Assembly (NCBI GenBank): GCA_013334395.1
Contig: JAAXXS010000005.1
Span: 1-59,761, forward strand
DNA length: 59,761 bases
Origin: Holophagaceae bacterium
GTDB taxonomy: Bacteria; Acidobacteriota; Holophagae; Holophagales; Holophagaceae
Direction: 5' to 3'
Part shown: positions 1 to 59,761 of the stretch, one piece after another
How the letters are laid out: each line of letters begins with the position of its first letter
How positions within the stretch are numbered: the first letter of the stretch is position 1
Notes under the pieces: generated by a model
What the model was told of the DNA's origin: nothing
What the model saw: the letters and a program-made list of their open reading frames with translations, nothing else
Database searches by the model: none
Program-made: the position numbers and the translations under genes

Positions 1-1
1 C

Positions 2-3000
2 ACGTCCGTTGCCTCGGCCACCTACACCGTGACTTCAGAACCTCTGGGCATGAGCTACGCCACACCCAAGAGCTTCATCATCAATACGGCCATTGCGACC
101 CAGAACCCTGCGGTTAGCAACGCCACGTCAGGCGTGGCCATCAGCTATGCCCTGGCCTCCGGAAGCCTGCCTACAGGACTCTCCCTGGATACCACCACAG
201 GTGCCATCACCGGCAAGCCGACCGTGTCGGGAACCTATCCCTTCTCCATCACCGTGACCAATGGCACCAACGCTGCGGGCAACTCCCGCTCTTCCACAGC
301 ATCGGTGAGCTACACCATTGCGTTGGCCACCCTGGGCTACAGCAGCCCTGTGACCTATGTGGAGAAGGTCGCCATCACCGCTAACACGCCGAGCCCCTTG
401 GGGATCACCCCCACCAGCTACGCCGTGACGGTGGGGACACTGCCCGCTGGCCTCGCCATCAATGGCACCAGTGGCGCCATCTCGGGCACACCCACCACGG
501 TGACCGCCGGTGCCGTGTCCGTGACCATCACCGGAACCCAGGGTGGCACTACCGCGGCCCAAGTGGTGAGCATCACCGTGGGACCTGCCGCCCCCACAGC
601 CTTGGGCTACACCACCCCCGTCACCTACATCAATGGCAGCGCCATCACCGCCAACGCACCTGTCCCCACCGGGGGAACACCCTCGAGCTATCAGGTCACC
701 TCGGGCGTGCTGCCCGCAGGCCTCAGCATCGACCCCAGCACCGGCATCATCAGCGGCACGCCCACGGCCACCGTAAATCCAGCCACCTCCGTCACCATCA
801 AGGGCAGCAATGGGACGGGCTATGCCAGTCAGACCCTGAGCATCACGGTCAATGGCGCGGCCCCCACGGCCCTGAACTATTCGACCCCCAATACCTACAC
901 CAACGGCACACCCATAGCGCCCAACAACCCGAATCCCACTGGCGGAACACCAAGCAGCTACAGCGTTTCGCCAGCCCTCCCAGCAGGGATCTCCCTCAAC
1001 ACCACCTCGGGCGTGATTTCGGGAACACCCAGCATCGGTGCAGCGGCCGCCAACTACACCGTCACCGGGACCAACGGCGCCGGCAGCGTCACGAAGGTCG
1101 TCAGCGTTACAGTCGTTGCTGCTGCACCAACCGCCCTGCACTACAGCACCCCCGTGCTCTACGCCGTGGGGGACACCGTTCTGAACGAGCCGAACCCTGA
1201 CGGCGGCGTGCCGACATCCTACGCCATCACGAGCGGCACCCTGCCTGCCGGGCTCACCCTCAACACCACTACGGGCGTGATCTCCGGAAGTCCCACGGCT
1301 TCCCTGCCCTCACCCTACTCTGTGAGCTTGGTCATCAGGGGGACCAATACGACCGGCAACATCAGCCAGACCGTCGTCATCACCATTCCCCCACCCGTGG
1401 TCGCCCACTTCTCCGGCAATCCCCTGAGCCTCCCTGTGGGCCAGTCGGCCAGCCTTTCTCCAGTCTATTCCGGGGGAACCGGTAACCTAGACCAGGGGAT
1501 AGGTGCGGTCAATTCTGGTGCGGTGGTTAATGTCACCAGCGCCAGCGCGGGGTCCACCGCGTACACCTTGACCGTGACCAACGGCTACGGGCAATCTGCC
1601 ACCGCCAACGTGTCCATCGCCTGGGTGAATCAGGCGACCCAGATCGACCTACTGGTGCCCGCAGATGGGGGCGTTTCCTCCGATGACGTCACCGACAACA
1701 CCAGTCCGCTATATGGGATCAAGGTGGTGGTGCCTACCTTCCCCAGCGGGAGTTGTGGCAGCACGCACCTGATCATCTACAAGGATGCCAATGCCCTACC
1801 GACCGGGGCGGCCCTGCCCACAGGTGTGCGGGCCTGCTCACCCACCTTCGACCTCACCACCACGGCGGGCTATCCCTTCCGACTGCCCATCACGGTGACC
1901 TTGCCCTACAGCGTCGGCACAAACCCGACACTCAACAGCTCGGATGTGCCCGTGCCCTTCTACTGGGATCCCACCTACGGGAAGTGGGTGGCCTGCGGCA
2001 TCAAGAGCCTGGATACCGGCAATCACCTGGTCACCTTCACCACCCTCCTGCCCGGTCTCTATACCGTGCTGGTCATGCCAGGGCTCTATTCTGCCCCCTC
2101 CAGCTACACGACCACCATCCCCTTCACCAACAGCGTGGATGGCTGGTTCCAGCCCAACCAGGGCGTCTTTGATGTGCCGGGCGGCTCCAGCTTCGGCATG
2201 AGCGCCCTTGCCTCCTGGTATTTCGGGCAGGCCAAGTACAACGCCACGACCAACGCCTCCAGTCCCTATACCGCAGGGCTCTACAGCATGTTCCGTCAGG
2301 GTGTCCTGGCCTCGGACGATGTCAGTGCCCGGGCTCTCATCAGCCGCCTGGCCAATGGGACGCTGGAGAGCTGGACTCAGCTCTATTCCCAGAGCAACTA
2401 CGCACTCACGGATCTCCAGACTGGCTTGGCGCTGATCACGGCCCTCAAGGTCACCGGGCAGCCCCAGCTCTTCCTCATGGGCGATGCCCGACCCGCCCTG
2501 AGCAACGCACTCTCGACCCTCGTCACAAACTTCACCTACGCATCCTCCACATACAAGTTCAAGGTGATGGACCCTAACTACCCTGGGACGGACCTCTCCA
2601 TCACCTGGAGTCCCACGGGTTCCGGGTCCTTCACGGCCTACGACCGGGCAGCGGGCTACATCCCAGCCTTCGTGAAGTACGCCTTCGAGGGTCATCCCAG
2701 CGTGCACCGCCTGGCGGACTACGAGCGCGCCCTCTCTGGGGCCAGCACCGGGTGGCTCAATCCCCCCTTCGCCACGATCAACCTCTCCCAGGTGGGCGAT
2801 ATCACGCCAGTCACCCTGGACGGCACGACCCTCCAGGTGACCGATGCCAGCAATGTCACGATCACGGGCACCATCACCAATGGCGACAACACCAGCAATG
2901 CCATCTACTGGAGCCAGAACGGGGGCACCCGGACCGCTGTGACCCTGAACGCAGGCAACAGCTTCAGCTTCTCCCTGGGTGCTCTGATCAACCCCTTCTC

Positions 3001-3757
3001 CACCCGCGTCATGCTGGAGACCTCCCCCAACGCCTGTGACTCCACCTTCGGGCACACAGGCTTCCAGGAGTTCTGGATCAAGGACCGGGCACTGATCGAC
3101 TGGTTTATCAACAGCTGCTTCGAGAAGGGACTGCTGTCCGACAACATCTCCCCCATCGGCTGGACGCTCAGCCAGGGCTCCAACTCAGGCGTGGCTTACA
3201 ACAACCCTATGACCTGGGACAAGTACGGGAATCCAACGAACTACCCTGTCGTCTGGAGTGTCTCGCCTGTCGATAGTGGGGTGGCCACTCAGGGCACGGA
3301 CCCCTTTGTCTCGGGCATCTCCAAGGTGCTCGATGGCTCCAGCTCCTACCGCCTCAACAACTCTGCCACCGGGGCTCACATCAGCCGCCTCACCCAGACC
3401 GTCACGGTCCCGACCACCGTTGCGGATCCCAGCCTCAGCTTCTACTGGGCAGCCGTGCTGGATAATCCGAGCCATCCAGATACAGACCAGCCCTTCGTCG
3501 ATATCTGGATCCAGGACTTCACGGATCCGAACAACGTCACGACGCTCTACTACAAACACTTCTACTCCAATGACCCGTCCTATCCGGGATGGCTGACGGG
3601 TAGCAACACGTGGCTGGGCATCCCCTGGCAGAAGGTGAGCCTCACGGATCTGAGCGCCCTCAAGGGCCACAAGCTGAAGATCACCCTCCTGGCTGCCGAC
3701 TGCAACCAGACCGGCCATGGCGGCTACATCTATGTCGACAACGTGGCCTGCAACTAA
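2..3757 (+). CDS. Giant Ig-repeat exoprotein, 3' part (5' end outside window)
   Basis: The open frame runs in from the window edge, so the apparent start at 29 is only an internal codon and the N-terminus and any signal peptide are missing. Five He_PIG-type putative Ig repeats of 88-90 residues follow each other (beginning near 50, 332, 602, 872 and 1136), each with a LPAGL..(T/S)G.ISGTPT core. The C-terminal half contains a segment resembling a papain/C39-like peptidase core (GSSFGMS at 2183, MDPNYPG at 2567) whose presumed Cys is Ser. The last about 110 residues look like a beta-sandwich (ligand-binding style) domain ending in IYVDNVACN. It is probably secreted or cell-surface exposed and adhesive. 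It sits 33 bp upstream of an OmpA-like gene on the same strand. The exact role is unknown; the Ig repeats are certain, the rest is inference. Confidence 0.85.
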   Translation, partial: TSVASATYTVTSEPLGMSYATPKSFIINTAIATQNPAVSNATSGVAISYALASGSLPTGLSLDTTTGAITGKPTVSGTYPFSITVTNGTNAAGNSRSSTASVSYTIALATLGYSSPVTYVEKVAITANTPSPLGITPTSYAVTVGTLPAGLAINGTSGAISGTPTTVTAGAVSVTITGTQGGTTAAQVVSITVGPAAPTALGYTTPVTYINGSAITANAPVPTGGTPSSYQVTSGVLPAGLSIDPSTGIISGTPTATVNPATSVTIKGSNGTGYASQTLSITVNGAAPTALNYSTPNTYTNGTPIAPNNPNPTGGTPSSYSVSPALPAGISLNTTSGVISGTPSIGAAAANYTVTGTNGAGSVTKVVSVTVVAAAPTALHYSTPVLYAVGDTVLNEPNPDGGVPTSYAITSGTLPAGLTLNTTTGVISGSPTASLPSPYSVSLVIRGTNTTGNISQTVVITIPPPVVAHFSGNPLSLPVGQSASLSPVYSGGTGNLDQGIGAVNSGAVVNVTSASAGSTAYTLTVTNGYGQSATANVSIAWVNQATQIDLLVPADGGVSSDDVTDNTSPLYGIKVVVPTFPSGSCGSTHLIIYKDANALPTGAALPTGVRACSPTFDLTTTAGYPFRLPITVTLPYSVGTNPTLNSSDVPVPFYWDPTYGKWVACGIKSLDTGNHLVTFTTLLPGLYTVLVMPGLYSAPSSYTTTIPFTNSVDGWFQPNQGVFDVPGGSSFGMSALASWYFGQAKYNATTNASSPYTAGLYSMFRQGVLASDDVSARALISRLANGTLESWTQLYSQSNYALTDLQTGLALITALKVTGQPQLFLMGDARPALSNALSTLVTNFTYASSTYKFKVMDPNYPGTDLSITWSPTGSGSFTAYDRAAGYIPAFVKYAFEGHPSVHRLADYERALSGASTGWLNPPFATINLSQVGDITPVTLDGTTLQVTDASNVTITGTITNGDNTSNAIYWSQNGGTRTAVTLNAGNSFSFSLGALINPFSTRVMLETSPNACDSTFGHTGFQEFWIKDRALIDWFINSCFEKGLLSDNISPIGWTLSQGSNSGVAYNNPMTWDKYGNPTNYPVVWSVSPVDSGVATQGTDPFVSGISKVLDGSSSYRLNNSATGAHISRLTQTVTVPTTVADPSLSFYWAAVLDNPSHPDTDQPFVDIWIQDFTDPNNVTTLYYKHFYSNDPSYPGWLTGSNTWLGIPWQKVSLTDLSALKGHKLKITLLAADCNQTGHGGYIYVDNVACN

Positions 3758-3790
3758 TCCTTCGTCTTCCCGACTGAACAAGGTGTGCCC

Positions 3791-4960
3791 ATGACATTCC
3801 GATCCCTCCTTCCGATGATGCTGGTGGCCACGAGCCTGTCTGCGCAGGGAGCGGGAAAAGGGGCCCCCTACTCCTGGCTCCAGCTACAGGGAGGGGCTCT
3901 GATTCAGAGCAACGCGCCCTGTGTCGAGGACGGTACCCTGGTGGCCTTCAGCACGGGGCAATGGCTGGGCTCCACCTGGGGGTGGGAGCTCGGGGCCCTC
4001 ACGGGGACGCTGCGCGCCACCGACCACACCTGGAAGGCACGTGAGACCGATCTGAATGTCAGCGCACTGCTGAGCCCCTTTGGACCGATGGGGGCCTGGC
4101 GTCCCTTCCTGCGGGGCAGCCTCGGCCTCACTCATCTGGAGCCCCCCTTGTCCCTGTCACCCAGCACCGCCCAGCGCATCAATCTGATGGTGGGGGTTGG
4201 CACTCAGCTGACCTTCGGTGCCCGCGGCTTCGCTTCAGCAGAGCTTCGCTTCGTCAGTGTTCAGACCCGGGAGTACCGGACGGAGATCCAGGCCCTGGTG
4301 GGGGTTGGATTCCGCTGGGGCCAGACCCAACCGGCCCAGGCGACCCTGCCTGCAGTCGTCCAGATGGCTGCCCCGACAAGGCCCGCGGCCACCCTCGCTC
4401 CCGCGCCGCCACCTGCACCCGTAGCGGTTTCCGCTATCACGGTGCCCGTCCCCATTCCGCCACCTGGCCCCCTGGCGGCAGCGGCACCTGCGGTCGCTCC
4501 CAAGGCCGCGCAGACGGCTTCTTCCGCCCCGCTCACGGAGGCGGTGCTCCACTTCGCCAACGATGGGGCCCAGCCCGGAAAGGAGGCCTGGTCTCTCCTG
4601 GTACAGGTCGCCCAGGGGTTGCAACGGGCCCCGGAGGGCACCACCCTGCGCATCAGCGGTCACACCTCCAGCACGGGAGCCCGCACCTACAACCTTTCCC
4701 TCAGCCGACGCCGGGCGGAAGCCGTCCGAGAGCTTCTCTTGAAGGCAGGTGTGCCCGAGTCCCGTATCCGCGTGGACTGGTTTGGCCCGGACCAGCCTTG
4801 CGCGGACAATGCCACCCGCCTTGGCCAGGCGAAGAACCGCCGTGCCGAGGTGGAGGTTGGACCACAGGCGGGGAAGGCCCCAAAGCTCAAGGTGGAGGGA
4901 CCCCTGGTGCAGGGGAGCATCGCTCGCAAGCCACGATCACCCCTTGGAAAGAACCCCTAG
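3791..4960 (+). CDS. OmpA-family outer-membrane protein
   Basis: A 389-residue protein with a signal peptide (MTFRSLLPMMLVATSLSAQG), an N-terminal region of about 150 residues rich in alternating aromatic/polar strands (probable small beta-barrel), a Pro/Ala-rich linker of about 60 residues, and a C-terminal OmpA-like peptidoglycan-binding domain. In the last domain HFANDGAQP, ISGHTSSTGARTYN, LSLSRRRAEAVRELL and NRRAEVEV match the usual order of OmpA_C motifs. ATG 3791 is preferred over the in-frame GTG 3785 because AAGG lies 7 nt upstream of it. It follows the Ig-repeat exoprotein closely, so co-expression is likely, and it could anchor that protein or the envelope to the murein. The family assignment is firm; the partnership is inference. 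Confidence 0.88.
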   Translation: MTFRSLLPMMLVATSLSAQGAGKGAPYSWLQLQGGALIQSNAPCVEDGTLVAFSTGQWLGSTWGWELGALTGTLRATDHTWKARETDLNVSALLSPFGPMGAWRPFLRGSLGLTHLEPPLSLSPSTAQRINLMVGVGTQLTFGARGFASAELRFVSVQTREYRTEIQALVGVGFRWGQTQPAQATLPAVVQMAAPTRPAATLAPAPPPAPVAVSAITVPVPIPPPGPLAAAAPAVAPKAAQTASSAPLTEAVLHFANDGAQPGKEAWSLLVQVAQGLQRAPEGTTLRISGHTSSTGARTYNLSLSRRRAEAVRELLLKAGVPESRIRVDWFGPDQPCADNATRLGQAKNRRAEVEVGPQAGKAPKLKVEGPLVQGSIARKPRSPLGKNP

Positions 4961-5360
4961 CTCCCTGCCCTGGGTCCAGACCAGCGGGCGCCCCGCCTCT
5001 GGTCAGGGCTCCCGAGAAGGGCCCCTGACGAGTGCGGGCGGGCCCTCCTGCGCAGGGGCGAACGGGTGGTTCAAAGTTCCAGGATCACCCCTGCCACGAC
5101 TGGGCAGGTCACCACGATGCAGGTAAGGGATTCGGTGTTCCCGCAGCGCTCTTCGTCGTCCTTGCTACAGCGCCAGTAACGGCCAAGCCAAGAGAGTGGC
5201 GCCAGGCCTGCGCCCTGGGCTCCGGGGCCGTGCCAGGAATTGTCAGGAATTGTCAGGAATTGTTGGCGACTTTCATTGGCGACCTGAACGCTGCAATGGG
5301 ACTTTATCCATGCAAGGGTCCAGACCTGGATTCCATGCACGCTTGCACCGGGTAAACGTC
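4961..5360 (+). other. 400-bp intergenic space, no gene seen
   Basis: This lies between the OmpA-like gene and the collagen-like gene. I see no convincing coding frame. Near the downstream gene there are three head-to-tail copies of a 10-nt unit (see repeat at 5234). No promoter with good hexamer spacing was found. Confidence 0.6.
5234..5263 (+). repeat. Three tandem copies of a 10-nt unit upstream of the collagen-like gene
   Basis: CAGGAATTGT occurs three times without a gap (5234, 5244, 5254), about 100 bp before the start of the collagen-like gene. The 10-nt period equals about one helical turn, which would suit a protein bound repeatedly on one DNA face, or it may be a slippage tract. 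There is no further evidence for either. Confidence 0.8.
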
Positions 5361-8300
5361 ATGAGGCCATTCTTTCTCACCCTCGCCATCCCCACCCTGA
5401 TCGCCACCGGTGGGCCATCGCTGTGCGCCCAGGAACTGCCGGTGGCTGCCACCGCGGACGCGGCGCCAGCGCCGACCATCGCCTATCAGGGGCGACTGCT
5501 GGAAGGCGCCACGACCGTCAATGGTGCCCGCTCCTTCACCTTCAGCATCCTGGACAGCGCGGGCGCCGAGCAGTGGAGCTCCGGCCAGCTGACCCTGTCG
5601 GTGACCGACGGCCTCTACTCGGTGGTGCTGGGCGGCACGGGGATGCCGGCGCTGCCCCTGGCCTTGCTGGGCAAGGCAGGGCTGAAGCTCCATGTCACCC
5701 TGTCGGGGCAGGCACTGACGCCGGATGCCACCATCGTGCCGGCCTTCCAATCCCGCAGCGCTTGGGAAGTCACCGGAAGCTTCAGTGGCGATCTCTCCGG
5801 CACCCAGAACCAGATCCTGATCATGAAGCTGCAGGGGACGCCGATCGACCTGATCACCAACGCGCCAACGGCGGGCCAGGCCTTGGTGTTCAACGGCACC
5901 AAGTGGGTCCCCTCCAGCGTGGCGGGGACGGCAGGCCCCCAGGGGCCGATGGGCGCGACTGGGGCCACCGGAGCGCAGGGCCCCACCGGCCTAACCGGTG
6001 CGACGGGTTCCGCAGGCGCCAAGGGCGAGGCCGGGGTCGCGGGTCTGGACGGGAAGACGGTGCTGAGTGGCATTAGCAACCCGGTGACAGAGGTCGGCAA
6101 CAGCGGCGACTTCTACCTCAACACCGCGACGAACAACCTGTGGGGCCCCAAGGCCGCTGGTGCCTGGCCCGTGGCGGGCGTGAGCCTGATCGGGCCTGTG
6201 GGCGCCCCCGGGGACACGGGTGCCACCGGCGCGACCGGAGCGACGGGTGCCAAGGGTGACACCGGTGCCACAGGTCCCGCTGGCAGCACGGGCGCGAAGG
6301 GCGACACCGGGGCCACGGGTCCGGCCGGCACCAGCCCCTTCACCCTGAGCGGCAGCGATGCAGTCTTCCCGGTGGGAGCCCTCGGCGTGGGCACCGCCAC
6401 GCCGGACGCCAGCGCCCTGCTTGAACTCAGCAGTACCACCAAGGGCTTCCTGCCCCCGCGCCTGACCGCAACCCAGCGCCAGGCCATCGCCACCCCAGCC
6501 CACGGCCTGGTGGTCTTCCAGACCGACGGCACCCCGGGCCTCTACCAGTTCGTCGGCGGCACCTGGTCCCAGGTGGGCTCGGGCAGCGTCGCAGAGGTGA
6601 CCGCCACGGCCCCGCTGCTGATCACGGGCACCACGTCCCCCGTGCTGAGCCTGCCCAAGGCCACCGGCACCGCGGACGGCTACCTGGCGGCCACGGACTT
6701 CGCGGCCTTCACCACCGCCGCCTCCGGCAGCCTCAAGGCCGCCAGCAACCTCGGGGACATCGCCAGCGCCGCTGCGGCCCGCACGAACCTGGGCCTGGCC
6801 ACGGTGGCCGCCAGCGGAGCCTACAGCGACCTCAGTGACAAGCCGGTGGCCGGAACCGACTTCCTTGCGCCCGCCGGGAGTGGTGCGGGCCTGACGAATC
6901 TCAGCAAGGGCCAGGTGGGCCTCGGCAGCGTGGACAATACCTCCGACGCCAACAAGCCCGTGTCCTCTGCCACGGCAACGGCTCTGGACCTGAAGGCCCC
7001 CCTGGCTTCGCCCACCTTCACCGGCACCGTCAGCGGCATCACCAAGGCCATGGTGGGCCTGGGCAGCGTGGAGAACCTGAAGCTGAACCTCTCGGCAGGG
7101 GCGGACCCAACCGCCGCCTCCGATAGCGGGGCGGGTTATGCGGTCGGCTCCCGCTGGCTGAACACGGCCACGGGCAGGGAGTTCGTCTGCACCGCGACCA
7201 CCAGCGGCGCCGCCGTCTGGAAGGAGACCACCGGCGCCTTCAGCGGCGCCTACAGCGACCTGACCGGGGCACCCACCCTGGGGACCCTGGCCACCAAGAG
7301 CTCCATCACCGACGCGGAGGTGGCCGCGGTTGCGGCCATCGCTGACACCAAGCTGGCCACGATCAGCACGGCCGGCAAGGTCGCCAACAGCGCCACCACC
7401 GCCACCCCAGCCAGCACCGCCAACAGCATTGTGGCCCGCGACAGCTCAGGTGACTTCCGCGCCGGGACCATCACAGCCAACCTCACAGGCAGCGTCACCG
7501 GAGATGTGACCGGCAACGTCAGCGGCACCGCCGCCAACGTGACAGGCACCATCGCGGTCGCCAACGGCGGAACCGGCACGACCTCGTTGACCGCCAACAA
7601 GGTGCTGGTGGGCAATGACAGCTCGGCGGTGCTCCAGCCCACGAACCTGCACTGGGACAACACCAACAGCCGCCTGGGTCTGAATGTCACCGCACCGGCC
7701 TACGCCCTGGACGTGGACGGGGACCTGAACCTGGCCGCGGGCCATACCCTCTACATCGCCGGCGACAAGACCATGGTGCTGGACGCCGCCAAGCAGAATA
7801 TGTTCCTGGGCAAGGGCGCCGGGGCCCTCACCACCGGCGGCAGCAACACGGCCATCGGGGTGCAGGCCATGCCCCTGGCGGTGAGCGGGAACAACAACAT
7901 GGCCCTGGGCAGCTACTCCCTGAACCTGCTGGCAGGGGGCTCGGCGGCCAACGCGGCCATGGGCAACAGCGCCCTCAACAACCTGGTCACAGGCACTGAG
8001 AACCTGGCACTGGGGTATCTCTCCGGCTATGGGGACGGCAGCACGGCCTTGGATTACGGCTCCTACAACATCTACGTGGGCTCCAAGGCGGCGCCCTCGG
8101 CCAAGGGCACCGCTGAAATCCCCATCACCAATGAGATCGTGATCGGACAGGGTGCCAAAGGCCTGGGCTCCAACACCACCCTGCTTGGGAATGGCTCTAC
8201 CGCGAAGACCTTCATCAAGGGCATCCGGGGCGCAGCGCTCGGGGGCTCCAGCCCCCAGACCGTGGTGATCGATGACCAGGGTCAGCTGTCCTCGACGAGC

Positions 8301-9674
8301 ACCCCGACCGGGATGTTCCACAACGGCGGCAATGCCTTCAGCGCCACGGCCGTCCTCGGCACCACGGATGCGTACGGGCTCAGCTTGATCACAAACAACA
8401 CGGCCCGCCTCCAGGTGAGCAGCGCCGGGGCGGTGACCCTGCCTGCCTTCACCTCGGCCGGGGTGGTCCACAACAGTGCCACGGGCCTGCTCAGCAGCTC
8501 GCTGGTCGGCAACGCCGACATCGACCCCGCCGCGGCCATCGCGGATACGAAACTGGCCACGATCGCCACGGCTGGCAAGGTCGCCAACAGCGCCACCACG
8601 GCCACCTCGGGCAACACCGCCAGCGCCATCGTGGCGCGCGACCCCTCGGGCAACTTCAGCGCGAACCTCATCACCGCCAGCGTCTCGGGCAATGCCAGCA
8701 CAGCCACCAACCTGAGCAACCCAGGCACCGTTACCCTGGCGACCGCGACGGAAGCCAATGCAATCACCATCACCCAGCCTGCCTTCACGCAGGAGAAGCC
8801 CGTCAAGCTGCTCAACTTCAACTGGTACTCGGATGCCTGGGCCCTGGGCAACATCCGGTCCGGGCTCGAAGCCTCCTCAGGCCTGGGCGTGTTTCTCAAC
8901 GGCACTGAAAAATTCCGTTTCACGGACGGAGCCTTGGCCATCGGGGCCAACACCGTACTCCACTCAGGCAACTACAACAGCCTGATCACCAGCCTCACGG
9001 GCCTCACCACACCACTCGCCATCGCCAAGGGCGGCACCGGGGCCACCACCCAGCAGGCGGCCCTCAATGCTCTGGCCGGGGCGGTCACCAGCGGCCAGGT
9101 TCTCCGGGGCAATGGCACCAATGTGGCCCTGTCCAGCCTCCAGGCTGCGGATATTCCACCCCTGAACCAGAACACCACCGGCACAGCCGCGAACGTGACG
9201 GGGACCGTGGCAGTCGCCAACGGTGGGACGGGCACCACTACGGCGCCCTCCGCCGCGGGCGGGGTGATCTACGCCGCCAGCACCAGCGCCTATGGGGCTA
9301 CGGTCGCGGGCGCCTCTGGCCAGGTGCTGGTCTCCAACGGCAGCGGCGCACCCACCTGGTCCAGCACCACCGCGGCCCTGGTGTCCGTGAACGCCCAGGT
9401 CGGCACCACCTACGCCCTGGTGGCCAGCGATGCCAACGCGTTCATCACCCTGAACAATGCCAGCGCCATCACGCTGACGCTGCCCACGGGACTGTCCGTG
9501 GGCTTCCAGTGCACCGTGGCCCAGCTGGGGGCCGGCACCGTGGGTCTGGTTGCCGGTTCCGGCGCCACCCTCATCACCACCGCCACCAACAAGAAGCTGA
9601 ATGCCCAGGGCTCCGGCGTCACCCTGATCGTGGTGGCGGCGAACACCTGGATGGCATTCGGGGACATGAACTAG
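5361..9674 (+). CDS. Collagen-like, tail-fibre-like surface protein
   Basis: A 1437-residue protein with a signal peptide ([18 protein letters not shown], cleavage near LCAQ). Residues about 30-180 form a conserved N-domain (IAYQGRLLE...[10 protein letters not shown]). Two uninterrupted Gly-X-Y collagen-like tracts follow: 15 triplets at 5925-6059 and 16 triplets at 6192-6335. The remainder resembles phage tail fibres and trimeric adhesins: [29 protein letters not shown] (twice), VANGGTGTT (twice), and YadA-head-like repeats such as NTAIGVQA and NLALGYLSG around 7800-8030. The C-terminus (MAFGDMN) lacks a recognisable intramolecular chaperone. ATG 5361 is chosen because the signal peptide starts there; the longer frame upstream has no such signal. 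It is probably a secreted trimeric fibre. The next gene starts directly after its stop codon. Confidence 0.85.
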
Positions 9675-10394
9675 ATGCACCGCCTGGCCTGCTCCCTGCC
9701 TGCCCTGGCCCTCGGTTTTCTGAGCCTGCTGGGGGCGTTCACCGCGTCCGCCCAGACCAGGATCCAGCACACGGGCACCATGAAGCGCGCCACCAGCGTG
9801 CCGACACCGACCGGAGTCTACGGCAACAACTGGCTGCGGGGCGCCCCCACCAGCGACCCCACCAACCGGCGGGCCTTCGTGACTTCCATCAGTGTCATCA
9901 ATGGGGCCAGCATCTACTCATCCGACCTGGAGGCCTGGACGGGCAGCTGGCAGGCCCCCCAGGCCATCTACGAGCACGGCTCCTACCTGGACGATCCCAC
10001 CAGCTGGTACCAGACTGAGGCCAGAGAAGGTACGACCTGGACCAACTCTGCGGTGAATGGCGCCGGTGAGCTGGTGGTTGACATGCAGGCGGTGCGCACC
10101 CTGGCCCGGTTCGTGGTGTTCCAGATGTTCTCGGACGGGAGGACCACCATCGCCTACTTCTACAGCCACCCCAGCACCAGTGCCACCCCGCCCTCCAACA
10201 CGGATGCGGGCTGGGTGCAGCGGGGTGGCGGCAACATCAGTGCGGGCGTTGATGGCACCACCGTCATCACTTCGCCAACCACCTTCACCATGACGCCCTT
10301 CACCAGTCGCTACATCAAGATCCGCGCCCTCAACACCGGCGTGCTGACGCCTGGTTACATTGAGCTGAAGGGTGTAAAGGCGTTCTCGCAGTAG
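9675..10394 (+). CDS. Secreted protein, discoidin (F5/8C)-like fold suspected
   Basis: A 239-residue protein with a clear signal peptide (LACSLPALALGFLSLLGAFTASAQ). The ATG follows the TAG of the collagen-like gene with no gap, so the two are probably translated from one message. WTNSAVNGAGELVVDMQ, ARFVVFQMFSDGRTTIAYFY and the end segment SRYIKIRALNTG..PGYIELKGVKAF resemble the order of conserved elements in discoidin/F5-8C galactose-binding domains (buried strand, then YIKI, then EI/EL..V). No enzyme motif is visible. It may cap or decorate the fibre encoded upstream. The fold is a moderate inference; the secretion signal is clear. Confidence 0.75.
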   Translation: MHRLACSLPALALGFLSLLGAFTASAQTRIQHTGTMKRATSVPTPTGVYGNNWLRGAPTSDPTNRRAFVTSISVINGASIYSSDLEAWTGSWQAPQAIYEHGSYLDDPTSWYQTEAREGTTWTNSAVNGAGELVVDMQAVRTLARFVVFQMFSDGRTTIAYFYSHPSTSATPPSNTDAGWVQRGGGNISAGVDGTTVITSPTTFTMTPFTSRYIKIRALNTGVLTPGYIELKGVKAFSQ

Positions 10395-10429
10395 GGGACC
10401 GGGGCCGCGGTCGCCTCCCTCGTCGGACG

Positions 10430-10487
10430 GGGGCGTCCTCCTCGGTCAAAACGCAGCCTAAGCTCCCCTCCGCCTATCGGACGCCCC
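10430..10487 (+). repeat. 9-bp inverted repeat downstream of the fibre operon
   Basis: GGGGCGTCC at 10430-10438 is matched by its reverse complement GGACGCCCC at 10479-10487, with a 40-nt GC-poorer middle. It may help end transcription of the fibre operon, but there is no T-tract after it. Nothing else is seen in 10395-10555. Confidence 0.4.
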
Positions 10488-10555
10488 TAATGACCGCCCT
10501 CTCGATCGCCTCCGACTCTCGGAAGCGGAGCCTCGACTTCGGTTCCGTTTCTTCC

Positions 10556-10594
10556 AAAGACAAAACGGGCCCGAAATGGACCCGTTTTGTCTTT
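10556..10594 (-). terminator. Strong hairpin terminator after tRNA-Phe
   Basis: A perfect 14-bp inverted repeat (AAAGACAAAACGGG at 10556-10569 and its complement at 10581-10594) with an 11-nt loop. Read on the minus strand it follows directly on the CCA end of tRNA-Phe and ends in a T-rich stretch, so it most likely terminates the tRNA transcript. It may also act on the plus strand. Confidence 0.8.
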
Positions 10595-10669
10595 GGTGCC
10601 TGGAGACGGAATCGAACCGCCGACACATGGATTTTCAATCCATTGCTCTACCAACTGAGCTACCCAGGC
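10594..10669 (-). tRNA. tRNA-Phe (GAA)
   Basis: The minus strand folds into a full cloverleaf: a 7-bp acceptor stem GCCTGGG/TCCAGGC, D-arm with AGCTCAGTTGGTAGAGC, anticodon stem ATGGA/TCCAT around loop TTGAAAA (anticodon GAA), T-arm with loop TTCGATT, discriminator A, and an encoded CCA. Total length is 76 nt. The gene stands alone, with its own promoter and a hairpin terminator. Confidence 0.97.
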
Positions 10670-10679
10670 ACGAAGGATC

Positions 10680-10707
10680 AGGATAGCAGGGGGGGCTGCA
10701 TTTTCAA
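10680..10707 (-). promoter_or_regulatory. Probable sigma70-type promoter of tRNA-Phe
   Basis: On the minus strand TTGAAA (10707-10702), a 16-nt spacer and TATCCT (10685-10680) stand 10 nt before the mature 5' end of tRNA-Phe at 10669. The hexamers match 5/6 and 4/6 of the consensus, and the spacing and position fit a short leader. Confidence 0.65.
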
Positions 10708-10777
10708 GTGTCAGAAGGGCCTGAATTGGTGCATCCTCAATGGTTCGACCCTTCATCTGTCGCCCCCGAGGTTCGTC

Positions 10778-11458
10778 ATGGCCCGTCCCACCAAGTCCCG
10801 CGAAATCCAGGTCCAGAAGCCGGCCCAGAGCCTGGCCCACTTCCAGACGAAGCTGGGCAGTGGCCAGGAGGAGGATGGCGGCCTGCTGAAGCCCATCCTC
10901 ATCGGTGTGGCCTCACTGGTGGCCGTGGGACTGCTCTATGGCGGCTGGAACACATGGCAGAACGCCAGCGCCGAGAAGCATGAAGCGGCCCTGGCCGCCT
11001 TGCAGCTGGAAGTAGAAGGCGACGGCGTGACCCCCGTTCAGCCCCCCGAAGTCGAGAAGCGCATGCGCGAGCGGCTCGGCCGCCTAGAGGCCCTGGTGGC
11101 CTCTGCCCCGTCCTCGGGGAGGGCTGCCACGGCGGGCCTGCTGGCCACCTGGCGCCTCACCCTGGATGGCAAGGCCCCGGCCCCGGCCAAGGCCGACGAG
11201 CCCTGGGGACAGATCCGACTGGCCCAGCGCGCCATCGCCCTGGGCCTGGCCCAGGAGGCCCGCACCCAGCTCGAGCCCCTGCGCGCCAAGGCCACCCCGG
11301 GCGAGTCGTGGGCCGAGGCCTTCTGGATCTGCCAGCTGGACGCCGACCGCCTCGCGGGGGACCGGGCCCAGGCCCTGAAGGACCTTGCCGACTACAAGGC
11401 CCGCTTCAAGGGCCGCGGCGATGCCTCAGCCCTTGAAAACCTGGTTCAGAGCATCTGA
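10778..11458 (+). CDS. Membrane-anchored protein with TPR-like periplasmic domain
   Basis: A 226-residue protein. ATG 10778 has GAGG 6 nt upstream. The N-terminal 45 residues are polar and cytoplasmic (KSREIQVQKPAQSLAHFQTK), followed by one membrane helix (PILIGVASLVAVGLLYGGW) and an alanine-rich helical region (AALAALQLEVE, LAQRAIALGLAQEARTQLEPL, ALKDLADYKARFK) that looks like degenerate TPR helices. The layout resembles YfgM/ancillary SecYEG-type proteins (one anchor plus TPR outside the membrane), but I cannot place it firmly in that family. It lies 26 bp upstream of the pyrimidine phosphorylase gene and may share its transcript. Confidence 0.75.
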   Translation: MARPTKSREIQVQKPAQSLAHFQTKLGSGQEEDGGLLKPILIGVASLVAVGLLYGGWNTWQNASAEKHEAALAALQLEVEGDGVTPVQPPEVEKRMRERLGRLEALVASAPSSGRAATAGLLATWRLTLDGKAPAPAKADEPWGQIRLAQRAIALGLAQEARTQLEPLRAKATPGESWAEAFWICQLDADRLAGDRAQALKDLADYKARFKGRGDASALENLVQSI

Positions 11459-11484
11459 GGCACACCCCAGAAAGGAGTCATCCC

Positions 11485-12786
11485 ATGCGGATGTACGACC
11501 TGATCTACAGCAAGAAGCTGGGCGGCGCCCTGTCCGCCGAAGAGATCGCCTTCTGGGTGCGGGGGGCCTCGGACGGCAGCATCCCCGACGAGCAGAGCGC
11601 CGCCCTGCTAATGGCCATCTGCTGGCGCGGCATGACCACCGAGGAGACCCTGGCCCTCACCCTGGCCATGCGGGACTCGGGCAAGCGCCTGGACCTGTCC
11701 TCGGTGCCCGGACTCAAGGTCGACAAGCACAGCACCGGCGGGGTGGGCGACAAGACCACCCTCATCCTGGGGCCCATCGTGGCCGCCTGCGGGGTGCCCT
11801 GCCCCATGTTCAGCGGCCGGGGCCTGGGCCACACCGGCGGCACCGTCGACAAGTTCGCGGCCATCCCGGGCCTGAAGGTGGAGCTGTCCGAGGCGGAGTT
11901 CCTCCGCAGCCTGGCCGAGACCGGCTTCGCCAACTCCGCCCAGACCGCCGACATCGCCCCGGCGGACAAGAAGCTCTACGCCCTGCGGGATGTCACCGCC
12001 ACCGTGGAGAGCATCCCTCTCATCACCGCCAGCATCATGTCCAAGAAGCTGGCCGGCGGGGCCGATGCCCTGGTGCTGGATGTCAAGTGCGGCCCCACGG
12101 CCTTCATGAAGACCCTCGAGGACGCCACGGCCCTGGCCCAGAGCATGGTGGACGTAGGCAAGGCCCACGGCATGCAGATGCGGGCGCTGATCACCCGCAT
12201 GGACGCCCCCCTGGGCTGGGCCATCGGCAACGCCCTGGAGGTCATGGAGTGCGTGGAGATCCTGCGCGGCGAGCACGGCGACTCCGAGCTGGCCCAGATG
12301 AGCTTCCGCCTGGCTGCGGAGATGCTGGTCATGGGCGGAGCTGCCACCTCACTGGAGGCCGCCCAAGCCCTGGTCCAGGCCACCATTAGTAAGGGTACGG
12401 CCCTGGAGACCCTCCGCCGCTTCGTGGCCCTGAACGGCGGCGACGCCTTGGCCCTGGACGACTTCAGCCGCCTGCCCCAGCCGGGCCAGGTGGTCGAGGT
12501 CCGCGCCGACCGGGCGGGCAATGTGGCTGCCATCGACGGCCGCGCCCTGGGCATACTCGCCATGGACCTGGGCGCCGGAAGGCGGGACCGGAACGACATC
12601 CTGGACCTGGGCGTCGGCATCCGGGTGCTGACCCGGGTCGGGCAGAGGGTAGAAAAAGGTGATGTGCTGTTTGAAGTTTTTGCCAAGGCTGAAGTTAATA
12701 TATTTTCGTCTTTTTACCAGGACACCATTACGTTCTCAACAAACTCAAAGGCTTGTGATGATTGGCTATTAGCCACCATTAGCTAG
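11485..12786 (+). CDS. pdp: Pyrimidine-nucleoside (thymidine) phosphorylase
   Basis: Phosphorolysis of thymidine/uridine to base and (deoxy)ribose-1-phosphate in nucleoside salvage. Length (433 residues) equals that of Bacillus-type Pdp. The N-terminal helical domain (MYDLIYSKKLGGALSAEEI, DGSIPDEQSAALLMAI) is followed by the phosphate-binding KHSTGGVGDKT and the family signature SGRGLGHTGGTVDKF, then ADKKLYALRDVTATVESIPLI and SIMSKKLAGGADALVLDVK. AAGGAG lies 8 nt before the ATG. The glutamate that usually ends the signature (DKLE) is Ala here. The last 46 codons (from about 12646) are strikingly AT-rich compared with the rest of the gene, while still extending the typical C-terminal domain (VEKGDVLFEVFAKAEV). 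The identity is firm; pdp versus deoA type is judged by resemblance. Confidence 0.93.
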   Translation: MRMYDLIYSKKLGGALSAEEIAFWVRGASDGSIPDEQSAALLMAICWRGMTTEETLALTLAMRDSGKRLDLSSVPGLKVDKHSTGGVGDKTTLILGPIVAACGVPCPMFSGRGLGHTGGTVDKFAAIPGLKVELSEAEFLRSLAETGFANSAQTADIAPADKKLYALRDVTATVESIPLITASIMSKKLAGGADALVLDVKCGPTAFMKTLEDATALAQSMVDVGKAHGMQMRALITRMDAPLGWAIGNALEVMECVEILRGEHGDSELAQMSFRLAAEMLVMGGAATSLEAAQALVQATISKGTALETLRRFVALNGGDALALDDFSRLPQPGQVVEVRADRAGNVAAIDGRALGILAMDLGAGRRDRNDILDLGVGIRVLTRVGQRVEKGDVLFEVFAKAEVNIFSSFYQDTITFSTNSKACDDWLLATIS

Positions 12787-13083
12787 GCCCCAACAGGCCC
12801 TGCCAGCACCCTTCGGCCGGGACTGCGGTGCGAACAGCGGGGGAAAGGTTCCGGCTGCTTTTAAAATATGGTTGCATCGGCTAAGACAAGCCGCATATCC
12901 TCTTCGGGACACACGGATCAAACCTGGAATATCCTTGACTCCCTTTACTTCCACCGGCATTCCCATCTGATCGCACGGTTTATTACCAGGGATAAGGCAG
13001 TGGTCCCAACCTCACCAGCTTGCCTCAACACCCTTTCTTGTTCACCTGCGGCTGTGCCGCACCTCATGTAGGAGCACATCATC
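12787..13083 (+). other. Moderately AT-rich leader region of the OMP/TonB receptor operon
   Basis: A 297-bp non-coding space continuing the AT-rich stretch that begins in the end of pdp. It contains a small stem (CGGCT at 12878, AGCCG at 12889). Two poor promoter candidates are visible (TTGCAT at 12872 with CATATC 16 nt on; TTGACT at 12935 with CATTCC 17 nt on). It ends with TAGGAG before the OMP start. The promoter of the three-gene operon probably lies here, but I cannot fix it. Confidence 0.4.
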
Positions 13084-13809
13084 ATGCTTCGTGGAATCTA
13101 CAACACGGGCCGCATCGCGGCTCTGGTCGTCTTGGGTTCGTCATTCCTCCTCGCGCAGGACAAGGGTCTCGGATTCGAGTTCAAGCTCCGCGCCTCCAGC
13201 AGCACCACCACGCAGGACAACCTCAACGCCTCGGCCTTCGGCCTGGGCTTCAACATGCGCTATGCCTTCGGCGAGAGCGCGCTGAACGCCGAGCTTGGCT
13301 ACTTCTACAAGCCCGGCCGCCAGTTCCGGGCCCCCTACGACACCCCCGCGACGGGCAAGACCATTGATCCTAATTACTCCGTGGACAGCCGCAAGAACTC
13401 CCTGAACGAAGTGAACGTCCGCCTCAGCTACGAAAAGGTCCTCGATAAGAGCTGGTCCGCCCAGTTCGGGCTTCAGATCGGCCAGGCCAAGTTCCGCCAC
13501 GAATACATCGGTGACCTCGGTGACACGGGCTGGGCCACCTACGAAGACACCTACAACGGCACCCCGACCAAGGCTGCCCTCTCCCTCAGCCCCTTCGTCG
13601 GGTTCGCTTACCACATCAACCAGGACTCAGCCTTCGAGTTCAATGTCGTTGCCCAGTCCTACAATGCCATCAGCTTCCACCACACTCCCGGTGCCGCCCA
13701 GACCAACGCCAGCTCGTCTTATGTCAGCGGCGCCTATGTCGGCGATCGCCTCGAAGAGAACAAGCGCACGTCTCTGCACTATGAGATTGGATACGTCTTC
13801 CGTTTCTAA
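13084..13809 (+). CDS. Outer-membrane beta-barrel protein
   Basis: A 241-residue protein with a signal peptide (ALVVLGSSFLLAQ). The mature chain is made of alternating hydrophobic/polar strands (FGLGFNMRYAFG, ALNAELGYFYKPG, NEVNVRLSYEKVL, WSAQFGLQIGQAKF, ALSLSPFVGFAYHI, SAFEFNVVAQSY) and ends in LHYEIGYVFRF, with the terminal Phe typical of BAM-assembled barrels. The strand count suggests an 8- to 10-stranded barrel. A good TAGGAG lies upstream. It is the first gene of an OMP / TonB receptor / OMP run (gaps 48 and 18 bp), so it may assist the receptor encoded next. Its ligand is unknown. Confidence 0.82.
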   Translation: MLRGIYNTGRIAALVVLGSSFLLAQDKGLGFEFKLRASSSTTTQDNLNASAFGLGFNMRYAFGESALNAELGYFYKPGRQFRAPYDTPATGKTIDPNYSVDSRKNSLNEVNVRLSYEKVLDKSWSAQFGLQIGQAKFRHEYIGDLGDTGWATYEDTYNGTPTKAALSLSPFVGFAYHINQDSAFEFNVVAQSYNAISFHHTPGAAQTNASSSYVSGAYVGDRLEENKRTSLHYEIGYVFRF

Positions 13810-13857
13810 GCCGGTTCTCAGCTGGCATCGACCTGCATCTTAAGGAGATAACAAACC

Positions 13858-16800
13858 ATGTTTCGAACGAAATCAATTCTTGGCGGATCCGCACTCGCCT
13901 TCGCCCTGGTTTCTGGCGGCGCCCTCATCGCGCAGGAGACCACTGGCTCCCTGTCGGGCCAGGTGAAGGACGGCAAGGGCGCCCCCATCGTCGGCGCCAC
14001 CATCACCGTGGATTCCCCGGCCCTCTTCAGCCCCCGCGTCCTCAAGACCAACGACCGCGGCGTTTGGCGCGCACCCCTACTCCCCCCGGGCAACTACAAG
14101 GTCACTGCCGTCAAGGAGGGCTTCATCACCTCCGGGGCCAAGGACATCCGCATCGGCCTGGGCAGCGCCCAGTCCCAGGACCTGACCCTGAAGTCGGTTT
14201 CGGCTGCCGCGGCCACCGTTGAAGTCGTCGCGACCGCCGCCACTGTGGACAAGAGCGACACCAAGGCCGCCTCGAACTTCTCGTCCGAGGACCTCGTCGC
14301 CTTGCCTGGCGTCGACCGCAGCTTCTATGGCGCCGCCGATCTGGCCCCTGGTCTCACGTCTGGCCGTGGCGGTTCCTTCAGCATCCGCGGTGGCGCCACC
14401 CAGAACACCAACTACCGCGTCAACGGCGTCGACGTGAAGGATGACTACCAGGGCGACCTGACGGGCACCTTCGTGATCGAGGACAACATCGAGGACGTCC
14501 AGGTCATCCTCTCCCCCCTGAACGCCCGCAATGGCCGCGCCACTGGCGGCTCCGTGAACGTAATCACCAAGTCCGGCGGCAACGACTTCAAGGGCAGCAT
14601 CCGCTCCCAGCTCTCCCGGTCCTCCTGGAACGCCAACAACGCGTCCTACACCGCCCAGGCGGGGGAGACCAACGACAACCTGAACCGCCAGTACCAGGTC
14701 ACCCTGTCCGGTCCCATCTGGAAGGACAAGATCTGGTTCAGCGTGGGCACCATCCTGCAGCCCCAGACCACCAGCGCCTTTAAGCTGGGCTCTGGCACCT
14801 ATCCCACCACCGCCGTCAACTCCGTCCGGACCGGTATTGCCCCGGTGGATGCACTGACCCTTGCGGGTCCCGCCGGCTACTCCTGGACCAAGTTCCAGAT
14901 GGGCGCGCCTTACACTCGCACTGACACGTTCAACTATTATGAAGGCAAGATCACGGGCGCCCTCAGCACCGACCATACCCTCGAGGCGAGCTTCACCAAG
15001 TCCAACTCGGCCCTGAACACGCGCAATCCTTTCGGGGATGGCGGAAACACTGTCCTCCGTCTTGCGGCCCTGGGCAAACAAACCGAGGACAAGAATATCC
15101 TCGGCCTGGGCTACAAGGGTGTGCTCAGCAGCAACCTCTTCATCGAGGCCCACTACAACAAGGTAACCTCCGAAGCCGTGTTCCCTGTGGGTGATCCAGC
15201 TTACGGCACCGGCGAGGGCATGCTGGTCTATGGGGGTTCCGCTGGCACCAGTCGTTCCCGCCAGGGCTTCGGCTACCCCTTCGGTTTCGGCATCACCCCC
15301 ACCCCCGATGCCCGCAACAACCGCAGCGGCAATGTCAATGTCAAGTGGTTCAAGGACCTCGCGGGCAGCCACGAGATGGATTTCGGCTACGACTACTACG
15401 AGTCCGTGCGCGGCACCTCTCGTGCCTCCGGCCTGAAGAACGAGTTCTACCGCATCGGCGGCGCGTTCTACAACTCCACCACGAACAGCTACCTGTTCCA
15501 GGCCATGAACAACGTTCCCAACGCCGTCACCGGCGTCAACCGCCTGGATCCCACCTACCTGCGGGGCGCCGCCCCCAGCGTGATGCAGCAGACGGGCAAG
15601 GACGGCATCACCCGCAACCGCACCGACTCGCTCTACCTGAACGACCAGTGGACCATCAGCCAGCACTGGAACTTTATGCTGGGTCTGCGCTACGACAAGC
15701 TTGGCGTGAAGGACACTGACGGTGTCACCCTGGGCAAGGCCAGCGACATCTCGCCCCGTATGCAGCTGCGCTATGACCTGAACGGCGACAGCAAGCACCT
15801 CTTCACCGCCACGGCCGCCCGCTACGGTGGCGACTTCACCACGGGCTTCACTGATGCCTTCATCAAGAAGGCCGATGCCAAGGGCGTCTACCGCGGCTGG
15901 AGCGCAGAAGCCCAGAATCCCGGTGTCGGTGTCTTGGGTACGGACGTACGCTTCGTAGACTACGCCACCCTGACCAACATCGCCAACTACAACAACGTTT
16001 TGGGCTTCTTCGACAACAGCAAGAGCATCACGGTGGCCGGCGACCTCCGCGCCCCCTACCTCGACGAATACACCCTCGGCTACAAGCGGAGCTACGACAA
16101 CGGGTCGCGCTTCAGCATGACCTACGTCCACCGCCAGTGGAAAAAGGACTGGGCATTCTCCCAGGACTACCTAGCCTCCGAGATGGTGACCCTGACCGAT
16201 CCCACGGGCTCGGGGCTTCCCAACCAGCAGGCCCAGAAGATCCATGTTTTTAACTCTGACAAGCTCAACCGGGAATACAACGGCCTGGAGCTGGAGTGGA
16301 TCGGCAAGATCAACCCGACCTGGACCTGGGGTGGCAACTACACCTATAGCCGGCTGGTGGGCAACAACAACGGTGGCGACTCCAACTCTGGCCAGTCCTT
16401 CCGCGACAACGCTCCCACGGGCTACTACCAGAACCGGATCCAGCTGCTGGCGACCGGCCGCACGGACGCTGACTTCGCGCCCACCGGCCCGCTCCTCCAG
16501 GACCAGACCCAGCGCGCGCGCGTCTACATGACCGCCACCCTGCCCCTGAGCAAGGGCCAGATCTCCTACTCCTGGCTGCTTCGCTACGATTCCGGCAACA
16601 ACTACTCGGCCGCGAACTCCGGGGCCCTTGGCTTCACAAGCAGTCTGCCCGCTCCGGCTCCCTCCAGGCCCGGGACCTACACGCAGTACTATGGCGGCCG
16701 CGGCCAGTACTCCTACAACGACACCTATCAGGTGGACTTCAAGATCGCCTTCAAGGTGCCCCTGGCCCTCTGGCGCGCGCAGCTGATCGGCGACCTGCAG

Positions 16801-16983
16801 ATCAACAACGTGTTCAACACCCAGATGGTGTACTCGTTTGACACCTCCATGTATACCGGCAGTGCCGTTCCGGTTCTCTACGTGAACGATGCCACGACTT
16901 TCGGAACCACCCAGCCCGGTTCTGGCCTCAACTACTTCATCAACGCACGGTCCGTGGCCTTCAGCCTCGGCATCCAGTTCTAG
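13858..16983 (+). CDS. TonB-dependent receptor, Oar-like, with carboxypeptidase-regulatory N-domain
   Basis: A 1041-residue outer-membrane receptor that takes up an unknown ligand using TonB energy. The signal peptide (ALAFALVSGGALIAQ) is followed by a CarboxypepD_reg-like domain (TTGSLSGQVKDGKGAPIVGATI, residues about 24-110), a plug domain (FSIRGGATQNTNYRVNGVDV, GSVNVITKSGGNDFKG, residues about 135-260), and a 22-strand-type barrel ending VAFSLGIQF with a terminal Phe. The start has AAGGAG 9 nt upstream. This domain order is the abundant Oar-like type of acidobacteria, often linked to export or uptake of proteins or glycans. It is sandwiched between two small barrel proteins in the same orientation. 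Substrate cannot be read from sequence. Confidence 0.9.
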   Translation: MFRTKSILGGSALAFALVSGGALIAQETTGSLSGQVKDGKGAPIVGATITVDSPALFSPRVLKTNDRGVWRAPLLPPGNYKVTAVKEGFITSGAKDIRIGLGSAQSQDLTLKSVSAAAATVEVVATAATVDKSDTKAASNFSSEDLVALPGVDRSFYGAADLAPGLTSGRGGSFSIRGGATQNTNYRVNGVDVKDDYQGDLTGTFVIEDNIEDVQVILSPLNARNGRATGGSVNVITKSGGNDFKGSIRSQLSRSSWNANNASYTAQAGETNDNLNRQYQVTLSGPIWKDKIWFSVGTILQPQTTSAFKLGSGTYPTTAVNSVRTGIAPVDALTLAGPAGYSWTKFQMGAPYTRTDTFNYYEGKITGALSTDHTLEASFTKSNSALNTRNPFGDGGNTVLRLAALGKQTEDKNILGLGYKGVLSSNLFIEAHYNKVTSEAVFPVGDPAYGTGEGMLVYGGSAGTSRSRQGFGYPFGFGITPTPDARNNRSGNVNVKWFKDLAGSHEMDFGYDYYESVRGTSRASGLKNEFYRIGGAFYNSTTNSYLFQAMNNVPNAVTGVNRLDPTYLRGAAPSVMQQTGKDGITRNRTDSLYLNDQWTISQHWNFMLGLRYDKLGVKDTDGVTLGKASDISPRMQLRYDLNGDSKHLFTATAARYGGDFTTGFTDAFIKKADAKGVYRGWSAEAQNPGVGVLGTDVRFVDYATLTNIANYNNVLGFFDNSKSITVAGDLRAPYLDEYTLGYKRSYDNGSRFSMTYVHRQWKKDWAFSQDYLASEMVTLTDPTGSGLPNQQAQKIHVFNSDKLNREYNGLELEWIGKINPTWTWGGNYTYSRLVGNNNGGDSNSGQSFRDNAPTGYYQNRIQLLATGRTDADFAPTGPLLQDQTQRARVYMTATLPLSKGQISYSWLLRYDSGNNYSAANSGALGFTSSLPAPAPSRPGTYTQYYGGRGQYSYNDTYQVDFKIAFKVPLALWRAQLIGDLQINNVFNTQMVYSFDTSMYTGSAVPVLYVNDATTFGTTQPGSGLNYFINARSVAFSLGIQF

Positions 16984-17001
16984 CCTGAATCAGGAGACCC
17001 A

Positions 17002-17568
17002 ATGATGATGCGAAATTCCCTTCGACTCCTCGCCCTCGGGGCTGCCCTGGCCTGCACCGGTCTGGCCGCGCAGGAAACCCAGAAGACCTGGAGCGCCGGT
17101 GCCAGCTGCACCGTTGCCCTGGATAGTCTCAAGAACGTCACCTACAACACCTACGGGTACGACGTCGACTTCGGCTACAACGGCCACCTCGGCAACACCA
17201 CCGTTCCCTTCCGGGCAAGCGTGGGCTACCAGTACTTCCCTGGCACCACCAATGCTGGCCTGCGCCAGAGCCTCACCAGCTATCAGCTGGCCGGGGACAT
17301 CTTTGTCGCCAGCCCCTGGAAAGACGTGCAATTCATCACCGGCCTCTCGGTGAACCGGTACAAGCAGGAGAATGAGACTGCCACCGCCAAGACCAAGGAC
17401 AATATCAAGGGCACCAAACTCGGCGCTCGGCTTGGTGTGGAGTTCGGGATCACCCCCTCCTGGTCTGCCCAGGTGCTGCTCCAGCTGACCGAGATGGGAA
17501 CAAATGCCAATCAGTCCTCTGGCATCAATCCCTCCTGGGTCCAGGCGGGCGTGAAGTACCACTTCTAG
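17002..17568 (+). CDS. Small outer-membrane beta-barrel protein
   Basis: A 188-residue protein with a signal peptide (LLALGAALACTGLAAQ) and repeated amphipathic strands (YGYDVDFGYNGHLG, VPFRASVGYQYFPG, YQLAGDIFVASPW, VQFITGLSVNRY, KLGARLGVEFGIT, SAQVLLQLTEMG) ending in WVQAGVKYHF with the terminal Phe of outer-membrane barrels. Three ATGs stand in a row (17002, 17005, 17008); AGGAG at 16992 best suits 17002 or 17005. It is only 18 bp after the TonB receptor and is followed by a terminator, so it closes that operon. It resembles porin-like or opacity-type barrels in size; no specific family is recognised. Confidence 0.82.
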   Translation: MMMRNSLRLLALGAALACTGLAAQETQKTWSAGASCTVALDSLKNVTYNTYGYDVDFGYNGHLGNTTVPFRASVGYQYFPGTTNAGLRQSLTSYQLAGDIFVASPWKDVQFITGLSVNRYKQENETATAKTKDNIKGTKLGARLGVEFGITPSWSAQVLLQLTEMGTNANQSSGINPSWVQAGVKYHF

Positions 17569-17587
17569 GAACATCTTCAAACACCCT

Positions 17588-17618
17588 ACAGGCCTCGCGA
17601 ACGTGCGAGGCCTGTTTT
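17588..17618 (+). terminator. Rho-independent terminator of the OMP/TonB operon
   Basis: ACAGGCCTCGC (17588-17598) and its exact complement (17605-17615) form an 11-bp stem with a 6-nt loop followed by TTTT. It lies 20 bp after the last gene of the operon. Confidence 0.88.
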
Positions 17619-17632
17619 GTTCCGAGGTCACC

Positions 17633-18169
17633 ATGATGCGTCCATTACTGCTCGTCGGCCTTGTCCTGCTCGGGCTGTCCCAGGCCAGGGCCCAGTCCAC
17701 TCGCCCCATCACAGCTGGTAAGAGCCAGATGGCTCCCGTGGGGGTGGAAGTCCGCCTGATCGAGGAGGAGTCCCTCCCCCTGGACCCGACCTTGCAGACC
17801 AGCGGCATACCCTCTTCAGGCGGATCAAGGTCTGTGGCAGCCTACATCGAAGACAGCGGCCCCAAAGACAACGGGATTAAGCTCTATCGATTTACGGTGG
17901 CCCCCGGGGAGACCCTGGCCACCCAAGTCCAGTGTGACCCCGTGAGCGTGGTCACCCAGCGCTGGGGACTCCTGAGCGGGCCGGACTTCACGCCGGCCGC
18001 AAGCTCAAAGAGCCAGATCACCCGCGTGAACCGGTTCACCCGGCAGCAGCGCTCCACCAGGATCGAATTCATGAACACCGAGGATCGCCCCTTCCCGATC
18101 CTGCTCATCGTCCATGGGACGGTTGGCAATCCTTACAAGATCCACATTTCCAGAACCGCCGCCAAATAG
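17633..18169 (+). CDS. Secreted protein of unknown function
   Basis: A 178-residue protein with a signal peptide (MMRPLLLVGLVLLGLSQARAQ). ATG 17633 or 17636 is used: GAGG at 17624 serves both, while the longer frame would start inside the preceding terminator. The mature chain has no cysteine-based or enzymatic motif other than a single Cys (QCDPVSV), and reads as a beta-rich domain (YRFTVAPGETLATQV, WGLLSGPDFTPAA, RIEFMNTEDRPFPILLIVHG). That last segment resembles PPC-type pre-peptidase beta domains. It stands alone between two terminators and converges on the M1-like peptidase gene. I do not recognise the family. Confidence 0.7.
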   Translation: MMRPLLLVGLVLLGLSQARAQSTRPITAGKSQMAPVGVEVRLIEEESLPLDPTLQTSGIPSSGGSRSVAAYIEDSGPKDNGIKLYRFTVAPGETLATQVQCDPVSVVTQRWGLLSGPDFTPAASSKSQITRVNRFTRQQRSTRIEFMNTEDRPFPILLIVHGTVGNPYKIHISRTAAK

Positions 18170-18170
18170 A

Positions 18171-18195
18171 GAGGGGGCCCAAGCGGGCCCCCCTC
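18171..18195. terminator. Bidirectional terminator between convergent genes
   Basis: GAGGGGGCCC (18171-18180) pairs with GGGCCCCCCTC (18185-18195) around AAGC, with one bulged C. It sits between the stop codons of the secreted protein (plus) and the M1-like peptidase (minus). The T-tracts are short. Confidence 0.6.
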
Positions 18196-18214
18196 TTGGG
18201 CATTCCCGCCAAAC

Positions 18215-20353
18215 CTAGGGCTTCCACTCGGGCAGGTCGGTGCCATAGAAGTAGCGGTCCATCCAGGCCTGGTAGTCCTTGCCGCTCACGGCCTTCAGGA
18301 GGTCTGGCACGTCCTGGCTGAAGCTCGGCGGATACCAGGCGAAGCTCCTCAGGTAGAGGCGCAGGAACTGGGCGAACTTCTGCTCGCCCAGTTCCTTCTG
18401 GAGGCAGGCCAGGAGGTAGGCGCCCTTGGAGTAGACCAGGGACTGGCGGTAGCGGAAGGTCTCGGGATCCTTCTTGGGGTTCGGAGCCAGCATGTTCGCC
18501 GAGGGGATTGTGGCCGCCTTGGTGGCCTTGCGGGCCTGTTCCCCCCAGTCCTTCACGATGATCTCCCAGGTCGCCTGCCCCTTGTTCTTCATGGCCCGCA
18601 TGGCCAGAGAGGACGTGTATTCTGCGAAGGACTCCGTCAGCCACTGATCCTCGTAGCTCCACATCTTCACCTGGTGGGCCCAATACTGGTGAGCGAGCTC
18701 GTGGGACACCAGCCGGTTGACCCAGCCGCCGGGGCCGCTGCCGGCGACCATGCGGTTGAGATCATCCCCGATGGCGTCGAAGGCTTCCCGGGTGAGCCAG
18801 ATCATGCCCGCTGGTGCCTGGCCGAAGCCGAGGCTGGGCACCTCCACCAGGTTGACCTCCTCGAAGGGCGCGCTGCCCAGGTACTGGCTGTAGAACTCCA
18901 GGACGCCGTGGGCCGTCTTCAGCAGCTGCTCGGCGCCCATCCCGATGCCCGCGTAGCCCCAGGCCCGCACGGTGCGGCCGTTCTTGACCAGCTCCTTGGA
19001 CTCGTACTTGCCGGCGGCCACCGAGAACCAGAGGATCGGCTTGTCGCTGCTCACCTCCAGCAGGTTGTGGGTGGCGTTGGCGGAGCGGGAGAGCGTGCGG
19101 GCGGAGGCGATGGCCACGAAGGGCTTCTCCACGGCGATGCGGGCCTTCACGGTGTAGCTCTGCCCCGCCATCTCTGGCTCCGGGAACCAGCCCTCGCCGG
19201 GCGTCAGACGCCAGAAGTCATAGCTCATGACCCGGCCAAGCAGGTCTCCTTCCAGTTCGAAGGTGAGCTTCAGCTTCTCGCCATTGGCCGCGGCGCGGCG
19301 GAGGTCCACGAGGAGCCAGCCGTCCCGGTGATAGAAGGGCAGATCCTGCTGGCCGTTCAGCAGCACCCGCTTCACGGCGCTCCGGAGCTGCTTCACCTGC
19401 CCGAAGGAGCTCTGCGAGAAGTTCCGGTCCCGCAGCATGAAGGAGAGCATCCGCAGGCCAGGACGGATGACCTGGATCGTTTCCTCGACCTTGACCTTGG
19501 CGAAGGTCTTGTTGGATGCCTCAAGGTCCAGATCGATGTGGGCCAGCCGGAAGTCGGGATCCACCGGCGCCTTCCGGGTCCAGCCCAGGGGGGCGTAGTC
19601 CACGGCGATAAGCTCCGAAGATGGGATGCCCCCCTCCACGACCTTGGGCCGCTGCAGGAAGAGGGACTCCAGGCGGGCTCGCACGGGATCATGGGTATAG
19701 ACCCAGTGCTCCTTCTCCCCCACAAGCTCGGCGGTCACCACCGCCTTGCCCGGCTCATTGGCCGCCCGGTAGGCCGCCAGCTCCCCGATGGGCATGCGCA
19801 TGAGCATCTGGGCAACCCCATTGTTATTGACCTCCTCGCGGTCCAGGAAGAACTGCCGGGCGGCCCGGAAGGCGGCCTGGGGTGCGGCCACCGTGGGGGG
19901 CGGAAGGGCCGGCAGGTCCTGGCCCAGGAACCAGACCATGGCCTCCTTGAGGGGCTCACCCACGACAAGACCGTCCGGGGCCTCCTCCTTGGGCACGATC
20001 TCGGTGTTCTCCTTCAGGTTGAACCTCAGGACGGGATGGAGCACCGGGTCCCGGGCCAGGTAGCGGAAGCTGCCCTTCCCCTGGAGGTAGAGCCCGCGGG
20101 CTTGGCCCCCCACCAGCACCGGCGTGGCGGTCCCGGACTGAAAAGCCAGCTCCAGCCCGCCCACCTTCAGCTTGAAGCCATCCAGAACCGAGGCCTGCCC
20201 CGCAGGCTCCGGGGACTGGTAGGCCACGGCCTCGGCAAGCTCCTTGTAGCCGATGACCTCCACGGTGGCTCCCGGAACAGCCGCCTTTGGCGTCTGGCCC
20301 GAGAGGCCCTGGCACAGGGAGAGCACAAGGACCGCCCAGAGCGCGCGTCGCAT
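18215..20353 (-). CDS. Secreted M1-family-like zinc metallopeptidase
   Basis: A 712-residue protein with a signal peptide (WAVLVLSLCQGLSGQ). The C-terminal half has the gluzincin core HELAH (near residue 549) and, 18 residues later, ESFAEY, i.e. the HExxH-x18-E zinc site of M1 peptidases. The exopeptidase GAMEN motif is replaced by a PAGMIWL-like strand, so classical aminopeptidase activity is doubtful; acidobacterial and Bacteroidetes relatives show the same. The N-terminal about 330 residues form a long beta-rich region. The minus-strand leader has GGAGGAGG 6 nt before the ATG. It is divergent from a TonB receptor across a 429-bp AT-rich gap and may supply peptides for uptake, which is speculation from position. 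Confidence 0.88.
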   Translation of the reverse strand: MRRALWAVLVLSLCQGLSGQTPKAAVPGATVEVIGYKELAEAVAYQSPEPAGQASVLDGFKLKVGGLELAFQSGTATPVLVGGQARGLYLQGKGSFRYLARDPVLHPVLRFNLKENTEIVPKEEAPDGLVVGEPLKEAMVWFLGQDLPALPPPTVAAPQAAFRAARQFFLDREEVNNNGVAQMLMRMPIGELAAYRAANEPGKAVVTAELVGEKEHWVYTHDPVRARLESLFLQRPKVVEGGIPSSELIAVDYAPLGWTRKAPVDPDFRLAHIDLDLEASNKTFAKVKVEETIQVIRPGLRMLSFMLRDRNFSQSSFGQVKQLRSAVKRVLLNGQQDLPFYHRDGWLLVDLRRAAANGEKLKLTFELEGDLLGRVMSYDFWRLTPGEGWFPEPEMAGQSYTVKARIAVEKPFVAIASARTLSRSANATHNLLEVSSDKPILWFSVAAGKYESKELVKNGRTVRAWGYAGIGMGAEQLLKTAHGVLEFYSQYLGSAPFEEVNLVEVPSLGFGQAPAGMIWLTREAFDAIGDDLNRMVAGSGPGGWVNRLVSHELAHQYWAHQVKMWSYEDQWLTESFAEYTSSLAMRAMKNKGQATWEIIVKDWGEQARKATKAATIPSANMLAPNPKKDPETFRYRQSLVYSKGAYLLACLQKELGEQKFAQFLRLYLRSFAWYPPSFSQDVPDLLKAVSGKDYQAWMDRYFYGTDLPEWKP

Positions 20354-20782
20354 TCCAACCTCCTCCCTGGCTGCGGCCAGGTAATGGGAACCAGAATGCA
20401 GCCAAAATCCAGGGCGGGCTTAACTTTTTACCCTTGTCTATGCTAATTTTTCTTGTGGTTCACCCCTGCAAACCCGCTAGAGATTGGTTGATCAGGCTCA
20501 GGATCCTGATCCCCGCAGTTGTCGGATCTGGGCACCCTCCCGATTAACCCCCAGAGACTTGGCAACGTTTTCCCCTCAACCTCGTCTTTTCCCATCCTGG
20601 TGCTCAAAATAATATTCAAAATTTTCCGGGAACCTGTCATACCGTATTCGCACCTCCTACGCTCTTTTACTCTTTCGCCTTCTTCGGGCGCCGCTCTCCC
20701 CAAGCGGCCCCTCTCTTGTCTGCCAGTGGCTGGACGGGAACCCCCCCCATGCGGCGATGCCGCGCACCTCAAAGGAGTCCTC
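20354..20782. other. Divergent control region, AT-rich core
   Basis: 429 bp between the M1-like peptidase (minus) and the second TonB receptor (plus). The AT-rich blocks near 20420-20455 and 20605-20630 stand out from the GC-rich surroundings and probably hold the promoters of both genes. I could not find hexamer pairs with convincing spacing. A frame open from 20519 leads into the receptor, but it lacks a signal peptide and ribosome site and is rejected as its start. Confidence 0.5.
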
Positions 20783-23731
20783 ATGAATCGAATCTTCTCC
20801 CGGCTCGGCTTTACGGCCATGGCCCTCGTCGCGGGCAGTGGCTTCGTCGCCCAGGCCCAGGACTCCACCACCGGCGCCATCTCTGGGACCGTGACAGGTC
20901 CCAACGGCGCTCTGGTCGCGGGTGCCAAGGTCGTCCTTGATGGTGGCCGTGGCCAGATCGTGCGCGTGACCGATGCCGCAGGCACCTTCAAGTCGTCGGC
21001 GCTGATCCCTGGTGTCTACCACATCACCGTAACCGCACCTGGATTTGAGACGGCCAGCAAGCTTACGGCCATCGCCTCTATCAATACCCTCACACCCATC
21101 CGGGTAACCATGACCCGGGCCGCCGGTGCTGTGGTAGAGGTGCTTGCCACCTCCCAAGCCCTCGACACCACCACGGTAACCAGCGGAACAACCTTCAGCT
21201 CCGATCAGTTCTCCACCATGCCGATGGGCCGATCCTTCACCTCCATCGCCTCCATGGCCCCAGGCGTGGTTGACGGCGGTGGCACGGGCGCCAATAACCC
21301 CTCCATTTCAGGTGGCTCTGGCCTGGAGAACCAGTACGTGATCGATGGCGCCAACACCACCAACACCGGCTTTGGCGGCAGCGGTTCCTTCTCGATCATC
21401 TATGGTTCGCTCGGCACGGGTATCAACTCGGACTTCATCCAGGAAGTCCAGGTCAAGAGCTTCGCCATGGAGGCGGAATACGGCCAGACCACGGGCGGCA
21501 TCATTAACGCCGTGACCAAGTCCGGCTCCAACACCTTCCAGGGCAGCGTTTTTGCGTTCATGGACTTGGACGCGCTGCAGGCTGGAGACCGGCAGGTCGT
21601 TCGGGTTCTGGGCACCGAGCAGCCGACCTGGAAATCCTATGATCGCCAGGAGTTCGGTTTCACGGTTTCAGGCCCCCTCATCAAGGACAAGCTCTTCTAT
21701 TTCGTTGGCTACAACCCCGTCAAGGAGACCCAGAAGCGGGTCGCGCCCTACCCCTCTGACCCCACCGCCGCCGCGTATCCCCTGAGCGGCAAGACCCTCG
21801 AGAACACCCAGTCGACCAACTCCTACTACGGCAAGCTGCAGTGGGCGGTAACCAGCGACCAGAATCTCGAGTTCAGCTTCTTTGGCGATCCCGGCAAGCG
21901 GGATCTCGGCCCGCAGCTGTTCAGTGCCTTCCGTGGCACCGAATCCAAGTTCACGGCCCTGGATTTCGGTAGCCAGACCATGACGTTGAAGTACAACGCG
22001 ACCTTCCTGAACCAGTATTTCCTGGAGGCCCGCGTCACAAAGAGCGAGAACACCTTCAAGACCGCACTCTCGGGCAAGGGTGACTCCGAATGGTCCGTGG
22101 TCGACACCGCCACCGGTGCGACCATCTCCCCCAACTCGGCCGGCCTCTACGAGCAGAAACTGAAGGGCGAGAACAAACAATACGACATCAAGCTGTCCAG
22201 AAGCTGGGGCATCTTCGACTTCAAGGCCGGCTACCTTCACGAAGACGTGAGCTACGCCTCCAACCTCCAGCGCTCAGGCCCTCTGGGCTTCGTAGATCCG
22301 CACTCCGGGGCCATCTTCTCCCAGGGCCTCTCGATCCAGAAGCGCTACGGGTCCATAAATGGCGGCCCCGCAGGCACGCCCTACTACCGCATCACGCGGG
22401 GTGACATCTCCGACCCCAAGATCCAGACGAAGACGAAATACGACGCAACCTTCCTTCAGACCTCTATCAGGTTGGACCGGTTCAACTTCAAGCTTGGCGT
22501 CCGCATGGAAGGCCAGGAGATGATCGGGCAGGACCAGACGTACAAGTTCAAGGCCAGCGACAACATCGCCCCCCGCCTCGGTGTCACCTATGACATGAAT
22601 GGCGACGGAAAGTCCAAGCTCTACGCCTTCTGGGGCCGCTACTTCGAGAAGGTCCCCAACGACATCTGCGTCCGCGCCTTCTCCAACGAAAAGGGCGTGA
22701 ATCGGTCTGATTTCCTGACCCTGGCGCCCGGCTTCAACGGCCTCTCCAACCCAATCCTGAACGGGACCCCCGTGCTGGATGACGGTGCCTCCACCGCCAC
22801 CACCATCCACTACCGCACCACCGGTGACCAGACCACGCTGGTCATTCCCGGCACGAAGTCCATGTATCAGGATGAGGCTGTTTTCGGGTTCGATGTCGAG
22901 CTCTCGAATGGCGTCGCCCTCAGCAACCGGTTCATCTACCGTAAGTTGGGCCGTATCCTGGAAGACATGTCACTGGATGGCGACAGCTACTTCATCGCCA
23001 ACCCCGGCGTAAACAATGCTGCCATCTCCGCCCTCACCGGGTTCGAAGGGGTGGCGACCTTCCCGTCCCCCACCCGCAACTACTATGCTTTCGAATTCGA
23101 GATGCGCAAAACGACGGGCAAGTACAACGCATTCATGAACTTGCGACTCTCCAAGCTGGAAGGGAACTACGAGGGTCTCTTCCGCAATGACAACGGCCAG
23201 TCCGATCCCAACATCTCCAGCCTTTATGACCTTCCCGTCGAGCTGCTTGAGGATTCCACCCGTGGCCTCACGGGTATGGAACAGTTCCTGATTGGTGCCC
23301 TGCCCTCCGACCGAACATTGGTTGTCAATGCTGGCGGCAGCTACAACTTGGACATGGGGCTCACCCTCGGCTTCACGGCCCGCTACATGACTGGCACCCC
23401 CATCACCTCCTATCTGGCTCACCCCGTGTATGAGAACGCTGGGGAAATTCCTGTCTACGGCCGGGGTGTTGAAGGACGCCTGCCCTCCCGGTTCCTCATG
23501 GATCTGGCTGCTCAGTACAGTTTCAATCTAGGAACAAGCAAGCGCCTGACCCTCATTGCGAATGTCTTCAACACCTTCAACCAGCAGAAGGTCACCGCCC
23601 TGGACACCGCCATGGATCTGGGCATCAATACCGTCAACCCCAACTACATGCGCCCCACGGGCGTCGTTGGCGGAACCCCCGCCTACGATGCGGGTCGTCG
23701 TGTGCGTCTGGGCGTAAAGTTCAGCTTCTAG
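20783..23731 (+). CDS. TonB-dependent receptor, Oar-like (second copy)
   Basis: A 982-residue outer-membrane receptor. ATG 20783 has AAAGGAG 5 nt upstream and opens a signal peptide (MALVAGSGFVAQAQ). Domains: CarboxypepD_reg-like (TTGAISGTVTGPNGALVAGAKV, residues about 30-110), plug (PSISGGSGLENQYVIDGANT, GGIINAVTKSGSNTFQG, residues about 130-260), long barrel ending VRLGVKFSF with a terminal Phe. It belongs to the same family as the receptor at 13858 but diverges strongly in the barrel (different loops and length), so the ligand probably differs. Unlike that receptor it has no partner OMP beside it; it is followed by a terminator. Substrate is unknown. Confidence 0.9.
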   Translation: MNRIFSRLGFTAMALVAGSGFVAQAQDSTTGAISGTVTGPNGALVAGAKVVLDGGRGQIVRVTDAAGTFKSSALIPGVYHITVTAPGFETASKLTAIASINTLTPIRVTMTRAAGAVVEVLATSQALDTTTVTSGTTFSSDQFSTMPMGRSFTSIASMAPGVVDGGGTGANNPSISGGSGLENQYVIDGANTTNTGFGGSGSFSIIYGSLGTGINSDFIQEVQVKSFAMEAEYGQTTGGIINAVTKSGSNTFQGSVFAFMDLDALQAGDRQVVRVLGTEQPTWKSYDRQEFGFTVSGPLIKDKLFYFVGYNPVKETQKRVAPYPSDPTAAAYPLSGKTLENTQSTNSYYGKLQWAVTSDQNLEFSFFGDPGKRDLGPQLFSAFRGTESKFTALDFGSQTMTLKYNATFLNQYFLEARVTKSENTFKTALSGKGDSEWSVVDTATGATISPNSAGLYEQKLKGENKQYDIKLSRSWGIFDFKAGYLHEDVSYASNLQRSGPLGFVDPHSGAIFSQGLSIQKRYGSINGGPAGTPYYRITRGDISDPKIQTKTKYDATFLQTSIRLDRFNFKLGVRMEGQEMIGQDQTYKFKASDNIAPRLGVTYDMNGDGKSKLYAFWGRYFEKVPNDICVRAFSNEKGVNRSDFLTLAPGFNGLSNPILNGTPVLDDGASTATTIHYRTTGDQTTLVIPGTKSMYQDEAVFGFDVELSNGVALSNRFIYRKLGRILEDMSLDGDSYFIANPGVNNAAISALTGFEGVATFPSPTRNYYAFEFEMRKTTGKYNAFMNLRLSKLEGNYEGLFRNDNGQSDPNISSLYDLPVELLEDSTRGLTGMEQFLIGALPSDRTLVVNAGGSYNLDMGLTLGFTARYMTGTPITSYLAHPVYENAGEIPVYGRGVEGRLPSRFLMDLAAQYSFNLGTSKRLTLIANVFNTFNQQKVTALDTAMDLGINTVNPNYMRPTGVVGGTPAYDAGRRVRLGVKFSF

Positions 23732-23748
23732 TTCAGCTCGAAACTTTC

Positions 23749-23777
23749 AAGGGGGGAGGGGCAACCCTCCCCCTTTT
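23749..23777. terminator. Bidirectional terminator after the second TonB receptor
   Basis: A G-rich arm (GGGGGGAGGG, 23751-23760) pairs with CCCTCCCCC (23765-23773) around GCAA, followed by TTTT on the plus strand and preceded by AA. It separates the receptor gene from the convergent cobalamin adenosyltransferase gene. Confidence 0.75.
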
Positions 23778-23781
23778 CTAT

Positions 23782-24339
23782 TCAGCCCTTCGCTACCCAC
23801 TGGATGTCGGCGACGCCGGCCGCGGCGTTCTCGGCGCGGGCCAGGGCAAAGAGCCAGTCGCTGAGGCGGTTCAGGTAGGTGGTCACGGCAGGGTCCAGGG
23901 TCTCCAACTGGGAGAGGGCCACCACCTCGCGCTCGGCCCGCCGGCAGACGGTGCGTGCCAGGTGCGCGTGGGCCGAGGCGGCGGTGCCCCCGGGCAGCAC
24001 GAAGGCCGTCATGGCAGGCGCCAGGGCCGTCAGGCGATCGATGTCCGCCTCCATGTCGGACAGCGACCAGGTGGGTGTGCTCAGGTGGCGGTCCAGCAGG
24101 CCCTGCTTCTCCGCCGGCGTCGCCAGGATCGCCCCGAGCACGAAGAGATCGTGCTGGATGCGCTGGAGCCCCTCGCCGTCTGCGCAGGCGGGCGTCGCGT
24201 GCAGACGCAGCAGGCCCATGACGCTGTTCAGCTCATCCAGCGTGCCGTAGGCCGCCAGGCGGGGGTTCGCCTTGCTCACCCGATCCCCTCCGAACAGACC
24301 CGAGGACCCGTCATCGCCCGTGCGTGTGTAGAGCTTCAT
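23782..24339 (-). CDS. ATP:cob(I)alamin adenosyltransferase (PduO/MMAB type)
   Basis: Transfers adenosyl from ATP to cob(I)alamin to make adenosylcobalamin. The 185-residue protein begins MKLYTRTGDDGSSGLFGGDRV, the ATP-binding N-terminal signature of PduO-type enzymes; YGTLDELNSVMGLLR and the C-terminal RTVCRRAEREVVAL...YLNRLSDWLFALAR match the conserved helices, including the RxxE pair. The start at 24339 is set by this N-terminus; the open frame upstream is shadow sequence. GGGGAG lies 8 nt upstream on the minus strand. It is divergent from lpxD. No cobalamin riboswitch motif is visible nearby. The B12-binding radical SAM protein at 50800 is one possible cobalamin user in this window. Confidence 0.93.
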   Translation of the reverse strand: MKLYTRTGDDGSSGLFGGDRVSKANPRLAAYGTLDELNSVMGLLRLHATPACADGEGLQRIQHDLFVLGAILATPAEKQGLLDRHLSTPTWSLSDMEADIDRLTALAPAMTAFVLPGGTAASAHAHLARTVCRRAEREVVALSQLETLDPAVTTYLNRLSDWLFALARAENAAAGVADIQWVAKG

Positions 24340-24502
24340 GGTCGGACTCCCCAAGGCGGAGGTGGCATCCCAGGCAGGTACGCTGCGGCAACCCCAGAGC
24401 TGATTTTGGCAGGAACTGGACCATGCGGGACGGATGCCCGTCCAGTGGCGGAGTCGCGGGTTACGATGAAAGGGATCACCCGCCAGATCCACAGGGGTTT
24501 CC

Positions 24503-25570
24503 ATGCAGGTCCAGTGCGCCCAGCTTGCCACCGATATGATCCACCTGTTCCCCCGGGCCCTGGGTGACCTCCGGGTGAGCCTAAGCCGGGTCGCACCGCC
24601 CGAGCGGGCCGACCCGGGCAGCCTCGTCTTCGCGGCCGACGAAGCCATGCTCCTGCAGGCCCTGGCGGCGGGCGCGGGCGCCATCGCGCTGCCCCTGAAA
24701 CTGGAGCGGTTCATTCCCCAGGGCGCCCCCGGGGCCTTCCTCCTCGCGCCGAACCTGAAGCTGGCCATGGCCCTGGTGCTGCAGCGCTACTTCGACGACT
24801 CCTGCAGCAAGTTCGACCAGCCGACCCCTGTGGATCCCCGCGCCTTTGTGGCACCGGATGCCCTCATCGGCGAAGGCGCCACCATCGCCGCCGGCGCTTT
24901 CGTGGGACGCCGAGTCTCCATCGGCAAGGGGACACGGATCGGCCCCGGGTGCGTCCTCGAGGACGATGCCAAGGTGGGCGCGGACACCATCCTGCATGCC
25001 CTGGTCTTCGTGGGCCAGCGCTGCGAGGTGGGCGACCGCTGCGTGATCCACCCCCACACGACCCTGGGCAGCGACGGCTACGCCTATGCCCAGGACGAGG
25101 CCCACCGGCACCACAAGGTCCCCCAGCTCGGCATCGTGGTGGTAGAGGACGACGTCGAGATCCAGGCCAACTGCGCCATCGACCGGGCCGCCTTCGACGC
25201 GACCCGCATCGGCCAGGGCACCAAGATCGACAACCTCTGCCACATCGCCCACAACTGCCAGATCGGCAAGCACGTGCTGCTCACCGGCGGGTTCTTTGTG
25301 GCGGGCTCCAGCAGCATCGGCGACCACTGTGTCACCGGGGGCCGCACCACTGTCACGGACCATGTCCACGTCTGCGCCGGCGTGCAGCTGGGCGGCCTGA
25401 GCGCGGTCACCAAGAGCGTCACCGAGCCCGGCGTCTACAGCGGCTACCCCCTGCAGCCCCTCAAGAAGTTCCTGCGGACCACCAGCTCCCTGGCCCACCT
25501 GCCCGAGATGCGCCGACGCCTCGCGGAGCTGGAAGCCAAGGTGCAGAGCCTGGAGCCAGCCGCGACCTGA
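24503..25570 (+). CDS. lpxD: UDP-3-O-acylglucosamine N-acyltransferase
   Basis: Adds the N-linked hydroxyacyl chain in lipid A synthesis. The 355-residue length is normal. The N-terminal uridine-binding domain (residues about 1-105) is followed by a left-handed beta-helix of hexapeptide repeats (IGEGATIAAGAFVGRRVSIGKG and onward). The LpxD signature IDRAAFDATRIGQGTKIDN is followed by LCHIAHNCQIG, with His247 and His250 at the catalytic His region. The C-terminus is a helix (EMRRRLAELEAKVQSLE) as in trimeric LpxD. AGGGG precedes ATG 24503. It lies apart from other lipid A genes here, divergent from the cobalamin adenosyltransferase. Confidence 0.95.
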   Translation: MQVQCAQLATDMIHLFPRALGDLRVSLSRVAPPERADPGSLVFAADEAMLLQALAAGAGAIALPLKLERFIPQGAPGAFLLAPNLKLAMALVLQRYFDDSCSKFDQPTPVDPRAFVAPDALIGEGATIAAGAFVGRRVSIGKGTRIGPGCVLEDDAKVGADTILHALVFVGQRCEVGDRCVIHPHTTLGSDGYAYAQDEAHRHHKVPQLGIVVVEDDVEIQANCAIDRAAFDATRIGQGTKIDNLCHIAHNCQIGKHVLLTGGFFVAGSSSIGDHCVTGGRTTVTDHVHVCAGVQLGGLSAVTKSVTEPGVYSGYPLQPLKKFLRTTSSLAHLPEMRRRLAELEAKVQSLEPAAT

Positions 25571-25602
25571 GGCGGGAGCCGACGGACACAAGGGGTGCGA
25601 TT

Positions 25603-25632
25603 TTCTTTGTGCCCTTTGTGTTCTCTGCGGTT
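25603..25632 (+). repeat. Interspersed repeat, family D (CTTTGTG type)
   Basis: A 30-nt block, TTCTTTGTGCCC-TTTGTGTTCT-CTGCGGTT, that matches 54029-54058 in 29 of 30 positions. It is built from about 10-nt units (CTTTGTGNNC). It lies between the convergent lpxD and pyrE genes, where it fills most of the 87-bp gap. A partial inverted arm (ACAAGGGG) stands just before it at about 25589. Confidence 0.85.
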
Positions 25633-25657
25633 CCTGTTTTTCGATTCTGTGGGAAGA

Positions 25658-26299
25658 CTACGCCCCGCCCCGGGCGCGGCTCCAGGCCACGGTGTCGGCC
25701 CGCCAGTCCTTCAGGGCCGCCTGGCCTTCGGCATCGAGGATGCCCCGGGTCTCGGCCTCGGCCGCCAGCACCTCGAAGGAGCTGAGCACCGAGAGGCCGA
25801 TGCCAGCTTCCGTGAAGGCCGCCTCCGCCTGGGGCAGGCCGTAGCTGAAGAGGGCCAGCACCGTGGGCACCACGGCACCCTCGGCGCGCAGGGCCTCGGC
25901 GCAGCGCAGGCTGGACATGCCCGTGGAGATGAGGTCCTCGATGAGCACCACGCAGTGGTCCTTGGCCATGGGCCCCTCGACCTGGCGGCCCATGCCGTGG
26001 TTCTTGGGCGTGGGGCGCACGTAGGCCATGGGCAGCTGCATGCGGTCGGCCACCATGGCCGCCCAGGGCACGCCGGCCGTGGCAGCGCCCGCGATGAGCG
26101 TGGGCTGGAAGGTGGCCGCCTGGGCCACCAGGGCGGCGATGATCTGGTCGCGCACAGCCGGGAAGCCCAGCAGCTGCCGATTGTCGCAGTAGATCGGCGA
26201 CTTCAGCCCGCTCGCCCAGGTGAAGGGCTCCAGCGGCTTCAGCCGCACCGCGCCAACCTCTAGCAGACAACCAGCAAGATCACGCGCAGACAGAGACAT
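25658..26299 (-). CDS. pyrE: Orotate phosphoribosyltransferase
   Basis: Converts orotate and PRPP to OMP in pyrimidine synthesis. 213 residues from ATG 26299, which has GGGAG 8 nt upstream; the longer frame to 26371 lacks a site. Family landmarks in order: FTWASGLKSPIYCDNR (N-terminal substrate loop), LIAGAATAGVPWAAM, YVRPTPKNHG (flexible loop with the catalytic Lys and His), and the PRPP-binding motif VVLIEDLISTGMSS. The lysine after the loop Arg is Pro, a variant also known in some OPRTs. It is convergent with lpxD and has no other pyr gene beside it. It relates functionally to the pyrimidine phosphorylase at 11485, but they are not linked. Confidence 0.94.
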   Translation of the reverse strand: MSLSARDLAGCLLEVGAVRLKPLEPFTWASGLKSPIYCDNRQLLGFPAVRDQIIAALVAQAATFQPTLIAGAATAGVPWAAMVADRMQLPMAYVRPTPKNHGMGRQVEGPMAKDHCVVLIEDLISTGMSSLRCAEALRAEGAVVPTVLALFSYGLPQAEAAFTEAGIGLSVLSSFEVLAAEAETRGILDAEGQAALKDWRADTVAWSRARGGA

Positions 26300-26650
26300 C
26301 ACAGACTCCCTCAAGACCAGCCACCGCACAGGGGGGGCTCCATAGAACATACCTTCGACCCGGATGGACATCGAGGCGGGAAGGAAACAGGATCAGCGCA
26401 ATGGGAGCGGACTGAGCGGCGTTGCGACCCTGCGCTGAGGGCAAAATCTCGGCGCTACTGAAAAGACTTTTTAGCCACCGATGAACACCGATGAACACCG
26501 ATAAAGACATGATAAAAAATGAACAAAATCTGTTTTTATAGCCTTTTTCTTTATCAGCTTTTAATCGGTGTTCATCGGTGTTCATCGGTGGTTCAAAAAA
26601 AGCTTTTGCCTTTTCATTCTGCTTTTTCGGTGGCGCCGCGTTAGTACCGT
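26300..26650. other. 351-bp space holding an inverted-repeat element
   Basis: The space between the pyrE start and the stop of the GxxExxY gene. Its right two-thirds is AT-rich and carries the perfect 28-bp inverted pair described at 26475. The left third (26300-26460) shows nothing beyond the pyrE leader. No coding frame is supported. Confidence 0.6.
26475..26591. repeat. Palindromic repeat element, family A (ACCG-ATGAAC), perfect 28-bp arms
   Basis: The left arm at 26475-26502 and the right arm at 26564-26591 are exact reverse complements over 28 nt. Each arm is CC followed by two 10-nt units ACCGATGAAC and a last ACCGAT. The 61-nt middle is very AT-rich and contains a further GATAAAG/CTTTATC pair. 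CTTTTTAGCC precedes the left arm and a run of A follows the right arm. It lies 59 bp after the stop of the GxxExxY gene. A half copy is at 53553. Confidence 0.95.
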
Positions 26651-27037
26651 TCATCGCGACAACCGCTTGATCTGGGGTTTGGGTGTCCCGAAGTTGATGA
26701 GCAGGCAGGTGGGAATCCCGGTGGCCTTGAGGTAGTTCAGGCACTGGGCCGTGTGGGCTGGCTCCAGCGTCGCGCAGGCTTTCAGCTCCAGCAACAGCCT
26801 TCCCTCGACCACGATGTCCCCGACGTAATCTCCGACGTTCTGGCCCTCGAAGTGAACCGCGACATGGACCTGCCGTTGGACCTCCAGCCCCGCCTTTCGG
26901 AGCGCATTGACCAGCGCATTCTCGTAGACCTTTTCAAGGAAGCCTACGCCCAGCCCATTGGCAACATGGAACACACAGCCGATCACAGCCTCAGTCAGAG
27001 GGTCATGTTCGAAGGTGGGTTCCGTATCGGTGCCCAT
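26651..27037 (-). CDS. GxxExxY protein (PD-(D/E)XK nuclease-like fold)
   Basis: A 128-residue protein with the eponymous motif GFLEKVYENAL (residues about 33-43: G..E..Y), then GLEVQRQVHVAVHFEGQNVGDYVGDIVVEGRLLLELKA, where D..(x)n..E-x-K resembles the PD-(D/E)XK catalytic core, and a C-terminal CLNYLKATGIPTCLLINFG strand-helix. This is the TIGR04256/PDDEXK_3 family, of unknown function and widespread in environmental bacteria. The ATG stands 4 nt after the leuS stop, so it is probably translated from the leuS message. Directly downstream lies the palindromic family-A repeat. Family assignment is firm; nuclease activity is not shown. Confidence 0.92.
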   Translation of the reverse strand: MGTDTEPTFEHDPLTEAVIGCVFHVANGLGVGFLEKVYENALVNALRKAGLEVQRQVHVAVHFEGQNVGDYVGDIVVEGRLLLELKACATLEPAHTAQCLNYLKATGIPTCLLINFGTPKPQIKRLSR

Positions 27038-27041
27038 GGGC

Positions 27042-29468
27042 TCAACCTTTGACGACGATGCTCACCAGCTTGCCGCCGGGGGGCAGGACGACCTTGATGA
27101 TCTCTTTCCCGGCCAGGTGGGACTGGGCCTCGGGGCAGGCCAGGGCGGCCTCCCGGCGCTGGTCCTCGGTGGCCGTGGCGGGCACGGTGATGCGACCGCG
27201 CACCTTGCCGTTCACCTGCACCACCACCAGCACCTCGTCGGCCTGGAGGTAGGCGGCATCGGCCTCGGGCCAGGTGGCCTGCATGCAGAGGCCCTCCTTG
27301 CCGAGCTGGGACCAGAGCTGCTCGGCCACGTGCGGGGCCACGGGCGACATCATGCGCACGAAGGCCTCCAGCGCATATTGCAGGACGGCCCCACGGTGAG
27401 GTGCATCGGCGGGCAGGTCCGCCAGGGCGTTGGACAGCTCCATGAGCCCCGAGACCACGGTGTTGAACTGGTAGCGCCGCTCCAGGTCGTCCGTCAGGCG
27501 GGCGATGGTCTGGTTGAGCTTGATGAGCAGGGACTTCTCCTCGGCGCTCAGCTGCTCCTTGGCGGGCAGCGGATCGGCGGAGAGGCCGTGGTCATCCACC
27601 ATGCGCCCGAGGCGCTTCAGGAAGCGGGTGGCGCCCTCGATGCCCTCGAAGCCGGTCCAGTCGATCTCCTTCTCGATGGGCGCCGCGAAGATCATGAAGA
27701 GGCGCAGCGCGTCCGCGCCGTACTTCGAGATCACCTCGTCGGGGTCCACGATGTTGCCCTTGGACTTGCTCATCTTCGAGCCGTCCTTCAGCACCATGCC
27801 CTGGCAGATGAGCTTCTTGAAGGGCTCAGGGCCGCTGGCCAGGCCCAGGTCGCGCAACACCTTGTAGAAGTAGCGGGCGTAGATGAGGTGCATGGTGGCG
27901 TGCTCGATGCCCCCCACGTAGAGGTCCACGGGGCTCCAGGCGTCGCACTCGGCCTTGGCGAAGGGCAGTTCCGTGTTCTTGGGATCCAGGTAGCGCAGCC
28001 AGTACCAGCTGCTGTCCACGAAGGTGTCCATGGTGTCGGTTTCGCGGCGGGCGGGCTTGCCGCAGCTTGGACACGGCGTGTCCAAGAAGGAAGAGCAGGT
28101 CGTCAGAGGTGAGGGGCCGACACCGGTGAAGGCCACGTCCTCGGGGAGGCGGACGGGCAGGTTCTCGGGCTTCTCGGGCACCACGCCGCAGGCAGCGCAG
28201 TGCACGGTCGGAATGGGCGTGCCCCAGTAGCGCTGGCGGCTGAGGCCCCAGTCCTTGAGCTTATAGGTGGTGGTGCGCTCGGCGCGGTCGCCCAGCTTCG
28301 CGATCATGGCGGTGACGGCCTCTTCGCTCTTCATGCCCGTGAACTCGCCGCTGTTCACCAGGGTGCCCAGGTCCCAGGCGGACTCGGACTCGATGACCTT
28401 GGGGATGGCCAGGCCGTACTTCTGGGCGAACTCGAAGTCGCGCTCGTCGTGGGCGGGCACGCCCATGACCGCGCCAGTGCCGTAGTCCATGAGCACGTAG
28501 TTGGCGGCGAAGAGCGGCACCTTCTCGCCGGTGAAGGGATGGATGGCCGAGACTGAGGTGCGGTGGCCCAGCTTCTCGTCGCTGGTGAGGCGCTCCTCGC
28601 GGCTCAGGGCGGCCACCTGGTCGCAGAAGGCCTTGAGGGCAGGGTCGGATGCTGCCGCCTTCTCGATGACCGGGTGCTCGGTGCTGAGGGCCATGAAGGT
28701 CACGCCGCAGAGGGTGTCCAGGCGGGTGGTGAACACCTCCACCTGCTCGCCGCTGTCCAGGTCGAAGGCCATGCGCGCGCCCTCGGAGCGGCCGATCCAG
28801 TGCCGCTGCATGGTCTTCACGTTCTCGGGCCAGTCCAGCCCGTCCATGCAGGCCAGCAACTCATCGGCGTACTTGGTGGTCTTGAAGAAGTACTGCTCGA
28901 GGGGCTTCTGGGTCACGGGATGGCCCGTGCGCTCGTCCTTGCCATCCACCACCTGCTCGTTGGCCAGCACGGTGCCCAGGGCCTCGCACCAGTTCACGGT
29001 GCGGTTGGCGCGGAAGACGTCCCCCCGGTCCCACATCTTGAGGAACAGCCACTGATTCCAGCGGTAGTAGTCGTCCTGGAAGCTGGCGACTTCGCGGTCC
29101 CAGTCGTAGCTGATGCCCATCTTCCGGATCTGGCCCTTCATCTCCTCGATGTTGGCGCGGGTCCAGATGGCGGGGTGGATGCCGTTCTTGATGGCGGCGT
29201 TCTCGGCGGGCAGCCCGAAGCTGTCCCAGCCCAGGGGGTGCATGACCTCGTAGCCGCGCATGCGGCGGAAGCGGGCGGTGACGTCGCCCAGGGTGTAGTT
29301 GCGCACGTGGCCCATGTGGATGCGGCCGCTGGGGTAGGGCAGCATCACCAGCATGTAGAACGTCTTGGAGCCCGGCAGCAGCTCGCTGGCCCGCTTGGCG
29401 CGAAAGGCGCCGGTCTCGAGCCAGCGACGCTGGATCTCGGGTTCCTGGGTCAGGGGCTGGAACGGCAT
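27042..29468 (-). CDS. leuS: Leucyl-tRNA synthetase
   Basis: Charges tRNA-Leu. 808 residues, in the bacterial size range. HIGH motif as HMGH (residues 51-54), followed by WDSFGLPAENAAIKNGIHP; the CP1 editing domain (FTTRLDTLCGVTFMALSTEHP, TGAVMGVPAHDERDFEFA); Zn-type cysteines CAACG and CPSCG around residues 425-475; catalytic DTFVDSSWYWLRYLD; KMSKS as SKMSKSKG near residue 565; and the C-terminal tRNA-binding domain ending VVLPPGGKLVSIVVKG. The start at 29468 fits the family N-terminus (QPLTQEPEIQRRW). The GxxExxY gene follows after 4 nt. Confidence 0.97.
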   Translation of the reverse strand: MPFQPLTQEPEIQRRWLETGAFRAKRASELLPGSKTFYMLVMLPYPSGRIHMGHVRNYTLGDVTARFRRMRGYEVMHPLGWDSFGLPAENAAIKNGIHPAIWTRANIEEMKGQIRKMGISYDWDREVASFQDDYYRWNQWLFLKMWDRGDVFRANRTVNWCEALGTVLANEQVVDGKDERTGHPVTQKPLEQYFFKTTKYADELLACMDGLDWPENVKTMQRHWIGRSEGARMAFDLDSGEQVEVFTTRLDTLCGVTFMALSTEHPVIEKAAASDPALKAFCDQVAALSREERLTSDEKLGHRTSVSAIHPFTGEKVPLFAANYVLMDYGTGAVMGVPAHDERDFEFAQKYGLAIPKVIESESAWDLGTLVNSGEFTGMKSEEAVTAMIAKLGDRAERTTTYKLKDWGLSRQRYWGTPIPTVHCAACGVVPEKPENLPVRLPEDVAFTGVGPSPLTTCSSFLDTPCPSCGKPARRETDTMDTFVDSSWYWLRYLDPKNTELPFAKAECDAWSPVDLYVGGIEHATMHLIYARYFYKVLRDLGLASGPEPFKKLICQGMVLKDGSKMSKSKGNIVDPDEVISKYGADALRLFMIFAAPIEKEIDWTGFEGIEGATRFLKRLGRMVDDHGLSADPLPAKEQLSAEEKSLLIKLNQTIARLTDDLERRYQFNTVVSGLMELSNALADLPADAPHRGAVLQYALEAFVRMMSPVAPHVAEQLWSQLGKEGLCMQATWPEADAAYLQADEVLVVVQVNGKVRGRITVPATATEDQRREAALACPEAQSHLAGKEIIKVVLPPGGKLVSIVVKG

Positions 29469-29607
29469 GGCGAAACTCCATCGGAACCCTTGATTCTACA
29501 AGGAAATCCCGTGTTTTCCACCTGCGTTCAGAAGCTCCCGTGCAGGGCCACGGAAACGCTGGACCGGAGCTCGATCTGCAGGCCGTTCAGCGGCAGGTGG
29601 GGGCGAT

Positions 29608-30144
29608 CTACTTCAGTGGCCGGCGCCGGTCCGCCTTGCGCTGGAGGCTGCGCCGGTGCATGCCCAGCCGGCGCGCGGCTTCGCTGAGGTTGCCCTCGCA
29701 GTCCGACAGCACCCGCTGGAGGTGCTCCCACTCCACCCGGGCCAGGGAGGGCGTCTCCAGGTCCACCGCCTCGGCGCGGGGAGCCTCGGGATCGAAGGCC
29801 GCCAGGATCTCATCCACATCCGCGGGCTTGGTGAGGTAGTGCACCGCCCCCAGCCGCACCGCCTCCAGGGCCGTGGCGATGCTGCCGTAGCCCGTGAGCA
29901 TCAGCACCCGCGTGGTCGGGTCGATGGCCTTGAGCCGGCGCAGCAGCTCCAGGCCGGAATCCCCGGGCATGCGGAGATCCAGCACGGCGAACTCCGGGCT
30001 GTCCGCTTCGGCCAGCGTCACCGCCTCAGCGGCGTCGGCGGCGGTGCGGACCTCATAGCCCCGGGCGGCGATGGCCTTGGCCAGGCGCTCGCGGTAGACC
30101 GCATCGTCGTCCACCAGCAGCAGCGAAGGCGGGGTCTCAGGCAT
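29608..30144 (-). CDS. regA: RegA/ActR/PrrA-type response regulator
   Basis: A 178-residue regulator: receiver domain (VDDD at 11-14, phospho-acceptor Asp56 in VLDLRMPGDSG, Thr84, Lys106 in YLTKPAD) joined by a short linker to a Fis-type helix-turn-helix (NLSEAARRLGMHRRSLQRK), with no AAA+ domain. This compact layout and the HTH sequence are typical of the RegA family, which activates or represses redox-controlled genes. Its ATG overlaps the end of the sensor gene by 8 nt, so the two are translationally coupled. RegA pairs are best known from Proteobacteria; here the host seems acidobacterial. DNA targets are unknown, but a RegA-box-like site lies upstream of the sensor gene at 31444. Confidence 0.9.
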   Translation of the reverse strand: MPETPPSLLLVDDDAVYRERLAKAIAARGYEVRTAADAAEAVTLAEADSPEFAVLDLRMPGDSGLELLRRLKAIDPTTRVLMLTGYGSIATALEAVRLGAVHYLTKPADVDEILAAFDPEAPRAEAVDLETPSLARVEWEHLQRVLSDCEGNLSEAARRLGMHRRSLQRKADRRRPLK

Positions 30145-31393
30145 GGGGCCAATCCAGCTGCACGGTGGTACCGCTGCCGGCAGCCGATGCCACCCGCAGC
30201 TCGCCGCCGAGCTGCTCGGCGAAGGTGCGGGCCAGGAACAGCCCCAGGCCCATGCCCGAGCCCGTGGGCTTGGTGCTGAAGAAGGGCTCGCCCACCCGCG
30301 CCAGCACCTCGGCGCTCATGCCGCAGCCCTGATCAAGCACCTCCACCTGCCAGCGCTCTGGCCCGCGGCGGGCGCAGACGCGCACCGGCCCGGGCCGCGC
30401 CGTGGCCTCCAGGGCGTTCGCCACCACGGCGCGCAGGGCCCGCGCCAGACCGCGCCGGGGCATGGCGCCACAGGGCTCCAGAGGCCAGTCGAAGGCCAGG
30501 CGGGCGCGATCCTCGGGCGCCACGCCCTCCAGCAGGTCGGCCTCCAGCTCAGACCAGGCCAGGTCCCGGAAGTCCTCGCCGAGGCTGGTCCCGCTGGGGT
30601 CCGCCAGCTGGTCGAGAATCCGGCGGCAGCGGTCCACCTCCGAGCGGATGAGCGCCGCGTCCTGGGGGATGTCGCTGGCCACCAGACCCAGGGAGTCCGC
30701 CGCCCGCTGGAGTTCCTTGGCCGCGATGGCAATGGTGCCTAGGGGCGTGCCCAGCTCGTGGGCCACGCCCGCAGCCAGGGTGGCGAGCGCCGCCAGCCGC
30801 GCCTGCCGGGCGCTGAGGTCCCGCAGAGCCGCCAGCTCTTCGTCCCGCTGCCGGAGCGACTCGGTGACCCTGCCCACGAAGGCAGCGATGAGCCCGGCGG
30901 TGATGGCGAAGGCCACCCACATGCCCACGAGGTGGAGCGAAATGCCGCCGCCGTGGTCCATGTGGGCCAGGGAGTGGACGTGCACGTTCCAGAAGAAGAG
31001 CAGGCCGAAGCCCGCGATGGCCAGGACGCCCAGGCCCCAGGCCCAGACGCCCCGCATGACCACGGCCGCCAGGGTGACGTGCACCAGGTAGATGGCCGTG
31101 AAGGGATTGGCCGCCCCGCCGCTGAAGTAGAGCAGGCCCGTGAGCAGCAGGATGTCCAGGCCCAGGACCAGGCCTGGCAGCGAGGGATGCAGCGCCTCGG
31201 GCTTCCGCAGCCGCTGCTGCAGGAACAGGTTGCTGAGGGCACCCAGGGCCACCAGGCCCAGCAGCGGCAGCGGGGCAAGCTCACCCGGCAGGAGGCGCAG
31301 AGACACCAGGATGGCCGCAGTCTGGGAGGCCACGGTGATCCAGCGCAGGCGCAGCAGCCAGGTCAGGGAGATGTCGGAGCTGGGTCGGGTCAT
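30137..31393 (-). CDS. regB: RegB/PrrB-type redox sensor histidine kinase
   Basis: A 418-residue membrane kinase with about six N-terminal helices (residues 10-175). The RegB quinone-binding motif GGxxNPF is present as GGAANPF (92-98). The H-box is AGVAHELGTPLGTI with His212, and Cys256 in EVDRCRRIL lies where RegB has its redox-active Cys (44 residues after His rather than 40). The ATP-binding domain has NALEAT, DQGCGM, GEPFFSTKPTGSGMGLGL. A His-rich loop (VHVHSLAHMDH, 138-147) lies between the later helices. ATG 31393 is chosen because the family N-terminus starts there. Expected role: senses quinone/redox state and phosphorylates RegA. Assignment is based on motifs; the sensing mode is family knowledge. 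Confidence 0.88.
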   Translation of the reverse strand: MTRPSSDISLTWLLRLRWITVASQTAAILVSLRLLPGELAPLPLLGLVALGALSNLFLQQRLRKPEALHPSLPGLVLGLDILLLTGLLYFSGGAANPFTAIYLVHVTLAAVVMRGVWAWGLGVLAIAGFGLLFFWNVHVHSLAHMDHGGGISLHLVGMWVAFAITAGLIAAFVGRVTESLRQRDEELAALRDLSARQARLAALATLAAGVAHELGTPLGTIAIAAKELQRAADSLGLVASDIPQDAALIRSEVDRCRRILDQLADPSGTSLGEDFRDLAWSELEADLLEGVAPEDRARLAFDWPLEPCGAMPRRGLARALRAVVANALEATARPGPVRVCARRGPERWQVEVLDQGCGMSAEVLARVGEPFFSTKPTGSGMGLGLFLARTFAEQLGGELRVASAAGSGTTVQLDWPHA

Positions 31394-31443
31394 GAAGGGG
31401 CCATTCTCCCACCAATGACGGGGGGGCTGGGGATGCCTGGGCT

Positions 31444-31483
31444 GCGTCAGGATGTCGCAGCTCCAAACTTTCAGACCTATAAA
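31444..31483 (+). promoter_or_regulatory. RegA-box-like site next to a promoter between regB and the metzincin gene
   Basis: GCGTCAGGATGTCGC (31444-31458) fits the GYGSSRNNWWNNCGC form of RegA/PrrA boxes as I recall it, at all but one defined position. It abuts a poor -35 (TCGCAG, 31455) that stands 17 nt before a good -10 (TATAAA, 31478-31483) directed at the metzincin gene. A weak -35 with an adjacent activator site is the expected look of an activated promoter. The consensus is from memory and no binding data exist. Confidence 0.4.
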
Positions 31484-31541
31484 CCCTCCGCAGCATGCCT
31501 CGTAACACAGGGGTCCGTTCCCTGTAACCGGAGGTAGAACC

Positions 31542-34175
31542 ATGATCTGGCGTTCCCTGCGACCCGTCGCCCTGGCGGCCCTTCCCCTGTGTCTGGTGGC
31601 CCAGACCCCGCCCGCCGAGAAGGCCGCAACGCCTGGCGCCAAGGCCCCTGCGGCGGCCACAGCCGTCCCGGCAACCCCGGCCCCGAACGCCCTCAAGCCC
31701 TTTGCCGAGGTCATCAAGGAGGCCAAGGAGCTCCCGGGACTCTTTCCCCTCTGGCAGAAGGACGACAAGGTCTGGCTTGAGCTGAGCCCCGCCCAGCTTG
31801 ACCAGCCCTACTTCTTCGCGGTCAGCTCCACCCAGGGCATCGGCGAGCGCGGCATCTACGGCGGCATGATGGGCGACACCCACGTGGTGCAGTTCAAGCG
31901 CATCGGCAACCACCTGCAGCTGATCGCCAAGAACCTGGACTTCACGGCCAAGGAGGGCACGCCCATCGCCCGCGCCGTGCGGGAGGGCTTCTCGGACAGC
32001 CTGCTGGCCTCGGCCCCGGTGCTGAGCCAGCCCCACCCCGAGCGCAAGACCTTCCTCGTGGAGGCCAACGCCCTGCTCCTCAATGACATCCCCATGGGCG
32101 CCACCCAGCTCGAGGCGGCCTTCCGGCAGCCCTACAGCCTGGACAAGGCCAATAGCAGCTTCGTCACCGTGCGCGGCACCGCCGACCAGGCGGCCTTCAC
32201 GGTCAGCGCCCACTACGCCCTGGCCAAGCTGATGCTGCCCCCGCCCTCCATGCCCGGCTCCACCCCCCCGCCCTTCACCCCGCTGCCCAGCACCCTCGAG
32301 GATGTGCGCAGCCTCTTCCTGGGCTATCACTACACCCTCTCCACCCTGCCGGAGCCCATGCGGCCCCGCCTGGCGGACGAGCGCGTGGGCTACTTCGTGA
32401 CCACCCGCTGGGACTTCACCCAGGACCTCAGCCCTGACCCCAAGGTGCGGCTCGTGAACCGCTGGCGCCTCGACAAGAAGGACCCCGCTGCAGCCCTCAG
32501 CGAGCCCCGCCAGCCCATCACCTACTGGCTCGACCGCAACATGCCGGAGAAGTACCGCAAGGCCGTGACCGCGGGCATCCTCGAGTGGAACAAGGCCTTC
32601 GAGCGCGTCGGCTTCAAGAACGCGGTGCGGGTGGAGGTGCAGCCCCAGGACGCCGCCTGGGACACCCAGGACACCCGCCACGCCTCTGTGCGCTGGCTGG
32701 TGGGCACCGACATCGGCTTTGCCATCGGACCCAGCCATGTGGACCCGCGCACCGGTGAGATCCTCGACGCCGACATCGGCGTGGGGGACATCTGGACCCG
32801 CGCGCCCCGGCGCCAGGTAGTGGAAGAGCTGCCCCGGCTCCAGGGTCGCCACGCAGGCCATGCCTGCGCCTACGAGGCCGAGGCCGCCCAGGAGCTGGCC
32901 TTCGCCATGGACCTGCTGGAAGCCCGCGGCGACCTCGAGCCCGACAGCCCCGAGGCCGACGCCTACGTGATGGCCGTGCTCAAGGACGTGATCACCCACG
33001 AGGTGGGCCATACCCTGGGCCTGCGCCACAACTTCCGGGCCTCGACCATCTACACCGAGGCCCAGCTGCAGGACGCGGCCTTCACCCGCACCCACGGCCT
33101 CACGGGGTCCGTGATGGACTACAACGCCCTCAACCTCGCCACCAAGGGTCAGACGCAGGGCGAGTATGTGATGAGCACCCTGGGCCCCTACGACTACTGG
33201 GCCATCGAGTACGCCTACAAGCCCCTGGAGTCGGCCCAGGAGAAGGCGGAGCTGGCCCGCATCGCCGCCCGCAGCCACAAGGAGCCCCTGCTGGCCTACG
33301 GCACCGATGAAGAGGCCGGGTTCCCGGGCATGGACGGCATGGACCCCGAGGTGAACCGCCGCGATCTGGGCGCCGATCCCCTGGGCTACTACCGGAAGCG
33401 CCTGCAGCTCAGCCGGGAGCTCTGGGACCGCCTCCAGGACAAGCAGCTGAAGGACGGCGAGAGCTACGCCGTCCTGCGCCGGAACTTCGACGGCGCCCTG
33501 GGCCAGCTGGCCCTGACCTCCAACCTCGCCGCCAAATACGTGGGCGGCGTGGTCCACCTGCGCGACCACGCGGGCAGCCCCCGCGCACCCTTCACGCCGG
33601 TGCCCGCCGCCCGGCAGCGCGAGGCCCTGAAGCTGCTGGAGACCGGCCTGTTCAGCGCGGAGTCCTTCCGCTTCCGGCCCGAGTTCATGGCCAAGCTGAC
33701 GGTCAACCAGTTCGAGCGGGGCATGAACCCGGACTACTCCCTGAGCAGTCGCCTGCTCTCGGTCCAGCGGCAGACGCTCAGCCAGCTGATGAACGTGGGC
33801 GTGGCGACCCGGATCCTCGATGCCACCGACAAGCTGGTCGATCCCAAGGCCGCCTTCCGGCTCTCCGAGCTCTTCGAGACCCTCCAGGGCGCCATCTGGA
33901 GCGAAGCCAGGACCGGCAAGGACGCCCCCACGCTGCGGCGCAACCTGCAGAAGGAGCACCTCCGCAACCTGGTGGGCCTGGTCCTGCGGGCCAACCCGGC
34001 CACGCCGGAGGACGCCCGGGCCCTGGCCCGGGAGGGCCTGAAGGGCCTGGCCGCCCAGCTGCGCGCTGGCAGCGCCAAGCCCGGCTACAGCAAGGAGACC
34101 CGCGCCCACTTCGCCGAGTGCCTCGCCTCCATCGACGAGACCCTCAAGGCCATGGTCACCCGCACCAGCCTCTAG
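31542..34175 (+). CDS. Secreted zinc metalloprotease (DUF5117/DUF4953, metzincin)
   Basis: An 877-residue protein with a signal peptide (RSLRPVALAALPLCLVAQ). The N-terminal half has the DUF5117-type block (YFFAVSSTQGIGERGIYGGMMG, RVGYFVTTRWDF, WYLDRNMPEKYRK-like YWLDRNMPEKYRKAVTAGI). The C-terminal half (DUF4953) holds the extended metzincin zinc site HEVGHTLGLRH (His486-His496) and a Met-turn SVMDY about 40 residues on. GGAGG lies 7 nt before the ATG. Large proteins of this class are common in Bacteroidetes, Acidobacteria and Gemmatimonadetes; substrates are not established. It is divergent from regBA across 148 bp containing a possible RegA site. Confidence 0.92.
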   Translation: MIWRSLRPVALAALPLCLVAQTPPAEKAATPGAKAPAAATAVPATPAPNALKPFAEVIKEAKELPGLFPLWQKDDKVWLELSPAQLDQPYFFAVSSTQGIGERGIYGGMMGDTHVVQFKRIGNHLQLIAKNLDFTAKEGTPIARAVREGFSDSLLASAPVLSQPHPERKTFLVEANALLLNDIPMGATQLEAAFRQPYSLDKANSSFVTVRGTADQAAFTVSAHYALAKLMLPPPSMPGSTPPPFTPLPSTLEDVRSLFLGYHYTLSTLPEPMRPRLADERVGYFVTTRWDFTQDLSPDPKVRLVNRWRLDKKDPAAALSEPRQPITYWLDRNMPEKYRKAVTAGILEWNKAFERVGFKNAVRVEVQPQDAAWDTQDTRHASVRWLVGTDIGFAIGPSHVDPRTGEILDADIGVGDIWTRAPRRQVVEELPRLQGRHAGHACAYEAEAAQELAFAMDLLEARGDLEPDSPEADAYVMAVLKDVITHEVGHTLGLRHNFRASTIYTEAQLQDAAFTRTHGLTGSVMDYNALNLATKGQTQGEYVMSTLGPYDYWAIEYAYKPLESAQEKAELARIAARSHKEPLLAYGTDEEAGFPGMDGMDPEVNRRDLGADPLGYYRKRLQLSRELWDRLQDKQLKDGESYAVLRRNFDGALGQLALTSNLAAKYVGGVVHLRDHAGSPRAPFTPVPAARQREALKLLETGLFSAESFRFRPEFMAKLTVNQFERGMNPDYSLSSRLLSVQRQTLSQLMNVGVATRILDATDKLVDPKAAFRLSELFETLQGAIWSEARTGKDAPTLRRNLQKEHLRNLVGLVLRANPATPEDARALAREGLKGLAAQLRAGSAKPGYSKETRAHFAECLASIDETLKAMVTRTSL

Positions 34176-34194
34176 GCGCACAGCCCGCAACCCG

Positions 34195-34228
34195 AGCCCG
34201 GCCGGATCCCCATGGGACCGGCCGGGCT
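34195..34228 (+). terminator. GC-rich hairpin after the metalloprotease gene
   Basis: AGCCCGGCCGG (34195-34205) pairs with its complement (34218-34228), extended by TCCC/GGGA. There is no T-tract behind it, so termination may be Rho-assisted or weak. Confidence 0.5.
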
Positions 34229-34373
34229 TGCCGTTGCAGGGATGTTCCCCCGTCCTGAGGCGCCGTTCGGCCATCCCAGCCTGCAGTTCCGGGGACTCAA
34301 CCGGGGCCTTCCGCGCCCTGTCTAGACTGAAAATCGGAGCGGGCCCGATGCCTGCTCCCCCGCTGGAGACCCC

Positions 34374-35909
34374 GTGAGACCCGAGCCCCCCGAAGCCCGC
34401 GTCGGCCTTCAAACCGCTCCTGCGTGGCAGCGGAAGGGGGGTCTGGTCGGCACCCTCCTGCTGTCCGTCGCCCTGCTCCTGCTGGCCGCCTGCGGGTCCT
34501 CCAGGAGCTCCCCCGCCCCTTCCGGCGGTGGCACGGGCATTCCCGGCGTCTTCGTCGGCAGCATCCTCCTCGGCAGCCCCACGGCCAGCTCCATCAAGGC
34601 CAACGTGCTCTCCACCACCCAGAGCGGAACCGTGTATCTGGCCTGCGGCACCGTGCCCGGCGCCTATCCCCTGCAGTCCGCCCCAGTGGCCCTCCTCGCC
34701 GGCACACCCGTGGAGCTGGCCCTCACAGGCCTCGCCGCCAACACCCCGTACTACTACCGGCTCTACTACCAGCCCGCCGGAGGATCCTACGGTCCCACGG
34801 CCGAATACGCCTTCCACACGGCTCGCCCCGCCGGCAGCACCTTCACCTTCACCGTGCAGGCCGACAGCCACATGGACGAGAACTCCAGCCTGGACGTCTA
34901 CCTCCGGTCCCTAGGCAACGTCGCCACCGGCGCGCCGGACTTCCACATCGACCTGGGGGACACCTTCATGTGCGAGAAGCACACAGGGCCCCTCTCGGCC
35001 GTGGTCCAGGCCGCGCCGGACTACGCCACGGCGGCCGCGCGCTACGCTTACGAGCGGGGGAACTTCGGCACCCTGAGCGCAGCGACGCCCATCTTCCTGG
35101 TGAACGGCAACCATGAGGGCGAGTCCGGCTGGTTCCTCAACGGCACCGCCAGCAACCTCGCCATCTGGACCACCCAGGCCCGCCAGCGCACCTTCGTGAA
35201 CCCGGTGCCCGACGGCTTCTACAGCGGGGACAGCGTGGACGAGCCCTTCGTGGGCAAGCGGGCCACCTGGTACGCCTGGACCTGGGGGGACGCGCTCTTC
35301 GTGGCGCTGGATCCCTTCTGGAACTCCCCCAAGCAGCCAGGCCAGGATGCCTGGAACCTCACCCTCGGGGACCGCCAGTATGCCTGGCTGCAACAGACCC
35401 TCACCGCCAGCACCGCCAATTACAAGTTCGTCTTCATCCACAACCTCGTGGGCGGCCTTGACGGCCAGATGCGCGGCGGCATCGAGGCGGCGCCTTACTA
35501 CGAGTGGGGCGGCAGGAACGCCGACGGCACGGCGGGCTACGCCACCCGGCGCCCCACCTGGACCGAGCCCATCCACAGCCTGCTGGTGCGCACCGGCGTC
35601 ACCGCCGTCTTCCACGGCCACGATCACCTCTACGCGAAGCAGGACCTGGACGGCATCGTCTACCAGGAGGTGCCCCAACCCAGCGCCGTCAACAGCCAGA
35701 GCGGCGCCACCCTGGCGGCCGCCTACCACTATGCGGCAGGCACCATCCTCAGCAGCAGCGGCCACCTGCGGGTGACGGTCGCACCGGACAAGGTGACGGC
35801 CCAGTACATCCGCACCTGGCTGCCCGCCGCCGAGTCCGCGACCCAGAAGAATGGCTCCGTGGACCACACCTGGACCGTGGCGGCGCCCCTCAAGACCCGT
35901 ACTCCATGA
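34374..35909 (+). CDS. Purple-acid-phosphatase-like metallophosphoesterase lipoprotein
   Basis: A 511-residue protein starting at GTG (GGAG 6 nt upstream). An N-terminal signal ends in the lipobox LLAAC (Cys40). Residues about 60-155 form a fibronectin-like PAP N-domain (ILLGSPTASSIKANVL, NTPYYYRLYY). The metallophosphoesterase core shows DSH, LGDTF, NGNHE, FIHN and HGHDH, the five ligand motifs of calcineurin-like enzymes. It is probably anchored to the outer membrane facing periplasm or outside, releasing phosphate from an unknown ester. Its stop codon overlaps the ATG of a paralog, so the two form a coupled pair. Confidence 0.9.
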   Translation: MRPEPPEARVGLQTAPAWQRKGGLVGTLLLSVALLLLAACGSSRSSPAPSGGGTGIPGVFVGSILLGSPTASSIKANVLSTTQSGTVYLACGTVPGAYPLQSAPVALLAGTPVELALTGLAANTPYYYRLYYQPAGGSYGPTAEYAFHTARPAGSTFTFTVQADSHMDENSSLDVYLRSLGNVATGAPDFHIDLGDTFMCEKHTGPLSAVVQAAPDYATAAARYAYERGNFGTLSAATPIFLVNGNHEGESGWFLNGTASNLAIWTTQARQRTFVNPVPDGFYSGDSVDEPFVGKRATWYAWTWGDALFVALDPFWNSPKQPGQDAWNLTLGDRQYAWLQQTLTASTANYKFVFIHNLVGGLDGQMRGGIEAAPYYEWGGRNADGTAGYATRRPTWTEPIHSLLVRTGVTAVFHGHDHLYAKQDLDGIVYQEVPQPSAVNSQSGATLAAAYHYAAGTILSSSGHLRVTVAPDKVTAQYIRTWLPAAESATQKNGSVDHTWTVAAPLKTRTP

Positions 35910-37603
35910 AGGCAGCCCGCGACCTCCACCCGCTGCTGCTGCCGACGCTGCTCGCGGGCGTCCTGGTCATCCTGGCCTGCCAGTCCTCCGGAGGCTCCGC
36001 GCCACCCACGGCCAGCGCACCCGTGGCGGCCTTCCCCGCGCCTTCGGGCAACCCTGTGGTGGGCCAGTCCCTAGCCTTCACCGACACCAGCTCTGGGGGC
36101 GCCACGGCCTGGACCTGGACCTTCGGGGACGGGGGCACCAGCACCCTGCAGAACCCCACCCACACCTACCTGGTGGCCGGCACCTTCACGGTGACCCTGA
36201 CGGCCGCCAACGCCGCCGGCGCCACTACCGCCAGCCGCACCCTCGCGGTGGGGGCGGGCACCGCTGGCACCGCCTTCACGGGCAGTGTGGTGCTGGGCAG
36301 CCCCACCGACACCTCCATCAAGGTCAACGTCTTCTCGCCCAATCAGAGCGGCACAGCCTTCCTGGCCTACGGCACCGCCTCCGGGGCCCCCAGTCACCAG
36401 ACAGCCAGCATGGTTCTGGCCGCTGGAACCCCCGTGGAGCTGAGCCTGGATGGCCTGTCGGCAGACACGGCGTACTACTACCGCCTCTGGTTCCAGGCGG
36501 CGGGCGCAGCCAGCGCCTCCGCGGGCGAGGAGTGCGCCTTCCACACGGCCCGACCCGTGGGCAGCGCCTTCACCTTCTGCCTCCAGGGGGACAGCCACCC
36601 GGAGCGGCTCAAGACCCAGTTCGATGCGGCCCTCTACCAGCGCACCCTCCAGACCGCCGCCGCGGACCGGCCGGACTTCTACCTCCTCCTGGGCGACGAC
36701 TTCAGCGTGGACACCCTGGATCCCGCCACCCTCACCGCGGCCCTGGTGACGGAGCGCTACACCCTCCAGCGGCCCTACCTGGGGATCATCGGCCGCTCAG
36801 CCCCGGTGTTCCTGGTGAACGGCAACCACGAGCAGGCGGCGCGCTACTTGCTGGACGGCACGCCCAACAACGTGGCGGTGTGGGCCCAGAACGCCCGGAA
36901 CCGCCACTACTCCCAGCCGGCGCCCGATGGCTTCTACACCGGCAACCCCGAGGTGGTGCCCCCCATCGGCCTGCTGCGCAACACCTTCGCCTGGACCTGG
37001 GGCGACGCGCTGTTCGTGGTGATCGACCCCTACTGGGGCTCGCCGGTCTGCGTGGACGACCCCTACGGCGGCGGCACCAAGCGCAGCAACCTCTGGGACA
37101 TCACCCACGGAGACGCGCAGTACCAGTGGCTCAAGGCCACCCTGGAGCAGAGCCGCGCCAAGTACAAGTTCGTGTTTGCGCACCACGTGATGGGCACGCA
37201 GCGCGGCGGCATCGAGGTGGCGGGCCTCTACGAGTGGGGTGGCAGCAACGCCAACGGCAGCTGGGGCTTCACTGCCAACCGGCCCACCTGGCCCTCGCCC
37301 ATCCACCAGCTCATGGCCGCCAACAAGGTGACCCTCTTCTTCCAGGGCCACGACCACATCTGGGTGCGCCAGCAGCGGGACGGCGTCACCTACCAGACTC
37401 TCTCGGAGCCCTCGGATCCCAACTACTCGCTCTTCAACTCGGACGCCTACCTCAGCGGCGACAAGCTCCCCAACACCGGCTACACCCGGGTCACCGTGGC
37501 CCCCAGCGGCGTGAAGGTGGACTATGTCCGCACCTGGCTCCCGGCCGACGAGGGCCCAGGCAAGGTCAGCGGCAGCGTGGCGTTCAGCTACACGATCCCC
37601 TAG
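35906..37603 (+). CDS. PKD-domain metallophosphoesterase lipoprotein (paralog)
   Basis: A 565-residue protein whose ATG overlaps the preceding TGA (ATGA). Lipobox VILAC (Cys25). A PKD domain follows (FTDTSSGGATAWTWTFGDGG...NPTHTY, residues about 40-118), which the upstream paralog lacks; then the same PAP N-domain (VVLGSPTDTSIKVNVF) and phosphoesterase core: GDSH, LGDDF, NGNHE, FAHH and GHDH. Shared phrases such as DGFY.G, WGDALFV, RPTW..PIH and the FHTARP.GS.FTF hinge show a tandem duplication. It has more Cys than its neighbour (CVDDP, FCLQGD). Substrate is unknown; the PKD domain suggests attachment to a polymer or surface. Confidence 0.9.
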   Translation: MKAARDLHPLLLPTLLAGVLVILACQSSGGSAPPTASAPVAAFPAPSGNPVVGQSLAFTDTSSGGATAWTWTFGDGGTSTLQNPTHTYLVAGTFTVTLTAANAAGATTASRTLAVGAGTAGTAFTGSVVLGSPTDTSIKVNVFSPNQSGTAFLAYGTASGAPSHQTASMVLAAGTPVELSLDGLSADTAYYYRLWFQAAGAASASAGEECAFHTARPVGSAFTFCLQGDSHPERLKTQFDAALYQRTLQTAAADRPDFYLLLGDDFSVDTLDPATLTAALVTERYTLQRPYLGIIGRSAPVFLVNGNHEQAARYLLDGTPNNVAVWAQNARNRHYSQPAPDGFYTGNPEVVPPIGLLRNTFAWTWGDALFVVIDPYWGSPVCVDDPYGGGTKRSNLWDITHGDAQYQWLKATLEQSRAKYKFVFAHHVMGTQRGGIEVAGLYEWGGSNANGSWGFTANRPTWPSPIHQLMAANKVTLFFQGHDHIWVRQQRDGVTYQTLSEPSDPNYSLFNSDAYLSGDKLPNTGYTRVTVAPSGVKVDYVRTWLPADEGPGKVSGSVAFSYTIP

Positions 37604-37610
37604 CGCAGCT

Positions 37611-37648
37611 GCTTTTGACGGGGATCAAGGGGATGGACGGGGATGACC
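37611..37648 (+). repeat. Degenerate half copy of family B repeat (GGGG-ATGAAC)
   Basis: After GCTTTTGAC come three units of the GGGGAT type (GGGGATCAA, GGGGATGGAC, GGGGATGACC). The leading GCTGCTTTT also precedes the right arm of the full family-B element at 53947. No inverted partner arm is present within the 138-bp gap between the phosphoesterase and Cache genes. Confidence 0.7.
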
Positions 37649-37741
37649 GCAAGCCAGGTTGGAGGCGGGGTGCTGACCACCGGAACTAAGCAACACTCTA
37701 CTTGCCGTCGATGAAGTAGGACTACCACCCCAGGAGGTCCC

Positions 37742-38194
37742 ATGAACGTGCGCACGCTCCTCATCCCGGCTCTGCTCTGCCTGACCACCGGTCTCCATGC
37801 TCAGGACCATGCGGCGGCCGCCAAGGCCCTGGTGAAGGATGCCGTCGCCTTCGGCAAGGCGAACGGCCTGCCAGCCCTCCTCAAGGAGGTCAACAACGGC
37901 CAGGGCAAGTACCACGTCCAGAGCGGCGACGACCTCTATGTCTTCGTCTACGACGACAAGGGCACCTGCATCGCCATCGGCTTCCAGGGCAGCCTGGTCG
38001 GCGTGAACCGGATCAACACCAAGGACCCGGATGGCAAGTTCTTCATCCAGGAGATCATCAAGACCGGTCTCTCCAAGGCCGGCGGCTGGGTGGACTACAA
38101 GTATCCCAATCCCAAGACCGGCAAGGTCATGCAGAAGACCAGCTACGTCGAGTCCCTGGACGGCAAGATCGTCGGCTGCGGGATCTACAAGTAG
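37742..38194 (+). CDS. Periplasmic single-Cache-domain protein
   Basis: A 150-residue protein with a signal peptide (LLIPALLCLTTGLHAQ) and AGGAGG 5 nt before the ATG. The rest is one small Cache (sCache_2-like) domain: AKALVKDAVAFGKANG helix, YVFVYDDKGTCIAIG, RINTKDPDGKFFIQEII helix, GGWVDYKYPNPKTGKVMQKTSYVE, ending DGKIVGCGIYK. Such domains usually form the ligand-binding part of chemoreceptors and kinases; here it is free-standing and soluble, so it may bind a small molecule in the periplasm and pass it to a separate sensor. It is convergent with the LytS/LytTR pair. Function is open. Confidence 0.88.
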   Translation: MNVRTLLIPALLCLTTGLHAQDHAAAAKALVKDAVAFGKANGLPALLKEVNNGQGKYHVQSGDDLYVFVYDDKGTCIAIGFQGSLVGVNRINTKDPDGKFFIQEIIKTGLSKAGGWVDYKYPNPKTGKVMQKTSYVESLDGKIVGCGIYK

Positions 38195-38205
38195 CCAGGA
38201 GCAAC

Positions 38206-38934
38206 CTACTCCAGCCCGAGCCGCTCCCGGAGCTTGGGGGTGGCGCCGCGGCTGGCCTCGAGCTCGACGCCGCCGGTCATGCGCACCAGGACCCGGGCGC
38301 CGCCGCCGGAGGAGCGGAGGCCCAGCACCGCCTCGGGACGGATGAGCAGGTGCCGGTGGATGCGCAGCAGGCCCGCGTCTGGAAAGAAGGCCTCCACCTC
38401 GCCCAGGGTCTTCCACTTGGTGCGGAAGCGGTCCCCGGCGAAGGCCCAGACGACCTGTTCCTCCACCTCGAAGAAGGCGGTCTTGGCCAGATCCAGGAAG
38501 AGCATGCCGCCCCCGGCGGTGACGGGGTAGCGCGTGGCGCGGGGCCCCTTCTCGGGCTCGACGTGCTCCTCCCGGCCCAGGCGGCGCCGGATGCGCGCCA
38601 GGGCCTTCACCAGCCGCGGCGTGGTCACGGGCTTCAGCAGGAAGTCCACGGCCTCTAGGTCGAAAGCCTCCACCGCGTGCTCGGCAAAAGCCGTCACGAA
38701 GACCACGGGCACCGTCTCGGGCAGCGAGGCCCGCAGGGCCAGCCCGTCCAGGCCCGGCATCTGGATGTCCAGGAAGAGGGCATCCACCGCGGGCGCAGCC
38801 CGCATCCACTCCTCCATCTCCAGGCCGTTGCTGAAGGTTGCCACTACCTCGCAGCCGCAGTCCTCCAGCAGTCGCGTCAGGCGCTTCTGGTTCAAGGGCT
38901 CATCCTCGGCGATGGCCACGCGCAGCGGAGTCAT
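38206..38934 (-). CDS. LytTR-family response regulator
   Basis: A 242-residue regulator: receiver domain (AEDE at 9-12, phospho-Asp56 in LFLDIQMPG, Thr/Lys in VFVTAFAE and LLKPV) and a C-terminal LytTR DNA-binding domain (residues about 140-240: LFLDLAKTAFFEVEEQVVWAF, FRTKWKTLGEVEAFFP, LLRIHRHLLIRPEAVLGL). Its ATG overlaps the kinase stop codon (ATGA), so the kinase and regulator are made together. LytTR regulators often control surface, autolysis or extracellular-protein genes. No LytTR direct-repeat operator could be identified nearby. Confidence 0.93.
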   Translation of the reverse strand: MTPLRVAIAEDEPLNQKRLTRLLEDCGCEVVATFSNGLEMEEWMRAAPAVDALFLDIQMPGLDGLALRASLPETVPVVFVTAFAEHAVEAFDLEAVDFLLKPVTTPRLVKALARIRRRLGREEHVEPEKGPRATRYPVTAGGGMLFLDLAKTAFFEVEEQVVWAFAGDRFRTKWKTLGEVEAFFPDAGLLRIHRHLLIRPEAVLGLRSSGGGARVLVRMTGGVELEASRGATPKLRERLGLE

Positions 38935-40412
38935 GCGCCCAGCCTATCCCGCACGCGCAGCTCGGCCAAGGTCCAGCCGTCTTCCGAGCGCAGCTCCAGG
39001 GAGGCGTCCAGGGACGGCGTCAGCGCGAGCCGCTCCCGCAGGTGGTGCAGGCCTGTGCCTTCGGCCTCGCCTGGCTTCAGGGGCTGGCCCGTGTTCGCCA
39101 CCCGGAAGACGAGATCCCGGGAGCTGCGGGACACGCCGATGCGCAGGGTGCCGCCCTCCAAGTGCGCGGCGATGCCGTGCTTGATGGCGTTCTCCACCAG
39201 GGGCAGCAGCAGCAGGGGGGGCAGCTTCACGGCGTCGGCCCACTCGGGCCAGTCCCACTTCACCTGCAGGCGCGCGCCGAGGCGGATCCCCTCGATGCCC
39301 AGGTAGTGCTTGAGCAGGGCCCGCTCCTGGCTCAGTGGCAGCTCGCTGGCGCCGCTCTGGCGGGTGAGCATCCGCAGCATCTCTACCAGCCCGACGATGG
39401 CCTCCTCGGCCGCATCCGGGTCCTCGTGCACCAGCTCCGCGAGACCGCCCAGGATATTGTAGAGGGCGTGGGGATGCAGCTGGGCCTGGAGGGCCCTGAC
39501 CTGGGCCTGCCGGGCCCGCTCGAGCAGCTCGGCCTCCGTGGACTCGGCCCGCTCCTTGTCGGCGAGGAACCAGCCCAGCACCATGGCGAAGGGCAGGTTC
39601 AGCAGGAAGAGCATGAACTCCTGGCGGTGGGCCGGGAAGGTCTTGGCAAAGAGGCCCGGGGCTCCGGCGGGCTCGCTGGCCGCGGGCTCCTGGGCTTCAG
39701 TGGCCGGGGTCTCCAGCACCTGCGGGATGGGTGCGGGAACCACCGCAGTGGGCTCCCGCTGGGGCTGAGCCAAGGGAGGGCGCGGCTGCAATTCGCGGCC
39801 CTGGGGTGCCGAGTCCCGGGGCCGGGGAGCCCGCTCGCGGGGCGGCTCATCCCCCTCTCGCCGCGGGGGTCGCGGTCCCCGGCGTTCCTCGGGAGGCAGC
39901 AGGTGCCAGGGCACCTCGCCGGGATTGTGAGGGGGCTTGGCCTCCGGGTCCCGGGCCGGGTCTCTCCGCCGGCGGCCCCGGGCCGTCGGCTCCTGCCCCT
40001 CCGGGGGCTTCGGGTCTTCGCGCTCCTGGAGGACCAGGGCGGACTTGGCCTCGGCGGCCGGAGCCGGGCGTGGCTTGCGGGCGGGTCGGTCTTCCGGGAA
40101 CAGGCCGCTCATCAGCAGCAGCAGGGCCGCCAGCCAGGCGGCGTTCCAGGGCAGCGCCTGGAGGCAGCCCCGCCAGAGCGGCGCGATGGGACGCGCATCC
40201 TGGGTCCACTGCCAGGGGATGGGGCTGAGGGCCAGGTGCCCCGCCAGCACCAGGGCCGGCACCACGAACTCGCCCACTCCCAGTCGGCCAAAGGGCTGCC
40301 CCGCGAGCAGTCGCACCAGGACCCAGACCAGCCCGAACACCAGGAGCGCGCCCCAGGTGGCCGGGAGCCGGAACCGCTTGGCCGTGGAAGCTGGGAAGTC
40401 CTGGAGTTGCAT
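38931..40412 (-). CDS. LytS-type sensor histidine kinase with proline/arginine-rich insert
   Basis: A 493-residue membrane kinase. Three N-terminal helices (residues about 20-38, 47-63, 88-105) precede a low-complexity Pro/Arg/Glu-rich stretch (about 106-260), then a fourth helix (EFMLFLLNLPFAMVLGWFLA, 265-284), a short coiled linker and the His_kinase/HATPase pair. The H-box is QLHPHALYNIL (His315), and the N-box is LPLVENAIKHGI. ATG 40412 has AAGG 8 nt upstream; an in-frame TTG at 40442 is less likely. The long charged disordered insert between membrane helices is unusual for this family. Confidence 0.88.
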   Translation of the reverse strand: MQLQDFPASTAKRFRLPATWGALLVFGLVWVLVRLLAGQPFGRLGVGEFVVPALVLAGHLALSPIPWQWTQDARPIAPLWRGCLQALPWNAAWLAALLLLMSGLFPEDRPARKPRPAPAAEAKSALVLQEREDPKPPEGQEPTARGRRRRDPARDPEAKPPHNPGEVPWHLLPPEERRGPRPPRREGDEPPRERAPRPRDSAPQGRELQPRPPLAQPQREPTAVVPAPIPQVLETPATEAQEPAASEPAGAPGLFAKTFPAHRQEFMLFLLNLPFAMVLGWFLADKERAESTEAELLERARQAQVRALQAQLHPHALYNILGGLAELVHEDPDAAEEAIVGLVEMLRMLTRQSGASELPLSQERALLKHYLGIEGIRLGARLQVKWDWPEWADAVKLPPLLLLPLVENAIKHGIAAHLEGGTLRIGVSRSSRDLVFRVANTGQPLKPGEAEGTGLHHLRERLALTPSLDASLELRSEDGWTLAELRVRDRLGA

Positions 40413-40454
40413 GGGGGACCTTGGGGGATGGCGCGGAGGCAAAGGCGGGTGCGG

Positions 40455-40646
40455 CTACTTAACGATATAGTCTCCGACGGTCAGCGTGCGGCCCGCGGCG
40501 AGGCTGGTGGGGGCGAAGCTGAAGGCCGCCGTGGGGGCCGGGGGCGTCACGGCGGCGGGGGAGGCCGATGAGTCTCCCCCGCAGTGTACGAGCAGCATGG
40601 AGCAGGACATTACCAGCGTCAGGAACCAGGTCGCGGTGAGCTTCAT
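40455..40646 (-). CDS. Short lipoprotein with truncated PKD-like start
   Basis: A 63-residue frame beginning MKLTATWFLTLVMSCSMLLVHC, a clear lipoprotein signal with Cys22. After a Ser/Ala/Pro spacer it reads PTAAFSFAPTSLAAGRTLTV, which matches the first strand of a PKD domain, and then stops at GDYIVK. Either it is a tiny lipoprotein or the 5' remnant of a longer PKD lipoprotein that lost its body. It lies 37 bp after the 556-residue lipoprotein gene and 42 bp before the kinase, all on the minus strand. Confidence 0.55.
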   Translation of the reverse strand: MKLTATWFLTLVMSCSMLLVHCGGDSSASPAAVTPPAPTAAFSFAPTSLAAGRTLTVGDYIVK

Positions 40647-40683
40647 GGGGTGTCCATCCAGATCGGCCCGCAGGGCCAGCCCG

Positions 40684-42354
40684 TCACTTGAACAGGGCGC
40701 TGGTGGCCGCGCTGCCCGTGTAGGAGAGGAAGTCCGAGGAGGTGGACGAAACTTCCGCCGCAAAGAGGAACTGCTTCGTGCAGCTGGAGTAGTCCACGAG
40801 GGCGCCGTTCTCGGTCACGGTCATGGCGGACTTGCGGAGCGCCGCCAGGCCCGTGAGCTGGCTGCTGGTGAGGTAGGTGCCACCCACGTTGCGGTAGAGC
40901 TCCGCGAAGGTGGTCGCGTAGGCGTGGTTGTTCTCGCCGTCCAGGTCGCCGTAGAGCCCGGACCAGGTGGTCACAGTGCTCTGCACCAGGGCCAGCTCGG
41001 CGGCGCTGGGCGCCGTGGAGGTTATCAGGCTCCGCAGGGCCTCGGAGATCTTCTGCCGGGCGAGCACGATGTTGGCCGAGGCGTTGCCGTAGAGGTTCGC
41101 CTTCTGGGTCGTGGTCAGCGCGTTCATCTTGGCGGCGCCGGCGGCGGAGATGTAGCCCTGCGCGCTCTCGCAGAGGGCCTTGCCGATGGTGGCCGTCATG
41201 GTCTCGTCGATGCTGTAGCCGGGGTGGTTCACGGCCGGGGCGTCCTTGAGGTAGAAGGAGCCGAAGTAGGTGCCGTGCCGCTCGGGGCAGAAGTAGACAT
41301 CGGAGGTCACGGAGCCGGCGTACCAGGAGTAGAGGTCGCCCGCGTAGGTCATCATGGCCACCACTTCATCGTGGGTGAGGCCCTGGGTCTTGGCGGCCAC
41401 ATCGGCCTCCTTCTTGTCGGGCCAGCCGCTGTAGGCCTTGCCCACCATGGCGCCCAGGTAGCGCTTCTGGTCTGCGGTGAGGGACCGGTAGACGCTGGCA
41501 TAGACCACGGCCCGCTCGAAGCTAAGCTGGCCGTCCAGCAGGTAGAGGTCCCGGGAGGCGGACTTCACGGCGTCCACGCTCAGGCCCGTCGTGCCCGAGG
41601 GCAGGGTCCCGTCCAGCAGCAGCCGGAAGGACTTCATCAGGGGATAGCGCTTCCAGGCGTAGAGGTTGATGTTCGCCACCTGGCTGCTGGCCAGGGCCTT
41701 GAGGGCCGCCACCTGGCTGTCGTTGAGCAGGTAGAGCACGTTGGAGCTGACCCGGGTCAGGAAGCTGGTGTTGTGCCCCATGTCGCTGGCGTCGTTGTCA
41801 CGCAGGCACTGGAAGCCCCAGTAGTCCGCCACCTTCCCCGGCGGGAAGAAGGACTGGGCGCCGAGGTTGCCCGTCATCATGCCGAAGCCCGAGAAGGCGA
41901 TGGTGGTGCTCTGGGCGCCATCGGAGAGGCACTGCTCCATGTTGAAGGGCGGGGCGGTGGCGGCGGTGATGGCGGCGGAGGCGGTCCCCGTGGCGGAGAG
42001 GCCCGTGCCGCTGGTGACCTTGCAGCTCAGGGTGACGGTGCCGGTGGCCCCGGGCGTAAAGGCGATGCTGTCGGTGCCAGCCCCGACCATGACGGCGCCG
42101 TTCGTGACGGTCCAGCTGTAGGTGCAGCCGGTCTGCGCGGGCACCGAGGCCGCATAGCCGGCCTGGCTGCCGGTGACGCTCGTCGGGGCCGTGATGGTGC
42201 TGAGGGGAGCCACGCCAGCGGTGGCGGTGTCGCCCGTGGCGGAGCTGCCGCCACCGCAGGCGAAGAGCAGGGCCAGGAAACTGGCCGTCACCAGGAGAAG
42301 CGCCCCGCTGAGAAAACGGCTCACGGTGGATGGGGAAGCAAAGTTGACAGCCAT
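40684..42354 (-). CDS. Lipoprotein with Ig-like N-domain, unknown C-domain
   Basis: A 556-residue protein with AGGAGG before the ATG and a lipobox LLFAC (Cys33). Residues about 50-130 form an Ig/PKD-like beta domain (TAPTSVTGSQAGYAASVPAQ, GCTYSWTVTNG, GTVTLSCKVTS). The remaining 420 residues are helical and contain paired phrases SNVLYLLNDSQVAALKALASSQ and GTYLTSSQLTGLAALRKS, plus a DGENNHAYATTFAELY segment. Cys residues occur in CLSDG, QCLRDND, FCPERHG and LCES, perhaps disulphide-linked. I do not recognise the C-domain. It is probably surface or periplasm exposed and is the first gene of a minus-strand run leading to the LytS kinase. Confidence 0.8.
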   Translation of the reverse strand: MAVNFASPSTVSRFLSGALLLVTASFLALLFACGGGSSATGDTATAGVAPLSTITAPTSVTGSQAGYAASVPAQTGCTYSWTVTNGAVMVGAGTDSIAFTPGATGTVTLSCKVTSGTGLSATGTASAAITAATAPPFNMEQCLSDGAQSTTIAFSGFGMMTGNLGAQSFFPPGKVADYWGFQCLRDNDASDMGHNTSFLTRVSSNVLYLLNDSQVAALKALASSQVANINLYAWKRYPLMKSFRLLLDGTLPSGTTGLSVDAVKSASRDLYLLDGQLSFERAVVYASVYRSLTADQKRYLGAMVGKAYSGWPDKKEADVAAKTQGLTHDEVVAMMTYAGDLYSWYAGSVTSDVYFCPERHGTYFGSFYLKDAPAVNHPGYSIDETMTATIGKALCESAQGYISAAGAAKMNALTTTQKANLYGNASANIVLARQKISEALRSLITSTAPSAAELALVQSTVTTWSGLYGDLDGENNHAYATTFAELYRNVGGTYLTSSQLTGLAALRKSAMTVTENGALVDYSSCTKQFLFAAEVSSTSSDFLSYTGSAATSALFK

Positions 42355-42622
42355 CGGGTCCTCCTGTCGGGGTCAGAGAAGCGTGTTCGCTTCACCTTCA
42401 CCATCGGCAGTCGCCGGGCGCCCCTTCGCTTTCCACTGGGAATCGCCCCTGGACCTGGATGAACTGCAGGCACCCATGGCTGAATGGAGCAGTGGTCGGT
42501 CAGCGCCTGGGTGATGGCGACGGGTGGGGTGAACCTTCGCTGTGATGCCGACACCCAGAAGAGAAGGGACAGGGGACGCCGACCAGACAGTCGTCCGCCC
42601 TGTCCCCAACAGGAGCAACCCC

Positions 42623-43276
42623 ATGCCGGATTCACCCAGCCGCGCTCGCCCGGTGCGGCGCGCGGCCATCCTCTTCGGTGGCCTGGTACTGCTGGGCGGA
42701 CTCCAGACGGCCTGCACCCAGAGTCCCACCTTCACCTACGAGCGATCCTCCGGGGTGGCGCTCGAGAACCTCCGACGCTTTGCGCTGAACCCCCGGCGGG
42801 ACCTGGCCTGGATCCTCGAGGGCCAGCGGACCCTCCCGGCCCCGGAGTATCGGGAGGCCGCCGTGCGGGAGCTGCAGGCCAAGGGCTTCCAGCTGGTGGC
42901 GCCGGAGCAGGCGGACGTCTGGGTGGAGGTCATCGTGGCGGTGCCCGAGCGCTCCCCGGGTGGTGCCTCCGGGGGCGGCAAGAAGGGCCATGACAAGCGG
43001 GGCGGGGGCTCCGGCAAGGGCATGGGTGGCGAGGGGCGGGGATCGGAGGGCGGCCGAGGAACCGGCAGCCGCCCCGAGGCAGGCCCCCAGGCCTCGCCCG
43101 ACGGGGAAGCAACGGTGATCGTCAAGCTGCTGGCCCGGACCGACCAGCGCACGCTCTGGTCCGGCAGCGGCCTCTTTCCCGCAGCTGACAAGGGCTCACC
43201 CAAGGGAGCCCCGGACACCGCCGAGGGGCGCGTGCAGCTGCTGCTCGCCCCCTGCCCCGGAGGCCGTCCCCGCTGA
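42623..43276 (+). CDS. DUF4136-like lipoprotein with glycine-rich insert
   Basis: A 217-residue protein; AGGAG precedes ATG 42623, and the lipobox is LQTAC (Cys32). YREAAVRELQAKGFQLVAPEQADVWVEVIVAV matches the DUF4136 pattern (ADxxV.y). The domain is then interrupted by about 50 residues of Gly/Lys/Arg low complexity (GGASGGGKKGHDKRGGG and onward) before its last strands (TVIVKLLARTDQRTLWSGSG). DUF4136 proteins are small envelope lipoproteins of unknown role. The insert is not usual and may be a flexible loop. It is divergent from the 556-residue lipoprotein across 268 bp in which I see nothing else. Confidence 0.75.
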   Translation: MPDSPSRARPVRRAAILFGGLVLLGGLQTACTQSPTFTYERSSGVALENLRRFALNPRRDLAWILEGQRTLPAPEYREAAVRELQAKGFQLVAPEQADVWVEVIVAVPERSPGGASGGGKKGHDKRGGGSGKGMGGEGRGSEGGRGTGSRPEAGPQASPDGEATVIVKLLARTDQRTLWSGSGLFPAADKGSPKGAPDTAEGRVQLLLAPCPGGRPR

Positions 43277-43285
43277 GGGGCTGGC

Positions 43286-43486
43286 TCAGGCCGTGGCGCT
43301 GAACAGGGTGCCGGTGCCGCCCTGGAGCTCGCTGGCCTCCTGGCGACCCCCGCTGGCTTCCCGACGCTCGTCCTGCTTGGTTCCCTGGATCTCGGCCTTG
43401 GGTGCCACCGCAGGCGGCGGTGGCGGCGGCTTCACCGCCGGGGCGGAGTAGGCCGGAGCGGTCTGCACGCCCTGGATCGAAGTCAT
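43286..43486 (-). CDS. Small proline-rich hypothetical protein
   Basis: A 66-residue frame with GGGAGG 6 nt before the ATG on the minus strand. The sequence has a poly-proline stretch (KPPPPPPAV) and a charged middle (QDERREASGGRQEASE), without a signal peptide or membrane segment. It is probably cytoplasmic and unstructured. The good ribosome site and the tight fit between neighbours favour a real gene; nothing is known of its function. Confidence 0.5.
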   Translation of the reverse strand: MTSIQGVQTAPAYSAPAVKPPPPPPAVAPKAEIQGTKQDERREASGGRQEASELQGGTGTLFSATA

Positions 43487-43575
43487 CGCACCCTCCCCAC
43501 GCTAAGCCTTCATCGGCCCGGCGCCCTCCGCACTTGAGGGCAACCGGCGGGCTGCGCCAAGGGGAATCCCCGGGT

Positions 43576-44496
43576 TCAGGCCGGGAAGGCGCCAGGCTCC
43601 TTCTTGCGCCAGTAGCGGGCCAGGCCGTAGACGCTCATGAAGGCCGGATCGGCGATCTCGTATTCCTCGATGGCGCGCTCAGTGAGGCCGTAGCCCGCCA
43701 GCAGGTCATGCATGAAGGCCTGGAAGGGCGGCACCATGGCCTCCTCTGAGGCGCCGGAGACCATGCGCTCCCGCACCCAGCCGGCGATGCGGACGAGGTT
43801 GTCCTCCAGCGAGTCGAAGTGGGTCGCCCCATCGCGCTTGATGCCGAAGTGCGTGGCGTAGATGAAGCGGGGCTTCACGGCCCGCATGCGCTGGATGGAG
43901 TCCGCCCAGGCCTCGAGGTCGATGTCCGGCGGCGGCAGGGGCGGGATGGTGGGGCCGTCACCGATGCGGATGCCGCCCACGTCGCCGGTGAAGAGCCCGT
44001 CCCCCAGCCGGTAGGTGATGTGGTGGTTGGCGTGGCCCGGGGTGTGGAGGGCCTGGAAGGATGCGTCGCCGATCCGCACCGACTGGCCGTCCTCCAGGGC
44101 CACGACCTGGTCACCGGGAATGGACTCCATGCGGCCCCAGAGGCGGTCCATGTCGTCCTTGTAGATCCGCCGGGCCGAGTCCATGAGCTTGCCCGGCTCC
44201 TGCAGGTGGGCCGCGCCCCTCGGGTGGACATAGACCTTCGCCCCGTGCCGCGCCAGGCGCCAGGCGGAGCCCGCGTGGTCCAGGTGGATGTGGGTCACAA
44301 AGACGTGGCGGATGTCCGCCATGGCGAAGCCCTGGGCGTTCACCGCCGCCTCCAGGTTGCCGTAGAGCGACTCGGGCCCCGTCTCCACCAGGGCCGGTCC
44401 CTCCGAGGTCTGCACCAGGAAGGCCGCCACCGTGCCCTCGGCCTGGAAGTGCAGGTCCAGCGTCGTCACAGGTCCCAGCGCATCAGCCTTGGTCAT
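43576..44496 (-). CDS. MBL-fold metallo-hydrolase
   Basis: A 306-residue cytoplasmic enzyme of the metallo-beta-lactamase superfamily. Metal-binding motifs are intact: HIHLDH (His/Asp cluster), HTPGHANHH, FTGD and THFG. ATG 44496 is chosen over GTG 44502, because GGGAG overlaps the GTG but lies about 6 nt before the ATG. The C-terminal about 80 residues are helical, as in glyoxalase-II-like and RNase Z-like members of the broad family. It has 2-domain size, and no substrate-specific signature can be named. It stands between a small unknown gene and an MFS transporter on the same strand. Confidence 0.9.
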   Translation of the reverse strand: MTKADALGPVTTLDLHFQAEGTVAAFLVQTSEGPALVETGPESLYGNLEAAVNAQGFAMADIRHVFVTHIHLDHAGSAWRLARHGAKVYVHPRGAAHLQEPGKLMDSARRIYKDDMDRLWGRMESIPGDQVVALEDGQSVRIGDASFQALHTPGHANHHITYRLGDGLFTGDVGGIRIGDGPTIPPLPPPDIDLEAWADSIQRMRAVKPRFIYATHFGIKRDGATHFDSLEDNLVRIAGWVRERMVSGASEEAMVPPFQAFMHDLLAGYGLTERAIEEYEIADPAFMSVYGLARYWRKKEPGAFPA

Positions 44497-44574
44497 CGTC
44501 ACTCCCGGGGTGTCTGAAGGCCATCCTACTGCCGGAGCGGGCGCCGCGAAACCGTTGCTGGAAGCGGCCCGCGC

Positions 44575-45771
44575 TCAGGTGCGGACCCGGACCAGGAGCC
44601 AGGTGATGCACCCGCAGGCGCTGAAGGCGACGCCCACGACCACCACGCCCAGCCACCCGAAGCGGCTGTAGGCGGACGCGGAGGCCAGGGAGCCCGCGGC
44701 GCCGCCGATGAAGTAGCTGGTCATGTAGGCGGCCGTGAGGCGGTTCCGCACCTCGGGGCGGAGGCGGTAGATGGCGGTCTGGTTGCTGATGTGCACCGCC
44801 TGGACGGCCAGGTCCAGGAGCAGCACGCCCACCAGGAAGGCCGCCAGGGAGTGGCGGGCGAAGGCCAGGGGCAGCCAGGAGCAGAGGAGGATGGCCAGCG
44901 CCGAGGCGGTGACCAGGTCGCCCCGGCCGCGGTCGGCCTGGCGGCCCGCGCCGGAGGCGGCCAGGGCCCCGGCGGCGCCCACCAGCCCGAAGAGCCCGAT
45001 GGTGCCCGGGCTGAACCGGTAGGGCGGCGCCGCCAGCAGGAAGGCCATGGAGGTCCAGAAGACGCTGAAGTTCGCGAAGGCGCAGGCGCCCAGCAGGGAC
45101 CGGAGGCGGAGGACCGGCTCCTCCCGAAACAGGGTGGAGATGGAGTGAATCAGCCGGGGATAGGACAGGGCCACGGGCTGGTGGTGCCGGGGCAGGACCT
45201 GGCGCAGCACAACGGCCATGAGGACCATGGCCCCGGCGCCGACCCAGTAGACCGTGCGCCAGCCGCCCAGGGGGGTCAGGGCCCCCGCCACCGTGCGGGC
45301 GAAGAGGATGCCCAGGAGCAGGCCGCTCATGATCGTGCCCACCACCTTGCCCCGCTCCTCCGGCGCCGCCAGTGTGGCCGCGAAGGGCACCAGGATCTGG
45401 GCCACCACGGAGAACAGGCCCGTGAGGGCGGTGCCCACCAGCAGCATGCCGATCCCCGGGGCCAGGGCGATGGCCAGGAGGCCGGCCGCGGCCAGGAGGG
45501 TCATGGCCACGATGAGGCCCCGGCGCTCGAACAGGTCGCCCAGGGGGACGATCAGGAGCAGGCCCGCGGCATAGCCCACCTGGGCCGTGGTGACGATGAT
45601 CCCGGCCTTGGGGACGGACAGGCCCAGCTCCCGGGCCATGGTGGGCAGCAGGGGCTGGGCGAAGTAGTTGCTGGCCACCGCCAGGCCCGTGGCCGTGGCC
45701 ATGAGCAGCACCAGCGCGGGGGAAAGCGCGTGCGGAGCCGGGAGTGGCTCGGGATCGGACGACTTGGCCAT
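44575..45771 (-). CDS. MFS transporter (drug/sugar efflux type)
   Basis: A 398-residue permease with about 12 membrane helices. The first helix, ALVLLMATATGLAVASNYFAQPLLP, is typical of a widespread MFS efflux group. Motif A is present in loop 2-3 as GDLFERRGLI, with its counterpart in loop 8-9 as GRQADRGRG. ATG 45771 is used; an upstream TTG at 45825 is in frame but less likely. The substrate cannot be deduced; annotation as arabinose or drug efflux would be guesswork. It is divergent from the HU gene. Confidence 0.9.
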   Translation of the reverse strand: MAKSSDPEPLPAPHALSPALVLLMATATGLAVASNYFAQPLLPTMARELGLSVPKAGIIVTTAQVGYAAGLLLIVPLGDLFERRGLIVAMTLLAAAGLLAIALAPGIGMLLVGTALTGLFSVVAQILVPFAATLAAPEERGKVVGTIMSGLLLGILFARTVAGALTPLGGWRTVYWVGAGAMVLMAVVLRQVLPRHHQPVALSYPRLIHSISTLFREEPVLRLRSLLGACAFANFSVFWTSMAFLLAAPPYRFSPGTIGLFGLVGAAGALAASGAGRQADRGRGDLVTASALAILLCSWLPLAFARHSLAAFLVGVLLLDLAVQAVHISNQTAIYRLRPEVRNRLTAAYMTSYFIGGAAGSLASASAYSRFGWLGVVVVGVAFSACGCITWLLVRVRT

Positions 45772-45964
45772 GGGCCTAAGGGTCTCACTTTTTTCAGCTT
45801 CCGGAGGGATCCCTTTCCCCGCCAAAGCAGGCCTGGCGCGGGGTCGGCAGGGGGGGCCGCATCTCCTCTGCCCCTCGAAAGCGACTGGACTCTGACCGCA
45901 ACCGCTGCTTTACTTGGCCTCGTGGCCGCACTGGTCCAGCGAATTCTCGAAAATTAGTGAACAC

Positions 45965-45983
45965 CTCAGACCCAAAGTCTGAG
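45965..45983. promoter_or_regulatory. Small inverted repeat upstream of HU
   Basis: CTCAGAC (45965-45971) and its exact complement (45977-45983) flank CCAAA, about 85 nt before the HU start in the divergent HU/MFS region. A second stem, AGCGCC/GGCGCT (46033-46048), lies just before the HU ribosome site. Either could be an operator or leader structure; no proof. Confidence 0.3.
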
Positions 45984-46066
45984 ACATTTGGCAGCGAACA
46001 CGTTTCTCCCGCTCCTGCTACAACCCTCTCACAGCGCCCGTTGGCGCTTCTTTCAAGGAGGCCACC

Positions 46067-46378
46067 TTGGCCGATTCCATTTCCCTCCGCGACCTCGCCG
46101 ATCAGCTTGCGGCGAAGCTCGAAGTCTCCAAGAGCGCTGCCTACGAAGCCCTGGGCGACGCCTTCGGCACCATCAACGCCTGCGTCGGCAAGGGCGGCAA
46201 GGTGGCGATCTTCCAGTTCGGCAGCTTCTACCAGAAGAGCCGCAAGGCCCGCACCGGCCGCAACCCCCAGACTGGCGCCGCCATCAAGATCGCTGCCAGC
46301 AAGAGCGTGGGCTTTAAGCCCTCGAAGGCCGCCGCCAAGGCCAAGGCCAAGCCCGCGAAGAAGGCCGCCAAGAAGTAG
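46067..46378 (+). CDS. HU-family DNA-binding protein with Lys/Ala tail, TTG start
   Basis: A histone-like protein that bends and compacts DNA. 103 residues: the HU fold (LADQLAAKLEVSKSAAYEALGDAF, GGKVAIFQFGSFYQKSRKARTGRNPQTG, IKIAASKSVGFKP) followed by a basic tail (KAKAKPAKKAAKK) as in H1-like HU variants. The frame has no ATG; TTG 46067 lies 6 nt after AAGGAGG, and the protein sequence from there fits HU. A strong terminator follows. The tail is known from actinobacterial and some other HUs and raises DNA affinity. A single gene transcript is likely. Confidence 0.94.
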   Translation: MADSISLRDLADQLAAKLEVSKSAAYEALGDAFGTINACVGKGGKVAIFQFGSFYQKSRKARTGRNPQTGAAIKIAASKSVGFKPSKAAAKAKAKPAKKAAKK

Positions 46379-46395
46379 CTCGCTTTTTTTCTGAA

Positions 46396-46430
46396 CAAAC
46401 AGCCCCGGCCCCCAAGGCCGGGGCTGTTTG
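46396..46430 (+). terminator. Strong Rho-independent terminator after HU
   Basis: A perfect 15-bp stem (46396-46410 with 46416-46430) with loop CCCAA, ending in CTGTTTG. It begins 18 bp after the HU stop codon; a T7 tract also lies just before it. Confidence 0.9.
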
Positions 46431-46525
46431 CTTAGGCGGAAAAGAAAGTTCCTCACACATCAGCTCGACAGAAGAAACCTACCATCGCCTTCGCGCCGGC
46501 TCGACTTCCGGTGAAGCCCTTGGGG

Positions 46526-46547
46526 GCGTGAGCGGCCACACTCACGC
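46526..46547. promoter_or_regulatory. Inverted repeat upstream of bacteriohemerythrin
   Basis: GCGTGAG (46526-46532) and CTCACGC (46541-46547) form a perfect 7-bp inverted pair with an 8-nt centre, about 105 nt before the hemerythrin start. The palindromic form suits a dimeric regulator or an mRNA hairpin. Role unknown. Confidence 0.35.
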
Positions 46548-46650
46548 AGAGGCGATTTCAGCTTTTCCTGAGGTGCCCGATACACGGAGCAGAGCCCTGT
46601 TTCGTGGTGTTGGACTGCCGTGCACCGCGCCGGGGCCGGGAGGGACAATC

Positions 46651-47049
46651 ATGACCTTCGTACAGTTCTCCGAGGATCTCCATCTCGGTCACGCCTTGAT
46701 CGACAGCCAGCACGCCTCCCTCTTCGAGGCCGTGAACCAGCTGCATGACCTCATGCTGGCCGGCACCTCCCGCCAGCAACTCGGTCGCGTGCTGGCCTTC
46801 CTGCGCAGCTACACGGTGGAGCACTTCGCCACCGAGGAGGCCTTCATGGCCGAGACAGACTATCCAGAGATGTCGGCGCACAAGGCCCAGCACGATGACC
46901 TCGTACGCCAGGTGCAGGAGCTGGAGGAGAAGCACACCGCCGGGTCCCTGACCATCTCCATCACGGTTATGACCTTCCTCCGAGACTGGCTGGCCCAGCA
47001 CATCTCTGTGGACGACCGCAAGCTCGCCCAGCACCTCCAGGCGCGCTGA
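46651..47049 (+). CDS. Bacteriohemerythrin
   Basis: A 132-residue oxygen-binding di-iron protein. All expected ligands are in place: IDSQHASLF, EHFATEEAFM (His and Glu), HKAQHDDL (two His), and WLAQHISVDDRKL (His and Asp). ATG 46651 follows GGGAGG. There is no extra domain, so it is a free soluble hemerythrin, which may deliver, store or sense O2 (or NO/iron) in the cytoplasm. A role beside the RegBA redox system is conceivable but the genes are not linked. It is followed by repeat-rich DNA with no clear terminator. Confidence 0.93.
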   Translation: MTFVQFSEDLHLGHALIDSQHASLFEAVNQLHDLMLAGTSRQQLGRVLAFLRSYTVEHFATEEAFMAETDYPEMSAHKAQHDDLVRQVQELEEKHTAGSLTISITVMTFLRDWLAQHISVDDRKLAQHLQAR

Positions 47050-47094
47050 GCGAAAATTCGGTACCCCGTAATCAAAGGATGGCCAAAGGGCTTT

Positions 47095-47160
47095 GCCACC
47101 AAGACACCAAGAAGGACTGCACATCGCCAACCTTGCCGTTCTTGGTGCCTCGGTGTCTCC
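47095..47160. repeat. Palindromic repeat element, family C (CACCAAGA type)
   Basis: GCCACCAAGACACCAAGAA (47095-47113) is matched by an inverted arm at 47139-47157 with 16 of 19 positions. Each arm is built of 9-nt units (CACCAAGA plus one). The element lies between the convergent hemerythrin and HD-GYP-like genes. CTTTG precedes the left arm, similar to the CTTTTAGCC before families A and B. Confidence 0.8.
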
Positions 47161-47194
47161 CCTGAAAATACCCCCACCAGAACAGTACTGATCA

Positions 47195-47222
47195 CCGCCA
47201 AGACGCCAAGAGCGCCAAGAAT
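47195..47222 (+). repeat. Half copy of family C
   Basis: CCGCCAAGACGCCAAGAGCGCCAAGAAT in outline: three CGCCAAGA-type units of 9 nt, 35 nt after the right arm of the family-C element and without an inverted partner. Confidence 0.7.
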
Positions 47223-47311
47223 GCATGGCCCCTTGGGCGGGGCCACCAGGCACGCATCACAAGGGGGCAGGCGCTCTGACAGCACGGGTTGTATCCCGGG
47301 GGCGCCGAAGC

Positions 47312-48460
47312 CTACTCCCCCGAAACCAGCAGCGGTTCCCGGATGGCGGAGAGCCGCGCGAAGTTCCGCAGCTTCTGGAGGTGGGCCGTCTGCAGGAGCG
47401 TGCCTTCGGGGATGACCAGCAGGCCCGTCATCGTCTCCACATCCGCCCGCAGGATCTGCCCCACCTTCAGCTCCAGGGAACCGACCTCCCGGGGCTCGCT
47501 GGAAGACAGGCTCTCCCCGGACCGCCCGAGGCAACGGCCCATGGCCTGCAGCACCTCTTGGTCGTACCAGGTGCGCCGCACCGCCATCTCCGCCAGCACG
47601 CTCGAGTCGGTCCCGCCCCAGGTGCGCTGCAGCTCAAAGTCCCACACGGCGCGCAGGATCCGGCCGGACAGCGGGATCTGATCGCCCCTCAGATCATCGA
47701 CCGGGAAGCCGGTGCCGTTGTAATTCTTGTTCATGTACTGGAGCGCCTCGGCGACCTGCTCCAGGCGGGGGATGTGGCAGATCAACTCGGCCCCGATCTG
47801 AGGGATCTGGTTGGCCAGCTCCCGCTCATGGCTGTTCAGGAAGGCGCCGCTCTGGATGCGGTTCGCGACGCTCCGGGGCAGGGTGAGGATGCCGATCTGG
47901 GACAGCACCGAGGCGATGCCCAGGATCCAGGGATTCTCCAGCGCCATCTCCCGACCCACCTCCTCGGCCAGGTCCGACATGGCCTGGGCCCGCCCGAAGG
48001 CGAGGGGGTCCAGCATGGCCAGCAGGTCCACCAGCATGCGGATGGCGCCCTTGAGGGTGTCCTGCAGCAGGGACCGCTCCGACATCAACAGCTCGTGCTG
48101 CCGCAGGGCCTGCTCCAGGGTCCGGCCCAGCAGCGCGGCGTCGCAGGGCTTGTGCAGGAAGCGGAAGATGGCGCCTTCGTTGACGGCGTCGATGGCGGAC
48201 TGCTGGTCCGAGTTGCCCGTGAGCATGATACGCACGGTGTCGGGGCAGGCCACCCGGGCCCGGGCCAGGAGATCGAGACCGTCCATGCCCGGCATCCTCA
48301 GGTCGGCCACCAGCACCGCATAGGGGCCCTCGGTCTCCAGGAGGACCAGGGCCTGCTCTGCCCCCGGCGCGGTCTCCACCGTGAAGCGCTTGCGCAGCAC
48401 CCGGGCGTAGCCCGCCAGCACGTCGGGCTCATCATCCACCAGCAGGATTTTCGGGTTCAT
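47312..48460 (-). CDS. Response regulator with degenerate HD-GYP domain
   Basis: A 382-residue protein: receiver domain (VDDEPD at 8-13, phospho-Asp53 in VADLRMPG, Lys104 in FLHKPCD), a helical linker (MSERSLLQDTLKGAIRMLVDLLAML), and an HD-GYP-like domain (about 150-290). The domain keeps the overall order, including PRSV, NGTGFP and IPLSGRIL, but the metal-binding residues are lost: the HD pair is Ser187-Gln188, the following Lys is Ile191, and HHExxDG reads MNKxxNG (243-249). It is therefore probably non-catalytic and may only bind c-di-GMP or a protein. Its ATG overlaps the stop of the HDOD gene upstream (ATGA). It is the last gene of a three-gene signalling operon. Confidence 0.88.
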   Translation of the reverse strand: MNPKILLVDDEPDVLAGYARVLRKRFTVETAPGAEQALVLLETEGPYAVLVADLRMPGMDGLDLLARARVACPDTVRIMLTGNSDQQSAIDAVNEGAIFRFLHKPCDAALLGRTLEQALRQHELLMSERSLLQDTLKGAIRMLVDLLAMLDPLAFGRAQAMSDLAEEVGREMALENPWILGIASVLSQIGILTLPRSVANRIQSGAFLNSHERELANQIPQIGAELICHIPRLEQVAEALQYMNKNYNGTGFPVDDLRGDQIPLSGRILRAVWDFELQRTWGGTDSSVLAEMAVRRTWYDQEVLQAMGRCLGRSGESLSSSEPREVGSLELKVGQILRADVETMTGLLVIPEGTLLQTAHLQKLRNFARLSAIREPLLVSGE

Positions 48461-49671
48461 GGATTCCCCTGTTGCAGCACTGCCACACTCGCCGCCCGCC
48501 AGGCCCCCAGGCGCTCGCGGATCCAGGGCCGCCGCAGCAGCACCGGGTCGAAATCGGCCGCACCGAAGAGCACCGAGTCCCCCACCGCGCCCCCGCAGAT
48601 CACATCGGCCACGTGGACAGCCAGGGCCGGGCTGAAGGCCTCCCCCGCGATGGCCAGCGGCTGGTGGTGCAGGCTCACGATCTCCAGGAGGTGGGCAGGC
48701 AGCCCCCAGAGCCCCAGAAGGTAGGCGCCGACCTCCGCGTGGGAGACGCCGAACACCCACGCCTCGGCCGTCATCAGCGGCTCTGTCTTCGCCTGGACCG
48801 TCTCCGCCACCTGGTCATAGAGGTCGGGAAAGCTCGAAGCCAGGATGAGCACCCCCACATCGTGGAGGAGTCCCCCCGCATAGGCCTCCCGCTGGTGCGC
48901 CGGGGACAAGCCCTCCAGCTGGGCAATGGTCCTGGCCACCCTGGCCACGGCCAGGCTGTGCCGCCAGACCTCCGCGACCTGGAAGATCCGGGTGGGGAGG
49001 GGACTCGACGCCTCGAAGATGCCGTTGGACAGCACCAGGGTCCGCACGATCTCGACGCCCAGGTAGGCGACAGCTTCCTGCGGATCCGCGACCACTTTCC
49101 GCATGCCGAAGAAGGCGCTGTTCACCAGCTTGAGGGTCTTGGCGGTCATCCCGGGATCCCGCTGGATGATGGCGCCGAGCCGCCGGGCATCGACCTCGGG
49201 CCGGGCCAGGGCCTCCCGCAGGTCGAGGCAGACTTCCGGCGCACTGGGCAGGCGGTCGATGGTGCCGATCACCCGCTTCACCTCCACGTCCATCAGGCCG
49301 CCCGCCAGCTGGCAGGCGTTCTTCACCAGGGCCTTGAGGTACTCGGGGTCGCAGGGCTTCGAGATGAACTGGTGGGCCACCCCCACACACTGGGAGACAA
49401 GCTCCTTGTCCGCGTGGCCGGAGAGGACCATGCGCACAGTCGCCGGGTGGCGGCGGACCACCTCCTTCAGCAGCTCGGCGCCGTTCATCATGGGCATGAG
49501 CATGTCCGAGACGATGACATCGACGGGCTGGACCGCCATGTGCTCCAGGGCCTGGGCGCCGCTCTCCACGAAGACCATGTTCCACTCTCCGCGCTGGGGC
49601 CGCAGGGTCCGCTGGAGGCCTTGCAGCACCATGGGCTCGTCATCGACGAAGAGGATCTGTTGCTTGGACAT
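48457..49671 (-). CDS. Response regulator with HDOD domain
   Basis: A 404-residue protein with an N-terminal receiver (FVDDEPM at 8-14, phospho-Asp56 in VSDMLMPMMNG, Lys105 in FISKPCDPE) and a C-terminal HDOD domain (about 130-330): RLPSAPEVCLDLREAL, IIQRDPGMTAKTLKLVNSAFFG, VAYLGVEIVRTLVLS, YAGGLLHDVGVLIL, GVSHAEVGAYLLGLWGLP. HDOD proteins are signalling outputs that relay information about motility, c-di-GMP or stress through protein contacts rather than known catalysis. The gene starts 7 nt after the kinase stop and overlaps the next regulator (ATGA). The receiver sequences of the two regulators differ, so one kinase may address both. Confidence 0.93.
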   Translation of the reverse strand: MSKQQILFVDDEPMVLQGLQRTLRPQRGEWNMVFVESGAQALEHMAVQPVDVIVSDMLMPMMNGAELLKEVVRRHPATVRMVLSGHADKELVSQCVGVAHQFISKPCDPEYLKALVKNACQLAGGLMDVEVKRVIGTIDRLPSAPEVCLDLREALARPEVDARRLGAIIQRDPGMTAKTLKLVNSAFFGMRKVVADPQEAVAYLGVEIVRTLVLSNGIFEASSPLPTRIFQVAEVWRHSLAVARVARTIAQLEGLSPAHQREAYAGGLLHDVGVLILASSFPDLYDQVAETVQAKTEPLMTAEAWVFGVSHAEVGAYLLGLWGLPAHLLEIVSLHHQPLAIAGEAFSPALAVHVADVICGGAVGDSVLFGAADFDPVLLRRPWIRERLGAWRAASVAVLQQGNP

Positions 49672-49678
49672 GAGGGCC

Positions 49679-50674
<996 letters not shown>

Positions 50675-50799
50675 TGCTGTCCCCCGGAGCTTCCGCCTAG
50701 GGGATGCATCGGCGCCCGGGAGGCCCTTCTTGGGCGTGGAAAGGAGGTGTCCAGACTTTTGTTTCTGGTGCCCCAGAGGTCCGCTGGGTCAGGGGCCGT

Positions 50800-52434
50800 T
50801 CAGCGCAGCAGGTCGCCGCCGGCTCCCGCGGCATCCGCCTCGATCAGGTGCAGGCAGACCTCCTCGCCCTCCAGATCGAAGCGGGCCTGGCAGGGGTGCT
50901 CCGGCAGGAGGCTGGCCAGCTGACCCAGGTCGGTGACGCCGGACCCGAGCAGCTCCAGCAGGACGTGCGGATCGTGGTGGAAGGAGGCCAGACATGGCAA
51001 CGCATCCGGGGCCTCCAGCAGCGCGCCGGAGCGGCCGAAGTAGGTGACCAGGTCCGCTGCCACGGGACCCTCCCCGCGGCCCTGGAAGCAGTGGTCGAAG
51101 AAGGCCACCTGCAGGGTGGTGGTATCCGGCTCCGGATGGGCCCCCGAGAACGCCGCGAAGCGCTCGAACAGCTCCGACGGACTCAGGTCCAGCGCCTCGA
51201 GCAGCAGGGCGAACCAGGGCACCGCCCGCCCCAGGTTGTAGAGCCGGTCGCAGGCCGCTGCGAGTTCGGCCGCCGCTGCCATGTCTGCGGCGCTGAAGGT
51301 GGGCGAGGCCAGCACGGTGTAGGGGGTCTCCGACAGGTGCTGGAGGCCGAAGCCCGGCGCCGTGTCCTGCAGCCGCGTGCCCGGCAGCACCGACAGGGGG
51401 AAGATGTCCACGTGGTTGGGCGCGAGGCTGAAGGTGAAGTCCAGGCTGGCGCGGAAGCCCGCCAGCGTGTCGCCGGGCAGGCCGTAGATGAGGTCGAAGC
51501 CGTAGGTGGCCCCGGCCTCGTGCAGCAGCAGCACCTTGGCCTCGAAGTCTTCGGGATCGATGGTCCGGCTGATGCGGCGCAGCACCGCGTCATCGGCGCT
51601 CTGCAGGCCGATCTGGAGGGTGCAGCGCAGGGAGGCGAAGAGCTCCGCGAGTTCCTCGTCGATGAACTCGCTGCGGAGCTCGAAGAAGAAGTGGATGGCC
51701 GGGGCCTCGGCGGCGATGAGGCGGAGGATGGCCTTGGCCTGGCGCGGGTCGAAGTTGAAGGTGGGATCCAGCACGAAGACCTGGCTGACGCAGCAGGCCT
51801 CGAAGTGCCGCAGCTCCGCCTGCACGCGGTCCATGGGGACGCGCCGGGTGCCCGCAGTGCCCCGGGACTCGAAGCAGAAGTCGCAGCGGAAGGGGCAGCC
51901 CCGGGACAGCTCCCAGAGCATGCCGGAATAGGCCGAGGGATCCAGCGTGCCATCCAGGTAGGGCGAGGGCAGGCTGCCCAGATCCTGCACCAGCCCGGGC
52001 CGGATGCCGCGCCGCACCACGTCGAGGGAATCGCCCCGCAGGAGGGCGCCCACCACCGCGACGAGGAGCTCCTCGCCCTCGCCCGGCAGCACCAGATCCA
52101 GCCACCCCTCGGCCAGCATGCCCGCCGGGTCGGCGCTGGCCTCGGCGCCCCCGGCGAAGAGCAGCAGCGAGGGCTTGCGGGCGCGCAGGATCAACGCGAT
52201 CTCGCGGCCGAGAGCCCGGTTCCAGACATAGAGAGAGAGGCCCACGCCGTCGGGGTCCGAGGCCAGGATCTGGTCCGCGCACTCCGCGGCCGACTGCTGC
52301 AGGAAGAGATCCAGGACCCGGGTCTGCACGGTGTCGGGGCAGGCCCGCTTCAGCGCCGAGGCCAACATGGCCGGGCCCAGGGGCACGGCCCGGGGCGAGG
52401 CTTCGAGGTGGATGGCGGCGAGGACCAGCTGCAT
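50800..52434 (-). CDS. B12-binding radical SAM protein (DUF4080-type)
   Basis: A 544-residue enzyme. The N-terminal cobalamin-binding-type Rossmann domain (residues about 1-135: LGPAMLASALKRACPDT, DPDGVGLSLYVWN, LLLFAGGAEAS) is followed by a radical SAM barrel with RGCPFRCDFCFE (CxxxCxxC, 4Fe-4S cluster) and the usual GLQSADDAVLRRISR, YDLIYGLPG-like YGFDLIYGLPGDT and FPLSVLPGT segments. A helical C-terminal domain of the DUF4080 type follows (to about residue 540). ATG 52434 has GGGAAG upstream; the frame open to 52833 lacks this. Such enzymes do methyl transfers or other radical reactions on unknown substrates. It may rely on the cobalamin adenosylation step only indirectly. Confidence 0.88.
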   Translation of the reverse strand: MQLVLAAIHLEASPRAVPLGPAMLASALKRACPDTVQTRVLDLFLQQSAAECADQILASDPDGVGLSLYVWNRALGREIALILRARKPSLLLFAGGAEASADPAGMLAEGWLDLVLPGEGEELLVAVVGALLRGDSLDVVRRGIRPGLVQDLGSLPSPYLDGTLDPSAYSGMLWELSRGCPFRCDFCFESRGTAGTRRVPMDRVQAELRHFEACCVSQVFVLDPTFNFDPRQAKAILRLIAAEAPAIHFFFELRSEFIDEELAELFASLRCTLQIGLQSADDAVLRRISRTIDPEDFEAKVLLLHEAGATYGFDLIYGLPGDTLAGFRASLDFTFSLAPNHVDIFPLSVLPGTRLQDTAPGFGLQHLSETPYTVLASPTFSAADMAAAAELAAACDRLYNLGRAVPWFALLLEALDLSPSELFERFAAFSGAHPEPDTTTLQVAFFDHCFQGRGEGPVAADLVTYFGRSGALLEAPDALPCLASFHHDPHVLLELLGSGVTDLGQLASLLPEHPCQARFDLEGEEVCLHLIEADAAGAGGDLLR

Positions 52435-52588
52435 GCGGGCTTCCCGGTGGCGCGACCGCAACCCGGGAGTGGGCGCCGGTCGACCTGTTCCATCATGCCG
52501 GTGGAGTCCATCCGCCGTCTGGACTACCTTTTTCAGGGGCCCCACGACCCGCTTCTCTTCGGACGGCCCCTCGAGCTCTGGAGCGACC

Positions 52589-53506
52589 ATGCACCCCCGA
52601 CCCCACACCCTCCCCCCCGCCGCCAGGGCCGCCTTGCTGGCCCTGAGCTCGCTGTCCCTGCTGGGCGCAGCGGGTCTCCCCTCTGAAGAGGGCAAGCCGA
52701 CCGGGAAGACTGTGCTCACCCGCGTGGCCGAGGACAATCGCAAGCGGGAGGTGACCCTGAAGGGCGACGTGAAGCTGGACGCCGCCGCCCCGCAGCCCGT
52801 CACCGTCGCGGGGGACGGCGCCTTCATCGTCAAGGAGGAGCAGGCCGGGAAGGTCCGACGCTATGTCGCCACCGCCGACAAGCGCAGTTACTCCGTGGAC
52901 GGCAAGGAGCAGCCCCTGGACGCCGAGACCGAGGCCTGGCTGCGGGAGGCGGTGCGGGGCGTCGCCAAGCACAGCCCCGAGGGCGGCAAGGGCCGGGTGG
53001 TGGAGCTCCACCGTCAGCACGCGGAAGGCGAGCCAGACCACGCCGGGCATCCGGCTCCGGGCGGCCCCGAGGGCAGAAAGGTTCGTGTGGAAGTCCTGAA
53101 GGGCACGGGTGACGGCCCCGCCACCGTGTTCATCCACCGCGAAGGGAACGGCGGAGAGACCCTCGAGAAGCACCTGAAGATCGTCACCGAGGGCGACGGC
53201 CCCGAGGGCTGCGACGGCTGCGGGCCCAGGGGACACGCTGCGATGAAGCGTCCGGCCATGCGGCCCCCGGTCCCGGGCCACCACCCCGGCATGGGCCTGC
53301 CCTGGGGCCCGCGGCCTGGCCAGCTGCCACCCGACCAGGCCGTGCTCCAGGCCGAGGTGGCCGCCCTGCAGGCCGAGCTGAAGCTGCTGCAGGCGCGCCT
53401 CAACCAGCTGCAGAAGGCCCTGAGCGCCGCGCCAAAGGTGACCAAAGGCCGAGGCGCTGTGCCGCCGCCGCCCCTGCCCCCACCTCCGCCGCCCCCGGCG
53501 CATTGA
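52589..53506 (+). CDS. Secreted coiled-coil protein, unknown
   Basis: A 305-residue protein, GGAG 6 nt before ATG 52589. The signal peptide is ALLALSSLSLLGAAG. Residues about 45-130 (REVTLKGDVKLDAA, FIVKEEQAGKVRRYVATADKR, YSVDGKEQPLDAETEAWLREAV) resemble a beta-rich block found near the C-terminus of M56/BlaR-associated proteins, in which a residue row YxVDG.xxP is common. Then come a His/Gly/Pro-rich stretch with CDGCG, a coiled coil (LQAEVAALQAELKLLQARLNQLQ) and a poly-proline end. No M56 protease core is present, so this is only a fragmentary resemblance. It is divergent from the radical SAM gene. Confidence 0.7.
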   Translation: MHPRPHTLPPAARAALLALSSLSLLGAAGLPSEEGKPTGKTVLTRVAEDNRKREVTLKGDVKLDAAAPQPVTVAGDGAFIVKEEQAGKVRRYVATADKRSYSVDGKEQPLDAETEAWLREAVRGVAKHSPEGGKGRVVELHRQHAEGEPDHAGHPAPGGPEGRKVRVEVLKGTGDGPATVFIHREGNGGETLEKHLKIVTEGDGPEGCDGCGPRGHAAMKRPAMRPPVPGHHPGMGLPWGPRPGQLPPDQAVLQAEVAALQAELKLLQARLNQLQKALSAAPKVTKGRGAVPPPPLPPPPPPPAH

Positions 53507-53552
53507 GCGCCCGGACCCAACGCGCCGTCATGCCCCCGTGAGAAAAGATCAG

Positions 53553-53597
53553 CCACCGATGAACACCGAGAAAAGCGGATAAACACCGATAAAGACA
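53553..53597 (+). repeat. Half copy of family A
   Basis: CCACCGATGAACACCGA, a degenerate unit, then ACACCGATAAAGACA. The two ends match 26475-26510, including the first bases of that element's middle. No inverted arm is found nearby. Confidence 0.8.
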
Positions 53598-53610
53598 ACT
53601 GAAGGATTAA

Positions 53611-53630
53611 CCACAAAGGGGCACAAAGAA
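53611..53630 (-). repeat. Family D copy, inverted relative to the one at 54029
   Basis: CCACAAAGGGGCACAAAGAA is close to the reverse complement of the TTCTTTGTGCCCTTTGTG core at 54029 and 25603, with one or two changes. Confidence 0.8.
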
Positions 53631-53767
53631 AGGCCTGGCTCCCCGGGCGAGATCACCTGTTCTGCCGGGGCTGCGCGGGAAAGGGCCTTCGTCCGGTGAT
53701 TCCAGGATGGATTGTGTCCCGCCCCGCATGGGCCCGCCGGAGGCGGCTTCCGGCTGCGCCGGAAGTC

Positions 53768-53823
53768 ATCCAGGTGTGCCACGGCCGCGCCCCCCAAAAG
53801 GCGCGGCCGTGGCACATCTGGAT
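53768..53823. repeat. 24-bp near-perfect hairpin
   Basis: The arms 53768-53791 and 53800-53823 are complementary over 24 nt with a single C/T difference that forms a G-T pair in RNA. The 8-nt loop is CCCCAAAA. No T-tract follows, so it does not look like a plain terminator. Another stem, CTTCCGG/CCGGAAG, stands just before it (about 53747-53765). Confidence 0.9.
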
Positions 53824-53887
53824 AGAGCCCATGCTCCGGTGCGCTGTCCTCAGTGGGCCTCGTCCCTGAAAGCAGAAATGCTTTTAG

Positions 53888-53985
53888 CCGGGGATGGACG
53901 GGGATGAACGGGGATAAGGACTAGAACTCGGACCAGGAGGTTCAGCGGCTGCTTTTCATCCCCGTTCATCCCAGTTCATCCCCGG
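53888..53985. repeat. Palindromic repeat element, family B (GGGG-ATGAAC), 28-nt arms
   Basis: The left arm 53888-53915 and the right arm 53958-53985 are complementary at 26 of 28 positions. Each arm is CC, two 10-nt units GGGGATGRAC and a last GGGGAT. CTTTTAG precedes the left arm. The arm length, unit size and ATGAAC constants equal those of family A. Confidence 0.93.
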
Positions 53986-54028
53986 CCAGATAGCACTTCT
54001 CCTGGCTCGGCCCAGCCCACCCCTGCTC

Positions 54029-54060
54029 TTCTTTGTGCCCTTTGTGTTCTTTGCGGTTAA
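54029..54060 (+). repeat. Family D copy (CTTTGTG type)
   Basis: TTCTTTGTGCCC-TTTGTGTTCT-TTGCGGTTAA, 29/30 identical to the copy at 25603. It lies just after the stop codon of the helicase gene (minus strand). Confidence 0.85.
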
Positions 54061-54109
54061 CCGCTTTTTGCTTTTCTCTGCGGTTGAGCTTCCTGGCGGC
54101 ACGACGCGG

Positions 54110-56182
54110 TCACAGCTCGCGCAGGAAGGCCTCGACGCGGTCCCAGTCGCGGGTCACGGGGAAGGGCGGCAGGGCGGCGCGGACCTGGGCGGCGTAGCGC
54201 TTGCCCAGGCGGTCCTCGCTGGGCAGCATCAGGCGCGGGTCCAGCACCGCCACCACGCCGCGGTCCGTGCGGGTGCGGATGAGGCGGCCGATGCCCTGCT
54301 TCAGCTTCAGCGTCATCTGCGGCACCTGGATGCCGATGAAGCCCAGGCCCTCGCGCAGGGCGTCGGCCTCGCGGATGCGGGCCTGCAGCACGGGATCGTC
54401 CGGCGGCGAGAAGGGCAGCGCGGACACGATCACCAGGCTGAGCGCCTCGCCGGGCATGTCCACCCCCTGCCAGAAGCTGGCGAGGCCCAGCAGCACCGCC
54501 GAGGGGGTGGTGCGGAAGCGGTCCAGCAGCTGGGTGCGCGAGAGGCCGTCGCCCTGCACGAAGAAGGTCAGCTCCGGCAGGGCCTCCTCCAGCCGGGGCC
54601 GGAAGGTGGCCAGCATCTTGCGGCTGGTGAACAGCACCAGGGCCCGCCCGCGGCTGGCCCGCAGCATACGCTCCATGGCCGCCAGGGAGGCCTCCACCCA
54701 GGCGGGATCGCCCACGCCGCCGCCGCCGGCGCGGCGCTCGGGCAGGCCCGGCGGCACGAAGAGCAGGCCCTGGGCCTCGAAGTCGAAGGGGCTCTCCACA
54801 TGCTCCGCGGCCGCCACCTCGGGCCGGGTGAAGCCCAGGCGCAGGCCCAGGCCGTTGAAGCCGCGACCATCCCGCAGGGTGGCGCTGGTGAGCACCACGG
54901 TCTCGAAGCCGCGTCGCACGTGCTGGTGGAAGAAGGGCCGGATGTCCACGGGGTTGGACTTGAAGTGGACCAGGTTCGGGCCTTCGCGGTTCAGCGTGGA
55001 CACCCAGCCGTCGGGCTGCGCGAAGATCTGCTCCATGCGCGCGAAGGCGGTGCCCACGCGCTCGGCGAGGCGCATCCACACCGGGTTCTCGGGATCGGCC
55101 GAGGCGAGCCGACGGGTCTCCTGCAGCAGGGGATGCCCCGCCTCCACCCAGCCGCCCACCGCATCGGCCAGGGCCTTCATCTCGGGTCCCGGGGCCAGCA
55201 AGGGCAGCACGCCGCCGTCCATGGGCACCCAGCCCAGCAGGTCCGCCCAGGAGCGCTCCCAGGGCGCCAGCGCCACGGTCAGGCCCGCGCCGGCGCCCTT
55301 GGCCGCCTCGCGCAGGTCCGTGAAGAGCAGGTTCATGGCGCGGCTGGACCAGGCCTCGGCACAGCTCTCTGTGAGCTGCTCCTCCAGGTCGTGGGCCTCG
55401 TCCAGGATCAGCACCGGCGCGTCCGGCAGCACCTGACCGAAGGCGGACTCGCGCAGCACGCGGTCCGCCATGAGCAGGGCGTGGTTCACGATGATGAGGT
55501 CGGCCTCGGCCACCTCCTGGCGGAGCTTCGTGAGGTGGCAACTCTCGTAGCTCGGACACTGGCGGCCGGTGCAGCGCTCGGCCCTGGCGTTGACCTTGTC
55601 CCACAGGGGCGACTCGCCCTCGCCGAAGCGCCCCAGGCCCTCGCGATCCCCGTCCGGGGTGGTGGGGGCCCAGCGCTGCAGGGCCAGCCAGAGCTGCTGG
55701 TCCGCGCGGGTGAGCTCCACCGCCGCGTCCGTGGACACCGCCTCCCAGGCCACCTTGCAGAGGTAGTTGGCGCGGCCCTTGGCCAGCACGGCCTTGATGG
55801 GGCGCTCCAGGATGCCGGCGGCCCGGGGCACGTCCTCCTCCAGCAGCTGGCGCTGGAGCTGCTTGGTGCGGGTGGCCACCAGGATGGGCTTGGGTCCCGC
55901 CGCCAGGGCCGGCACCAGGTAGCCCAGGCTCTTGCCGGTGCCCGTGCCCGCCTCCACAGCCTGGATCACCGCCTCGGGCCGGGCCTCGGCCTCGCCGCCC
56001 TGGTCGCGCCACCGCTGGAACAGCGCCGAGGCCTCCCGCACTGCGTCATGGACCAGCTCGGCCATGCGCCGCTGGCCCGGCCGGTCCTCGGCCCCGGGAA
56101 AGCAGGCGAAGATCCGTCCCTCCGGGGGGGCGAAGAAGCGGTCCATGGGATGAGCCAGGGGCTCGGGGGTGGTTCGGGTCAT
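54110..56182 (-). CDS. DinG/YoaA-family Fe-S DNA helicase
   Basis: A 690-residue superfamily-2, XPD/Rad3-like 5'-3' helicase. Motif I is AGTGTGKSLGYLVP; the iron-sulphur cysteines are in NYLCKVAW, ERCTGRQCPSYESCH; then VNHALLM, motif II DEAHDLEE, motif III LTSATL, motif V QGVDMPG, and motif VI QGIGRLIRTRTDRG. These enzymes unwind R-loops, D-loops and G4 structures and help in repair and replication. ATG 56182 fits the N-terminus. It ends 50 bp from a family-D repeat and is followed by nothing else on its strand. DinG versus YoaA cannot be decided; an exonuclease domain is absent. Confidence 0.94.
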   Translation of the reverse strand: MTRTTPEPLAHPMDRFFAPPEGRIFACFPGAEDRPGQRRMAELVHDAVREASALFQRWRDQGGEAEARPEAVIQAVEAGTGTGKSLGYLVPALAAGPKPILVATRTKQLQRQLLEEDVPRAAGILERPIKAVLAKGRANYLCKVAWEAVSTDAAVELTRADQQLWLALQRWAPTTPDGDREGLGRFGEGESPLWDKVNARAERCTGRQCPSYESCHLTKLRQEVAEADLIIVNHALLMADRVLRESAFGQVLPDAPVLILDEAHDLEEQLTESCAEAWSSRAMNLLFTDLREAAKGAGAGLTVALAPWERSWADLLGWVPMDGGVLPLLAPGPEMKALADAVGGWVEAGHPLLQETRRLASADPENPVWMRLAERVGTAFARMEQIFAQPDGWVSTLNREGPNLVHFKSNPVDIRPFFHQHVRRGFETVVLTSATLRDGRGFNGLGLRLGFTRPEVAAAEHVESPFDFEAQGLLFVPPGLPERRAGGGGVGDPAWVEASLAAMERMLRASRGRALVLFTSRKMLATFRPRLEEALPELTFFVQGDGLSRTQLLDRFRTTPSAVLLGLASFWQGVDMPGEALSLVIVSALPFSPPDDPVLQARIREADALREGLGFIGIQVPQMTLKLKQGIGRLIRTRTDRGVVAVLDPRLMLPSEDRLGKRYAAQVRAALPPFPVTRDWDRVEAFLREL

Positions 56183-56252
56183 GAGCCTTCAGTGTGGGCC
56201 AGAGGCGGAAAAAGGGCGAATGGAATGACGCCCCGCCGCCCTGCCCGCCCGC

Positions 56253-56711
56253 TCATTTGTGGTAGTCCTTGCCCCGCAGGATGGTGAAGGCCCGGTAGAG
56301 CTGCTCCAGGAACATGGCCCGGCTCAGCTCGTGGGGGAAGGTCATGGGCGACAGGCTCATCTGCTCGGGGAGGTCCCGCTTCAGGCCGGGGTCGAAGCCG
56401 TGGCTGCTGCCCAGGACGAAGGCCAGGCTGTCGCCCCGGTCCATGCGGACCGCCAGCCACTGCGCGAAGGCCTCGCTGTCCCGCAGCTTCCCCTCCGGCG
56501 TCAGCAGCACGGCACACTTGATCCCCGCCAGCTTCGACCGCAGCCGGTCCGCCTCGTCCTTGAGCTGCCGGGCCGGATCGCCCTTCCCCTCGGGCAGCTC
56601 GGTGACGGTCATCCGGGCGTAGGACCGGAGCATGTCGAGGTAGTGGCCCTGCAGACCACGACAGGGTTCCAGGCGCAAACGGCCGAATGCGAGGAGGGAG
56701 ATGGGATACAT
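56253..56711 (-). CDS. rlmH: 23S rRNA (pseudouridine-1915 N3)-methyltransferase
   Basis: A 152-residue SPOUT methyltransferase that modifies 23S rRNA helix 69. The family end is YRAFTILRGKDYHK, and the knot motifs are FVLGSSHGFDP and LSPMTFPHELSRAMFLEQLYRAF. The N-terminus MYPISLLAFGRLRLEP agrees with other RlmHs, which fixes the start at 56711. The ribosome site is weak. It lies 70 bp upstream of the helicase on the same strand. Confidence 0.95.
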   Translation of the reverse strand: MYPISLLAFGRLRLEPCRGLQGHYLDMLRSYARMTVTELPEGKGDPARQLKDEADRLRSKLAGIKCAVLLTPEGKLRDSEAFAQWLAVRMDRGDSLAFVLGSSHGFDPGLKRDLPEQMSLSPMTFPHELSRAMFLEQLYRAFTILRGKDYHK

Positions 56712-56794
56712 GATCCCATTGTGATGAATATCCCTTGGCAGCGCTCGGGGAAGGTACCACCATCCTCTTGGTTCCGATTTCAAGGAGGTCCACC

Positions 56795-57403
56795 ATGCGC
56801 CGATCCCTGCTGTTCTCCCTCGCCAGCCTGCTGCTTGTGCCCGCTTTCATCGGCTGCGGAGGCGACCCGGTGCCCACCTCTGCCCCGGAGCCCGCCAAGG
56901 ACCCCGCGGCCATCCTCAGCCACCTGCAGTACCTGTCCGTGCGCAAGGACTACAAGACCGCCGCCGTGATCACCCCCATCACGCCCAACGTGGTCTATCC
57001 CGGCGCCATGAACCTGCACAACAATGCCAAGCAGATGGGCCTCACCCTGACCCCCGAGGAGCTCAAGGGCCTGGGCATCGAGCACCTGGCGGCCAAGATC
57101 GACGCCCTGCCCGGCGGCCCCACTGACGATTACCCGGTCAAGGATGCCCGGCTGGCCTACAACGCCGGCATCTACCGCACCCTGAAGGGCATCACTCCCA
57201 AGTCCTGGGCCAAGATGACCCACATGGGCATCACCGACAACCTGGCCGCCGCCCAGTTCGGCCTGACCGGCGTCAAGGACATGGCCCTGGGCTTCGACGG
57301 CACCAAGGTCCTCACCGTCAGCTGCGTCAAGATGCCCAGCGGCGCCTGGGGCATCACCTACATCCGCTACGAGATCGGCCTCAAGGGCCTCAAGCAGGAC
57401 TGA
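56795..57403 (+). CDS. Lipoprotein of unknown function
   Basis: A 202-residue protein, AAGGAGG before ATG 56795. Signal with lipobox FIGC (Cys21, after SLASLLLVPAFIG). The mature chain contains AAILSHLQYLSVRKDYKTAAVITPI, NLHNNAKQMGLTLTPEELKGLGIEHLAAKIDALP and a beta-rich end (LTVSCVKMPSGAWGITYIRYEIG). No known domain is recognised; its shape (helical start, then a short beta domain like a lipoprotein sensor) is compatible with a periplasmic binding or stress protein. It is divergent from rlmH and ends at a strong terminator. Confidence 0.8.
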   Translation: MRRSLLFSLASLLLVPAFIGCGGDPVPTSAPEPAKDPAAILSHLQYLSVRKDYKTAAVITPITPNVVYPGAMNLHNNAKQMGLTLTPEELKGLGIEHLAAKIDALPGGPTDDYPVKDARLAYNAGIYRTLKGITPKSWAKMTHMGITDNLAAAQFGLTGVKDMALGFDGTKVLTVSCVKMPSGAWGITYIRYEIGLKGLKQD

Positions 57404-57429
57404 GCTCTTCCTCTCTCGTCTTTCCGCCT

Positions 57430-57472
57430 AACCCCAAAGCCAGGAGGCCCGCCTCCTGGCTTTGGGGTTTTT
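57430..57472 (+). terminator. Very strong Rho-independent terminator
   Basis: A perfect 19-bp stem (57430-57448 with 57451-57469) with a 2-nt loop, followed by TTT. It terminates the lipoprotein gene 27 bp upstream and insulates the dehydrogenase gene. Confidence 0.93.
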
Positions 57473-57558
57473 CACGCAAGGCGGGGGGGGGAACGGGCCT
57501 CTCCAGCGGTCCGGCACCATACTGGGGGAGCTGGGGACAGGAACACCGCGAGGTGGTT

Positions 57559-58806
57559 ATGACCAGGCACGCGAACCTCTTCGAGAACGTGAACCGGCAG
57601 TTTGACGCTGCCGCCGACATCCTGGGCCTGTCCCTGGAGCTCCGGGAGCTGCTGAAGACGCCCTACCGCGAGATCACGGTGGCCATGCCCCTGCGCATGG
57701 AGGACGGCACCCTGCGCGTGTTCAAGGGCTACCGCGTCCAGCACAACGGGGTGCGGGGCCCCCAGAAGGGCGGCATCCGCTACCACCCGGACCTGGACCT
57801 GGATGACGTCCGGGCCCTGGCCAGCCTCATGACCTGGAAGACCGCCGTGGTGAATGTCCCCTTCGGCGGCGCCCGGGGCGGCATCGCCTGCGATCCCGCC
57901 AAGCTGTCCCTGCACGAGCTGGAGATGCTCACCCGCCGCTACATCTCCAAGATCTCCATGGTGCTGGGCCCCACCCGCGACGTGCCGGCCCCGGACCTGA
58001 ACACCAACGCCCAGACCATGGCCTGGGTGCTGGACGAGTACGGCCGCAAGAACGGCTACCAGCCCGCCTGTGTCACCGGCAAGCCCCTGGAGCTGGGTGG
58101 CAGCCAGGGGCGGCATGCGGCCACGGGCAAGGGCCTGGCCATCTGCGCCCGGGAAGCCTGGGAGGGCGTGCTGGGCGGCACCCTGCAGGGGGCGACGGTG
58201 GCCCTCCAGGGCTTCGGCAACGTGGGCAGCCACGCCGCCACTTTCCTCCACGAGGCCGGCGCCAAGGTCACCGCCGTGGCGGATCTCCATGGCGCCGTGC
58301 GGGCGCCCGGGGGCCTCGACATCCCCGCCCTCCGCGCCCATGCCCATGCCAACCGGGGCTCCGTGGCCGGCTTCCCCGGCGGCGAGGCCTTCGAGCCCGC
58401 GGCCCTCTGGGAGCACCCCTGCGACATCCTCATTCCCGCGGCCCTGAGCGGCGTGCTCACCCGGGAGACCGCGCCCCTGGTGCAGGCGCGGCTGGTGCTG
58501 GAAGGCGCCGACGCCCCCACCACCCCCGAGGCCGACACCATCTTCCAGGCCCGGGGCATCCCCGTGATCCCCGACATCCTCGCCAACGCCGGCGGCGTGA
58601 CGGTGTCCTACTACGAGTGGGTGCAGAACCTCCAGCAGCTCTTCTGGGACGAGGCCGAGATCTTCAGCAAGGAGGAGAAGGTGCTGGTGCAGGCCTTCGC
58701 CGAGGTCCGTGAGCGGGTCCTCGCCCACCACTGCAGCTGGCGCACCGCCGCCCTCGTGCTGGCCCTGGAGCGCGTCAAGAAAGCCAACGAGCTGCGCGGG
58801 TGGTAG
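57559..58806 (+). CDS. gdhA: Glu/Leu/Phe/Val dehydrogenase family, catalytic Lys replaced by Arg
   Basis: A 415-residue protein of glutamate-dehydrogenase size and sequence. The N-domain has GPQKGGIRYHPD (substrate Lys70) and MTWKTAVVNVPFGGARGG. The family's catalytic Lys (GGAKGG) is Arg106 here (CGG codon). The catalytic Asp region DVPAPDLNTN is retained, and the NAD(P)-binding domain has LQGFGNVGSHAA. GRHAATGKGL, ILANAGGVTVSYYEWVQNLQ complete the match. ATG 57559 with GAGG upstream is preferred over GTG 57553. The fold is clear, but activity is uncertain; regulatory GDH subunits are known in some bacteria. No second gdh copy lies in this window. Confidence 0.9.
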   Translation: MTRHANLFENVNRQFDAAADILGLSLELRELLKTPYREITVAMPLRMEDGTLRVFKGYRVQHNGVRGPQKGGIRYHPDLDLDDVRALASLMTWKTAVVNVPFGGARGGIACDPAKLSLHELEMLTRRYISKISMVLGPTRDVPAPDLNTNAQTMAWVLDEYGRKNGYQPACVTGKPLELGGSQGRHAATGKGLAICAREAWEGVLGGTLQGATVALQGFGNVGSHAATFLHEAGAKVTAVADLHGAVRAPGGLDIPALRAHAHANRGSVAGFPGGEAFEPAALWEHPCDILIPAALSGVLTRETAPLVQARLVLEGADAPTTPEADTIFQARGIPVIPDILANAGGVTVSYYEWVQNLQQLFWDEAEIFSKEEKVLVQAFAEVRERVLAHHCSWRTAALVLALERVKKANELRGW

Positions 58807-58835
58807 GCGATCATGGAGCCTGACCAAGGATCTCC

Positions 58836-59303
58836 ATGCGCCTCATCGCCCAGTACACCCTCACCCCCGAAGAAGCCCTGCGCGGCACGCGGGCGTTCAA
58901 GCGCCTGTGGTACTACGTGTCCGTGGGCTCCGGGCTGCTGCTGCTGCTCATGGCCTATGCCAGCAACCAGATGGGCGCCCGCGGGCAGGGGCTCTTCATG
59001 GCCGTGAACGCCCTGCTGCTGCTGGTCATGCCCGAGGCCGTCCTCCGCTGGGCCCGCTACCGCCGCGGGACCCAGGCCTACCCGCCCATGGAGGTGGAGC
59101 TGGACGACGAGGGCCTGACCCTGCGCACCGAGGCCACCGCGGGCAACCTGGCCTGGTCCGCCTTCTCCGGCATCCAGCGGCACAGCGGCTTCTGGATCTT
59201 CCGCGTCAGCCACTCCCAGGCCATCCTCGTGCCCGAGCGGGCCATCGAGGCCACCGTCGAGCTGGAGGCCTTCCTGCGCAGCCGGAAGCTGCTGAAGGGA
59301 TGA
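58836..59303 (+). CDS. YcxB-like membrane protein
   Basis: A 155-residue protein with two adjacent membrane helices (YYVSVGSGLLLLLMAYA and GLFMAVNALLLLVMPEAVL), then a cytoplasmic beta-rich domain (VELDDEGLTLRTEATAGNLAWSAFSGIQRHSGFWIFRVSHSQAILVPERAI). The pattern of W/AF..I and the final VPERA..A match the YcxB-like C-terminal domain. AAGGA precedes the ATG. It lies 29 bp after the dehydrogenase gene and may share its transcript. Function is unknown. Confidence 0.82.
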   Translation: MRLIAQYTLTPEEALRGTRAFKRLWYYVSVGSGLLLLLMAYASNQMGARGQGLFMAVNALLLLVMPEAVLRWARYRRGTQAYPPMEVELDDEGLTLRTEATAGNLAWSAFSGIQRHSGFWIFRVSHSQAILVPERAIEATVELEAFLRSRKLLKG

Positions 59304-59337
59304 AGCTGGCATCCTGGGAGTCCTGAAGGGGACCGCC

Positions 59338-59541
59338 ATGCCCTACGTGAACATCCGCATCACCCGCGAGGGTGCCACGCCAGCCCAGAAGGCCGCGCTG
59401 ATCCAGGGCGCCACCCAGCTGCTGGTGGACGTCCTCGGCAAGAACCCCCTGACCACCGTCGTCGTCATCGACGAGGTGGACACAGACAACTGGGGCATCG
59501 GCGGCGAGACCATCACCGCGCGGCGCCAGCAGGGAAAGTAG
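59338..59541 (+). CDS. 4-oxalocrotonate-tautomerase-family protein
   Basis: A 67-residue enzyme. After start removal the catalytic N-terminal proline is exposed (MPYVNIRITREG), followed by helix AQKAALIQGATQLLVDVLGK and the conserved strand TTVVVIDEVDTDNWGIGGE. The RRQQGK tail is usual for the family. AAGGGGA precedes the ATG. The physiological substrate is unknown. It is the last gene before tmRNA. Confidence 0.9.
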   Translation: MPYVNIRITREGATPAQKAALIQGATQLLVDVLGKNPLTTVVVIDEVDTDNWGIGGETITARRQQGK

Positions 59542-59550
59542 CCCCGGCCC

Positions 59551-59579
59551 TTGCGGACCCCCGTTTCGACCCCCATACT
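59551..59579 (+). promoter_or_regulatory. Candidate ssrA promoter
   Basis: TTGCGG (59551) and CATACT (59574-59579) with a 17-nt spacer, 56 nt before the mature tmRNA 5' end. The hexamer match is moderate; the extra leader would be removed by RNase P as is usual for tmRNA. Confidence 0.35.
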
Positions 59580-59635
59580 CAACCTCCGCCCGTTCCGGGC
59601 CCTCGAGGGGGCAGGCCGAGCGGTTCCAGACCACT

Positions 59636-59761
59636 GGGGGTGACCGGTTTCGACAGGTCGTGATCCAGGTGTCCGGTGCAGGCGGGGGTTGGACGGATGG
59701 CCCCCTTATCAATCCGCCCAAACCAAACTGCCAACGATAACTTCGAACTGGCTCTCGCTGC
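59636..59761 (+). ncRNA. ssrA: tmRNA (ssrA), 5' part, cut by window edge
   Basis: The stretch begins GGGGGTGACCGGTTTCGACAGG, the standard 5' end of tmRNA. At 59730 the resume codon GCC opens the tag reading frame ANDNFELALA, which the window cuts in the next codon. Between the two parts lies the region expected to fold as the first pseudoknot. It rescues stalled ribosomes together with SmpB. The 3' half, including the tag stop and the tRNA-like end, lies beyond the window. Confidence 0.97.

Follow-up and report, generated by a model that had tools for sequence, protein, structure and literature searches.

Hairpins with triple-unit arms in a Holophagaceae genome and their association with GxxExxY nuclease genes

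Background

The window, by which we mean the whole 59,761-nucleotide stretch of Holophagaceae DNA analysed here, contains two hairpins, A and B, whose arms share one architecture and differ in a four-base word, ACCG in A and GGGG in B. An earlier note on this sequence described them as a modular element in which one word had been rewritten coherently, as though its units were copied from one another or recognised by related proteins with different specificity. The locus raises the question of what kind of element these hairpins are and what keeps the word alike within one element.

Results and discussion

Anatomy of the hairpins

A and B are inverted, hairpin-forming doublets in extragenic DNA (Table 1). 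A, with a loop of 61 nt, lies between a GxxExxY gene and pyrE, and B lies between two convergent genes encoding a CxxC-type protein and a YoaA-like helicase. A degenerate arm pattern matched the window four times, exactly at the A and B arms that had been reported, with 0.06 matches expected by chance and at least four obtained in 0 of 100 shuffles. The resemblance of the flanks of A and B (CTTTTAGCC) is also present. The four-base part had been given as the sole difference between the families, changed in all units together; this applies to five of the six B units, the remaining one reading TGGG, and one B linker (ATGGAC) differs as well. The A and B arms, which were read directly, and the bases next to them contain no GTAG tetranucleotide.

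The intergenic region around B (53553-54059) is a nest of repeats containing a degenerate A-type arm, an ACAAAG-type element, a G+C-rich repeat and B. The G+C-rich repeat, a dispersed repeat of another kind consisting of palindromes around GGCGCGGCC, occupies 53720-53845 and has many more copies in related genomes.

Table 1. Positions of the hairpin arms, neighbouring repeats and GxxExxY gene in the window
Feature	Coordinates	Strand	Reading or basis
Family A left arm	26475..26502	+	CC ACCG ATGAAC ACCG ATGAAC ACCG AT
Family A right arm	26564..26591	-	CC ACCG ATGAAC ACCG ATGAAC ACCG AT
GxxExxY gene (TIGR04256, PF13366 PD-(D/E)XK)	26651..27037	-	profile; begins a few nucleotides from the stop codon of leuS; A hairpin just past the 3' end
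Degenerate A-type arm (ACCGAT, ACCGAG, ACCGAT)	53553..53591	+	sequence
AG-type element around B, left arm (CC ACAAAG GGGC ACAAAG)	53611..53629	+	sequence
Family B left arm	53888..53915	+	CC GGGG ATGGAC GGGG ATGAAC GGGG AT; three 10-nt units
Family B loop	53916..53957	.	42 nt
Family B right arm	53958..53985	-	CC GGGG ATGAAC TGGG ATGAAC GGGG AT
AG-type element around B, right arm (CC GCAAAG AAC ACAAAG GGC ACAAAG)	54031..54059	-	sequence

The GxxExxY gene and its flanking arms

The gene beside A scored 132 bits against the GxxExxY profile (curated cut-off 35) and 134.7 against PF13366 (cut-off 22). The catalytic residues of the PD-(D/E)XK type, D74 and E84-x-K86, are invariant in six distant members, and the AlphaFold model (pLDDT 87.5) has its best, weak PDB matches (E about 2e-3, TM about 0.54) in lambda exonuclease and in SSO0001, a Cas4 protein. 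By profile, invariant residues and predicted fold, GxxExxY is a putative single-domain PD-(D/E)XK nuclease. In the open-access literature we found only unrelated mentions of GxxExxY, with no paper assigning it a function, and no paper on the repeat strings, which may have been described elsewhere.

GxxExxY genes are present in 40 of the 47 genomes of the window's genus and in 54 of a sample of 149 Acidobacteriota genomes. Plasmids and phages were rejected as carriers, the gene occurring on 8 of 72,556 plasmids and in none of 50,697 phages, and arms in 75 stretches among 2.9 million viral contigs. A second, truncated GxxExxY gene of the window genome sits between GCCAAG arms; its nearest neighbour on the protein tree is L317, with ACCAAG arms. 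In some AT-type genes (see below) the start codon falls inside the arm, ATG AAC ACN GAT being read as MNTD.

Thirty loci were chosen by the GxxExxY gene alone from the 149 Acidobacteriota genomes, and their 5' and 3' flanks were compared for inverted repeats with a score of at least 14. Such repeats were found at 26 of the 30 loci (87%) compared with 7.8% of mismatched pairs, and at none of the 30 at a control distance of 450–700 bp. They read ACC-RCNRAG-n2-RCNRAG-n3-RCNRAG or had the RCNRAT form seen in the window. The arm design of the bare hairpins is found in gene-bearing copies as well. Among the matches listed for contigs found by the arm pattern, the gene was no more than 111 bp from an exact arm at 7 of 9 GxxExxY loci, and at L318 it stands between a hairpin and a row of five 117-bp hairpins in tandem. 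The number of arms per genome in the window's genus rises with the number of GxxExxY copies (rho 0.60, n=31, p=3e-4). Seven of the 47 genus genomes have arms (1–19) without a GxxExxY match, including 4 of the 31 nearly complete ones, which carry 1, 1, 2 and 7 arms.

A similar layout was observed around genes for four-helix-bundle proteins (TIGR02436, S23/IVS type; L182-L211, Acidobacteriota), on both flanks of which stand inverted arrays of a word, about 6–9 nt long and specific to the element, such as GGACTAGG, GGCAGATG or CAGGATT; flanking inverted repeats were found at 28 of 30 such loci and in 1.1% of mismatched pairs.

Words within and between elements

A search for arms in 84,980 species genomes, in which each of the three words was free to vary, yielded at least 119 stretches, with 139 exact arms among the matches listed. 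These arms came from Acidobacteriota, Planctomycetota, Gammaproteobacteria, Cyanobacteria, Verrucomicrobiota, Chloroflexota, methanogenic archaea and others. Tabulating their 417 words gave a limited set, as the earlier note had anticipated: about 93% are R-C-N-R, and the RGNG minority, which includes the GGGG of B, is rare overall among the matches listed and common in the window's genus. The linker ATGAAC, described as constant, is so within the A/B sub-family; the wider class has a repeated core, RCNRA(G/T), with 2–4 variable bases between cores.

The expectation of a single word per element was borne out as a strong excess and not as a rule. Within the 139 arms among the matches listed, 193 of 417 unit pairs were identical compared with 48 after shuffling (coherence being highest at bases 1 and 4 and lower at base 3), and viral contigs gave a replicate (110 of 258 compared with 27 expected); only 40 of these arms had the pattern x-x-x, 39 having x-y-x, 34 another equal pair and 26 no two units equal. 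In 58 complete hairpins, units were identical in 45.7% of pairs within one arm, 46.6% of pairs facing each other in the stem, 42.5% of non-facing pairs and 11.1% of pairs from different hairpins. Since facing units are hardly more alike than non-facing ones, stem pairing was rejected as the cause of word coherence, and the near-equal identity of facing, non-facing and within-arm units indicates that the word belongs to the element as a whole.

These figures bear on an explanation at the RNA level, in which the arms would form a long transcript stem for RNase III cutting, mRNA stabilisation or operon processing, with the nuclease gene a passenger or acting on RNA. The RNA folds are indeed very stable (A, -68.9 kcal/mol, z -12.3; B, -67.8 kcal/mol, z -9.8), and gene-bearing elements mostly share the orientation of their neighbours (32:8 for GxxExxY, 32:6 for four-helix-bundle genes). 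They also resemble the intervening sequences (IVS) of 23S rRNA that hold a small gene, of which the Coxiella IVS is excised by RNase III and contains the S23p ORF (PMC4990558). However, pairing leaves the coherent word unexplained, B lies between convergent genes, and no Rfam family reached its gathering score in the B region. We consider an RNA-level element unlikely. A known RNA family was also rejected for B, the sub-threshold Rfam matches being mostly to microRNA hairpins.

Further arrangements of arms were noted. One genome (G032) has about 120 arms with ACAG and ACGA words, many in arrays at a spacing of about 185–225 bp. GGTG/AGTG elements at L002, L009 and L014 have the arm order reversed, with the CC ends inside, and other inverted triple repeats (ACGAAG, GCCAAG, ACCAAG) stand beside ATGAAC-type arms at L010, L012 and L014.

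Arm type and the protein tree

On a tree of 67 GxxExxY proteins (127 columns), each labelled by a fixed rule (G or T as the unit's final base), the RCNRAG and RCNRAT arm types require 2 changes compared with 21.5 after shuffling, with 0 of 500 shuffles as low. The branch between the AG and AT clades has a support of 97/94, and L320 is the sole exception to the rule. The two arm types are found side by side in a genus and even within a single genome (L300, AG-type, and L329, AT-type, in G023; L313 and L351 in G192), so the association is not due to host composition. The AT clade spans bacteria and archaea, and the 10-nt period seen in the window is found mainly in one of its subclades and periods of 8–9 nt in another, with a few exceptions.

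We found that the window protein groups with L323, L318, L306 and L177, which have ACCG-type arms; GGGG, GGTG and AGTG arms occur with L180, L321, L303, L319, L324 and L181. For C versus G at word base 2, with labels assigned by eye and weakly supported separating forks, 2 changes were needed compared with 5.7 after shuffling (0 of 500 as low). The subclades of GxxExxY that accompany the arms of ACCG type (A) and of GGGG type (B) are different ones, at forks of weak support. Two element lineages are a better reading of A and B than the proposed swap of the word in one element.

The kind of word follows the nuclease family tree, as would be expected if every nuclease lineage recognised a word of its own, and the split by arm type fits the earlier idea of related proteins with different specificity. 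The association could arise merely from joint inheritance. However, the unit has long been conserved across phyla in non-coding arms, for which joint inheritance falls short; recognition by the co-inherited protein would be the simplest reason. Since no intact GGGG-type GxxExxY gene was found in the window genome, which does have B hairpins, B may be an orphan there; the nearest such gene is L321 in G003.

Presence, absence and change at orthologous sites

One orthologous site was followed in 30 genomes of the window's genus, from which most site comparisons come. In 15 of the 30 it is an empty gap of 45–48 nt. The occupants in the rest are gene-bearing elements with GCAGAT units or ACAGAT units (a remnant being one of these), GCGAAT/GCGAAA hairpins without a gene, or a GCAGAG hairpin. 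On the host-gene tree, at least four interchanges between the empty and the filled state fall on supported branches, and the window genome is empty within a clade of filled genomes. No target-site duplication or clean insertion was seen at this site, where the whole intergenic stretch differs.

On the protein tree, the genes of the GCAGAT and ACAGAT elements found here stand next to each other (97/78), and L173, from another family, is placed among them. Six GCAG units are present in G122 and G189, and six ACAG units in G195, G023 and G194, with few single-unit departures. This is the best case of a coherent word change, observed in place as the earlier note had envisaged, and units also mutate alone: G017 reads GCAG, ACAG and GCCG. 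Independent mutation of units, which had been set against the idea of a shared word, does occur, yet sharing is far beyond chance.

At the B locus, the hairpin of G022 carries the same change on both arms, that of G003 has lost exactly two units (20 nt) from one arm, and G199 lacks B; in several distant genus members a short intergenic gap with a plain G+C-rich palindrome is found instead. Copying of units from one another finds a trace in the 20-nt deletion, which copying or slippage could have produced. An exact empty-site junction for B was not found in G199 or the distant genus members, the region being too rearranged.

Both the exact two-unit loss and the coherent six-unit change would also be expected of passive short tandem repeats that slippage and gene conversion keep uniform and that no protein recognises. 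However, the RCNRA(G/T) grammar is kept across phyla and is common to both inverted arms, and arm type follows the protein tree, so we regard passive repeats as improbable.

That the hairpins are moved by an ordinary transposase, whether RAYT/IS200 or some other IS, is very improbable: an IS5-like-looking IS in G132 has amplified a decaying GxxExxY element together with its arms, but the Y1 transposase (PF01797), present in 5 of the 47 genus genomes, is absent from the window genome and from 42 of those 47, which still have hairpins, and RAYT/IS200 was rejected as the mover. The amplified element of G132 (L242-L265) has GCGGAG arms, and most copies have internal gene deletions; because of these, and because the IS carried the element along, the copies were discarded as a source of exact insertion boundaries. 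It is just as hard to credit that B is a mere bidirectional terminator, as its place between convergent genes and the short G+C-rich palindrome there in several relatives might suggest, since a scan of the B region gave no terminator-like site (a T run after a G+C stem) and elements of the same class also lie between co-directional genes.

Proposed explanation

We conclude that A and B are probably gene-less members of a widespread hairpin class, apparently undescribed in the open-access literature, that has three copies of a short word per arm and is linked to GxxExxY. With similar, qualified confidence, the best reading is a REPIN-like system in which a PD-(D/E)XK nuclease replaces the RAYT and would recognise and mobilise the hairpins. 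The grounds observed are i) the anatomy, ii) the arms flanking the gene, iii) word coherence without stem pairing, iv) the agreement between arm type and position on the protein tree, and v) presence or absence of an element, and the switching of occupants, at one orthologous site.

Some family members carry the small GxxExxY gene between or beside their arms. Its product would bind the repeated unit, probably as several protomers lined up along the same face of the DNA, a 10-nt unit being about one helical turn, and would cut at the arms or close to them; the element might then be copied or exchanged as the break is repaired. Gene-bearing and bare hairpins would spread in this way through intergenic DNA, the bare ones being mobilised in trans. 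If every lineage of the nuclease is adapted to a unit of its own, the word would be alike in six units and differ between lineages, as between ACCG-type and GGGG-type arms.

A wider proposal is offered tentatively, and we hold it to be possible more than likely: that this is a class of selfish elements, absent from the literature searched, in which nuclease and triple-unit target have co-diversified into a readable code (R-C-N-R-A-G/T, the length of the spacer, and whether word base 2 is C or G), bare hairpins follow, and movement proceeds by cutting and by recombination that swaps whole intergenic stretches. Given the parallel four-helix-bundle class with other words, the placing of a small gene between inverted arrays of short words would be a general design.

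The association ties GxxExxY to a specific, visible DNA partner, so its function becomes directly testable, and provides natural matched protein-word pairs for learning how PD-(D/E)XK enzymes recognise DNA. If the link holds, it would account for much repeated intergenic DNA in Acidobacteriota and other groups.

Comparison with known systems

The GTAG/CGTC-tagged REPs are, like A and B, intergenic palindromes found in many phyla (PMC3733652), but the hairpins described here have neither tag and differ in length and internal repeat. Like MITEs, they are short and gene-less, with terminal inverted repeats and longer gene-bearing relatives of the same arm design; unlike in MITEs, their ends are tandem words and the gene-bearing form has no transposase. 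At the one orthologous site, where the intergenic sequence is exchanged in its entirety, no target-site duplication was seen. With the 23S rRNA IVS they share a short element, one small gene, inverted ends and a patchy distribution, but A and B lie outside rRNA and GxxExxY is an unrelated protein; the intergenic four-helix-bundle genes show a parallel design with other words.

The REPIN-RAYT system consists of REP doublets and a Y1 tyrosine transposase (PMC3116915, PMC8266576). The protein considered here is a predicted PD-(D/E)XK nuclease and not an HUH/Y1 enzyme, the arms have three tandem 8–10-nt units without a GTAG motif, and the gene itself often lies between the arms. The likeness to REPINs consists in dispersed extragenic inverted doublets that form hairpins, in clusters beside the gene, and in several classes per genome, each with its own protein lineage.
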